47,996 nt of DNA from Pseudonocardia sp. (GTDB taxonomy: Bacteria; Actinomycetota; Actinomycetes; Mycobacteriales; Pseudonocardiaceae). Below are positions 1-47,996 of this stretch, piece after piece. Under the pieces are notes generated by a model that worked only from the letters and a program-made list of their open reading frames with translations, was not told the origin of the DNA and did not search any database. The stretch is from the NCBI GenBank assembly GCA_029266775.1, contig JAQSWF010000003.1, forward strand, positions 1 to 47,996. The letters are read 5' to 3'. A program made the position numbers and the translations under genes. The first letter of the stretch is position 1, and the number at the start of each line of letters is the position of its first letter.

Positions 1-615
1 AGTGAGGTCGGCGAGCCTGCGCATCAGCGCGTGCCAGACCTCCGGCGCCGAGTACATCAGCGCCTTCGTCCGCTCGTGGTTGCGGCTCGGCCCACCCTCC
101 ACGAGGTAGGAGGCGAGCGTGAACGGTGCGCCGGCGAACCCAATGAGCGGGGTGCCGTCCAGCTCACGGAGCAGCAGCGCGATCGCGTCGGTCACCGGTG
201 CGACCTGGCCCGGGTGCAGCTCGGGCAGGGCGGCCACGTCTGCGGCGGTGCGCACCGGTCGGGCGACCACCGGTCCCGTTCCCGGCACGATGTCCACCCC
301 GACCCCCGCCGCGTACAGGGGCACGACGATGTCGCTGAAGAGAATGGCGGCGTCCACCCCGTGTCGCCGGACCGGCTGGAGGGTGATCTCACAGGTCAGA
401 TCCGGTGTCAGGCAGGCGTCGAGCATTCCGGTGTCCGCACGCAGCGCCCGGTACTCCGGCAGCGAGCGGCCTGCCTGGCGCATGAACCACACCGGCAGGT
501 GGGCGGGGTGGCGACCGCGCGCGACGGCGAGAAACGGCGCGTCCTCCAGCTCGCGACGCGCCGCACGGCCGGCAGGAGCCGCGGGCGCGGAGGGGGGCTC
601 GACCATCATGACCAT
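1..615 (-). CDS. hemE: Uroporphyrinogen decarboxylase, 5' part (cut by window edge)
   Basis: Cytosolic heme-pathway enzyme that decarboxylates uroporphyrinogen III to coproporphyrinogen III. About 205 N-terminal codons lie in the window and the 3' end is off the left edge. Visible family motifs are the substrate-binding N-terminal stretch [16 protein letters not shown] and, later, [17 protein letters not shown] chose ATG at 615 because GGGAGG lies at 621-626, five bases upstream; in-frame ATGs at 609 and 606 are alternatives. It is divergent from the DUF3000 gene, an arrangement I recall from mycobacteria. Confidence 0.93.
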
Positions 616-691
616 CCCATCCTCCCACGTCGCACGGGGTTCCCGGGCCGGTCCACGGCGCGCCTGAGCACGGACGGGCGGAGCGCCCCTC

Positions 692-708
692 TAGAGTCCC
701 CGCTCGTG
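692..708 (+). promoter_or_regulatory. -10-like TAGAGT before the DUF3000 gene
   Basis: TAGAGT at 692-697 is followed by eight bases and then the GTG start at 706, so any 5' UTR would be zero to two bases. The hexamer lies in the palindrome CTCTAGAG between two divergent genes. Confidence 0.4.
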
Positions 709-1287
709 TCCGAATCGACGACCGCTCCGGCACCGTTCCGGCAGGCCGTCGCCTCGCTCTCCGCGGTGCGGCCGCGCCGCGAGCTCGTCGTCTCCGCCCT
801 CGACGCCCCGCCTCGGCTCGCCCCGTTCACCTGGGCCATGAGCGTCGAGGCCGACGCGAGCCGGCCCGCAGGTGAGGACCTCGACGAACCCGACACATCG
901 GGGCGGCTGATCCTCCTGCACGACCCGGACGGTCAGGACGCGTGGGAGGGCACCTTCCGGCTCGTGTGCTTCGTGCAGGCGCGGCTGGAGCGCGAGCAGC
1001 TCGGTGACGAGATGCTGCCGATCATTGCGTGGTCATGGCTGACCGAGGCGTTCGATCAGCACCGCGCCGCGTACGTCGCCCTCGGCGGCACCGTCACCCA
1101 GACCTCGTCCGTGCGCTTCGGGGACATTGCCGGACCTCGGCGTGACGACGACGTCGAGCTGCGGGCGTCGTGGACGCCGACCGGGGACGACCTCACGTGC
1201 CACGCGGACGCGTTCTGCACGGCGGTGGCGACGGCGGCCGGCCTGCCGCCGGTCGGAGTAGCTCGGCTGGGCCACCGCATCGTCTGA
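706..1287 (+). CDS. DUF3000 family protein
   Basis: A 193-residue cytosolic protein of the actinobacterial DUF3000 family; the biochemical role is unknown. The start is GTG at 706 (VSESTTAPAPFRQAV); the frame stays open upstream but only over sequence antisense to hemE. The conserved core includes RRELVVSALDAPPRLAPFTW and a WSWLTEAF segment. In mycobacteria, from memory, this family sits between hemE and the RNase D gene; here a response regulator gene has come between it and RNase D. Confidence 0.85.
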   Translation: MSESTTAPAPFRQAVASLSAVRPRRELVVSALDAPPRLAPFTWAMSVEADASRPAGEDLDEPDTSGRLILLHDPDGQDAWEGTFRLVCFVQARLEREQLGDEMLPIIAWSWLTEAFDQHRAAYVALGGTVTQTSSVRFGDIAGPRRDDDVELRASWTPTGDDLTCHADAFCTAVATAAGLPPVGVARLGHRIV

Positions 1288-1384
1288 CGCGGTGCTCGGA
1301 GAGTGGCCATCCGGTGACGAGAACGTCTGGTGGACGACCGACACGCCTGTAACCTTCACGTGCCTCCGTACGAGGGCATACACA

Positions 1385-1410
1385 TTGTTAGACCGCTTGG
1401 GGGGTAGGGT
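1385..1410 (+). promoter_or_regulatory. Possible promoter for the LuxR-type regulator
   Basis: In the 223-base gap after the DUF3000 gene, TTGTTA (1385-1390) and TAGGGT (1405-1410) resemble -35 and -10 hexamers, but the 14-base spacer is short. The leader would be about 95 bases. Weak evidence; nothing else stands out in this gap. Confidence 0.25.
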
Positions 1411-1510
1411 TCCTCCCACGACACCTCCTCAGGCGGTCGGGTGACACATCCGCCGGCCGGGGGTCTGGTGCCGGTCGGGGGCGAACGACCGACTCCAGGA
1501 GGTAGATGAC

Positions 1511-2227
1511 GTGGCCGTACTGGGCCAGGGCGCGACGGCCCGCGGAACTGCCGGAGCGGTACTTTCACCGACCCCGCTCCCGCATCCGCGGGAGGATCAC
1601 TTCACGGTGCTGGTCGTCGACGACCACCCGCTCCTGCGCGAGGCGATCGCCGCGCGCCTGCGATCCATGGGTGCCGGAACGGTGCACGAGGCGGCCTCCG
1701 TGGCCGAGGCGCGGGCCCGGGCACAGGCCAACGGACCCTGCGACCTCGCCATCCTCGACCTCGGGCTCCCCGACGGCAGCGGCCTGGACCTCGTGACGGA
1801 GCTGCGGTCGCTCGGCTGGAACCGGCTGGTCGTGCTGGCGTCGTCGGACGACCCGTACGCGGTGCGCTCGGCCTTCCAGGCTGGTGCACAGGCCTACCTG
1901 CTCAAGTCGGCGTCGCCCGCGGTGGTGACCGACGGCGTGAAGCGCGTCCTCGACGGCGGCGTCTACGCGGACCCGACGGTCGCGCCGCTGCTGGCCACCG
2001 GCACACGCGTGCCGGGCACGGACAACACGCCGCGAGAGCTCTCGGCCCGCGAGGTCGAGGTGCTGCAGCTCGTCGCGGACGGGCAGTCCAACAAGGAGAT
2101 CGGCGAGGCGCTGAGCCTCTCGGCGCTCACGGTGAAGAGCCACCTGTCCCGCATCGGGCGCAAGCTCGGCACCGGCGACCGCGCCCAGATGGTCGCGCTC
2201 GCTATGCGGGCCGGGGTCATCCGCTGA
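1511..2227 (+). CDS. LuxR/NarL-type response regulator
   Basis: Two-component transcription factor of 238 residues. The receiver domain (about 33-150) has the acidic pair VLVVDDHP, the phosphoacceptor Asp near 83 in LAILDLGLPDG and the conserved Lys in AYLLKSA. A LuxR helix-turn-helix follows (about 173-236: LSAREVEVLQLVADG, NKEIGEALSLSALTVKSHL). I chose GTG at 1511 because AGGAGG lies eight bases upstream (1497-1502); this gives about 32 residues before the receiver. GTG at 1607 with GGGAGG 11 bases upstream would remove them. No kinase is adjacent in the same direction. Its stop overlaps the presumed start of the RNase D gene. Confidence 0.88.
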   Translation: MAVLGQGATARGTAGAVLSPTPLPHPREDHFTVLVVDDHPLLREAIAARLRSMGAGTVHEAASVAEARARAQANGPCDLAILDLGLPDGSGLDLVTELRSLGWNRLVVLASSDDPYAVRSAFQAGAQAYLLKSASPAVVTDGVKRVLDGGVYADPTVAPLLATGTRVPGTDNTPRELSAREVEVLQLVADGQSNKEIGEALSLSALTVKSHLSRIGRKLGTGDRAQMVALAMRAGVIR

Positions 2228-3471
2228 CTCACGCGCGCCTCCCTGCCGACGACGCCGGCTCCGGCACGCCTGATGCACAGTCTCCTGTCGCCGTTCCGCT
2301 GCTGGCGCCGGCCGACGGCCTGCCTCCCGTCGTCTCGGACCGCTCTGCGCTGATCCGGACGGCGCAGGCGCTGGCCGCCGGCACCGGTCCCGTCGCGGTC
2401 GACGCCGAGCGGGCGTCCGGATTCCGGTACTCGCAGCGGGCCTACCTGGTCCAGCTTCGGCGGGCCGGAGCCGGCACCGCGCTGATCGATCCCATCCCGC
2501 TCAACAGCGACCTCGCCGAGCTCGTCCCCACCCTGACCGGACCGGAGTGGGTGCTGCACGCGGCGTCGCAGGACCTGCCCTGCCTGGCCGAGGTCGGACT
2601 TCGGCCCACGTCCCTGTTCGACACCGAGCTGGCCGGGCGCCTGGCCGGGCTGCCTCGCGTCGGGCTCGGTCCGCTCGTCGAGCAGCTCCTCGGGCTCGCG
2701 TTGGAGAAGGGGCACGGCGCCGCGGACTGGTCGCGCCGCCCGCTCCCGGACGAGTGGCTCGTCTACGCGGCGCTGGATGTCGAGGTGCTCGTCGAGCTTC
2801 GCGACGTGTTGGCCGGAATGCTGGCCGAGCAGGGCAAGCTCGGCTTCGCCGAGCAGGAGTTCGAGGCCATCCGGACCGCCGGGCCGCCGGTACCGCGGGC
2901 CGAGCCGTGGCGTCGCACGTCCGGCATCCACCGCATCCGCAAGGCCCGGGCACTCGCGGCGGTGCGCGCGCTGTGGGAGGCGCGGGACCGGCTCGCCGCA
3001 GAGCGCGACATCGCTCCCGGGCGGGTGCTGCCCGATTCGGCCATCGTCGAGGCGGCCGTTACGGCTCCGACGTCTGCGGCCGCCCTGGCCGCGCTCCCGG
3101 TGTTCCGCGGCCGGGCCCAGCGTCGCCTGACCGGCTACTGGTACGCCGCGCTCAGCGAGGCTGCCCGGCTGGAGCCGGACGCGCTTCCTCAGTCCGCCGC
3201 GCCGACGGAGGGCCCACCGCCGGTCGCCCGCTGGGGCGACCGCGATCCGACGGCGGCGGCGCGCCTGGCGGCGGCGCGCGCCGGAATCACCGCGCTGTCG
3301 GAGCAGTGGACCATCCCGGTGGAGAACCTGCTGCAACCCGACCTCCTGCGCCGCATGTGCTGGGCTCCCCCCGCCGACGGAGACGTCGCCGCGCCGTTGC
3401 GGGCCGGTGGTGCCCGCCCCTGGCAGGTCGAGCTGGTCGGCCCGGTGCTGGAGGCGGCGCTACGCGCCTGA
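2224..3471 (+). CDS. rnd: Ribonuclease D family 3'-5' exonuclease (HRDC protein)
   Basis: DEDD-type exonuclease of about 415 residues, likely for stable RNA processing. The catalytic motifs are VAVDAERASGFRYSQRAYL (DxE), LHAASQDLP and YAALDVEVL; an HRDC-like region follows (GIHRIRKARALAAVR, ALWEARDRLAAERDIAPGRV). Family-typical sequence (VPLLAPADGLPPVV) begins well upstream of the first in-frame ATG or GTG, which is GTG at 2551 inside the nuclease domain. The only plausible start is CTG at 2224, overlapping the regulator's stop as CTGA and implying translational coupling. The 3' end overlaps the convergent kinase gene by 12 bases. Confidence 0.88.
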   Translation: MTHARLPADDAGSGTPDAQSPVAVPLLAPADGLPPVVSDRSALIRTAQALAAGTGPVAVDAERASGFRYSQRAYLVQLRRAGAGTALIDPIPLNSDLAELVPTLTGPEWVLHAASQDLPCLAEVGLRPTSLFDTELAGRLAGLPRVGLGPLVEQLLGLALEKGHGAADWSRRPLPDEWLVYAALDVEVLVELRDVLAGMLAEQGKLGFAEQEFEAIRTAGPPVPRAEPWRRTSGIHRIRKARALAAVRALWEARDRLAAERDIAPGRVLPDSAIVEAAVTAPTSAAALAALPVFRGRAQRRLTGYWYAALSEAARLEPDALPQSAAPTEGPPPVARWGDRDPTAAARLAAARAGITALSEQWTIPVENLLQPDLLRRMCWAPPADGDVAAPLRAGGARPWQVELVGPVLEAALRA

Positions 3472-4671
3472 GTGGGTCGTCGCCCCGAGAAAGACCGGCA
3501 GGCGGACGGTGACGGCCAGCCCGCCGCCCGGCACCGACACGGCGGTGACCGCACCACCGTGCGCATGCACCACGGCACGCACGATCGACAGCCCCAGCCC
3601 GGAGCCCGGCGTTCCGGCGGTGCGGTCCACCGGACCGCGGCGAAACGGCTCGAAGAGCTCCTCGACCCGGTCGGCGGGGATCTCGGGCCCGCCCGAGCTG
3701 ACACACAGCTCGGCCGCGGCGTCGCGGACGCCCGTGCGCACCTCGACCCAGCCGGCGGCGACGTTGTGTCGAACCGCGTTCTCCACCAGGTTGCCCGCGA
3801 CACGTTCGAGCAGGACCGGGTCGCCGGTCGTCGGCGCCGACGACCGGTGCTCGCGCACCCGCAGCCCGAGCCGGGCCACCTCGGTGCGCAGGGCGGCGAG
3901 GGCGGGCAGGACCAGGTCGGAGAGATCGACGGGGCGGACCGCCGCCGGGTCGACGCCCGACGGCGCCTCACTGCGCGCCAGCAGCAGCAGCCCGGCGATC
4001 AGCTCGTCGGCGCGGCGCGTCGCCTCGCGCACGACCTCGGCCATCCGCCGCAGCTCCGCGACATCGACGTTGGGGTCGGCCAGGGTGACGTCGACCTCCG
4101 TCCGCAGCACGGAGAGCGGCGTGCGCAGCTCGTGGCTGGCATTGGCGACGAACCGGCGCTGCGCGTCGAACGCGGCCTGCAGCCGGTCGAGCATCGCGTC
4201 GAACCCGGCGGCCAGCTCCGCGACCTCCCCGCGGGCATCGCGGAGTTGCAGCCGCGTGTCGAGCGACTCGGCGGAGAGCCGACGGGCGGTGGCGGTGACG
4301 GCGTGGAGCGGCCCGAGCACGCGCCCGACGAGCCACCACGACACGACCGCGGCGGCGACCACGACCAGCGGAAACGCGATCAGCCCGGCGCGCAGCACCT
4401 CCGCGCGCATCGCTGCCTCGACCGCGGCGCTGACCTGCTCGGCGGGCACCTCGACGTCGCCGACGCGCACCCGGCTGCCCGGCGGTAGAGCGGGCACCGC
4501 ACCGACGACGCCCCCGACGAGCAGCCAGCCCAACCACAGGAGCAGCGCGCTGACCAGCGCCACCAGGCCGGTGCTGAGCAGGGTCAGCCGTGGCCGGAGC
4601 CCCGCGTCACGCCAGCCCGGGCCACGCGCGGGCCGCGGGGGGGCGTCGGACGGCCCGGCGGGCTCGATCAC
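3460..4671 (-). CDS. Membrane histidine kinase (HAMP, HisKA, HATPase)
   Basis: Sensor kinase of 403 residues. Transmembrane segments lie at about 27-60 and 95-117 with a short outside loop between; a HAMP linker (VGRVLGPLHAVTATARRL) and the H-box FVANASHELRTPLSVLRTE follow, with phospho-His near 180. The ATPase domain shows the N-box NLVENAVRHN and GSGLGLSIVRAVVHAHGG; the usual G1 aspartate region reads VSSGGPEIP. The start is GTG at 4671 with GAGG eight bases upstream (4680-4683). It is downstream of its OmpR-type partner, separated by 193 bases that hold a 22-base tandem repeat. The signal sensed is unknown. Confidence 0.9.
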   Translation of the reverse strand: MIEPAGPSDAPPRPARGPGWRDAGLRPRLTLLSTGLVALVSALLLWLGWLLVGGVVGAVPALPPGSRVRVGDVEVPAEQVSAAVEAAMRAEVLRAGLIAFPLVVVAAAVVSWWLVGRVLGPLHAVTATARRLSAESLDTRLQLRDARGEVAELAAGFDAMLDRLQAAFDAQRRFVANASHELRTPLSVLRTEVDVTLADPNVDVAELRRMAEVVREATRRADELIAGLLLLARSEAPSGVDPAAVRPVDLSDLVLPALAALRTEVARLGLRVREHRSSAPTTGDPVLLERVAGNLVENAVRHNVAAGWVEVRTGVRDAAAELCVSSGGPEIPADRVEELFEPFRRGPVDRTAGTPGSGLGLSIVRAVVHAHGGAVTAVSVPGGGLAVTVRLPVFLGATTHSGA

Positions 4672-4740
4672 GGCGCGATCCTCGCACGTCCGAGCGTGAC
4701 GCCGGGTCACAAGTCGGACGGGGTGAGGCCGTAGGGCACC

Positions 4741-4872
4741 GTGCGACTCGCGGTACCGAGATGCACAACTCGCCGTGCGCAGATGGACAACTCGCCGTGC
4801 CCAGATGGACAACTCGCCGCGCACGAACGCACAACTCGCCGTGCGGAGGTGGACAACTCGCGGGTCAGCCGG
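4741..4872. repeat. 22-base tandem repeat, about five to six units
   Basis: Five imperfect 22-base units run from 4741 to 4850 (phases 4741, 4763, 4785, 4807, 4829), and a sixth decaying unit overlaps the regulator's stop codon (4865-4867). The shared part on the plus strand is ACAACTCGCCGTGC, often inside a GCAC...GTGC dyad. The same unit in the opposite orientation occurs at 42123-42201. The array fills most of the gap between the response regulator and its kinase. No spacers and no coding sense are apparent. Confidence 0.9.
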
Positions 4873-5530
4873 CGGTGGGGACGCGGTAGCCGGCGCCAAC
4901 GACGGTCTCGATCACGCCGGGCTCGCCGAGCTTCTTGCGCAGGGTCATCACCGTCACCCGCACCGTCGTCGTGAACGGGTCCGCGTTCTCGTCCCAGACC
5001 CGCTCCAGCAACTCCTCGCTGCTCACCACCGCTCCCCCGGCGCCCATCAGCACCTCGAGCACCCCGAACTCCTTGCGGGTGAGCTCCACCGGACGCTCGG
5101 CGCGGCGGACGAGGCGCCGAGCCGGGTCCAGCGCGACGTCCCCGGCCACCAGCAGAGGCGGTGCGGCCGGCGTGGCGCGCCTGCCCAGGGCGCGGCAGCG
5201 GGCGACGAGCTCGGGGAAGTCGAACGGCTTGGCCAGGTAGTCGTCCGCGCCGCGGGACAGGCCGTCCACCTTGTCGGCGAGCGTTCCGCTCGCGGTCAGC
5301 ATGAGCACGCGGGTGGTGGCGCCGGCGGCGACGATCTCGGCGCACAACCGGTCTCCCGACATCCCCGGCAGGTCCCGGTCCAGCACCACCACGTCGTAGC
5401 GGGTCACGGTGGCCTTCTCGTGGCCGGTGTCGCCGTCGTAGGCGACGTCGACGGCCATCCCCTCCCGGCGTAAGCCGCGTGCGATTGCCTCCGCGAGCGC
5501 GCGCTCGTCTTCGACCACCAGCACCCGCAT
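4865..5530 (-). CDS. OmpR/PhoB-type response regulator
   Basis: Transcriptional regulator of 221 residues, paired with the kinase downstream. The receiver begins [16 protein letters not shown] and has phosphoacceptor Asp near 51 (YDVVVLDRDLPG) and the conserved Lys in DDYLAKPFDFPEL. The winged-helix domain follows (VELTRKEFGVLEVLMGA, TVRVTVMTLRKKLGEP, VGAGYRVPTAG). ATG at 5530 overlaps the dxs stop by one base (TGATG), so the pair is probably co-transcribed and coupled with dxs. There is no sign of an own promoter. Confidence 0.92.
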   Translation of the reverse strand: MRVLVVEDERALAEAIARGLRREGMAVDVAYDGDTGHEKATVTRYDVVVLDRDLPGMSGDRLCAEIVAAGATTRVLMLTASGTLADKVDGLSRGADDYLAKPFDFPELVARCRALGRRATPAAPPLLVAGDVALDPARRLVRRAERPVELTRKEFGVLEVLMGAGGAVVSSEELLERVWDENADPFTTTVRVTVMTLRKKLGEPGVIETVVGAGYRVPTAG

Positions 5531-7506
5531 CAGCGTGCCTGCTCTCCCCGGTCCAGGTCGGACCGGTCGAGATGCGACCCGTCGAGATCGGTACGGTCCA
5601 GGTCCTCGGCGTCCCTGGGCGGCAACGCCGCAGCCCACTCGGTGACACGCCGGGCGACGTTCTGCGCCGTCAGCCCGACCGCGGCGAGCACGTCCGCCCG
5701 GTTGCCGTGCTCGAGGAACGCCTGGGGCAGCGCGAGGTCGCGCTGGGGCACGTCGCACTCGGCCGAGCGCAGAACGTCCGCGAGGGCCGAGCCGAACCCG
5801 CCGTGCCGGCCGCTGTCGGTCACGGTGACGACGAGCTGGTGGCCCGCGGCGAGCTGGACCAGCTCCTCGGGGACGGGCAGCACCCAGCGCGGATCGACGA
5901 CGCTCACGGCGACGCCCTGCGCAGCCAGCCGCTGGGCCGCCGCCACCCCGAGCTCGGCGAACGCGCCGACGCACACGAGCAGCACGGCCGGGTCACCACC
6001 CGAGCCCGCCGACGGGGGCTCGTGCAGCACGTCCACCCCGCCGACCCGGCGCACCGCCGGCACAGAATCGATCACCGCGCCCTTGGGGAAGCGGATCGCG
6101 GTGGGCCCGTCGCCGACCGCGACGGCCTCGCCCAGCTCCTCGCGCAGCGTCGCGGCGTCCCGTGGCGCAGCGACCCGCATGTCCGGCACAACGCCGAGGA
6201 TCGACAGGTCCCACATCCCGTTGTGCGACGCCCCGTCGTTGCCGGTCACGCCGGCCCGGTCCAGCACGAGCGTCACGGCCTGGCGGTGCAGCGCGACGTC
6301 CATGAGCAGCTGGTCGAACGCGCGGTTCAGGAAGGTCGAGTACACCGCGACGACGGGGTGCAGCCCGCCCGCCGCCAGCCCGGCGGCGGAGGTCAGCGCG
6401 TGCTGTTCGGCGATGCCGACGTCGAAGCACCGCTCTGGGTACGCCTCGGCGAAGGGGACGAGCCCCGTCGGCCCGAGCATCGCGGCCGTGATCGCGACGA
6501 TGTCCGGGCGGGTGGCGCCCAGCGCGACCATCTCCTCGGCGAAGACCTGCGTCCAACCGACCGACGCCGGCCCCGTCGGCAGGCCCGTCTCGGGATCGAA
6601 CGCCGCGGGGCTGTGCATCTGCTCGGCGACGTCGTTCTCCGCGGGTGGGTAGCCGCAGCCCTTCCGGGTGACCGCGTGCAGGATCACCGGCCCGCCGAAG
6701 TGCTTCGCCCTCCGCAGCGCGGACTCCATCGCCGCGACGTCGTGCCCGTCGACCGGGCCGAAATACTTCAGGCCCAGGTCCGAGAACAGCTGCTGCGGGC
6801 TCAGCGCGTCCTTCACCCCGGCCTTGAGCGCGTGCAGGCCGGTGTAGATCGGCCCGCCGACCACGGGCGTGCGCCGCAGCGTCCGCTTGCCTGCGGCGAG
6901 GACCCGCTCGTAGCCGGGTTGCAGCCGCAGCGAGGCGAGCCGGTCCGCGAGGCCGCCGATCGTGGGGGCGTACGAGCGCCCGTTGTCGTTGACGACGATC
7001 ACGACGTTGCGGTCCCGGCCGGCGGCGATGTTGTTGAGCGCCTCCCACGCCATGCCCCCGGTGAGCGCGCCGTCGCCGACCACGGCGACGACGTGGCGCT
7101 GCTGCCCGGTGAGCGCGTACGCCTTTGCCAGCCCGTCCGCCCACGACAGCGACGTCGAGGCGTGGCTGTTCTCGACGTGGTCGTGGGCGCTCTCGGCGCG
7201 GCTGGGGTAGCCCGACGGGCCACCGGTCTTCTTCAGCCGCTCCCAGCCGTCGACGCGTCCGGTGAGCAGCTTGTGGACGTAGGCCTGGTGGCCGGTGTCC
7301 CAGATCAGCGTGTCATGCGGGGAGTCGAACACCCGGTGCAGGGCAATGGTCAGCTCGACCACACCGAGGTTCGGCCCCAGATGCCCGCCGGTGCGTGACA
7401 CGGTGGCGACGAGGAACCGGCGGATCTCCCCCGCCAGCTCGGTGAGCTCGTCCGGGCCGAGGCGCTTGAGATCGGCCGGTCCGCGCAGGCGACGCAACAG
7501 GGTCAC
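5530..7506 (-). CDS. dxs: 1-deoxy-D-xylulose-5-phosphate synthase
   Basis: Thiamine-diphosphate enzyme (658 residues) that condenses pyruvate and glyceraldehyde 3-phosphate, the first step of the MEP isoprenoid pathway. Seen: [20 protein letters not shown] near the N-terminus, the ThDP motif [18 protein letters not shown] to [13 protein letters not shown], the catalytic Glu region [17 protein letters not shown] and the C-terminal transketolase domain. The C-terminus carries an unusual pentapeptide-like tail of repeated (D/H)LDxx units. The start GTG at 7506 sits six bases after TAGACT. The two-component pair follows directly. Confidence 0.97.
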
Positions 7507-7518
7507 GTGGGCAGTCTA
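7504..7518 (-). promoter_or_regulatory. Leaderless-type promoter of dxs
   Basis: TAGACT (7513-7518, minus strand) is followed by six bases and the GTG start of dxs. No Shine-Dalgarno sequence fits between, so transcription probably starts at or next to the start codon. Confidence 0.55.
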
Positions 7519-7582
7519 CGGACGTCCCAGACGGTCACCTGTCGGCTCAACCATTCCTCCACCATCCCTAGACCAGATCTGG

Positions 7583-8968
7583 TCATGAGCTCGACGGCAG
7601 GCCGGGCATGGTCGGCGCCGGGCCGATGCCCGGCCCGAGCGAGCCGAAGCGCACGAGGTTGCGACCGTCCCGCTTGGCCGCGTACAGCGCGGCGTCGGCA
7701 GCACCGAGCACCTGCTGGAGCGTCGAGGTGCGACCGAGGTGGAACACGGCCCCGACCGATGTGGTCAGCCCGCTGATGGCGAGCGGGCCGTCGGCAGTCG
7801 AGACGGCGACGACGAGCTGGGCGACGCGGGCCCGGATCCGCTCGGCGACGCGCTCGAGCTGCCGGCGCCCGCTGCTGGTCAGCGGCAGGTCGCGGACGAG
7901 CACCACGAACTCCTCCCCGCCGAACCGGCCGACGACGTCGCGCTCGCGCACCTCCGCACGCAGCGTCGCGGCGACCGCGACCAGGACGTCGTCCCCGGCG
8001 AGGTGGCCGTAGGTGTCGTTGACGGCCTTGAAGTGGTCGAGGTCGAGGATGAGCACCCCCGCCGCACCGCCGTGGCGCTGCGCGCTCCGCAGCGCGCGCT
8101 CGGCCCTCTCGTGCCAGCTCGCGGCGTTGAGGAGGCCGGTCTTCACGTCCGTCGCGGCCCGTTGCTCGTAATGGCGGGTCGCGACGGCGCGGTGCAGCAC
8201 CACCAGCGGCAGCAGCACGAGCACCACCAGCCAGGGGTTCTGATCCAGCGCCATGGCCGTCAGCGCACCCAGCGAGAGGGTCGCGACCTCGAGGACGAAG
8301 TCGTCGACGGGCCCGAGGAGGTGGTGCACCCGGGCGCGCCAGCCGGCCGGGATGGCACCGGGCTCGAGCGCGATCACGCCGATGACCAGGAGGTCGTTCA
8401 CAGCGGCATAGGCGAAGACCGCCGCGGCGAGCTCGCCGAGGCCGCGCACTCCGGTGGCCCACGTGGACGGGCCACCGCCCGCCGCGACGACAGCGTGCGC
8501 CGCCTGCACGGCGAGGACGACGGCCGCTGCGGTGTACAGGGTGCGGTAGGCCAGGCAGCGGGCGGGGCGCCAGACCCGCACCCAGAGGTGCAGGTACACC
8601 GCCGCGACGACGACCGCCGCGAGCGGCAGGGGAAGCAGGGCCGCGGCCGCGAAGGTCCAGACGGAGCTGAGGTCGTAGTAGGAGGTGTGGGTGACGCGCC
8701 GGCGCATCCGCTCGACCCGGCTGACCACCTCGGTGTGCACGAGCCCGAACAGCACCAGCACGACCGTCAGCGCCAGGTCGCGCGCCGTCGGGCTGAGGGC
8801 AACGGTCTGGGACGCGATGAGCACGAGGGCGAGCCCGTCCACGCACAAGGCCGCGGCCACGAGCCGGCCCGGCAGCTGCCACAGGTTCCACCGGGTGACC
8901 TGCCACGGCCGAACCGGAAGCCGCCCGCCGGCGGCCCACAGGCCCCCCACGACCAGCCGGCCCTCCAC
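7583..8968 (-). CDS. Membrane-bound GGDEF diguanylate cyclase
   Basis: Predicted synthase of cyclic di-GMP (461 residues). The N-terminal half (about 35-260) is a multi-pass membrane region with roughly six hydrophobic segments. The GGDEF domain follows, with TDVKTGLLNAASW, ILDLDHFKAVNDTYGH and an intact active-site GGEEF at about 350-354. The I-site RxxD is not clear. I chose GTG at 8968 because AGGAGG lies four bases upstream (8973-8978), although the frame remains open further. It is monocistronic, ending 77 bases from dxs. No EAL domain is present. Confidence 0.9.
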   Translation of the reverse strand: MEGRLVVGGLWAAGGRLPVRPWQVTRWNLWQLPGRLVAAALCVDGLALVLIASQTVALSPTARDLALTVVLVLFGLVHTEVVSRVERMRRRVTHTSYYDLSSVWTFAAAALLPLPLAAVVVAAVYLHLWVRVWRPARCLAYRTLYTAAAVVLAVQAAHAVVAAGGGPSTWATGVRGLGELAAAVFAYAAVNDLLVIGVIALEPGAIPAGWRARVHHLLGPVDDFVLEVATLSLGALTAMALDQNPWLVVLVLLPLVVLHRAVATRHYEQRAATDVKTGLLNAASWHERAERALRSAQRHGGAAGVLILDLDHFKAVNDTYGHLAGDDVLVAVAATLRAEVRERDVVGRFGGEEFVVLVRDLPLTSSGRRQLERVAERIRARVAQLVVAVSTADGPLAISGLTTSVGAVFHLGRTSTLQQVLGAADAALYAAKRDGRNLVRFGSLGPGIGPAPTMPGLPSSS

Positions 8969-9007
8969 CTGACCTCCTCGTGACCGTTCCCGCACTGCGG
9001 CTTGACG

Positions 9008-9063
9008 ACCCGTCCGGCGAGGACGGGTGAGCACACGGTAGCCAGCCGTGCGCACAAGGTCAG
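9008..9063 (-). promoter_or_regulatory. Promoter and 5' hairpin of the diguanylate cyclase gene
   Basis: On the minus strand, CTGACC (9058-9063), a 17-base spacer and TACCGT (9035-9040) look like a -35/-10 pair. The predicted transcript would begin close to a perfect 8-base stem, ACCCGTCC / GGACGGGT with a 5-base loop (9008-9028). The hairpin is thus at the very 5' end of the mRNA, about 40 bases before the start codon. Confidence 0.45.
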
Positions 9064-9215
9064 CGGGAGGGTCCTCGCTCGCCATCCGAGCGGCGGAGTC
9101 GCGGCGCCGAGCGGCGACGCAGGCACGGGGAGCGGTGGACGAACGGCGACGGCAAGCAGGCGCACAGGACTGGTATCACGCGGATCCCGGGCAGAAGCAG
9201 CACACCCAGCCGCGG

Positions 9216-9641
9216 CTACCCGGGCACGTGCGCGCCGTGCCCCGCGGCGCGAAGCGCGTCGCGAAGGGCCTCGGCGTATCCGTCCTGCTCCGCGGCGTCG
9301 ATCGACCGTGCGGCAGTGGCGAAGTCGAACGCAGCCATGCTCGCGGCCGGGAACACGTGGACGTGCAGATGCGGCACCTCGAAACCGGCGACCAGGAGGC
9401 CGACGCGCGGCGGCGCGAAAACCGTGCGAATCGCGGTGCCGACGGCGTGCGCCACGGTCGACACGTGGCTCAGCAGGACCGGCGACGCGTCGACCCACTC
9501 ATCGACCTCATCGCGCGGGACGACGAGAGTGTGTCCGGGGCCGAGCGGGTTGGCCGAGAGGAAGGCGACCGCGCGATTGTCGGACCAGACGAAGCGAGCC
9601 GGCAGCTCGCCGTCCACGATGCGGGTGAAGACGGTGGTCAT
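9216..9641 (-). CDS. HIT family protein (histidine triad nucleotide hydrolase)
   Basis: Small cytosolic nucleotide-binding protein (141 residues) of the HIT superfamily; members hydrolyse nucleoside phosphoramidates or dinucleotide polyphosphates. The catalytic histidine triad is HLHVHVFP near residues 92-98. The N-terminus (FTRIVDGELPARFVWSD) and the GPGHTLVVPRDEVDEW stretch are typical. The ATG at 9641 follows TAGGTT by six bases. It is divergent from glgX and stands alone; substrate unknown. Confidence 0.92.
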   Translation of the reverse strand: MTTVFTRIVDGELPARFVWSDNRAVAFLSANPLGPGHTLVVPRDEVDEWVDASPVLLSHVSTVAHAVGTAIRTVFAPPRVGLLVAGFEVPHLHVHVFPAASMAAFDFATAARSIDAAEQDGYAEALRDALRAAGHGAHVPG

Positions 9642-9653
9642 GGTCGAAACCTA
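9639..9653 (-). promoter_or_regulatory. Leaderless-type promoter of the HIT gene
   Basis: TAGGTT (9648-9653, minus strand) lies six bases before the ATG at 9641, with no room for a ribosome binding site. Confidence 0.55.
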
Positions 9654-9906
9654 ATGCGCCTGCACGAGGCTCCGGCCACACGGCGCGGGGGGCGGGCGTT
9701 TCCGGACGGCCCGGAAGGGCACCCGGCGCGCCGGGCGGTCGGCCGCCATGCGCGTGTGGCGCGCACCGGTAGCGTTTGCGCGGGTGGCGGAGCGCAGCGA
9801 GCACCGCCCGGCACGACACCGGGCCGGTCATCACCACACCGGCTCACCACACCGGTACGACACCGCACTGACGACGAGACGGCCGTGGCCGGGAAGCGAG
9901 GATCCG

Positions 9907-12081
<2,175 letters not shown>

Positions 12082-12089
12082 GCCGGCCT

Positions 12090-12107
12090 GCGAGCGAGCG
12101 AAGCGAG
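12090..12107. repeat. GAGCGAGCGAAGCGAG-type intergenic repeat
   Basis: The glgX-treY junction carries GCGAGCGAGCGAAGCGAG. Related strings occur upstream of glgX (near 9790) and at the start of trpB (25830-25857). Here it also places GAGGGA about five bases before the treY start, so it may serve as the ribosome binding site. Confidence 0.5.
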
Positions 12108-12115
12108 GGACTGCG

Positions 12116-14539
12116 GTGATCCCCTCCTCCACCTACCGGATCCAGTTCTCGGCTGACACCACCTTCGCGGACGGGGTGGAGCTCCTGCCCTACCTGGACA
12201 CGTTGGGCGCCGGGGCGCTGTACGCGTCGCCGCTGCTGGAGTCGGGCGCCGGGTCGAACCACGGATACGACGTCGTCGACCCCACGCGGGTCTCCGGCGA
12301 GCGCGGCGGTGAGGAGGGGCGACGTGCCCTCGTTGCCGCCGTGCGGGAGCGGGGTCTGGGGTTCCTGCTCGACATCGTGCCGAACCACGTCGGCGTGGAC
12401 GTGCCGCAGGCCAACCCCTGGTGGCGGGACGTCCTCGCGCACGGTCGCCAGTCCCGCTACGCCGGGTACTTCGACATCGACTGGGCGGAGCCGATCCTGC
12501 TGCCCGTCCTCGGCGCGGAGCCGACGGCGGACGACGAGGAGAAGGTGATCGCGTCGGAGGTCACGCTCTCCGACGACCGCACCGAGCTGCACTACTACGA
12601 GCGCGCCTTCCCGGTGGCGCCGGGCACGGGTGACGAGGGCGGCCCCGTCGAGGTGCACGCCCGCCAGCATTACCGGCTCACCTCGTGGAAGCGGGGCGCC
12701 GCAGAGCTGACCTACCGCCGCTTCTTCGACATCTCCACGCTGGCCGCGGTGCGGGTCGAGGACCCGGAGGTGTTCGCCGCGGCGCACGCCGAGGTGCTGC
12801 GGTGGGTCGAGGCGGGCGAGGTCGACGGGCTGCGGGTGGACCACCCCGACGGCCTGTCCGACCCCGGCGGGTACGCGCGGCGGCTGCGGGCGGCCATCGG
12901 TCCGGACCGGTGGCTCCTGGTGGAGAAGATCCTCGGCGTCGGGGAGGAGCTGCCGGCGTCATGGCCGGTCGACGGCACCTCGGGCTACGAGGCGCTGCGG
13001 GAGATCTGCGGGGTGTTCGTCGACCCGGACGGCGCCGGGCTGCTCACCCAGCTCGCCGCCGAGCACACCGGCCGCAAGGAGAACGCGCACACCGTCGAGC
13101 ACACCGCCCGGCGGGAGGTCGCCGACACGATCCTGGCGGCCGAGGTGCGGCGCATCGCGGCGTTGGTCGCGGAGTTGCAGGAAAGCCACCTTGCTGCAAC
13201 CACATTGCAGGAAAGCCACCTTGCTGCAACCGACGCTGCAACGGCCGACGCGGACGGCGGCCCTCCGACGGAGAGCGTGCGGCAGGCCGTCGCCGAGCTG
13301 CTGTGCGGCTTCCCCGTCTACCGCAGCTACCTGCCCGAGGGCCGGTCCGCGCTCGACACCGCCGTGTCGGTCGCGATCGCCCACCGGCCGGACCTCGCCG
13401 ACATCGTCCGCGCGATCTCCGCCGCCATGCTCGCCGCTCCCGACGGGCAGCTCGCCACCCGCGTGCAGGAGACGTCGGGCATGATCATGGCGAAGGGCGT
13501 CGAGGACACCGCGTTCTACCGCTACAACCGCTTCGTCGCGCTGAACGAGGTCGGCGGCGACCCGGACCGGTTCGGCGTCTCGCTCGCCGAGTTCCACGAC
13601 CGGTCTTGTGGACGTGTCGCGGGCCGACCGGACACGATGACGACGCTGTCCACGCACGACACCAAGCGCTCAGAGGACGTGCGCGCCCGGCTCGCGGTGC
13701 TCGCCGAGATCCCCGGCGAGTGGGCGCCCCGGCTGCGGCGCTGGGCGGCGCGGCACCCGCTGCCCGATGGCTCGCTCGACCTGCTGGCCTGGCAGAGCCT
13801 CGTGGGCGCCTGGCCGATCTCGGCCGAGCGGCTCGCCGCGTACCTGGGGAAGGCGGCGAAGGAGGCCAAGGTCGTCACCAGCCACGTGGACCCGAACCCC
13901 GACGTGGACGCGACGATCGCGGCCTGGCCCGAGCAGGTGTTCGGGGAGCCCGAGACGGTGGCGGAGATCGAGGAGTTCGTCGCGCACATCGACACGCACG
14001 GCCGCAGCAACGCGCTCGGCCAGAAGCTGCTGCAGATCGCGGGACCCGGCGTGCCCGACGTCTACCAGGGCACTGAGCTGTTCGAGTACTCGCTGGTCGA
14101 CCCCGACAACCGGCGCGCGGTGGACTGGACACTGCGCCGCGAGCTGCTGGGCCGGCTCGACGACGGCTGGCTGCCCGAGTTCGGCGGCACCGACGTGGAC
14201 CCGCCGGGCGCCGCGAAGCTGCTGGTCACCTCGCGAGCACTGCGGCTGCGGCGAGCACGGCCCGAGCTCTTCGCCGGCTACCGCCCCCTGCCCGCCGAGG
14301 GCGCCGCCGCGGCGCACGTGGTGGCGTTCGCGCGGTCGCCGTCGCTGGTGGCCGTCGCGACCCGGCTGCCCGTGCGGCTCGCGGCCGCCGGCGGCTGGCG
14401 GGACACTCTGCTGCCGCTGCCGGACGGCGCGACCGGCTGGACGGACGTCCTCAGCGGCGCTGCGGTGTCCGGTAGCGCCCCGCACCTGGCGCAGGTGCTG
14501 TTCCGCTACCCGGTGGCGCTCCTCGTGCGGGCGGACTGA
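12116..14539 (+). CDS. treY: Maltooligosyl trehalose synthase
   Basis: GH13 enzyme (807 residues) that isomerises the reducing-end alpha-1,4 bond of maltooligosaccharides to alpha,alpha-1,1. Seen: STYRIQFSADTTFADG at the N-terminus, DIVPNHVGVD, nucleophile Asp242 in DGLRVDHPDGL, acid/base Glu270 in VEKILG, LSTHDTKRSEDVRARL and GPGVPDVYQGTEL near the end. GTG 12116 follows GAGGGA by five bases. Odd: residues 354-373 are a tandem duplication, LQESHLAATT then LQESHLAATD, encoded by two copies of the hairpin repeat seen elsewhere after genes. It lies in a region linking barrel segments, so function may be kept. Confidence 0.96.
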   Translation: MIPSSTYRIQFSADTTFADGVELLPYLDTLGAGALYASPLLESGAGSNHGYDVVDPTRVSGERGGEEGRRALVAAVRERGLGFLLDIVPNHVGVDVPQANPWWRDVLAHGRQSRYAGYFDIDWAEPILLPVLGAEPTADDEEKVIASEVTLSDDRTELHYYERAFPVAPGTGDEGGPVEVHARQHYRLTSWKRGAAELTYRRFFDISTLAAVRVEDPEVFAAAHAEVLRWVEAGEVDGLRVDHPDGLSDPGGYARRLRAAIGPDRWLLVEKILGVGEELPASWPVDGTSGYEALREICGVFVDPDGAGLLTQLAAEHTGRKENAHTVEHTARREVADTILAAEVRRIAALVAELQESHLAATTLQESHLAATDAATADADGGPPTESVRQAVAELLCGFPVYRSYLPEGRSALDTAVSVAIAHRPDLADIVRAISAAMLAAPDGQLATRVQETSGMIMAKGVEDTAFYRYNRFVALNEVGGDPDRFGVSLAEFHDRSCGRVAGRPDTMTTLSTHDTKRSEDVRARLAVLAEIPGEWAPRLRRWAARHPLPDGSLDLLAWQSLVGAWPISAERLAAYLGKAAKEAKVVTSHVDPNPDVDATIAAWPEQVFGEPETVAEIEEFVAHIDTHGRSNALGQKLLQIAGPGVPDVYQGTELFEYSLVDPDNRRAVDWTLRRELLGRLDDGWLPEFGGTDVDPPGAAKLLVTSRALRLRRARPELFAGYRPLPAEGAAAAHVVAFARSPSLVAVATRLPVRLAAAGGWRDTLLPLPDGATGWTDVLSGAAVSGSAPHLAQVLFRYPVALLVRAD
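13175..13229. repeat. Two tandem AAAG-CCA-CTT hairpin units inside treY
   Basis: Identical 25-base units at 13175-13199 and 13205-13229 (period 30) begin TTGCAGGAAAGCCACCTTG. Each folds as TTGCAGGAAAG, loop CCA, CCTTGCTGCAA with two mismatches. The unit differs by one base from the one after treZ at 16480-16504. The 30-base period keeps the treY frame open. Confidence 0.93.
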
Positions 14540-14708
14540 CCGATGTTCTCCCCGCACATCGGAGCCATCACGCTGCTCAGCGGCCGGTCGGACAGCGTTT
14601 CGGCGCCGAAGTGCGGGAGGAAGGGGCAGGCGTCGAGGAGGGCGACCGGAGCCTGCGTCGAACCGGGTGAGCCGACTCGGCACGCTACCTCGCGACCAGG
14701 CAGGATCT

Positions 14709-16457
14709 GTGCCCGTGGCTGAGTTCGCGGTCTGGGCGCCGCTCAAGCACCGGGTTCGGGTGCTGGTCGACCACCGCGCCCACATCATGAAGCAGGACGG
14801 CGCGGGTTGGTGGCGCGCCGACATCGCCGATGCCGGCCCCGGGACGGCGTACGCCTTCCTCCTCGACGACGACGAGACCCCGCTGCCCGACCCGCGCTCG
14901 CTGTGGCAGCCGACCGGAGTCCACTCGGCGTCGCGCCGCTACGACCACGACGCGTTCTTCTGGACCGACCGCTCCTGGACCGGGCGGCAGCTTCCTGGCT
15001 CGGTGCTCTACGAGTGCCACATCGGCACGTTCACCGAGGGTGGCACGTTCGACGCCGCGATCGAGAGGCTCAACCACCTCGTGTCGCTGGGCGTCGATCT
15101 CGTCGAGGTGCTGCCGGTCAACGCCGTCGACGGCGACCGCAACTGGGGCTACGACGGCGTCAGCTGGTACGCGGTGACCGAGAACTACGGCGGGCCGGAC
15201 GCGTTCAAGCGCTTCGTCGACGCCTGCCACGCCCGCGGGCTCGGCGTGGTGCTGGACGTCGTCTACAACCACCTGGGACCGTCCGGGGCCTACCTCGACC
15301 GGTTCGCGCCCTACTTCGGAGGCAGCACCGTCTGGGGGCCGTCGGTGAACCTGGACGGGGCGCACTCGGAGGAGGTGCGGCGCTACATCATCGACAACGC
15401 GCTGATGTGGCTGCGCGACTTCCACGTCGACGGTCTGCGCCTCGACGCCGTCCACGCCCTGCACGACGGGCGCGCGACCCACGTGCTCGAGCAGATGGCC
15501 GTCGAGGTCGAGGCGCTGTCGACGCACGTCGGGCGGCCGCTGTCGCTGATCGCGGAGTCCGACCTCAACGACGCGAAGATGGTGACCGCGCGGGAGGCGG
15601 GCGGGTACGGGCTTCAGGCGCAGTGGGCCGACGACGTGCACCACAGCCTGCACGTCGCGCTCACCGGTGAGAGGCAGGGCTACTACGCCGACTTCGCCAC
15701 CGCGGGGTTGACCGGGCTCGCCCACGTCCTGACGCGGGTGTTCCTGCACGAGGGCACCTGGAGCAGCTTCCGGGGCCGCAACCACGGCGCGCCGGTCGAC
15801 ACCCGCCGGACGCCGGCCCACCGTTTCGTCGCCTACCTGCAGAACCACGACCAGGTCGGCAACCGCGCGGTCGGGGACCGCAACGCTGCGTCGCTCACGC
15901 CGGGGCTCGTCGCCTGCGGCGCGGCGATCCTCTTCTGCTCGCCGTTCACGCCGATGCTGTTCATGGGCGAGGAGTGGGGCGCGCGCACGCCCTGGCAGTT
16001 CTTCGCCCACTTCCCCGATCAAGCGCTCAACGACGCCGTCCGGATCGGTCGCCGGTCGGAGTTCGCCGAGCACGGCTGGGACTCCGACGAGGAGGAGGTG
16101 CCCGACCCGACGACCGAGGAGACGTTCCGCGACTCCCACCTGGACTGGTCGGAGCCGGAGGAGGAGCCGCACTCGGCGCTTCTCATCGCGTACCGGGAGC
16201 TGATCGCGCTGCGCAAGGCGCGCCCCGAGCTGTCCGACCCGTGGCTCGACGACGTCGAGGTCGACGTCGACGAGGAGGCACGCACGCTCGTCCTGCACCG
16301 CGGCGGCCTGCGGCTGGCGGTCAACCTCGGTGACGAGCCGGTCAGCATCGCGCTCGGCGCGATCGAGCGGGTGCTGCTGGCGTCGGAGCCGGTGGACGTC
16401 GACGGCGACGCGCTGACCGTGAGCCCGGAGGCGTTCGCGATCGCCGAACTCGCCTGA
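14709..16457 (+). CDS. treZ: Malto-oligosyltrehalose trehalohydrolase
   Basis: GH13 enzyme (582 residues) that releases trehalose from the maltooligosyl trehalose made by TreY. An N-terminal beta domain (EFAVWAPLKHRVRVLVD) precedes the barrel. Motifs: VLDVVYNHLGPSG, nucleophile Asp246 in VDGLRLDAVHAL, Glu283 in SLIAESDLND, LQNHDQVGNRAVGD and MGEEWGARTPWQFF. GTG 14709 fits the N-terminus, with GTG 14715 as an alternative; the RBS is weak. It lies 169 bases after treY, a gap in which I see nothing notable. It is followed by a twin-hairpin repeat and convergent mdh. Confidence 0.95.
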   Translation: MPVAEFAVWAPLKHRVRVLVDHRAHIMKQDGAGWWRADIADAGPGTAYAFLLDDDETPLPDPRSLWQPTGVHSASRRYDHDAFFWTDRSWTGRQLPGSVLYECHIGTFTEGGTFDAAIERLNHLVSLGVDLVEVLPVNAVDGDRNWGYDGVSWYAVTENYGGPDAFKRFVDACHARGLGVVLDVVYNHLGPSGAYLDRFAPYFGGSTVWGPSVNLDGAHSEEVRRYIIDNALMWLRDFHVDGLRLDAVHALHDGRATHVLEQMAVEVEALSTHVGRPLSLIAESDLNDAKMVTAREAGGYGLQAQWADDVHHSLHVALTGERQGYYADFATAGLTGLAHVLTRVFLHEGTWSSFRGRNHGAPVDTRRTPAHRFVAYLQNHDQVGNRAVGDRNAASLTPGLVACGAAILFCSPFTPMLFMGEEWGARTPWQFFAHFPDQALNDAVRIGRRSEFAEHGWDSDEEEVPDPTTEETFRDSHLDWSEPEEEPHSALLIAYRELIALRKARPELSDPWLDDVEVDVDEEARTLVLHRGGLRLAVNLGDEPVSIALGAIERVLLASEPVDVDGDALTVSPEAFAIAELA

Positions 16458-16479
16458 CCGTCCGGCTGGCCACCCCTAC

Positions 16480-16535
16480 TTGCAGGAAAGCCACCTTCCT
16501 GCAACGTGGTTGCGTGAACGTGGCTTTCCTGCAAC
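16480..16535. repeat. Inverted twin-hairpin repeat between treZ and mdh
   Basis: Two hairpin units face each other: 16480-16504 (TTGCAGGAAAG, CCA, CCTTCCTGCAA, one mismatch) and 16509-16535. Together they form a 15-base perfect inverted repeat, TTGCAGGAAAGCCAC with its complement GTGGCTTTCCTGCAA, 25 bases apart. Placed between two convergent stops, it is well suited to terminate both transcripts, although no U-tract is present. Confidence 0.9.
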
Positions 16536-16547
16536 AGCTGGTCGGGA

Positions 16548-17567
<1,020 letters not shown>

Positions 17568-17624
17568 TCCCCCGGCGCGTCGACGGCACGTCCGCGGGCG
17601 GCCCGAGAGGCGGTAGGCGAGATC

Positions 17625-17654
17625 GAGGTCATACATGCCGAGGTGATACATGCC
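17625..17654. repeat. 15-base tandem repeat between mdh and the DUF418 gene
   Basis: GAGGTCATACATGCC is followed directly by GAGGTGATACATGCC, one mismatch. The pair ends about 25 bases before the TAGGGT hexamer of the DUF418 gene, where a transcription factor could bind. A regulatory role is only a guess. Confidence 0.6.
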
Positions 17655-17678
17655 GACGGACACGCCGCTGGCTCGTCG

Positions 17679-17693
17679 TAGGGTCGGCGCATG
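17679..17693 (+). promoter_or_regulatory. Leaderless-type promoter of the DUF418 gene
   Basis: TAGGGT (17679-17684) precedes the ATG at 17691 by six bases, with no ribosome binding site between. Confidence 0.55.
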
Positions 17694-18902
17694 AGCTCCT
17701 CCGAGGCGCTGACCCTCGGCGCGACGCCGATCGCCGCCCGCGCGGCCGCCCCCGACCTGGCCCGCGGCGCAATGCTGCTGCTCATCGCGCTGGCCAACGC
17801 GCACGTCTGGCTCTACGCGCACCCGGTCGGCGTGCGGGGCTACCCGCAGGACCTCGCAGGGGCGGACCGCGTGGTGGCCGCGCTGCAGGTGGTGCTCGTC
17901 GACGGGCGCGCGTACCCGCTCTTCGGGCTGCTGTTCGGATACGGCATCACGCAGCTCGCGGCCCGCCGGGCGGCCGTCGCAGTGCCGGCCGACGACGTGG
18001 TGCGGCTGGTTCGCAGGCGCGGCGCCTGGATGATCGTGATCGGCCTGGTGCACGGCGTGCTGCTGTGGCCCGGCGACATTGTCGGCGCGTACGGGCTGCT
18101 GGCGGTGCTCATGGCAGCGGTGCTGGTGCGTGGGGCGCCGGGCACCCTGGCCGGGATCGCGGTCACCGGAGCGGTGGTGTCGTCGCTGTTCCTGTCGGCG
18201 TCGGCACTGGCGCCGCAGCCCGGCACGACGGCGTTGCTGACGTCGGTCGCGGCCACCGACCCCGGGGCGGTCCTGCTGCTGCACACGGTCGAGTGGGGGC
18301 TCATCGGCCTGCTGGTCCAGTCGATCGCCGTGTTCGGCGCGGTGGCGCTGGGCGCGCTCGCGGCCCGGCGGCGGCTGCTCGACGAACCGGGGCGGCACCG
18401 GCAGCTGCTCGCGCGGCTCGCGATGGCCGGGCTCACCGCGGCGGTACTGGGCGGGCTGCCGCTGGCGCTGGCGGTGGCCGGCGTGTGGACGCCGTCGACG
18501 CCTGTGCTGCTGCTGGCGGGCGCGCTGCACTCCGCGAGCGGCTACGCCGGTGGTGTCGGGTACGCGGCGCTGTTCGGGCTGCTCGCCCTGCGCGTGGGTG
18601 AGCGCTCCGGCGGGATGGGCGGCGCCCTGCGGGCCTGCGGGCAGCGGTCCCTGTCGTGCTACCTCGCGCAGTCCGTGGCGTTGGCAGCGCTGCTGCCGGC
18701 GTGGTCGCTCGGCCTGGGAGCTCGCCTCACGGTGGCGGAGACGGCGCTGCTCGCCTTCGGAGTGTGGCTGGTGATCCTGCTGGTGGCCGCGGCGTCGGCC
18801 CGGGCGGGAATGCGCGGGCCGGCAGAGGTGCTGCTGCGCCGGCTCACCTACGGCACTCCTGCGGTGAATCTGACTGAGCGAAAGCGGCGTTCGCAAAGTT
18901 AG
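17691..18902 (+). CDS. DUF418 domain-containing membrane protein
   Basis: Multi-pass inner-membrane protein (403 residues) of unknown function. About ten hydrophobic segments are visible, for example MLLLIALANAHVWLYAH, GAWMIVIGLVHGVLLWPGD and LLAFGVWLVILLVAAASA. The segment ALRACGQRSLSCYLAQSV is typical of DUF418 C-terminal domains. The last residues (NLTERKRRSQS) and the TAG stop are encoded by the first unit of the twin-hairpin repeat at 18876-18926, so the native C-terminus was probably replaced. Role in transport is suspected for the family but not shown. Confidence 0.87.
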   Translation: MSSSEALTLGATPIAARAAAPDLARGAMLLLIALANAHVWLYAHPVGVRGYPQDLAGADRVVAALQVVLVDGRAYPLFGLLFGYGITQLAARRAAVAVPADDVVRLVRRRGAWMIVIGLVHGVLLWPGDIVGAYGLLAVLMAAVLVRGAPGTLAGIAVTGAVVSSLFLSASALAPQPGTTALLTSVAATDPGAVLLLHTVEWGLIGLLVQSIAVFGAVALGALAARRRLLDEPGRHRQLLARLAMAGLTAAVLGGLPLALAVAGVWTPSTPVLLLAGALHSASGYAGGVGYAALFGLLALRVGERSGGMGGALRACGQRSLSCYLAQSVALAALLPAWSLGLGARLTVAETALLAFGVWLVILLVAAASARAGMRGPAEVLLRRLTYGTPAVNLTERKRRSQS

Positions 18903-18926
18903 TCCTGGCGAAAGCCGCTTTCGCTC
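18876..18926. repeat. Inverted twin-hairpin repeat between DUF418 and tesB
   Basis: Units at 18878-18894 (GCGAAAG, CGG, CGTTCGC) and 18908-18924 (GCGAAAG, CCG, CTTTCGC, perfect) are held in a 13-base perfect inverted repeat, GAGCGAAAGCGGC and GCCGCTTTCGCTC, 25 bases apart. The geometry equals that of the treZ-mdh element. It covers the DUF418 stop codon (18900-18902) and lies between convergent genes. A decayed tandem (GTCGCGGCT twice) follows at about 18928-18956. Confidence 0.88.
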
Positions 18927-18953
18927 GGTTTGTCGCGGCTGGGTTCGTCGCGG

Positions 18954-19823
18954 CTACTCGGGGATTCGCAGGCGGACGAGGCCTTCCTGCACCGCCGTGG
19001 CCACCAGGAGGCCGTCCCGGGTGAAGAACCGGCCCGTCGCGAGCCCCCGCGCCCCGGACGCCGTCGGGGAGCGACACTCGTAGAGCAGCCACTCGTCCGC
19101 CCGGAACGGGCGGTGGAACCACATCGCGTGGTCCAGGCTGGCCAACCCGACCTCGCCCATGTGCTGGCTGTGCGGGGCGAGGACGGAGCCGAGCAGGGTG
19201 AGGTCGCTCGCGTAGGTGAGCAGGCAGACGTACAGGAGCGGGTCGTCGGGCAGCGTGCCGTCTGCGCGCATCCACATCCGCACCGGCTCGTCCGACGCCG
19301 GGCCGCGCCGCCTCGACCACAGCGGCGGATCGACGAAGCGCAGGTCCAGCGGGCGCGGGAGCCCGGCGAGGAAGCCGCCGTCGCCGCGCAGCCACTCACC
19401 GAGGTCGGGCAGCTCCTCGGGCGCCGGCACCCCGGCCGGGGCGGGCTCGGTGTGCTCCAGGCCCTCCTGGGTTAGCTGGAACGACGCCGAGAGCGCGAAG
19501 ATCACCTCGCCGTGCTGGACGGCGCGCACGCGCCGGGTGGTGAACGAACGGCCGTCGCGGACCCGTTCGACGTCGTAGACGATGGGCGCCCGCGTGTCGC
19601 CCGGCCGGACGAAGTACGCGTGCAGCGAGTGCACGTGCCGGGCCGGGTGCACGGTACGTCCGGCCGCGACCAGGGCCTGCGCCGCGACCTGGCCGCCGAA
19701 GACCCGCGTCGGGCGCTGCGGCGGGCTCACCCCGCGGAACAGGTTCACCTCGAGCTGCTCGATGTCGAGCAGCGCGACAAGGCCGTCGAGGGCGACCTGC
19801 CCGGTCGGGACGGCAGAGCCCAT
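18954..19823 (-). CDS. tesB: Acyl-CoA thioesterase II
   Basis: Double hot-dog thioesterase (289 residues) that hydrolyses acyl-CoA to fatty acid and CoA. Seen: the N-terminal DIEQLEVNLFRG, RVFGGQVAAQALVAAGRTV, HSLHAYFVRPGD in the first hot-dog, and the second-domain SLDHAMWFHRPFRADEWLL with the catalytic Asp. ATG 19823 lies 38 bases after the pyk stop in the same direction, so the two are probably co-transcribed; no clear ribosome binding site. Confidence 0.93.
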   Translation of the reverse strand: MGSAVPTGQVALDGLVALLDIEQLEVNLFRGVSPPQRPTRVFGGQVAAQALVAAGRTVHPARHVHSLHAYFVRPGDTRAPIVYDVERVRDGRSFTTRRVRAVQHGEVIFALSASFQLTQEGLEHTEPAPAGVPAPEELPDLGEWLRGDGGFLAGLPRPLDLRFVDPPLWSRRRGPASDEPVRMWMRADGTLPDDPLLYVCLLTYASDLTLLGSVLAPHSQHMGEVGLASLDHAMWFHRPFRADEWLLYECRSPTASGARGLATGRFFTRDGLLVATAVQEGLVRLRIPE

Positions 19824-19861
19824 GACTGCTGTGTCGTCCGTCCGCTCGGTCTGGGACCCGG

Positions 19862-21289
19862 TCAGGCGTGGTCCTCCTCGCCGAGCCGGTGCACGCGGAT
19901 CAGGTTCGTCGACCCGGAGGTCCCGGGCGGTGAACCGGCCACGATCACGACGATGTCGCCCGCCGTGAACCGGCCGATCGACAGGATCGCGTTGTCGACC
20001 TGGCGGACCATCGCGTCCGTCGAGGTGACGTAGTCGACGAGGAACGTCTCGACGCCCCAGCTCAGCGCCAGCTGGCTGCGCACCTCCGGCTGCGGGGTAA
20101 AGGCCAGCAGCGGCAGCCGGGTGTGCAGGCGCGCGAGGCGCCGCACGGTGTCCCCGGAGACCGAGAACGCGACGAGCGCCCGGGCCGAGAGCCGCTCGCC
20201 GATGTCGCGCGCGGCGAATGAGAGCACGCCCCGCTGCGTCCGCGGCACGTGGTTCAGCGGGGGGACGCCGGTGGGACCGGACTCCGCGGCCTCGATGATC
20301 TGAGCCATCGTGCTGACCGACTTGATCGGGTAGCGGCCGACGCTGGTCTCCCCGGAGAGCATCACCGCGTCGGCGCCGTCCAGCACGGCGTTCGCGACGT
20401 CCGAGGCCTCGGCGCGGGTCGGCCGCGAGTTGGTGATCATGGAGTCGAGCATCTGGGTGGCCACGATGACCGGCTTGGCGTTCTCGCGGGCGATCTGGAC
20501 GGCCCGCTTCTGCACGAGCGGCACGTGCTCGAGCGGCAGCTCCACGCCGAGGTCGCCGCGGGCGACCATGATCCCGTCAAAGGCGAGGACGATCGCCTCG
20601 AGGTTGTCGACCGCCTCGGGCTTCTCCAGCTTGGCGATCACCGGCAGCCGCGTGCCGTTCTCGTCCATGATCTTGTGGACACCGTCGATGTCCGCCGGGC
20701 TGCGCACGAACGACAGCGCGACGAGGTCGACCCGCAGGCCGAGGGCGAACGCGAGGTCCGCGCAGTCCTTATCCGACATCGCCGGCACCGAGACGTTCAT
20801 CCCGGGCAGCGAGAGACCCTTGTTGTCGCTGACCGGGCCGCCCTCGGTGACCCGGCAGACCACGTCGTTGCCCTCGATCGCGGTGACCCGCAGGCCCACC
20901 TTGCCGTCGTCGACCAGCAGCCGGTCGTCCGGGCGGGCGTCGGCGGCGAGACCCTGGTATGTGGTGGAGACCCGGTCGTGGGTGCCCGGCACGTCGTCGA
21001 CGGTGATCCGCACCTCCTCGCCGGTGTGCCACTCCACCGGGCCCGGCCCCGTCGCGAACCGGCCGAGCCGGATCTTGGGTCCCTGGAGGTCCGCGAGAAT
21101 GCCGACGGCATGCCCTTCGGAGTCCGCCACGTAGCGGATCATGTCGTAGACCCGCTTGTGGTCGTCCCGGTTGCCGTGGCTGAAGTTCAGCCGCGCGACG
21201 TCCATGCCGGCCTGGATGAGCTCGCGGATGCGGTCGGGGGACGCGGTGGCCGGCCCGAGCGTACAAACAATCTTGGTGCGTCGGCTCAC
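19862..21289 (-). CDS. pyk: Pyruvate kinase
   Basis: Glycolytic enzyme (475 residues) that makes ATP and pyruvate from phosphoenolpyruvate. Seen: RRTKIVCTLGPATASPDRI, MDVARLNFSHGNRDDH, the active-site signature VIAKLEKPEAVDNL, IMVARGDLGVELPLEHV and MLSGETSVGRYPIK, then the C-terminal allosteric domain. GTG 21289 lies seven bases after TACGCT. The gene is followed by tesB. The upstream 172-base gap to the DUF2461 gene shows nothing else. Confidence 0.97.
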   Translation of the reverse strand: MSRRTKIVCTLGPATASPDRIRELIQAGMDVARLNFSHGNRDDHKRVYDMIRYVADSEGHAVGILADLQGPKIRLGRFATGPGPVEWHTGEEVRITVDDVPGTHDRVSTTYQGLAADARPDDRLLVDDGKVGLRVTAIEGNDVVCRVTEGGPVSDNKGLSLPGMNVSVPAMSDKDCADLAFALGLRVDLVALSFVRSPADIDGVHKIMDENGTRLPVIAKLEKPEAVDNLEAIVLAFDGIMVARGDLGVELPLEHVPLVQKRAVQIARENAKPVIVATQMLDSMITNSRPTRAEASDVANAVLDGADAVMLSGETSVGRYPIKSVSTMAQIIEAAESGPTGVPPLNHVPRTQRGVLSFAARDIGERLSARALVAFSVSGDTVRRLARLHTRLPLLAFTPQPEVRSQLALSWGVETFLVDYVTSTDAMVRQVDNAILSIGRFTAGDIVVIVAGSPPGTSGSTNLIRVHRLGEEDHA

Positions 21290-21302
21290 ACCCGGCAGCG
21301 TA
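21287..21302 (-). promoter_or_regulatory. Leaderless-type promoter of pyk
   Basis: TACGCT (21297-21302, minus strand) precedes the GTG start by seven bases. Confidence 0.5.
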
Positions 21303-21461
21303 CCCCGCACACTGGAACGATCACGTTCGCGACGCCGTACGGTGGAAGTCGCAATCGTGGCCGGAGGGTGACGGGCAAGTGGACACGCACTTCGGACCCA
21401 TAGTGCTGCGCGGCGCGGCCGTGCATCGCACGTCGGAGCCACAGTGCGGTTCCGGCAGTGG

Positions 21462-22130
21462 TCAGCGCGTGTCCGCGGGGCCGACGTGGTCGTCGAGCCA
21501 GTCGGTCAACGGGCGCGCGGCCCGCCACGCCGCCGTCACCCGCTGCGCCGCCTCCGGCTCGTGCAGGGTGTCGTCCGGCGTCCAGCCGCGGTGGACGTAC
21601 AGGCTGCGGAACCGCAGCAGGTCCAGCCGGGGGTGGTCGGGGGCGACGCCGCGGGGGCGGGTCGCGAGCCGGTCGCCTGCGACGGTCAGCGGCGCGCCGT
21701 GGACGTCAGTCATGGCGATCCGGTCGAGCCGGGCCGCGAGATCCGTGCCCCTGCGCTCGTCGTCGACGGCCGTCCGGTAGCGGGTCAGCTGGTCGGGCGC
21801 CCACTGGTAGCCCCCGGCCGCCGCCAGCAGGCCCTCTGCGGAGACCTGCACGTAGAACGGCCCGACGCTGGCCCCGCAGGCGGTCTTGTACGGGCTCTTG
21901 TCCTTCGAGAACCGGACGTCGCGGTAGGGCCGGAAGATCTTGCCGGACCCGAACTCGGGCTCGAGCGTGGCGAGCAGCGCCTGCATCGGGGCGAGAACGT
22001 CGCGCTCGTAGACGGCGCGGTGGTCCGTCCAGTAGGCCTTGCTGTTGTCGGCCAGCAGGCCGTCGTAGAACTCGACGGCACCCTCCCCGAAGCCGGTGAA
22101 GCCGGTGACAACCTGCACCTGTCGGGTCAC
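21462..22130 (-). CDS. DUF2461 domain-containing protein
   Basis: Protein of 222 residues from the DUF2461 family; function unknown. Typical features are [22 protein letters not shown] near the N-terminus and [15 protein letters not shown] in the middle, then a C-terminal segment with [19 protein letters not shown] 22130 overlaps the lgt stop as GTGA, so it is translationally coupled to lgt. No membrane segment or signal peptide. Confidence 0.85.
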
Positions 22131-23095
22131 GGTGACCGCTTCGGGTTCGGGCCGTCCGCGCCGCCGGCACCGTCGGCGGGAGCCGTATCGACGGGAACGG
22201 CCTCGCGGTCGTCGGGTGCGTCGTCGGTGGGCGCCGGGCCGAACGGCGGCACCTCGCGCGGCTTGCGCACGAGCAGCAGATAGGCCACCGCGCCGACGAA
22301 CACGACCGCAGAGACCACCACGTTGATCCGCACGTCACCGAACACGCGGGTGGCGGGGTCGGTGCGCATCAGCTCGATGAAGAAGCGCCCGAGGGAGTAG
22401 CCGGCGACGTAGACGGCGAACGCGCGGCCGTGCCCGAGCCGGAACCGGCGGTCCGCCCACACCACGAGCACGGCGACGGCGAGGTTCCACAGCAGCTCGT
22501 AGAGGAAGGTCGGGTGCACGATCGCCACCGGTGTGGGATCGACGGCGATGCCGTTCAGCGCATCGGGCCGGCCCGTCGCGGGGTCCACCCTTCGGTAGAT
22601 CTCGAGCCCCCACGGCAACGTCGTGGGGCCGCCGTAGAGCTCCTGGTTGAACCAGTTGCCCAGCCGGCCGATGGCCTGCGCGGTGACGATGCCGGGCGCC
22701 ACGGCGTCGGCGAAGAACGGCAGCGGCACACCGCGACGGCGGCATCCGATCCACGCACCCACCGCACCGAGGGCGATGGCGCCCCAGATGCCGAGGCCGC
22801 CGTTCCAGATCCGCAGGGCGTCGACGGGGTTCCCGCCCGGCCCGAAGTAGGTCTGCCAGTCGGTGAGGACGTGGTAGAGCCGTCCTCCGACCAGCCCGAA
22901 GGGCACCGCGAACACCGCGACGTCCGTCACCGTGCCCGGCTCGCCGCCGCGGGCGACGAAGCGGCGCTCGCCCCACAGCACGGCGACGAGGATCCCGGCG
23001 ATGATGCACAGCGCGTACGCCCGTATCGGAACGGGCCCGAGCATCCACACGCCCCGGTCCGGGCTGGGCAGGTAGGCCAGCGACTGCGTCACCAC
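22127..23095 (-). CDS. lgt: Prolipoprotein diacylglyceryl transferase
   Basis: Integral membrane enzyme (322 residues) that transfers diacylglycerol to the lipobox Cys of prelipoproteins. About seven hydrophobic segments are visible. Key motifs are [15 protein letters not shown], the Lgt signature [16 protein letters not shown] and [12 protein letters not shown]. The C-terminal tail of about 45 residues is Pro/Asp/Ala-rich and cytoplasmic. I chose GTG 23095, six bases after TACCGT; GTG 23092 is possible. It follows the trp operon, a neighbourhood shared with mycobacteria. Confidence 0.95.
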
Positions 23096-23107
23096 CAACT
23101 CACGGTA
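23093..23107 (-). promoter_or_regulatory. Leaderless-type promoter of lgt
   Basis: TACCGT (23102-23107, minus strand) precedes the GTG at 23095 by six bases, which supports this start over GTG 23092. Confidence 0.5.
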
Positions 23108-23186
23108 GCGCGGGCGCTCGCCGTCACTCGGCGCGGTCGGCCACCCACCGCGCGAGCCGGCACGATCGCCTTCCTCGGGCTCGCTC

Positions 23187-23531
23187 TCATCCCACAGCAG
23201 GCCGCTTCGGCGGCTTACCGCGCCACGCCAGGCTCTGCGCGTCGAGCTCGCGCAGCAGCCCGTCCCCGGCCGCCGCGATGCGCTCGGCGAGTGCCACCGC
23301 CGCGGCCAGTTGCGCGTCGTCCAGCTGCGCGAACGCGGATCGGCCACTGCGCCGGTCGAGCACGTCGTACCAGCAGCCGCCGACGGCGTGGTCGAGGACG
23401 ATCCGGCCGAAGCAGTGGTCGTTCACGACCACCCAGCGCCCCTGCCGGGCCCGGCGCGGTAGCTCGTCGAGCACCAGCTCGCGGTAGCGGCGCAGCAGCC
23501 CATACCGGCTCGTCTCGTCGCCACCACTCAC
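23187..23531 (-). CDS. Conserved hypothetical protein, 114 residues
   Basis: I do not recognise a named domain. The sequence is compact and well-formed: [38 protein letters not shown] and a C-terminal [20 protein letters not shown]. The conserved aromatic and HCFGR residues look like a folded cytosolic protein rather than a chance frame. GTG 23531 is the likely start; no clear ribosome binding site is seen. It lies between trpA and lgt, 91 bases before the lgt start. Confidence 0.65.
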
Positions 23532-23555
23532 ACGTCGATGGTGTCCCGCGCCCCC

Positions 23556-23570
23556 TGCGGGAAACGCGGC
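23556..23570. repeat. Degenerate half of the hairpin repeat downstream of trpA
   Basis: GGGAAACGCGGCTTTGA resembles one unit of the AAAG-NNN-CTTT family (compare GCGAAAGCCGCTTTCGC at 18908). It is within the 128-base gap after trpA. Only one weak unit is present, so this is tentative. Confidence 0.3.
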
Positions 23571-23659
23571 TTTGACTGCTTCGCTCACGATAGGGATGTC
23601 GAGGGTGCACCGGCCGGAGCTACCGGCCGGCGCACCCGGGCCGTCGGGCAGCGGCCTCG

Positions 23660-24457
23660 TCACACCGGTTGGGGCAGACCAGCCCGGCGGACGCCGTCCG
23701 CCAGCTCGGCGGCCAGCGCACCCGCACCCGGTGCACCGGCGCGCTCGGCGGCCGAGACGAACGCCGAACCGACGATCACCGCGTCCGCGAACGAGGCCAC
23801 CTCGGCGGCCTGGTCGCCGGAGCGGACGCCGAGCCCGACGCCGATCGGCAGGTCCGTGTGGGGTCGGCAGCGCGCGACGATCCGGGCCGCTGCCGCGTCG
23901 ACGCCGGCGCGGGCCCCGGTGACGCCCATCGTCGACGTGGCGTACAGGAAGCCGCTGCTCGCCCGGGCCGTCGCCACGATCCGCTCCTCGGTCGACGACG
24001 GCGCGACCAGGAAGATGCGGTCGAGGCCGTGCCTGCTCGACGCGGCGAGCCACTCGTCGGCCTCGTCCGGGATGAGGTCCGGGGTGATGACGCCCAGCCC
24101 GCCGGCCGCGGCGAGGTCCCGGGCGAACGCGTCGACGCCGTACCGCAGCACCGGGTTGATGTAGGTCATCACGACGATCGCGGCGCCGGTTGCGGCCACC
24201 CGCTCGACGACCGTGAACACGTCGCGCACCCGGAAGCCCGCCCGCAGTGCGGTGTCCGCAGCGGCCTGGATGGTGGGTCCGTCCATGACCGGATCCGAGT
24301 ACGGGATCCCGACCTCGAGCAGGTCGCAGCCGTCGCGGCTCATCGCGGCCAGCAGCTCGACCGAGGCGTCGACGGTCGGGTAGCCGGCGGGCAGGTACCC
24401 GACGAGCGCGCCTCGGCCATCCTCGGCGCATCTCCTGAACACCGACGAGACCGTCAC
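23660..24457 (-). CDS. trpA: Tryptophan synthase alpha subunit
   Basis: Subunit (265 residues) that cleaves indole-3-glycerol phosphate to indole, passed to TrpB. Seen: [15 protein letters not shown], catalytic Glu in [18 protein letters not shown], Asp region [15 protein letters not shown], phosphate-binding [14 protein letters not shown] and [11 protein letters not shown] 24457 overlaps the trpB stop as GTGA. It is the last gene of the trp run. Confidence 0.96.
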
Positions 24458-25857
24458 AGCTGCGCTCCCTCGGTGCGCGCGCCCGGCTCGGCGAACGAGG
24501 TGTCGGGCGTCGCGCCGGGTTCGCTCGTCCCGGACTCGCGCGCCACCGCCGTGCCGTCGGCGTCGTCCGCGCTCTCCCCTTCGTCGATCATTCCGAACCA
24601 CTTCGCGGCGGTGTTCACGTCCTTGTCGCCGCGGCCGGACAGATTCACGAGGATGACTGTGTCCGGCCCGAGCTCCCGGCCGAGCTGCAGCGCGCCCGCG
24701 ATCGCGTGGGCGCTCTCGATCGCCGGGATGATCCCCTCGGTCCGGGAGAGCAGGGCGAACGCCTCCATCGCTTCGGCGTCCGTGACCGGCCGGTACTGCG
24801 CCCGCCCCAGGTCCTTGAGCAGCGCGTGCTCGGGTCCCACGCCCGGGTAGTCCAGGCCCGCGGAGATCGAGTACGACTCCGCCGTCTGCCCGTCGTCGTC
24901 CTGCAGCAGGTAGCTGAGCGCGCCGTGCAGCGCTCCGGGCGAACCCTCCGACAGCGTCGCACCGTGCCGGCCGGTCCCGATGCCGTCGCCGCCGGGCTCG
25001 AAGCCGACAAGCCGGACCTGCGGGTCGTCGAGGAACGCGTGGAAGATCCCGATCGCGTTCGACCCGCCACCGACGCACGCGGCGACCGCATCGGGCAGCC
25101 GTCCCGTGCGCTCCTGAACCTGCTCGCGGGCCTCGAGGCCGATGACGCGGTGGAAGTCGCGCACCATCGTCGGGAACGGGTGCGGGCCCGCCACCGTGCC
25201 GAGCAGGTAGTGGGTGGTGTCCACGTTCGTCACCCAGTCGCGCAGGGCCTCGTTGATCGCGTCCTTGAGCGTGCGCGAGCCGAGCGTCACCGGCACGACC
25301 GTGGCGCCCAGCAGCCGCATCCGGGCGACGTTCAACGCCTGCCGCTCGGTGTCCACCTCGCCCATGTAGACGACGCACTCGAGGCCCAGCAGCGCGCACG
25401 CCGTCGCCGTGGCGACGCCGTGCTGGCCCGCGCCGGTCTCCGCGATCACGCGGGTCTTGCCCATGCGTTTGGTGAGCAGAGCCTGGCCCAGCACATTGTT
25501 GATCTTGTGAGACCCGGTGTGGTTCAGGTCTTCGCGCTTGAGCAGGATCTGCGCGCCACCGGCGTGCTCGGCCAGCCGTGGCGCCTCGGTGAGCGGGGAC
25601 GGCCGGCCCGTGTAGTCGCGCTGCAGGCGGTTCAGCTCACCGAGGAACTCCTCGTCGTGCCGCGCCTTCTCGTAGGTGATGGCCAGCTCGTCCAGCGCCG
25701 CAACCAGTGCCTCCGGCACGTAGCGGCCACCGTAGCGGCCGAAGTGCCCGCGCTCGTCGGGCTCGTGGCCCGACGGGGTGGCGATGCCGTCGGCGGCCGA
25801 GACGCCGGTCCCCGCGGAAGTCCGCCCTGCCATTGGTTCGCTCGCGAGCTTGCTCAC
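24454..25857 (-). CDS. trpB: Tryptophan synthase beta subunit
   Basis: PLP enzyme (467 residues) that joins indole and serine to tryptophan. The PLP lysine is Lys118 in [11 protein letters not shown]; also [27 protein letters not shown] and the phosphate loop [18 protein letters not shown] 25857 overlaps the trpC stop as GTGA. Two oddities: the first nine residues are encoded by a GAGCGA-type repeat string, and an acidic, low-complexity tail of about 45 residues follows the usual C-terminus (from [12 protein letters not shown]). Confidence 0.96.
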
Positions 25858-26693
25858 CGCACCATTCTGGAACACGACGGGTGGAACCCGGCGGCCACCA
25901 GACCGCGGACGGCCGCACGCGGGTCGCCGCTGGTGACGAGGCCCTCGCCGACGAGCACGGCGTCCGCCCCCCAGCCAGCGTAGGTCAGCAGGTCACCCGG
26001 GCCGCGCACGCCCGACTCGGCAACCCGCAGCACGTCACTGGGCAGCCCGGGAGCGATCTGGCCGAAGACCGAGCGGTTGACCTCGAGCGTGTGCAGGTCG
26101 CGGGCGTTCACGCCGATGACCTTGGCGCCCGCCTCGAGCGCGCGGTCCGCCTCCTCCTCCGTATGGACCTCGACGAGTGCGGTCATGCCCAGCGACTCGA
26201 CCCGGTCCAGCAGTGAGGTGAGGACGTTCTGCTCGAGTGCGGCGACGATGAGCAGCACGACGTCCGCCCCGTAGGCCCGTGCCTCGTGCACCTGATAGGG
26301 GCTGATGATGAAGTCCTTGCGCAGCACCGGCACGTCGACGCGGGCGCGCACGGCGGCGAGGTCCGCGAGCGTCCCGCCGAACCGCCGTTCCTCGGTCAGC
26401 ACGCTGATCACGCGAGCGCCGCCCTCGGCGTACGCCACGGCGAGCTCCGCAGGATCGGGGATCGACGCGAGGTCGCCTTTCGAGGGGCTGCGGCGCTTGA
26501 CCTCGGCCACCACGCCGATCCCCGGCGCGCGCAGCGCGCCCATTGCGTCGCGCGGCGTCGGTGCCAGCGACGAGCGTCGCTTGATCTCGGTGAAGTCGAC
26601 CCGCGCCTCCCGGGCGGCCAGGTCGGCCCGCACCCCGTCGACGATGGAGTCGAGGACGCTCGTGCCGTTCCCGATGCTCCTGTACGGGGTCAT
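25854..26693 (-). CDS. trpC: Indole-3-glycerol phosphate synthase
   Basis: TIM-barrel enzyme (279 residues) that closes the indole ring from the CdRP intermediate. Seen: [37 protein letters not shown] with catalytic Lys, [34 protein letters not shown] and [15 protein letters not shown] 26693 gives about eleven residues before the usual N-terminus, with a G-rich tract about nine bases upstream. It lies 49 bases after the Trp membrane protein gene. It is overlapped by trpB. Confidence 0.96.
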
Positions 26694-26742
26694 CCCGGTG
26701 GTCCCCCCTCTCCGCTGCGGGCGTACCGAACGTCCCAACATG

Positions 26743-27423
26743 CTAGTCAGCCCCGGCGGGCGGCTCGCGGTCGGTCCGTCCGGGGACGGACGCCCCCGGC
26801 TCCCCGTTCCGGCCGGAGGTGGAGTCGAGCGTGGGGTCACGGCCCGCGTCGAGCGCGTCCCACGCCGCGCGATCCGGCTCCGCACCTCGCCCCGACTGCG
26901 CGGGGCGGGCCGGTCCGTTCTCCCGACGCTCGCGAGCGAACCGGCCTCCGAACCGCGGCAGGCGCCGCTCCCCCATCAGCAGCACGACACCCGCCACCAC
27001 GAGCAGCGCCGCGCCGACGACTGCGGGCAGCGGGCCGAGGCCGAGTGCGACCGGGCCGGCGGCCGGGGTGCCGCCGGCCGGCGCGCCCGGCAGGGCCGAC
27101 AGGTCGGCTGCGGAGGGTGGGTTCACCAGGGCCGTGGTGACCCGCCAGCCGGCGAGCGCACCGCCGGCCGCGACCAGCACCCCGAGTACGCGCCGGAGGG
27201 CACCGGCCAGCGCCACCGCCGCCGGGATTGCGGCCGCGGCGAGCAGCGCGAGGCCGGCCAGCGCGGGGACGACATCGGTTCCGTCGGCGATCACGGGCAC
27301 CGGCCCGCGGCCGACGGCCTCCACCGCCGTCGTGAACCAGCTCAGTCGCGTGGCCACCCAGAGCCCCAGCGCGCCCCCGAGCAGCGCCAGGCAGATCGCC
27401 GCGAGCCGACGACCGGAGCTCAC
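26743..27423 (-). CDS. Trp-region conserved membrane protein (TIGR02234 / Trp_oprn_chp)
   Basis: Membrane protein (226 residues) found next to trpE in many actinobacteria; function unknown. Four hydrophobic segments are visible, from [18 protein letters not shown] at the N-terminus to [19 protein letters not shown]. The cytoplasmic C-terminal tail is charged and low in complexity. GTG 27423 overlaps the trpE stop as GTGA, so it is coupled with trpE. Confidence 0.9.
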
Positions 27424-29042
27424 GGAACGTCGTGGGCGGCCGGCACGGCGCTGTCCGCCCTTGAGCCGAGCGGCGGAGGCACCGGGACGTCGTCCTGGCC
27501 CGGAGTCCGCAGCGTCGCGGCCGTGGCCACCGCGGACAGCACCGCGCGCGCCTTGTTCAGCGTCTCGGCGTCCTCGGCCTCGGGATCGGAGTCGGCCACG
27601 ATCCCGCCGCCGGCCTGGACGTACGCCACGCCGTCGCGGACCAGCGCGGTGCGGATCGCGATCGCGGTGTCGGCGTTGCCGGCGAAGTCGAGGTAGCCGA
27701 CGATCCCGCCGTAGAGGCCGCGCCGCGTCGGCTCCAGCTCTTCGATGATCTCCATCGCCCGCACCTTGGGCGCGCCGGAGAGCGTACCGGCCGGAAAGCA
27801 GGCCACGACGGCGTCGACCGCGTTGCAGTCACGGCGCAGGGTGCCGGTCACGGTCGAGACCAGGTGCATGACGTGGCTGTAGCGCTCTACGGAGAAGAAG
27901 TTGTGGACCTTGACGCTGCCGGGCTCGCAGACCCGGCCGAGGTCGTTGCGGCCGAGGTCGACGAGCATGACGTGCTCGGAGCGCTCCTTCTCGTCGTGGC
28001 GCAGGTCCTTCTCGAGGAGCTCGTCCTCCTCCTCCGTGGCGCCGCGCCACCGGGTGCCGGCGATCGGGTGGGTGGTCGCCTTCCCGTCCCGGACGGTGAC
28101 CAGAGCCTCCGGGCTGGACCCGACGATGTCGAAGGTCTCGCCGGCCGCGGTCGCCAACCGGAGGAGGTACATGTACGGGCTCGGGTTGGTCGCGCGCAGC
28201 ACCCGGTAGATGTCGAGCGGGTCCGCCGCGCACTCCGCCTCGAACCGCTGCGAGACCACGACCTGGAACGCCTCGCCCGCCCGGATCTCCTCCTTGGCGG
28301 CCTCGACGGCGGCGTGGTGCTCGGCGGGGGCGCGGCGGCGGAGAAAGCGCGGTTCGGCCGGCTGGTACACCGCGATCGTGGACGGAGCCGGCGCCGCGAG
28401 CTGGGCGGTCATCCGGTCCAGCCGGGCGACGGCGTCGTCGTAGGCCTCGTCGACCCGCTCGTCGGAGGCGTCCCAGTTGATCGCGTTCGCGATGAGGGTG
28501 ACGGTGCCCTCGTGATGGTCGAGGGCAGCGAGGTCCGTCGCCAGCAGCATGACCAGCTCCGGGAGCTTCAGGTCGTCGACGGCGAGGGTGGGCAGGCGCT
28601 CCATCCGCCGGACGGCGTCGTAGCCGAGGTAACCCACGAGCCCTCCGGTCAGCGGCGGCAGGCCCGGCAGTGGCTCGCTGTGCAGCTCCTCCACGACGGT
28701 GCGCAGCGCGGCGAGCGGGTCACCGTCGACCGGCAGCCCGGCGGGAACCTCCCCGGTCCAGGTCAGCGCGCCGTCCACCTCCGTCAGCGCGGCGGCGCTG
28801 CGGGCTCCGACGAACGACCACCGCGACCACGACCGACCGTTCTCCGCCGACTCGAACAGGAACGTGCCGGGCCGGTCGGCGGCGAGCTTGCGGTACACGC
28901 CGACCGGGCTCTCGTCGTCGGCGAGGACGCGCCGCGCGACCGGGATCACCCGGTGGCCGACAGCGAGCTCGCGGAACTCGTCGCGGCTGGGCGAGACCGC
29001 GCCGAGCAGTCCGACGGTGGGCACGGACGTCATGGCGTCCAT
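27420..29042 (-). CDS. trpE: Anthranilate synthase component I
   Basis: Chorismate-using enzyme (540 residues) that starts tryptophan synthesis; needs a TrpG amidotransferase not found here. Seen: the feedback-site region [89 protein letters not shown] and [19 protein letters not shown] chose ATG 29042 ([11 protein letters not shown]); ATG 29033 is possible. The frame stays open upstream through an inverted repeat. No Trp-rich leader peptide is visible. Confidence 0.95.
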
Positions 29043-29058
29043 CGTCGCAGACGGCCGT

Positions 29059-29139
29059 GGCTCGGCGTGATCGCCGCGAATGTCACCCGACGGCGGCCGG
29101 GACAGCCCCCGGGCGACGCTCACGGGGATCAGCCGAGCC
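29059..29139. repeat. Long imperfect inverted repeat between trpE and tetR
   Basis: Outer arms GGCTCGGC (29059-29066) and GCCGAGCC (29132-29139) are perfect; inner arms from GATCGCCGCGAATGTC to GACGCTCACGGGGATC match at 12 of 16. The core 29068-29131 is a diverged copy of the element at 44902-44967 between bioF and bioD. Read on the minus strand it would encode [19 protein letters not shown], close to the N-terminus of BioD. It could terminate or regulate the divergent genes. Confidence 0.8.
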
Positions 29140-29161
29140 GCGTCGCGTCGGGAGGGGGAGG

Positions 29162-29812
29162 ATGGTCGGCGTGACCGCCGCCGAGCACGCCCCCGGTGTC
29201 GACGCCGCTCCTGCCCGCCGCCGCGGACGGCGCCCCGGCGGGGCGGACACCCGGGGCGCCCTGCTCAACGCCGCGCGGGCGGTGTTCGCCGAGCGCGGCT
29301 TCGACGGCGCGACGGTGCGGCTGATCGCCGAGCGCGCCGGCGTCGACCCGGCGATGGTCAACCACTGGTTCGGGGGCAAGGAGGCGCTGTTCACCGCTGC
29401 ACTGGACCTGCCGGCAGACCCCGCCACGCTCATCGCCCAGGTGGTGCCGGGCGACCCCGAGCGGCTGGGTGAGCGGATCGTCAGCCGCTTCCTCACGGTC
29501 TGGGACCACGCCGGCGGCGGCCGCCCCCTCGCCGCCCTCATCCGCAGCGTCGCCAGCCACGAGACCGCCGCCCGCATGGTGCGCGAGTTCGTCACGCGCG
29601 TCCTGCTGCGGCGGGTGGTGGAAACCGTGGCGCCGGACCGGCCCGACCTGCGTGCCGCCCTGGTCGGAAGCCAGATAGTCGGGCTGGGGATGGTCCGGTA
29701 CGTACTACGGCTCGAGCCGCTGGCCTCCGCCGACCACCCGACAGTGATCGCCGCGGTGGCGCCGACGCTGCAGCGCTACCTCACGGGCCCGCTGGACGGA
29801 ACGGGTTCGTGA
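29162..29812 (+). CDS. TetR family transcriptional regulator
   Basis: DNA-binding repressor (216 residues). The N-terminal helix-turn-helix is [20 protein letters not shown] to [22 protein letters not shown]; the C-terminal ligand domain is of the TetR_C type seen in many actinobacterial regulators. ATG 29162 lies six bases after GGAGG (29151-29155); GTG 29171 is possible. It is divergent from trpE and its last 32 bases overlap the convergent vapC. Target and ligand unknown. Confidence 0.92.
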
Positions 29813-30209
29813 TCGTGAGGTCGCCGATGCGGCGCCCGTCCTGCAGGTCCTCGCTGAGCAGCGTCGTCGCGCCGGACAGGAGGGCGGCCTCGACGATCAT
29901 CGCGTCCCAGAAGGCGAAACTGTGCCGCTCGTGGAGAAGGCTGGCCGACACGATCAGCTGGGCGGTGGTCTCGACCACGGGCCACTCGGCGTACTGGGCC
30001 ACGATGCGCCGCGCCGACTCCGGGGGCATCTTCAGCTTGCGCGTTGCGTTGTCGTAGAACTCCTTGAGCACTTGGGTGCTGAGCACCCCGAGGCCGGACG
30101 TCCACAGATCGGCCAGAACACGCGCGGCGAGGTCGCGTCGATCGAGCTCGCGGCCGTCCTCGGCGTACACCAGCACATTCGTGTCGACGAACGTCACACC
30201 GGCGATCAC
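29781..30209 (-). CDS. PIN domain toxin (VapC family)
   Basis: Predicted endoribonuclease toxin (142 residues) of a type II toxin-antitoxin pair. PIN-domain acidic residues are in FVDTNVLVYAEDG, LKEFYDNA, FWDAMIVEAALLSG and LLSEDLQDG. ATG 30209 overlaps the antitoxin stop by four bases. The 3' end overlaps the convergent TetR gene by 32 bases. Target RNA unknown. Confidence 0.9.
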   Translation of the reverse strand: MIAGVTFVDTNVLVYAEDGRELDRRDLAARVLADLWTSGLGVLSTQVLKEFYDNATRKLKMPPESARRIVAQYAEWPVVETTAQLIVSASLLHERHSFAFWDAMIVEAALLSGATTLLSEDLQDGRRIGDLTITNPFRPAGP

Positions 30210-30487
30210 GGCCTGAGCGACCGGTCCGTCCGCTGCGCGTAGATTTCGTCACGCGGCCAGCGGCGTTCGGTGGATTCACCGTCCATATCATCGGACGAGT
30301 ACTCGGCAGGTGCGGCCAGCCGCGCAAGCGCCGCCTCCCGAGCGCGCTCGTACCGCTCGTTCTGCTCAGTCAGCCGCGTGATCTCAGCTGCGACCAGCCC
30401 ACTGATCGAGGTGCCCCGCTTGGCCGCGAGGACCTTCGCCTTAGTGATGACCTCTCCGTCCAGCTGAACGGTGACGTTCCGCTTCAC
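30206..30487 (-). CDS. Antitoxin of the PIN toxin pair (ribbon-helix-helix)
   Basis: Predicted DNA-binding antitoxin (93 residues). The N-terminal strand and helices KRNVTVQLDGEVITKAKVLA and KRGTSISGLVAAEITRL fit a CopG-like ribbon-helix-helix. The charged C-terminal half (AEYSSDDMDGESTERRW) probably wraps the toxin. GTG 30487 lies six bases after TATTCT, so the mRNA is probably leaderless. The promoter hexamer is inside an inverted repeat, fitting autorepression. Confidence 0.82.
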   Translation of the reverse strand: MKRNVTVQLDGEVITKAKVLAAKRGTSISGLVAAEITRLTEQNERYERAREAALARLAAPAEYSSDDMDGESTERRWPRDEIYAQRTDRSLRP

Positions 30488-30508
30488 GCCCACAGAATAC
30501 AACGTGGG
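30485..30508 (-). promoter_or_regulatory. Antitoxin promoter with possible operator
   Basis: TATTCT (30494-30499, minus strand) precedes the GTG start by six bases. CCCAC (30489-30493) and GTGGG (30504-30508) form an inverted repeat around it, a fit for a ribbon-helix-helix repressor site. Confidence 0.45.
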
Positions 30509-30525
30509 CCACAGGATTTGCCGTG

Positions 30526-30891
30526 CTACCGGTCGGCAGCCTTCAGCAGCACGTCCGCGTCGAAGCAGGTCCGGTCGCCGGTGTGGCATGCAGCACCCGT
30601 CTGATCCACGACCACGAGCACGACGTCGCCGTCGCAGTCCAGCCGCACCTCGCGCACGTGCTGGACGTGGCCGGAACTCTCGCCCTTCACCCAGTACGTC
30701 CCGCGGCTGCGCGACCAGTAGGTGGCGCGGCCGGTGGTCAGCGTGCGGTGCAGCGCCTCGTCGTCCATCCAGGCGACCATGAGCACCTCCCGGGTGGAGT
30801 GCTCCTGGACGACCGCGCACACCAGGCCGTCCGGCGTCCGCTTGAGGCGCGCCGCGATCGCCGGGTCGAGCGCCGACTCGAACCTCGTCAC
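30526..30891 (-). CDS. hisI: Phosphoribosyl-AMP cyclohydrolase
   Basis: Third enzyme of histidine synthesis (121 residues): opens the ring of phosphoribosyl-AMP. Seen: [37 protein letters not shown], the metal-binding [21 protein letters not shown] with Asp and Cys ligands, and RTCFDADVL. No HisE domain is fused. GTG 30891 overlaps the hisF stop as GTGA. Last gene of the priA-hisF-hisI run. Confidence 0.96.
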
Positions 30892-31661
30892 CGCACGTCG
30901 ACTCCCGCGCCGCGCAGGGCGTCCTTGACCTGCCCGATCCGGAGGCTGCCGAAGTGGAAGACGCTGGCCGCGAGCACGGCGTCTGCTCCCGCACGCACCG
31001 CGGGGACGAAGTGGCCGACGGCGCCCGCGCCCCCGCTGGCGATCACCGGAACATCGACGGCCGCGCGCACCGCCGCGATCATCTTGAGGTCGAAGCCCGC
31101 GCGGGTGCCGTCGGCGTCCATCGAGTTGAGCAGGATCTCCCCCACGCCCAGCTCCTCGCCGCGGGCGGCCCACTCGACGGCGTCGATCCCGGTGCCGCGG
31201 CGCCCTCCGTGGGTGGTGACCTCCCACCCCGACGGCGTGGGCTGCGCCTCGGCGGGCACGGTGCGGGCGTCCACGGACAGCACGATGCACTGCGAGCCGA
31301 AGCGGCGCGCCATCTCCCCCAGCAGCTCCGGCCGGACGATCGCGGCGGTGTTGATGCTGACCTTGTCCGCGCCGGCGCGCAGCAGCCGGTCCACATCGTC
31401 ACTGGTGCGGATGCCGCCACCGACGGTCAGCGGGATGAAGACCTGCTCGGCGGTCCGCCGGACGACGTCCATCATCGTCTCGCGGCCGCCCGACGACGCC
31501 GTGACGTCGAGGAACGTCAGCTCGTCCGCACCCTCGGCGTCGTAGACCGCGGCCATCTCCACCGGGTCCCCCGCGTCGCGCAGGTTCTGGAAGTTGACGC
31601 CCTTGACCACCCGCCCCGCGTCCACGTCGAGGCACGGGATCACGCGCACCGCGACCGCCAT
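30888..31661 (-). CDS. hisF: Imidazole glycerol phosphate synthase, cyclase subunit
   Basis: TIM-barrel subunit (257 residues) that uses ammonia from HisH to make imidazole glycerol phosphate and AICAR. Seen: [20 protein letters not shown] with catalytic Asp, [43 protein letters not shown] and [19 protein letters not shown] with the second catalytic Asp. ATG 31661 overlaps the priA stop by one base (TGATG). HisH is encoded 1.6 kb upstream beyond the SDR gene. Confidence 0.97.
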
Positions 31662-32458
31662 CAGCTCGCGGCCGTCTGTGCTGAATTCTGCTGGGCGGGG
31701 TCCTCCTGGGCCGGGCGCACGGCGCGGACGGCGGCCAGCGCCTCGGGCAGCGTGAAGCGCCCGGCGTAGAGCGCCTTGCCGACGATCGAGCCCTCGATGC
31801 CCGCTCCCGCGGCGGCCGCCTCGGCCAGCGTCACGAGGTCCGCGATGGTCGCGATGCCGCCGGAGGCGATGACCGGCGCCGGCGTGGCGGCCGCGACGTC
31901 CCGCAGCAGGGCCACGTTGGGGCCGCGCAAGGTGCCGTCCTTGCTCACGTCGGTGACGACGTACCGGGCGCAGCCGTCACGGTCCAGCCGGGCGAGGGTC
32001 TCCCAGAGGTCGCCGCCGTCCGTCGTCCATCCGCGGGCGGCCAGCCGGTGCACCCCGTCCTTGATCTTGACGTCCAGGCCGACGGCCACCCGGTCGCCGC
32101 ACGTCGCGATCGCGCGGGCGCACCACTGCGGGTCTTCCAGCGCCGCGGTGCCGATGTTGACCCGGGCGCAGCCGGTGGCCAGCGCCCGCTCGAGCGACGC
32201 GTCGTCCCGGATGCCGCCGGAGAGCTCCACGGCGACGTCCAGCTTCCCGATCATCTCCGCAAGCAGCGCAGCGTTGCTGCCCCGCCCGAACGCGGCGTCC
32301 AGGTCGACGAGGTGGATCCACTCGGCGCCGTCGCGCTGCCAGGCCAGCGCGGCCTCCACCGGATCGCCGTACCCCGTCTCGGTGCCCGCCTCGCCGCGGA
32401 CCAGGCGCACGGCCTGTCCACCGACGACGTCCACCGCGGGCAGTAACGTGAAACTCAC
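31661..32458 (-). CDS. priA: Bifunctional ProFAR / PRA isomerase (HisA/TrpF, PriA)
   Basis: TIM-barrel isomerase (265 residues). In most actinobacteria this enzyme serves both histidine (HisA) and tryptophan (TrpF) pathways; no trpF is visible in the trp run here, in line with that. Seen: [19 protein letters not shown] with catalytic Asp, [45 protein letters not shown] and [14 protein letters not shown] with the second Asp. GTG 32458 lies seven bases after TACGCT. It begins the priA-hisF-hisI operon and is divergent from the SDR gene. Confidence 0.95.
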
Positions 32459-32516
32459 GGTCGGCAGCGTACCGAGCGCGCGCGATGCCCCTCCTGGCCC
32501 TAGCGTGACCAGTGTG
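32456..32516. promoter_or_regulatory. Divergent leaderless-type promoters of priA and the SDR gene
   Basis: On the minus strand TACGCT (32466-32471) lies seven bases before the priA GTG; on the plus strand TAGCGT (32501-32506) lies seven bases before the SDR GTG at 32514. The 55 bases between the two starts thus hold two back-to-back promoters. Confidence 0.5.
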
Positions 32517-33215
32517 GATCTCTCGGGCGCACGGGTGCTGGTGGCGGGAGCGACGGGGGTGCTGGGCGGCGGGGTCGCCCGGGCCCTGCACCGTGAGGGG
32601 GCGCGGCTCGCGCTCGCCGGGCGCGACGAGCGGAAGCTCGCGGCGCTTGCCGATGAGCTGGGCGGGGTGCCCACCGCGGTCTTCGACGCGCAGTACCTCG
32701 ACCGCTGCGCCGCGGTCGTCGACGAGGCCGCCGATGCGCTCGGCCGGCTGGACGTGGTCGTCGTCGCGATCGGCGTCGCGGCGTTCGGGCCGGGCGACGA
32801 GACCGACGACGCCGTGACCGAGCACCTGCTGACCGTCAACACGATGGCGCCGATGGCGATGGTCCGTGCGGCCGTGCGACGGTTCGGCGACGGCGGCACG
32901 GTCGCGGTGCTCTCGGCGATCCTCGCCGATTACCCGACGGCCGGGATGGCCGCCTACACGGCGAGCAAGGCCGGGCTTTCGGCCTGGCTGACCGCACTGC
33001 GCTCGGAGCTGCGTCGCCGCGGCGTCGCGGTGTTCGACGTCCGCCCGCCGCACATCGAGACGGGTCTTGCCGACCGCGCGATCGCCGGCACCGCGCCGCC
33101 CATGAAGGCCGGGGCGACCGTCGACGAGGTGGTGGCGCTCATCGTCGAGGGCATCCGGACCGGGCGCCGCGAGCTGCGCTACGACCTGTTGAAAGGCGAG
33201 TTCGCCGGGCGCTGA
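32514..33215 (+). CDS. Short-chain dehydrogenase/reductase (SDR)
   Basis: NAD(P)-dependent oxidoreductase (233 residues) of unknown substrate. Seen: the Rossmann motif [18 protein letters not shown], an [13 protein letters not shown] cofactor segment, catalytic Ser region [16 protein letters not shown] and YTASKAG with the Tyr-x-x-x-Lys pair. GTG 32514 was chosen because TAGCGT lies seven bases upstream; GTG 32505 is in frame. It sits on the opposite strand between hisH and priA, with only six bases to the convergent hisH stop. Confidence 0.9.
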
Positions 33216-33221
33216 GCCCGA

Positions 33222-33857
33222 TCACCCGACGACGTCGCGCAGCCAGTTCTGCAGCACGGCCGCGCCCGCGTCGCCGGACTTCTCCGGGTGGAACTGCGTG
33301 GCCGCGAGCGCCCCGTTCTCCACCGCGGCGACGAAGTCCTCTCCGTGGTGCGCCCACGTGACCAGCGGCGGGCGCAGCACAGGAGACTCCTCCATCTCCC
33401 ACCGGCGCACGCCGAAGCTGTGCACGAAGTAGAAGCGTGTGTCGGCGTCCAGCCCGGCGAAGAGCGTCGAGCCGATCGGCGCGGACAGCGTGTTCCAGCC
33501 CATGTGAGGTAGGACGTCCGCCTTGAGCCGCTCGACGGTGCCCGGCCACTGCCCGCAGCCCTCGGTGCGCTCGTCCCACTCGACGCCGCTGGCGAACAGC
33601 ACCTGCATGCCGACGCAGATGCCGAGCACCGGCCGTCCCCCGGCGAGGCGGTGGTCGATGATCTGCGGTCCGTCGACCGCCCGCAGCCCCGCCATGCATG
33701 CGGCGTACGCCCCGACCCCGGGAACGACGAGCCCGTCCGCCTCGCGGGCGGCGGCACGGTCCGCCGTGACGGTGACGTCAGCGCCCACCCGGCGCAGCGC
33801 GCGCTCGGCGGAGCGCAGGTTTCCCGAGCCGTAGTCCAGTACGACGATCCGCGGCAC
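33222..33857 (-). CDS. hisH: Imidazole glycerol phosphate synthase, glutaminase subunit
   Basis: Class I glutamine amidotransferase (211 residues) that supplies ammonia to HisF. Seen: [32 protein letters not shown], nucleophile Cys in [27 protein letters not shown] and the His/Glu pair in [14 protein letters not shown] 33857 lies seven bases after TATCCT. It lies 121 bases downstream of hisB, a gap that holds no small gene I can support. Confidence 0.96.
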
Positions 33858-33870
33858 GATCGCCAGGATA
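33855..33870 (-). promoter_or_regulatory. Leaderless-type promoter of hisH
   Basis: TATCCT (33865-33870, minus strand) precedes the GTG start by seven bases, suggesting hisH is transcribed separately from hisD-C-B. Confidence 0.5.
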
Positions 33871-33978
33871 CGGGCCCGTCGCGCCCGCTCCTCGTCCGCA
33901 CCTCGGAGCCCTTCATGCTGGTGCCGGCGCCTCAGAACAGCACGATGGCTCCGTGCGGCAGGGGGTGCGGGACGTCGG

Positions 33979-37033
<3,055 letters not shown>

Positions 37034-37036
<3 letters not shown>

Positions 37037-37048
37037 GCGGCCAGGGTA
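37034..37048 (-). promoter_or_regulatory. Leaderless-type promoter of hisD
   Basis: TACCCT (37043-37048, minus strand) precedes the ATG at 37036 by six bases. Confidence 0.55.
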
Positions 37049-37074
37049 GACGGCGTTACGGAACCCTCCCGCTC

Positions 37075-37130
37075 GTGTCCGGAAAGCCACTTTCAGGACA
37101 CGACACGTCGGGAAAGTGGCTTTCCGGACG
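37075..37130. repeat. Inverted twin-hairpin repeat after nadC
   Basis: Units at 37075-37101 (GTGTCCGGAAAG, CCA, CTTTCAGGACAC, one mismatch) and 37106-37130 (CGTCGGGAAAG, TGG, CTTTCCGGACG) form a 17-base perfect inverted repeat, arms at 37077-37093 and 37113-37129. It begins ten bases after the nadC stop and ends before the hisD promoter, the place for a terminator insulating nad from his. No U-tract. Confidence 0.9.
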
Positions 37131-37140
37131 CGGTCGAGCG

Positions 37141-37967
37141 TCAGGATGGGAGCAGGTCGAGGCCGAGATCCAGCGCCGTCACCGAGTGCGTGAGCGCACC
37201 GACCGCGAGGAAGTCGACCCCGGTTTCGGCGTAGGCGCGGGCGTTGGCGAGCGCCAGCCCGCCGGACGACTCCAGCAGCGTCGGCGCTGCCCCGCGCCGC
37301 CGCACCGCCTCGGCCGTTTCCGGCACGCCGAAGTTGTCCAGCAGCACCAGCTCGGCACCCAGGCGCAGGACCTCGTCGAGCTGGTCGAGCGAGTCCACCT
37401 CCACCTCGCACGGCAGACCCGGGGCGGCGGCCCGCGCCGCGGCCAGCGCTTCGCCCACCGAACCGGCAGCCGCGACGTGGTTGTCCTTGATCAGCACGGC
37501 GTCGCCGAGGCCGAGCCGGTGGTTGACGCCGCCACCGCAGCGCACCGCGTACTTCTCCAGCAGCCGCAGGCCGGGCAGCGTCTTGCGGGTGTCACGGATC
37601 CGCGCGCCAGTGCCGGCGACCGCGTCGACCCACGAGGCGGTGGCGGTGGCGACGCCGGAAAGGTGACAGAGCAGGTTCAGGGCCGTCCGCTCGGCGGTGA
37701 GCAGGCCGCGGCGAGCACCTCGTACTCACCGATCACCTCGTCCAACACCGCGCGGGCGGCGGGAACACCGGCCAGCACGCCGGCGGCCCGCGGCGTGAAC
37801 GCGGCCGTCGCGACCGCTTCCGCCGGCACGGTCGCCGCGGTGGTGGCGTCCGGGCCGTACCGCAGGTCCTCGGCCAGGGCGGTGCGCACCACGCGAAGGA
37901 GGTCGTCCGGATCGGGGACGCCGATGTCGGTGGCGCCCCCGACCCCGGCCGCGAGCCGAGCCGTCAT
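37141..37967 (-). pseudogene. nadC: Nicotinate-nucleotide pyrophosphorylase, frameshifted by an internal deletion
   Basis: NadC converts quinolinate and PRPP to nicotinate mononucleotide. The reading frame starts at ATG 37967 (overlapping nadB as ATGA) and runs well for 88 residues to GEYEVLAAA, then goes out of frame and stops at 37677. The rest continues in another frame from [18 protein letters not shown] through [19 protein letters not shown] and [18 protein letters not shown] to the end at 37141. About 20 residues usually between these parts are missing, so roughly 60 bases are gone with a frame change near 37704-37712, next to a GCGGCC string. All catalytic parts downstream look intact. 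A true lesion or an assembly error are both possible. Confidence 0.88.
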
Positions 37968-39562
37968 GCCGCCACCGCGGGAAGGTTCGTGCTGACAACG
38001 GGCCGTCCGGCGTTGTCGAGCGTGACGATCAGGCTGGCGCGCTGCCAGGCGTCGTCGCGCTCGGGGTGGTCGGTGCGGACGTGGCAGCCGCGGGTCTCGG
38101 TGCGGGTGCCGGCAGCGGCGAGCACCGCTGCAGCGAGCAGGGTCAGCGCGGCGTCCTCCACGTCGGCGCGGTCGCCTGCTGTGCCGGGCCCGGTTGCGGC
38201 CTCGACGGCGTCGGACGCGGCGGCGAGCCCGGCCGCGTCCCGGCCGATCCCCGCGCCGGCGCTCATCGCCCGCTGCACGACCGGGCGGTCGGCGACGGCG
38301 AGCACGCGCGCAGGCGCGGCACCGGAGGGGAGGCTGCGCGGCACGGCGAGCTCGGCGGCGACCGCGTGTGCGGCCCGTGCCCCGACGACGAGCCCCTCGA
38401 GCAGGGAATTCGACGCCAGCCGGTTCGCCCCGTGCAGCCCGGTGCGCGCGACCTCACCGGCCGCGTACAGGCCGCGTACCGGCGTCCGCCCGGCTGCGTC
38501 GGTGAGCACACCACCGCACGCGTAGTGGGCGGCAGGCGTGACCGGGATCGGTTCGCGGACCGGGTCGATGCCGGCCGCGCGGCAGGACGCCGTCACGGTC
38601 GGGAAGCGCCTCGCCACGTCCTCGACCCCGGTCGCGTCGAGCCAGACGCACTCCGCGCCCGTCTCGGCGAGGCGGCGGGTGATCGCGGCGGCGACGACGT
38701 CGCGGGGCGCGAGCTCGGCGAGCGGGTGCACGCCCACCATGAAGCGGGCGCCGGTGCGGTCGCGCAGCACACCACCCTCTCCACGGACGGCCTCGGTGAC
38801 GAGCGGCCGCACGCCCGTTCCCCCAGCCCCGGGCACGTGCAGGACCGTGGGGTGGAACTGCACGAACTCGAGATCCGCTGCGGGCGCCCCGGCACGCAGC
38901 GCGAGCGCGAGGCCGTCGCCGGTCGCGGTGGCCGGGTTGGTCGTGCTCGCGTAGAGCTGCCCGTAGCCGCCGGTGGCGAGCAGCACGGCCGGGGCTCGCA
39001 GCAGCCCGGCCCGGCCGGCATCGTCGAGCAGCGCGAGCCCCGCGACACCACCGTCGTCCGCGCGCAGCGTGTCGACGGCGAGCTGGCCGGTCAGCAGCGC
39101 GACCCCGCGCTCGCGGGCTGCGCCGAGCAGCGCTCGCTCGATCTCCGCGCCCGTGGCGTCACCCCCGGCGCGGATCACCCGGAAGGCCGAGTGCCCGCCC
39201 TCCCGCGTCCGCGCGAGCGCCCCGGTGCGCGCCCTGTCGAACGTCGCGCCCCGCGCCCGCAGCCGCGTGACCGCGGCCGGCCCGTCAGCGAGGATCGAGG
39301 CGACCGCCGCAGCGTCGCACAGGCCGGCCCCGGTAGTGATCGTGTCCGCGACGTGCGTCTCGACGCTGTCTCCCGGGACGTCGCCCAGTACCACCGCGAC
39401 GCCACCTTGAGCCCAGGTCGTCGCCCCGGCGTCGGCGGCGTCCTTCGTGACGACGACGACCCGCAGCCCGAGCTCCGCGGCCCCCAGCGCGGCGGTGAGA
39501 CCGGCGATCCCGCTGCCGACGACGACGAGGTCGGCGGCCGCCTCCCACGCCCCGCCGCTCAC
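37964..39562 (-). CDS. nadB: L-aspartate oxidase
   Basis: FAD enzyme (532 residues) that oxidises aspartate to iminoaspartate, the first step of de novo NAD synthesis. Seen: FAD motif [77 protein letters not shown] and [23 protein letters not shown] 39562 overlaps the nadA stop as GTGA. Confidence 0.96.
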
Positions 39563-40560
39563 TCGCCGCCGCCCGGGCGGCCGATGGCGATCATGCGCTG
39601 CACGGCGGCGCGAGCGCGGGCGGCGAGGTCCGGGTCGACGTGCACCTCGTCGGTGCCGTCGCGCAGGCTGCGCAGCAGCGCCGCCGGCGTGATCATCTTC
39701 ATGTACCGGCACGACGCCCGGTCGTTCACCGCGCGGAAGTCGATCTCCGGGGCGGCGCGCCGGAGCTGGTGCAGCATGCCGACCTCCGTCGCGACCAGCA
39801 CCGACGACGCCGTGGAGGCGCGGGCCGCGTCGATCATGCCGCCGGTCGAGAGGATCCTGACGCGCTCCGCCGGCACGGCGCCGCTCCCCGCGAGGTACAG
39901 CGCGGACGTCGCGCAGCCGCACTCGGGGTGCACGTACAGCTCCGCGTCGGGGTGCGCATCGACCTGCGCGGTGAGCTCGGCGCCGTTGATGCCCGCATGC
40001 ACGTGGCACTCCCCCGCCCAGACGTGCATGTTCTCCCGGCCCAGAATCCGGCGGACGTGCGCGCCGAGGAACTGGTCGGGCAGGAAGAGCACCTCGCGGT
40101 CGGCCGGGATCGACGCAACGACCTCGACGGCGTTGCTCGACGTGCAGCACACGTCCGTCTCGGCCTTCACCGCCGCGGTCGTGTTGACGTAGGAGACGAC
40201 AATTGCTCCCCTGTGCTCGGCCTTCCACGCCCGCAGCTGGTCCGCGGTGATGGAGTCGGCGAGCGAGCAGCCGGCGCGCGCGTCCGGGATCAGCACCGTC
40301 TTGTCGGGCGCGAGGATCTTGGCGGTCTCGGCCATGAAGTGCACCCCGCAGAAGATGATCGTCGACGCGGACGAGTCGGCGGCGAGGCGCGAGAGGGCCA
40401 GCGAGTCGCCCGTGTGGTCGGCGACGTCCTGGATCTCGGGCAGCTGGTAGTTGTGCGCGAGCACCACGGCGTCACGCGCTCGGGCCAGCGCCTTCACCTC
40501 GGCGAACCAGTCGGCGTCCACCCGGTCGGTGCGCGACGGCGCCACGTCCACGACGGTCAT
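39559..40560 (-). CDS. nadA: Quinolinate synthase
   Basis: [4Fe-4S] enzyme (333 residues) that condenses iminoaspartate with dihydroxyacetone phosphate to quinolinate. Cluster cysteines are likely in [22 protein letters not shown] and [10 protein letters not shown]; also [19 protein letters not shown] and [15 protein letters not shown] 40560 has AGGAGG six to seven bases upstream. It starts the nadA-nadB-nadC operon and has a full promoter and an inverted-repeat operator upstream, beside the divergent nrtR. Confidence 0.96.
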
Positions 40561-40585
40561 GTCGGCCCTCCTCGACCCCTCCGCG

Positions 40586-40608
40586 GTTTTCGCCTGGTGA
40601 GCGAAAAC
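40586..40608. promoter_or_regulatory. Inverted-repeat operator, probably for NrtR
   Basis: GTTTTCGC (40586-40593), seven bases, GCGAAAAC (40601-40608): a perfect 8-base inverted repeat. It starts directly after the predicted nadA transcription start, so a bound repressor would block it. NrtR proteins are known to control NAD genes from adjacent palindromes; assignment here rests on position. Confidence 0.65.
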
Positions 40609-40615
40609 AGGAGCG

Positions 40616-40644
40616 ATACTAGCAACCCGCGGTGCGCTTGTCTC
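40616..40644 (-). promoter_or_regulatory. Promoter of nadABC
   Basis: On the minus strand GAGACA (40639-40644), a 17-base spacer and TAGTAT (40616-40621) form a -35/-10 pair. The transcript would start near 40609, beside the inverted repeat, giving a leader of about 50 bases that contains AGGAGG. Confidence 0.6.
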
Positions 40645-40715
40645 CTGCCCAGTGACCTGAACCTCACCTCGCCGTCACCTGGCGTTTACCGACGGGGGCG
40701 CCATCGGCGGCGCCC

Positions 40716-40730
40716 TACGATCGCCGCATG
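40716..40730 (+). promoter_or_regulatory. Leaderless-type promoter of nrtR
   Basis: TACGAT (40716-40721) precedes the ATG at 40728 by six bases. It is about 110 bases from the nadA operator, so it may not be controlled by it. Confidence 0.5.
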
Positions 40731-41438
40731 TCCTGCGGCGCACCGCGACCGACCGCACACGAGGTGCTGGCCGCCGTGCTGCAGATCCGCGACGGTGTGC
40801 TGCAGGTGCTGGCCTGGCAGCGCGCGCGGCCGCCCGACCCCGGCCGCTGGGCCCTTCCCGGTGGGCTCCTCGGCGACGACGAGGACGTTGCGACCTCGGT
40901 GCGCCGTCAGCTGGCGGAGAAGGTCGACGTCCGCGAGGTGGCGCACGTCGAGCAGCTCGCGGTGTTCAGCGCGCCCCACCGGGTGCCCGGCGTCCGCCGT
41001 ATCGCGACCGCGTTCCTGGGGCTGGTCCCCTCCGACGCCGACCCCGCCGTGCCCGCCGACACCGCCTGGCACCCCGTCGACGCGCTGCCGGACCCGGCGT
41101 TCGACCACGCCGAGATCGTCGAGGCGGCCCGGGACCGGCTACGGGCCAAGCTCTCCTACACCAACCTGGGTTTCGCGCTGGCACCGCGGGAGTTCACGAT
41201 CTCCACGCTGCGCGAGCACTACGCCGCCGCGCTGGGCCACCCCGTGTCGGCGACGAACCTGCAGCGGGTGCTGGCGCGCCGGGCCGTCCTCGAACCGACC
41301 GGCGCCCTCGCCCCACCCGGACCTGCTGGTGGACGGCCCGCGGCGCTGTTCCGGTTCGCCGAGCCGACCCTGCGGGTCACCGATGCCTTCGCGGTGTTGC
41401 GGCCACCAGGCGAGCACGCACGCCCCGCCGTACCGTGA
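40728..41438 (+). CDS. nrtR: NrtR-type Nudix transcriptional regulator of NAD synthesis
   Basis: Protein of 236 residues: a Nudix domain (about 10-140) followed by a winged helix-turn-helix (KLSYTNLGFALAPREFTIS to VSATNLQRVLARRAVLEPTG), the architecture of NrtR repressors. The Nudix box is degenerate: GGLLGDDEDVATSVRRQLAE ends in K where an active enzyme has the second Glu, and RE is RQ, so hydrolase activity is probably lost. ADP-ribose is the known effector of the family. It is divergent from nadA, whose operator is between them. Confidence 0.9.
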   Translation: MSCGAPRPTAHEVLAAVLQIRDGVLQVLAWQRARPPDPGRWALPGGLLGDDEDVATSVRRQLAEKVDVREVAHVEQLAVFSAPHRVPGVRRIATAFLGLVPSDADPAVPADTAWHPVDALPDPAFDHAEIVEAARDRLRAKLSYTNLGFALAPREFTISTLREHYAAALGHPVSATNLQRVLARRAVLEPTGALAPPGPAGGRPAALFRFAEPTLRVTDAFAVLRPPGEHARPAVP

Positions 41439-41445
41439 GCAAGTG
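41431..41445 (+). promoter_or_regulatory. Leaderless-type promoter of the Lon-N gene, inside the nrtR end
   Basis: TACCGT (41431-41436) overlaps the last codons of nrtR and precedes the GTG at 41443 by six bases, so the downstream gene can be expressed on its own. Confidence 0.5.
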
Positions 41446-42114
41446 GTTGCGAACCTCCCGCTGTTCCCCCTGAGCACGGTCCTAATGCCAGGAGCTTCGC
41501 TACCGCTGCACATTTTCGAGCCGCGGTACCGCCAGCTCACCGTCGATCTCGTCACTGGGGTCGTCCCGGACAAGCAGTTCGGCGTGATCGCGGTGCGCGA
41601 GGGCTGGTCGGTGGACGACGCGACCGCGGCACTGCACCGCATCGGCTGCACCGCCGCGCTGCTCGACGTCCGTCGTCTGCCCGACGGCCGGTTCGACATC
41701 GTCACTCGCGGCGGGCGCCGGTTCCGGCTGCTCGACATCGATTCCACGGCTCGGCCCTACCTCACGGCCAGCGTGGAGTACCTGCCCGACGAGCCCGACC
41801 CGGCCGCGGACCACCTGCTCGCGCTGACCGGAGCCGCGCGCGCCGCACACCGCCGCTACTGCGCCACGGCATGGCGGAGCGGGGAGTGGTCCGAGCCTGC
41901 CGGCGACGTCCGGCCCGGCGAGCTCGCGCACCTGCTCGCCGCGGACTGTCTCCTGCCGATGGGCGACCGGCAACGCCTCCTCGAGCAGACCTCGCCGGAG
42001 ATCCGGCTCCGCATGGTGCGCGCCCTGCTGCTGCGCGAGGCCGGCCTCCTGGGCCGCCTCCGCGCCGTCCCCGCCCCGCTCCACACGTTCACCGTCGGCC
42101 ACAGTCCCAACTGA
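41443..42114 (+). CDS. Lon N-terminal (LON substrate-binding) domain protein
   Basis: Protein of 223 residues made only of the Lon N-terminal domain; it lacks the ATPase and protease domains. Seen: LPLFPLSTVLMPGASLPLHIFEPRYRQL at the N-terminus (shown in part: LFPLSTVLMPGASLPLHIFE), FGVIAVREGW and FDIVTRGGRRFRLLDID. A cytosolic substrate- or peptide-binding role is likely but unproven. GTG 41443 starts four bases after the nrtR stop. Confidence 0.88.
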   Translation: MVANLPLFPLSTVLMPGASLPLHIFEPRYRQLTVDLVTGVVPDKQFGVIAVREGWSVDDATAALHRIGCTAALLDVRRLPDGRFDIVTRGGRRFRLLDIDSTARPYLTASVEYLPDEPDPAADHLLALTGAARAAHRRYCATAWRSGEWSEPAGDVRPGELAHLLAADCLLPMGDRQRLLEQTSPEIRLRMVRALLLREAGLLGRLRAVPAPLHTFTVGHSPN

Positions 42115-42122
42115 CGCCGGCC

Positions 42123-42201
42123 ACGCCGCGAGTTGTCCGTCTGTGCACGGCGAGTTGTGCATCTCGGCACGGTGAATCGTGCGTCTGTGCACGGCGCAAA
42201 G
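42123..42201. repeat. 22-base tandem repeat, three units plus a partial
   Basis: Units at 42123-42144, 42145-42166 and 42167-42188, and a partial unit to 42201. The second unit reads GCACGGCGAGTTGTGCATCT and two more bases, the reverse complement of the units at 4741-4872. It begins nine bases after the stop of the Lon-N gene. Confidence 0.88.
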
Positions 42202-42291
42202 CGCGCCGATCCGCGACGCGCGTGCGGCTGTGAAACCCGCGCCCGACGGACGCCCTGCCGCGCCGATCGTTGTTCGAGTGGGGAGACCGTT

Positions 42292-42343
42292 GATCACCGA
42301 GCAGTGGACGCACGGGGACAGCGATCACCAGCAGTGGGCGCAC
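42292..42343. repeat. Imperfect direct repeat in the Lon-N / MazF gap
   Basis: GATCACCGAGCAGTGGACGC (from 42292) recurs as GATCACCAGCAGTGGGCGC (from 42323), 31 bases later. This is part of a 309-base intergenic stretch that holds the 22-base array, this repeat, a stem-loop and a decayed hairpin unit, and no gene. Confidence 0.6.
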
Positions 42344-42354
42344 CCCACCGGCGA

Positions 42355-42376
42355 TCGCTGCTCCGCTGAGCAGCGA
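42355..42376. terminator. Stem-loop between convergent Lon-N and MazF-like genes
   Basis: TCGCTGCTC, loop CGCT, GAGCAGCGA: a perfect 9-base stem. Placed between convergent stops it could act for both strands. No U-tract follows on either side. Confidence 0.55.
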
Positions 42377-42405
42377 CCCTCGGGAACAGCCGTCGGCCCG
42401 CTGGT

Positions 42406-42423
42406 GTGCAGGAGAGCCACGAC
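42406..42423. repeat. Degenerate AAAG-CCA hairpin half-unit
   Basis: TGCAGGAGAGCCACGACT matches the first half of the treY/treZ hairpin unit (TGCAGGAAAGCCAC) with one change and then decays. It abuts the stop codon of the MazF-like gene, again a 3'-end position. Confidence 0.45.
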
Positions 42424-42939
42424 TCAGGTCCAGCCGTACCGCGACCGCAACGCGTCCGCGACGCGGTCGAACCGGGCCTCGTCCAGCACCGCGCCCTCGC
42501 GCCGGATCTCGTGCTCCTCGACCTCGATCACCCGGTCCAACCGCACGTACGACGGCCGGCCGCGCGCGTCCCAACGTCCCGACCCGATACCGAGCCAGTC
42601 GCGGTCGTCCGCGTGGTCGGCCTGGCTGGACAGCATCAGCCCGAGCAGCTCACCGTGGTCGCGCCCGACCACCAGGACCGGCCGGTCCTTGCCGCGCCGG
42701 TCGCCCTCCTCGTACGGCACCCAGGTCCAGACGATCTCGCCAGGGTCCGCAGCGCCGTCGAGGTCGGGGGCGTAGACGAGTCGGCGCGCCCGGTCCCGCG
42801 CCGGCGCGGTGCGGGCGCGACCCGCCGGTCGAGGAGGCCGAGCCGGCGGCGGCGACCTCCGCTCCTGCGTCAGCAGCTTGAGCCCGGCCTGTGCCGCCTG
42901 CCGCAGCAGGTCCTCCCACCTCGCCACGCGCGACAGCAT
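42424..42939 (-). CDS. PemK/MazF-like protein (orphan)
   Basis: Protein of 171 residues with a basic, Pro/Arg-rich N-terminal part (about 25-50) followed by a MazF/PemK-like beta barrel: GEIVWTWVPYEEGDRRGKDR, PVLVVGRDHGELLGLMLSS and YVRLDRVIEVEEHEIRR. MazF relatives are endoribonuclease toxins, but no antitoxin gene is adjacent, so this may be a domesticated or structural relative. ATG 42939 lies 87 bases after bsaP in the same direction. Confidence 0.78.
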   Translation of the reverse strand: MLSRVARWEDLLRQAAQAGLKLLTQERRSPPPARPPRPAGRARTAPARDRARRLVYAPDLDGAADPGEIVWTWVPYEEGDRRGKDRPVLVVGRDHGELLGLMLSSQADHADDRDWLGIGSGRWDARGRPSYVRLDRVIEVEEHEIRREGAVLDEARFDRVADALRSRYGWT

Positions 42940-43025
42940 GCCCGAGCGCGGCTCACACCGGGTTCCGACCTCGTTCAGCCGGCGCGTCGGATCGGCACGA
43001 CCGGCTTACCGTTGCGTGTACGCGG

Positions 43026-43202
43026 TCAGCTCCGCCGCTCGCCGTGGCGGCTACACCGCGCCGTCCACCCCACCGGCGTCACCTGCACCACCATCCGCCG
43101 CCCGCACTCGGCGCAGTACCGCGGCGGCTCGAGGGCCCGCCGCTCGGCACATCGCCCATGATCCCCCGTGTCGAGGGGGCCGCCGCAGAGATCGCAGTAC
43201 AC
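43026..43202 (-). CDS. bsaP: Biotin synthase auxiliary protein
   Basis: Small Cys-rich protein of 58 residues directly after bioB. It begins [18 protein letters not shown] and continues [18 protein letters not shown] to a final CSRHGERRS, so it has two CxxC pairs and further Cys and His ligands for a metal or Fe-S cluster. Proteins of this type and position are, as I recall, required for activity of actinobacterial BioB. GTG 43202 starts two bases after the bioB stop. Confidence 0.87.
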
Positions 43203-43204
43203 CG

Positions 43205-44212
43205 CTACAGCGACGCGTTGAGCGCCTTGATCGGCATCTGCAGCTCGCCGAGCAGGTCGAGATCCGACTCCGCCGGACGCCCCAGGGTCGTCAGGTAGTT
43301 CCCGACGATCACCGCGTTGATCCCGCCCAGGAGGCCCTGCCGGGCACCGAGGTCGCCGAGCGTGATCTCCCGACCCCCCGCGAAGCGCAGGATCGTGCGC
43401 GGCAGTGCCAGCCGGAACGCGGCGACGGTGCGCAGCGCATTGGCCGCTGCCAGCGGCTCCCGCGCGCCGAACGGAGTGCCCGGACGCGGGTTGAGGAAGT
43501 TCAGCGGCACCTCGTCCGGCTGGAGCTCGGCGAGCTGCCCGGCGAACTCGGCCCGCTGCTCGAGGCTCTCCCCCATCCCGACGATCCCGCCGCAGCAGAC
43601 CTCCATGCCCGCCGAACGCACCAGGCGCAGCGTCTCCCAGCGCTCCTCCCACGTGTGGGTCGTAACCACCTGAGGGAAGTAGGACCGGGCCGTCTCCAGG
43701 TTGTGGTTGTAGCGGTGGACGCCCAGCGCAGCCAGCTCGTCGACCTGCTCCCGGGTGAGCATGCCCAGCGAGCAGGCGATGTTGATGTCCAGCTCGTCGC
43801 GGATGGCGGCAACCCCGGCCGCGACCTGCGCCATCAGCCGCGCGTCGGGCCCCCGCACCGCGGCGACGATGCAGAACTCCGTCGCCCCCGTCTTGGCCGT
43901 CTGCTTGGCGGCCTCGACGAGCGCGGGGATGTCGAGCCGGGCCGCCCGCACCGGCGAGGCGAACAGCCCGGACTGGGAGCAGAAGTGGCAGTCTTCGGGG
44001 CATCCGCCGGTCTTCAGCGAGACGATCCCCTCGACCTCGACCTCCGGCCCGCACCAGCGCATGCGTACGGCGTGCGCGAGCTCGAGCAGCGCGTCCAGCG
44101 CGTCGTCGGGCAGGTGCAGCACCTCGAGCACCTGCGCCTGCGACAGGCCCTCCCCGGAGTCGAGAACCTGGCTGCGTGCTGCCTGAAGGATCGTCACAGG
44201 GAGGATGGTCAC
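43205..44212 (-). CDS. bioB: Biotin synthase
   Basis: Radical SAM enzyme (about 335 residues) that inserts sulfur into dethiobiotin. The SAM cluster motif is [14 protein letters not shown] (Cx3Cx2C); second-cluster and substrate residues are in [24 protein letters not shown] and [12 protein letters not shown] prefer GTG 44212, which overlaps the bioD stop as GTGA; ATG 44230 with a G-rich tract three bases upstream would add six residues. bsaP follows. Confidence 0.96.
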
Positions 44213-44967
44213 GGGCCGGGAGTCTGCCATCGGCCCCCCAGGGCCGGGGCCAGTCCGTGACGCGCGACGCTCGCAAAGGCCGGTCGCGCCAACGCTCCGG
44301 CGCCGTCGGGAAGCGTGCCGAGCAGCGGGACGCCGGTGACGGTGGGCAGGTCGCGGAGGTTCTCGCGCGCGGCACGGTCGGGATCCTCCGGCCAGGCTCC
44401 GATGACGACCCCGGAGCAGCCCAGCCCACGCGACCTCAGTGCCTCGACGGTGAGGGCCGCCACGTTGAGTGTGCCGAGCCCCGCGGCCGCGACGACGAGC
44501 ACGGGCGCGTCCAGCAGGGCGGCGACGTCGGCGAGCGTCCCCGGTGGGTCGTCGCAGAACCGGACCAGCAGCCCACCCGCGCCCTCGACCAGGACGAGGT
44601 CGTGCTCGACCGCGAGGGACGCGGCGGCGTCGGCGGCGGCGGCCGGGTCGAGGGGCGGCGTCCCGGCGCGACGCGCGGCTGTTGCCGGGGCGAGCGGCTC
44701 AGGGAAGCGGGCGAGCTCCACGGCGGTGAGGGGCCCGGCGAGCCGAGTGACGTCGTCGAGGTCCCCCGGCTGGCCGGGCGCAACCCCCGTCTGCACCGGT
44801 TTCAGCACGGCGACGCGCCCCGGAGCCAAGGCCGCGAGTGCGGCGGTGACGACCGTCTTGCCAACCCCCGTCCCGGTTCCGGTGACGACCAGGATCCGGC
44901 CGTGATCGCCGCGAGCGTCGCCCGACGGCGGCCGCGGCGACCCTGCGGCGACGCTCGCGGGGATCAC
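44209..44967 (-). CDS. bioD: Dethiobiotin synthetase
   Basis: ATP-dependent carboxylase (252 residues) that closes the ureido ring of dethiobiotin. The P-loop [17 protein letters not shown] is normally within the first 15 residues; here it begins near residue 29. The extra residues ([19 protein letters not shown] and on) and the GTG start at 44967 lie inside the inverted repeat 44902-44967, and no other start exists before the P-loop. Also seen: VLKPVQTGV and [12 protein letters not shown]. It overlaps the bioF stop as GTGA and the bioB start. Confidence 0.93.
44902..44967. repeat. Inverted-repeat element forming the bioD N-terminus
   Basis: Arms of 21 bases, GTGATCGCCGCGAGCGTCGC at 44902 and its partner ending GATCAC at 44967, match at 20 positions with 24 bases between. 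It is a close copy of the element at 29059-29139. The bioD start codon is its last three bases, and bioF's stop overlaps it. Confidence 0.85.
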
Positions 44968-46112
44968 CGGACGCCGGCCGGCGCCAGCACATCGGCCAGC
45001 ACCTCGTCCGCCCGGGCCAGCTCGATGTCGGTCAGGGTGGCCCGGGCGGTGAGCCGCAGCCGGCTGGTGCCCTCGGGCACAGACGGCGGCCGGAAGCAGC
45101 CCACCCGTACCCCACGCTCGAGAAGCCGCCGGGCCTGCGCTACCGCGACCTCCGGGTCCCCCACCACCACGGGCACGACCGCCGACGGCGGCGCAGGCAC
45201 CCCCGCCGCGGCGGCCAGCGCGGCCGCATGGCGCAGCGCGGCAGCCGGCCGCTCCGGCTCGGCACCCAGCACGTCGAGCGCGGCCAGCGCCGCACCGACC
45301 GCGGCCGGCGCGAGGCCGGTGTCGAAGATGAACGGACGGGCGGTGTCGACGAGGTGCGCGACCACCGCGCCCGGCCCCAGCACGGCCCCGCCCTGCCCGC
45401 CCAACGCCTTGGATAGCGTGACGGTTGCGACGACGTCGTCGGCGCCGGCGAGCCCGACCTCCGCCAGGAGCCCGCGCCCGCCCGGCCCGCGCACGCCCAG
45501 CGCATGCGCCTCGTCTACCACCAGCAGCGCACCCCGTGCCCGGCACGCGGCGTGTAGCTCCCGCAGCGGCGCCGTCCCGCCGTCGACGCTGTCGACGCTC
45601 TCGGTCACCACCAGAACCCGCGCCTCGGTGCGTGCCGTGAGCGCGGCGTCGACGGCGCCCACATCTCCGTGCGGCACCACCCCGACCCGCGCCCTCGACA
45701 GCCGGCAACCGTCGACGATCGAGGCGTGGTTCGCCGCGTCGGAGACCACCAGCGCGCCCGGCCCGGACAGGGCCGCGAGCACGCCGAGGTTCGCCGCGTA
45801 GCCGGAGGAGAACACGAGCGCATCGGCGAACCCGGTGAAGGTGGCCAGAGCACGCTCCAGCTCGACGTGCAGGGTCGTGGTGCCCGTGACCAGCCGCGAT
45901 CCCGTGGCGCCCGCCCCCCACATCCGCACCGCGGCCACCGCCCCGGCGATGACGCGGGGGTCGTTCGCGAGGCCCAGGTAGTCGTTGCCGGCGAGGTCGA
46001 GCACGGCCTCGTCCGCGGCTCGCGGGCTCAGCTCACGGCGCAGGCCCGCGGCGCGGCGGTGGGCGGCGTGCGGGTCGAGCCAGGCGAGGGGATGCGGGAA
46101 CGGCGCGGCCAC
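44964..46112 (-). CDS. bioF: 8-amino-7-oxononanoate synthase
   Basis: PLP enzyme (382 residues) that condenses pimeloyl-ACP/CoA with alanine. Seen: [70 protein letters not shown] and the PLP Lys in [21 protein letters not shown] 46112 lies six bases after TATGGT. It starts bioF-bioD-bioB-bsaP, 24 bases after bioA. Confidence 0.96.
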
Positions 46113-46124
46113 GGCCGCACCATA
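46110..46124 (-). promoter_or_regulatory. Leaderless-type promoter of bioF
   Basis: TATGGT (46119-46124, minus strand) precedes the GTG at 46112 by six bases, so bioFDB can be transcribed apart from bioA. Confidence 0.5.
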
Positions 46125-46136
46125 GGTCCCTGTGGC

Positions 46137-47414
46137 TCACCCCGCGCCCGCGGCGGCCTGCACCGCCCGGGTGATCGCCGCGAGGTCGGCCGGCGCGCAG
46201 ACGTACGGGGGCATCGTGTAGACGAGGTCGCGGAAGGGCCGCAGCCACACCCCGTGCGCCGCGGCCGCCGCAGTGGCTGCGGGCACGTCGACGGGGTGGT
46301 CGAGCTGCACCACCCCGATCCCGCCGAGCACGCGGACGTCAACGACGCCGGGCAGCATGCGCGCCGATGCGAGCCCGGACTGCAGGGCGGACTGGATGCC
46401 GTGCACCTCGGCGCGCCAGTCCCGCTGCAGGAGCAGGGTCACCGATGCGGTCGCCACGGCGGCGGCGAGGGGGTTCCCCATGAACGTCGGCCCGTGCAGG
46501 AGGACGCCCGGGGCCCTGCCGGAGATGCCCCTGGCGACCTCGCGGCTGCACAGCGTCGCGGCCATCGACAGGTAGCCGCCGGTCAGCGCCTTGCCGACGC
46601 ACATCACATCGGGTGCGACACCGGCATGCTCGGCGGCGAAGAACTCCGCCGTCCGTCCGAACCCGGTGGCGATCTCATCGAAGATCAGGAGAACGTCGTG
46701 GGTGAGGCTCAACTCACGGAGAACGTGCAGGTACCGGGGGGCGTGGAAGCGCATGCCCCCCGCGCCCTGCACGACCGGCTCGACGATGATCGCGGCGAGC
46801 TCGTGGGCGTGCTCCTCCACGAGACGGGCGAGCTCGGCAACGTAGTCGTGGCACATTTCGGTGGGTGGGACGCCGGCGAACACCTGCTGCGGCAGCACGT
46901 CGCGCCACATCGCGTGCATGCCGTTCTCGGGGTCGCAGACGCTCATCGTGGCGAAGGTGTCGCCGTGGTAGCCGCCCCGCCACGTCATCAGCCGGTGCTT
47001 GCCGGGGCGGCCGCGTGCGCGCTGGTACTGCAGGCACATCTTGATCGCGATCTCGACCGAGACGGACCCGGAGTCGGACAGGAACACGTGCTCCAGCCCG
47101 GCCGGCGAGACGTCGACGAGCAGGCGGGCGAGCTCGACCGCGGGCCGGTGGGTGAGCCCGCCGAACATGACATGGCTCATCGCGTCGAGTTGATCGCGCA
47201 CGGCGGCGTCCAGGACCGGGTGGCGGTAGCCATGGATCGCTGCCCACCACGACGACATCCCATCGATCAGCTCGCGCCCGTCGGCCAGCCGCAGCCGGAC
47301 GCCCGCGGCGCCGACCACGGGCAGCGGCGGCTCGGCGGCGGGCATCGCCGCGTAGGGATGCCAGACGTGGGCGCGATCCGCCGCGAGCAGGTCGTCCGTC
47401 TCGGGCTCCGTCAC
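46137..47414 (-). CDS. bioA: Adenosylmethionine-8-amino-7-oxononanoate aminotransferase
   Basis: PLP class III aminotransferase (425 residues) that makes 7,8-diaminopelargonate with SAM as amino donor. Seen: [88 protein letters not shown] and PLP Lys in [20 protein letters not shown] 47414 lies six bases after TAGGCT. It stands upstream of bioF on the same strand. Confidence 0.97.
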
Positions 47415-47426
47415 CCGTCGAGCCTA
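47412..47426 (-). promoter_or_regulatory. Leaderless-type promoter of bioA
   Basis: TAGGCT (47421-47426, minus strand) precedes the GTG by six bases. Its first three bases are also the stop codon of the small gene upstream. Confidence 0.55.
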
Positions 47427-47627
47427 GGAGGGCCCGCCCGCGCCGAAGCGGCGCCGCCCGCCCGCCGTGCACTCGAGACCGACCTCACCGCGCTCGACGA
47501 TGACGAGCGCGTCGTCCCACTCGGCGTCCGACGACCGGCAGGACACCCCCGGCTCGAGGACGACGGTGCGGCGCACGAACCCCGGGCCTCCTGCGGCGAC
47601 GGGCGGCACGCCTTCGTCGTCGTTCAC
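47424..47627 (-). CDS. Small cupin-like protein, probably truncated
   Basis: A 67-residue frame starting at GTG 47627 with GGGGAGG eight bases upstream. RRTVVLEPGVSCRSSDAEWD and ALVIVERGEVGLECTAGGRR resemble the first half of a cupin-type beta barrel, but it stops at FGAGGPS where such proteins continue for another strand or more. The stop is shared with the bioA promoter. It may be a remnant; I do not recognise a specific function. Confidence 0.5.
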   Translation of the reverse strand: MNDDEGVPPVAAGGPGFVRRTVVLEPGVSCRSSDAEWDDALVIVERGEVGLECTAGGRRRFGAGGPS

Positions 47628-47870
47628 CCCGCGCACCTCCCCGACCGGCCCCACTCCCTTCGGACGATCGGGCCAGAGGCTTCTCATCGGTGCCGACGAC
47701 CGGTGTCTCAGCCCGCGGGATCGAGCTCGACGCGACGCGCGGTCCCCACCGCCGGCCGGCCGTTCGTGGAGCAACAGATCAACGCTTCGCCGGCCGGAGC
47801 TGCAGACGTGCACCTCCCGCCGCCCGTTCGTCGACCATGGGGCACTCACGGGCTCGGCACCTGACCGCCG

Positions 47871-47996
47871 TCAGCCCAAGCAGCCCGGCCCCAGCAACGC
47901 CTTGAGGTCGCCCATCAGCGCGGAGCTGTGCGTGACGCGCAGCCCGTCGTCCAGGCGCAGCGGGGTGGTGCGGCTGCCGTTCACCAGGTTCAGGTG
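47871..47996 (-). CDS. dnaE: DNA polymerase III alpha subunit, 3' end (cut by window edge)
   Basis: The last 41 codons of a gene that enters from the right edge: [18 protein letters not shown], then [19 protein letters not shown] and CLG before TGA at 47871. The ending [17 protein letters not shown] is typical of the C-terminus of actinobacterial DnaE. The 243 bases between it and the cupin-like gene show nothing I can name. Confidence 0.85.

Follow-up and report, generated by a model that had tools for sequence, protein, structure and literature searches.

Protein-coding palindromes were presented as a feature of Rickettsia in the title of Ogata 2002, which appears in the reference lists of PMC10969869 and PMC2635572, and Wolbachia followed as a reported host, judging by a title. 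In the available text of these sources, the Rickettsia elements (RPEs) are described as palindromes of about 150 bp that lie in frame in unrelated conserved genes, nearly half of those first reported being coding (PMC10969869), and WPE-like inserts are described in addA, addB and priA (PMC4224334). Another group comprises the REP dimers tagged by GTAG or CGTC, some of which are located inside ORFs of several phyla. According to the accessible part of the respective paper, the intragenic REP dimers and grouped repeats encode 20-30 residues and have been proposed to form flexible linkers or loops, and the CGTC repeats lack an association with transposases (PMC3733652). Enterobacterial repeats joined in frame to some genes have been also described, RU-1 to RU-3 being 103-168 bp long (available text of PMC2759123). 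In the excerpts available of two papers on Pseudonocardia (PMC6325685, PMC11412249), repeats are mentioned only in general terms or as CRISPR, and a search of openly licensed PMC papers returned, among the matches listed, none on a 55-bp family of this genus, the element strings matching unrelated papers only. The insert in the treY gene of a Pseudonocardia genome analyzed here is very likely a member of such a family, namely a small (55 bp), non-autonomous and proliferating palindrome, so far found only in Pseudonocardia, that would be tolerated within genes in one frame. We read this family as new and its kind, in-frame coding palindromes, as already known.

The window, that is, the whole analyzed stretch of 47,996 nucleotides, is contig C244 of the draft genome G000 (3.42 Mb in 318 contigs, 88.5% complete), and the best named relatives of its TreY belong to Pseudonocardia. 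On its forward strand, treY (12116..14539) encodes a maltooligosyltrehalose synthase of 807 amino acids that is recognized by the NCBIfam model TIGR02401 (838 bits, residues 3-805) and has the solved relatives 6lcu, 5zcr and 1iv8. Reading from the GTG at 12116, two identical 25-base units, TTGCAGGAAAGCCACCTTGCTGCAA, lie in frame and in direct orientation at 13175-13199 and 13205-13229 on the + strand, each encoding LQESHLAA (residues 354-361 and 364-371). They are separated by the 5-base spacer CCACA (13200..13204), giving a period of 30, and residues 354-373 read LQESHLAATTLQESHLAATD. The sequence and its translation thus bear out the first-pass annotation, which had noticed two exact units with a 30-base period within the treY frame. 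Its second observation, that a single base of 25 separates the treY unit from the unit after treZ (16480-16504), is also correct; the latter unit is not isolated and represents half of an inverted pair (16480..16534; unit, 5 bp, reverse unit). This 55-bp copy is an ordinary family member located in the spacer that separates treZ, which ends at 16457, from a convergent malate dehydrogenase gene (the flanking genes being named by TIGR02402 and NF003916); it folds strongly as RNA (z -6.4) and is matched by the family model R1 with E 4e-18, being itself one of the 34 copies from which R1 was built.

The term “hairpin”, used for the treY repeat in the same annotation, applies to the family rather than to this copy, because the RNA fold of the directly oriented treY units is weak (z -1.5), whereas strong folds (z -6.4 to -11.8) were obtained for all four inverted copies examined. 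Direct arrangements are found by pattern search (up to 3 mismatches) at 4 places in 62 genomes, and among 107 copies read there are, apart from treY, one direct pair and two triples of the type -++, all in G003. The exactness of the two direct copies and the hypervariability of the loop, which is low-complexity in some relatives, are what local slippage would leave behind, with the likeness to the family arising by chance. This origin is very improbable, given that the expected number of chance matches to the unit pattern in the window is 0.00 (100 shuffles), that 13 of the 88 other G000 units are only 1 mismatch away from the treY unit, and that a full element occupies the corresponding codon in a sister species. 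Under the preferred reading, in which the insert is a family member, the treY element of G000 would have been converted into a pair of identical units in direct orientation, an arrangement that may have resulted from slippage or inversion.

In a phmmer comparison with the solved synthase 6lcu, query residues 353 and then 386 are aligned to chain residues 344 and then 347, so that the hypervariable stretch (13175..13270, + strand; residues 354-385), consisting of the element and a variable tail, has 32 residues in the window and 2 in 6lcu. An AlphaFold model of the window TreY (21 sequences, mean pLDDT 87.6) extends the helix 341-366 into the insert and contains a sole segment with pLDDT below 50, residues 369-383. 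The insert is probably exposed at the protein surface.

The family and its copy number can be read directly from the genome. With up to 3 mismatches, G000 contains 93 unit matches (47 forward, 46 reverse), which fall on 90 different places, three of these matching on both strands, and the reversed-pattern control gives 0. Most of these units form oppositely oriented pairs with a 30-base period, mainly in non-coding spacers: among 49 elements read, 42 are of the type +-, 2 of the type -+, 1 is ++ (treY), 1 is -- and 3 are single units. The family element is a 55-bp palindrome (25+5+25) made of an inverted pair of 25-base units, for which 41 G000 copies give the consensus TTGCAGGAAAGCCACCTTCATGCAA-CCNGG-TTGCATGAAGGTGGCTTTCCTGCAA. 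In G003 the prevailing form is a second subtype, -+, in which the inner sequence is inverted (CAGCAAGGTGGCC...), and the consensus differs genome by genome, which is referred to below as a dialect. In the +- alignment A2, composed of 18 of the 41 G000 +- copies and 16 copies from G007, G018 and G023, 92% of cells are paired over the 34 copies. Two small hairpins in place of one long palindrome are disfavored on A2, where cells changed on both sides number 6 for the hairpins and 25 for the palindrome; on alignment A3, neither structure stands clearly above shuffles. For the -+ subtype alignment, covariation is within the shuffles, with the score reached by 184/500 of them and the paired cells by 479/500. 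It has been also considered that the element is seated in the loop of an older terminator, and this was rejected as the complementarity of the flanks is matched by 477/500 and 346/500 shuffles. At the gathering score, Rfam 15 yields 0 matches in the window.

The Pseudonocardia elements resemble MITEs and the enterobacterial RUs, as described in the available text of PMC10969869 and PMC2759123, in being small and non-autonomous, in containing inverted repeats and in forming in-frame fusions with some genes. They differ from MITEs in that target-site duplications of 2-9 bp, sought in 41 and 31 copies, show no excess over mismatched pairs, and in that the palindrome fills the whole element; terminal inverted repeats, as in MITEs, are present. 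From RU-1 to RU-3 they differ in length, 55 bp against the 103-168 bp given in PMC2759123 (available text).

Altogether 131 copies (107 + 24) have been read with their flanks. This is a non-random sample, near complete for G000 at the search threshold and otherwise consisting mostly of the best-scoring copies of G003, G007, G018, G023, G032 and G063. Two conditions defined a coding copy: the presence of an open frame extending at least 25 codons past both ends of the copy, and a coding-like score of both flanks (up to 150 bases) in that frame, as judged by a codon model for which 221 long ORFs from the fetched loci served as the training set. By this definition 14 of the 131 copies (12/107 and 2/24) are coding. 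Their host genes are treY (in two species) and those for CobN, CobG, CydD, the SMC hinge, NadB, glycerate kinase, an E2 acyltransferase (two copies), an O-methyltransferase, a DHB-AMP-ligase-like protein, an AbrB-like protein and a DUF6541 membrane protein; besides treY, eleven gene families thus hold the element in the same frame. Solved relatives give the O-methyltransferase its name, and all other names come from NCBIfam or Pfam models, including those for the AbrB, SMC hinge and E2 domains. The scores of the E2 gene, the ligase and CobG, whose gene is truncated by the end of the stretch, do not reach the equivalog cut-off of the respective model. The proposal of the first-pass annotation that a dispersed repeat, usually found after genes, became inserted in frame into a loop of a coding region is supported, treY being one case of several. 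It could be objected that the treY insert is an artefact of a draft assembly, considering the fragmentation and incompleteness of G000; the occurrence of coding copies in other genomes, e.g. in SMC and NadB of the 4-contig genome G063, makes this hardly credible.

The presence of these copies in coding frames, the constancy of the frame and, for several genes, the placement between aligned blocks are direct observations. All 14 coding copies are read in frame 1, even though frame 2 is open in 14/14 and frame 3 in 9/14, and the encoded peptides start with LQ in 12 cases, FQ in 1 and VQ in 1. A random choice among open frames would give this outcome with a probability of (1/2)^5 x (1/3)^9, or about 2e-6, a value somewhat weakened by the non-independence of the two treY copies and of the two E2 copies in the same gene. 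Frame 1 yields a polar peptide such as LQESHLHATSLHEGGFPAT, in which 55 bp plus 2 encode 19 residues; the unused frames yield peptides of the types CRKATF..KVAFLQ or AGKPP..(stop)RWLSC. The 19-20 extra residues of the carrier proteins are thereby predicted from reading frames. Family models extend across the element in TreY, NadB, CobN, CobG, CydD, SMC and SMC_hinge, and AbrB. In comparison with solved structures, the alignment of the O-methyltransferase to CalO6 (4z2y) leaves the element facing a 19-residue gap, equal to the 19 codons of 55 bp plus 2; residues 235-275 of glycerate kinase face 9 residues of 3cwc; CobN residues 786-838 face one residue of 7c6o; and residues 274-307 of the DHB-AMP-ligase-like protein face one residue of 5wm2, the preceding block being weak (i-Evalue 0.0039). 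In CydD, the element stands directly ahead of the ATPase block beginning at 364, and in the E2 acyltransferase the elements lie between the lipoyl, E3-binding and catalytic domains.

Like RPEs and WPEs in the available text of PMC10969869 and PMC4224334, these elements are dispersed palindromes found in frame within unrelated conserved genes and apparently tolerated there. They differ from RPEs in length (55 bp versus about 150 bp) and in the coding share, 14/131 copies read versus nearly half of the first RPEs (PMC10969869, as far as available), and they belong to a free-living, high-GC actinobacterial genus, being set apart from RPEs and WPEs by these descriptions. The occurrence of protein-coding palindromes in Pseudonocardia, where smc, cobN, nadB and treY are among the host genes, adds an actinobacterial genus to their range, and the element accounts for species-specific insertions that could otherwise be mistaken for functional loops.

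To follow the loop across species, 79 TreY sequences were aligned, three genomes being represented in each of the two collections. In this alignment the segment flanked by AAEVRRIA and FPVYRSYL is hypervariable. For Pseudonocardia, 59 loops were fetched, of which 58 are readable (G023 is without the region, and G020, G028 and G084 were left out as partial or weak matches). By eye, the element is seen in 4 of these 58, namely in G000, G003, G007 and G032. The G003 loop, LQQGGHAAIGLEQGHPAAI, is the sister-species case mentioned above, with the full element at the corresponding codon, and the copies of G007 (SQQGGSAPVQSEESHPAV) and G032 (SQQGGLDPIQSEQGHPAG) are decayed. R2, the model of the second subtype, also detects the G003 copy (C271:15176-15230), which belongs to its training set, and the G032 copy (C249:25757-25807, E 9e-11), which is outside it. 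The 20-residue insert, the uniqueness of which the first-pass annotation had considered, is thus not restricted to one treY, since three other species hold the element in the same loop, two of them in decayed form. The occupation of this loop in four species could be taken as a sign of an ancestral TreY peptide. Conservation across distant TreY proteins is not seen: by eye, the alignment shows the element in 0/17 sequences from other genera, and 54/58 readable Pseudonocardia loops are free of it; moreover, like peptides occur in unrelated proteins, and ancestry within TreY is therefore extremely unlikely.

On a TreY tree built without the loop, the carriers G000+G003, G007 and G032 need three changes, which equals the number forced by the starred branches, and 31/500 label shuffles need as few. 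The G007 and G032 treY copies differ at 13 of 55 positions. As the G007 treY copy has 11 differences from a G032 copy and 22 from the nearest of 9 G007 copies, a single old treY insertion followed by many losses is conceivable as well.

The 117 copies that are non-coding by the open-frame and codon test lie mostly in spacers adjoining the 3' end of a gene. Their flanking genes are tandem in 71 cases, convergent in 35, divergent in 6 and unclear in 5, these being raw counts with no random-spacer control. Together with the strong folds of the four inverted copies, the distribution of the 112 classified copies could be explained if the spacer copies were selected 3'-end hairpins, i.e. bidirectional terminators or mRNA stabilizers, and the coding copies accidental by-products of their spread. 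We regard this explanation as improbable. The consensus has no T-run, 23 of 62 congeneric genomes have no match at threshold, copies lie within CobN, SMC and NadB, positions at which a strong terminator would presumably be costly, and the orientation bias, raw as it is, may reflect promoter avoidance only.

Searches of 62 Pseudonocardia genomes (one per species) with R1 and R2, the sequence-only models of the two subtypes, gave matches in at least 38/62 genomes for R1 and 20/62 for R2, with a union of 39/62 at E up to 0.001; the remaining 23/62 have no match to either model at this threshold. Five of the 39 genomes are weak (G001, G008, G025, G031 and G085, best E 1e-6 to 2e-4). The counts serve as presence calls and lower bounds with no shuffled control behind them, as the number of candidates scored is capped and each palindromic copy scores on both strands. 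An order-level search, in which 19 candidates per genome were scored, matched 1/298 genomes, namely G000 itself, and the family is provisionally regarded as confined to Pseudonocardia, with none in the sampled other genera.

As in the REP dimers of PMC3733652 (available text), the units of this family are small and palindromic, are often found as opposite pairs and lie mostly between genes with some in ORFs. This similarity of unit size, pairing and position suggests that they might be REPs mobilized by a Y1 tyrosine transposase. Such a system is, however, quite unlikely. The transposase domain Y1_Tnp (PF01797) is found in just 5/62 genomes, i.e. G008, G015, G019, G021 and the R2-rich G003, and is absent from G000 (88.5% complete), G007, G016, G018, G023 and G063, the last of which bears elements in an assembly of 4 contigs. 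Of the 23 genomes that reach 48 or more R1 matches, 21 are without it and only G015 and G021 have it. RAYT is not supported as the mobilizer, and the family differs in this from GTAG-type REPs. The missing transposase does not count against the CGTC type, because CGTC repeats are described as not transposase-associated (PMC3733652, available text). Unlike both types, the Pseudonocardia element carries no fixed tag, CGTC/GACG being found at 4/41 junctions and GTAG/CTAC in or beside 3/41 G000 copies, and Actinobacteria are not among the phyla named in the available text of PMC3733652. Since the tag, the length and the target duplication, respectively, do not agree, the family is not assigned to REPs, RPEs or MITEs.

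The scattered positions, presence and absence between close species and orthologues without the peptide argue for insertion, and the movement would rely on an enzyme acting in trans. Copies would settle mostly in spacers adjoining gene ends, and those entering genes would be tolerated if the frame is kept, in the one frame giving a polar peptide and, where visible, in loops or between domains, other frames presumably being removed by selection. Later turnover would change both arms at once, leaving the copies within a genome with a shared dialect, which could originate from homogenization or re-insertion. In close species pairs, presence, absence and replacement are readable at orthologous sites. 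The availability of such pairs in Pseudonocardia makes the mobilizer, the choice of frame and the effect of the 19 residues testable outside intracellular bacteria.

One such pair is formed by G063 and G068, whose TreY proteins are 95% identical, with 87% identity at four-fold sites and 89-99% in the located pieces. Of 24 G063 elements fetched, 15 loci were sought in G068 and 13 located, allowing 14 elements to be compared: 9 sites have the element in G068, 3 are without it, 1 has a 9-base remnant resembling a loss and 1 is unresolved. A clean empty site is not seen in this comparison, as the three element-free sites differ in their flanks too. At 7 of the 9 shared sites compared base by base (L234 and L240 were dropped for gapped alignments), 9 pair positions show substitutions in both arms that preserve the pairing, versus 1.7 expected by coincidence, and 11 show a substitution in one arm only. 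These paired changes at orthologous sites come from 3/7 sites (4, 2 and 3), and this concentration suggests whole-copy replacement or conversion rather than slow compensation. In treY, the G003 copy differs at 2/55 positions from another G003 copy, and the four-fold sites of treY are 58% identical between G000 and G003. The treY copies of both genomes, that of G000 being one mismatch per unit away from several other G000 units, are accordingly recent or homogenized. It is tempting, if rather speculative, to suppose that coding palindromes in treY and nadB keep being rewritten to the current dialect of the genome, both arms together, via gene conversion or templated copying within the palindrome, and that the loops of both genes are preferred and reused entry ports. 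A selfish DNA family would in that case edit protein loops long after insertion.

NadB, the L-aspartate oxidase, was read in 31 sequences (30 loci and the window, from 60 genomes with a match), and 7/31 bear the element by eye, the NadB of the window (37982-39556) having none. The carriers are G023 and six genomes that make up a single clade of the TreY tree, namely G063, G068, G005, G009, G071 and G007. In 15 pairwise comparisons of the 6 orthologues other than G023, 0-3 paired double changes were counted versus 0.00-2.43 expected; the picture of arm co-evolution is thus mixed, with paired changes about as expected in several comparisons. The NadB copies have kept 18 to 25 of the 25 palindrome pairs, and the copy of G007 has kept 25/25.

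Direct orientation of the two units is not confined to the treY insert, as the pattern search of the 62 genomes placed direct pairs at three further sites, one in the genome of the window itself (G000, contig C303:2429-2483) and two in other Pseudonocardia genomes (G007, C121:26265-26319; G018, C119:9189-9243). The G018 pair lies in frame within CobN, and two of the four direct pairs from this search are coding, a proportion drawn from a very small sample (n = 4). Among the copies read with their flanks in a further Pseudonocardia genome, G003, one direct pair and two -++ triples were found, at the fetched loci L106 (2629-2683), L192 and L203.

Of the two inverted subtypes, +- is dominant in G000, yet two copies of the -+ type characteristic of G003 are present there (C45:3923-3977, locus L066; C278:5824-5878, L092), and a single E2 acyltransferase gene of G003 (L194) carries two elements of differing subtype, one per linker, at 1952-2006 and 2183-2237. 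A near-identical pair of elements in G003 (L103 on contig C207, 2915-2969 and 3068-3122) is spaced by 153 bases; since the near flanks of both copies are identical, the element was probably copied along with its surroundings.

In the TreY protein of another Pseudonocardia genome, G023 (contig C38, L175), TILAA is joined in frame to SGMVMAKG and approximately 110 residues are missing, including the hypervariable loop that carries the element in four species; this gap may reflect either a deletion or an assembly fault.

The window also contains two other types of repeats. One consists of tandem 22-base units of the ACAACTCGCCGTGC... type, with five units in register at 4724-4861 and a partial, inverted array 37 kb away at 42115-42196; among the fetched G000 loci, its exact 14-base core occurs in the window only. 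The other, of approximately 71 bp, occupies 29066-29136 and 44901-44971 with 82% identity between the two places, both crossed by open frames; the copy at the latter place also has the form of an inverted repeat, its 33-base arms being 82% complementary.
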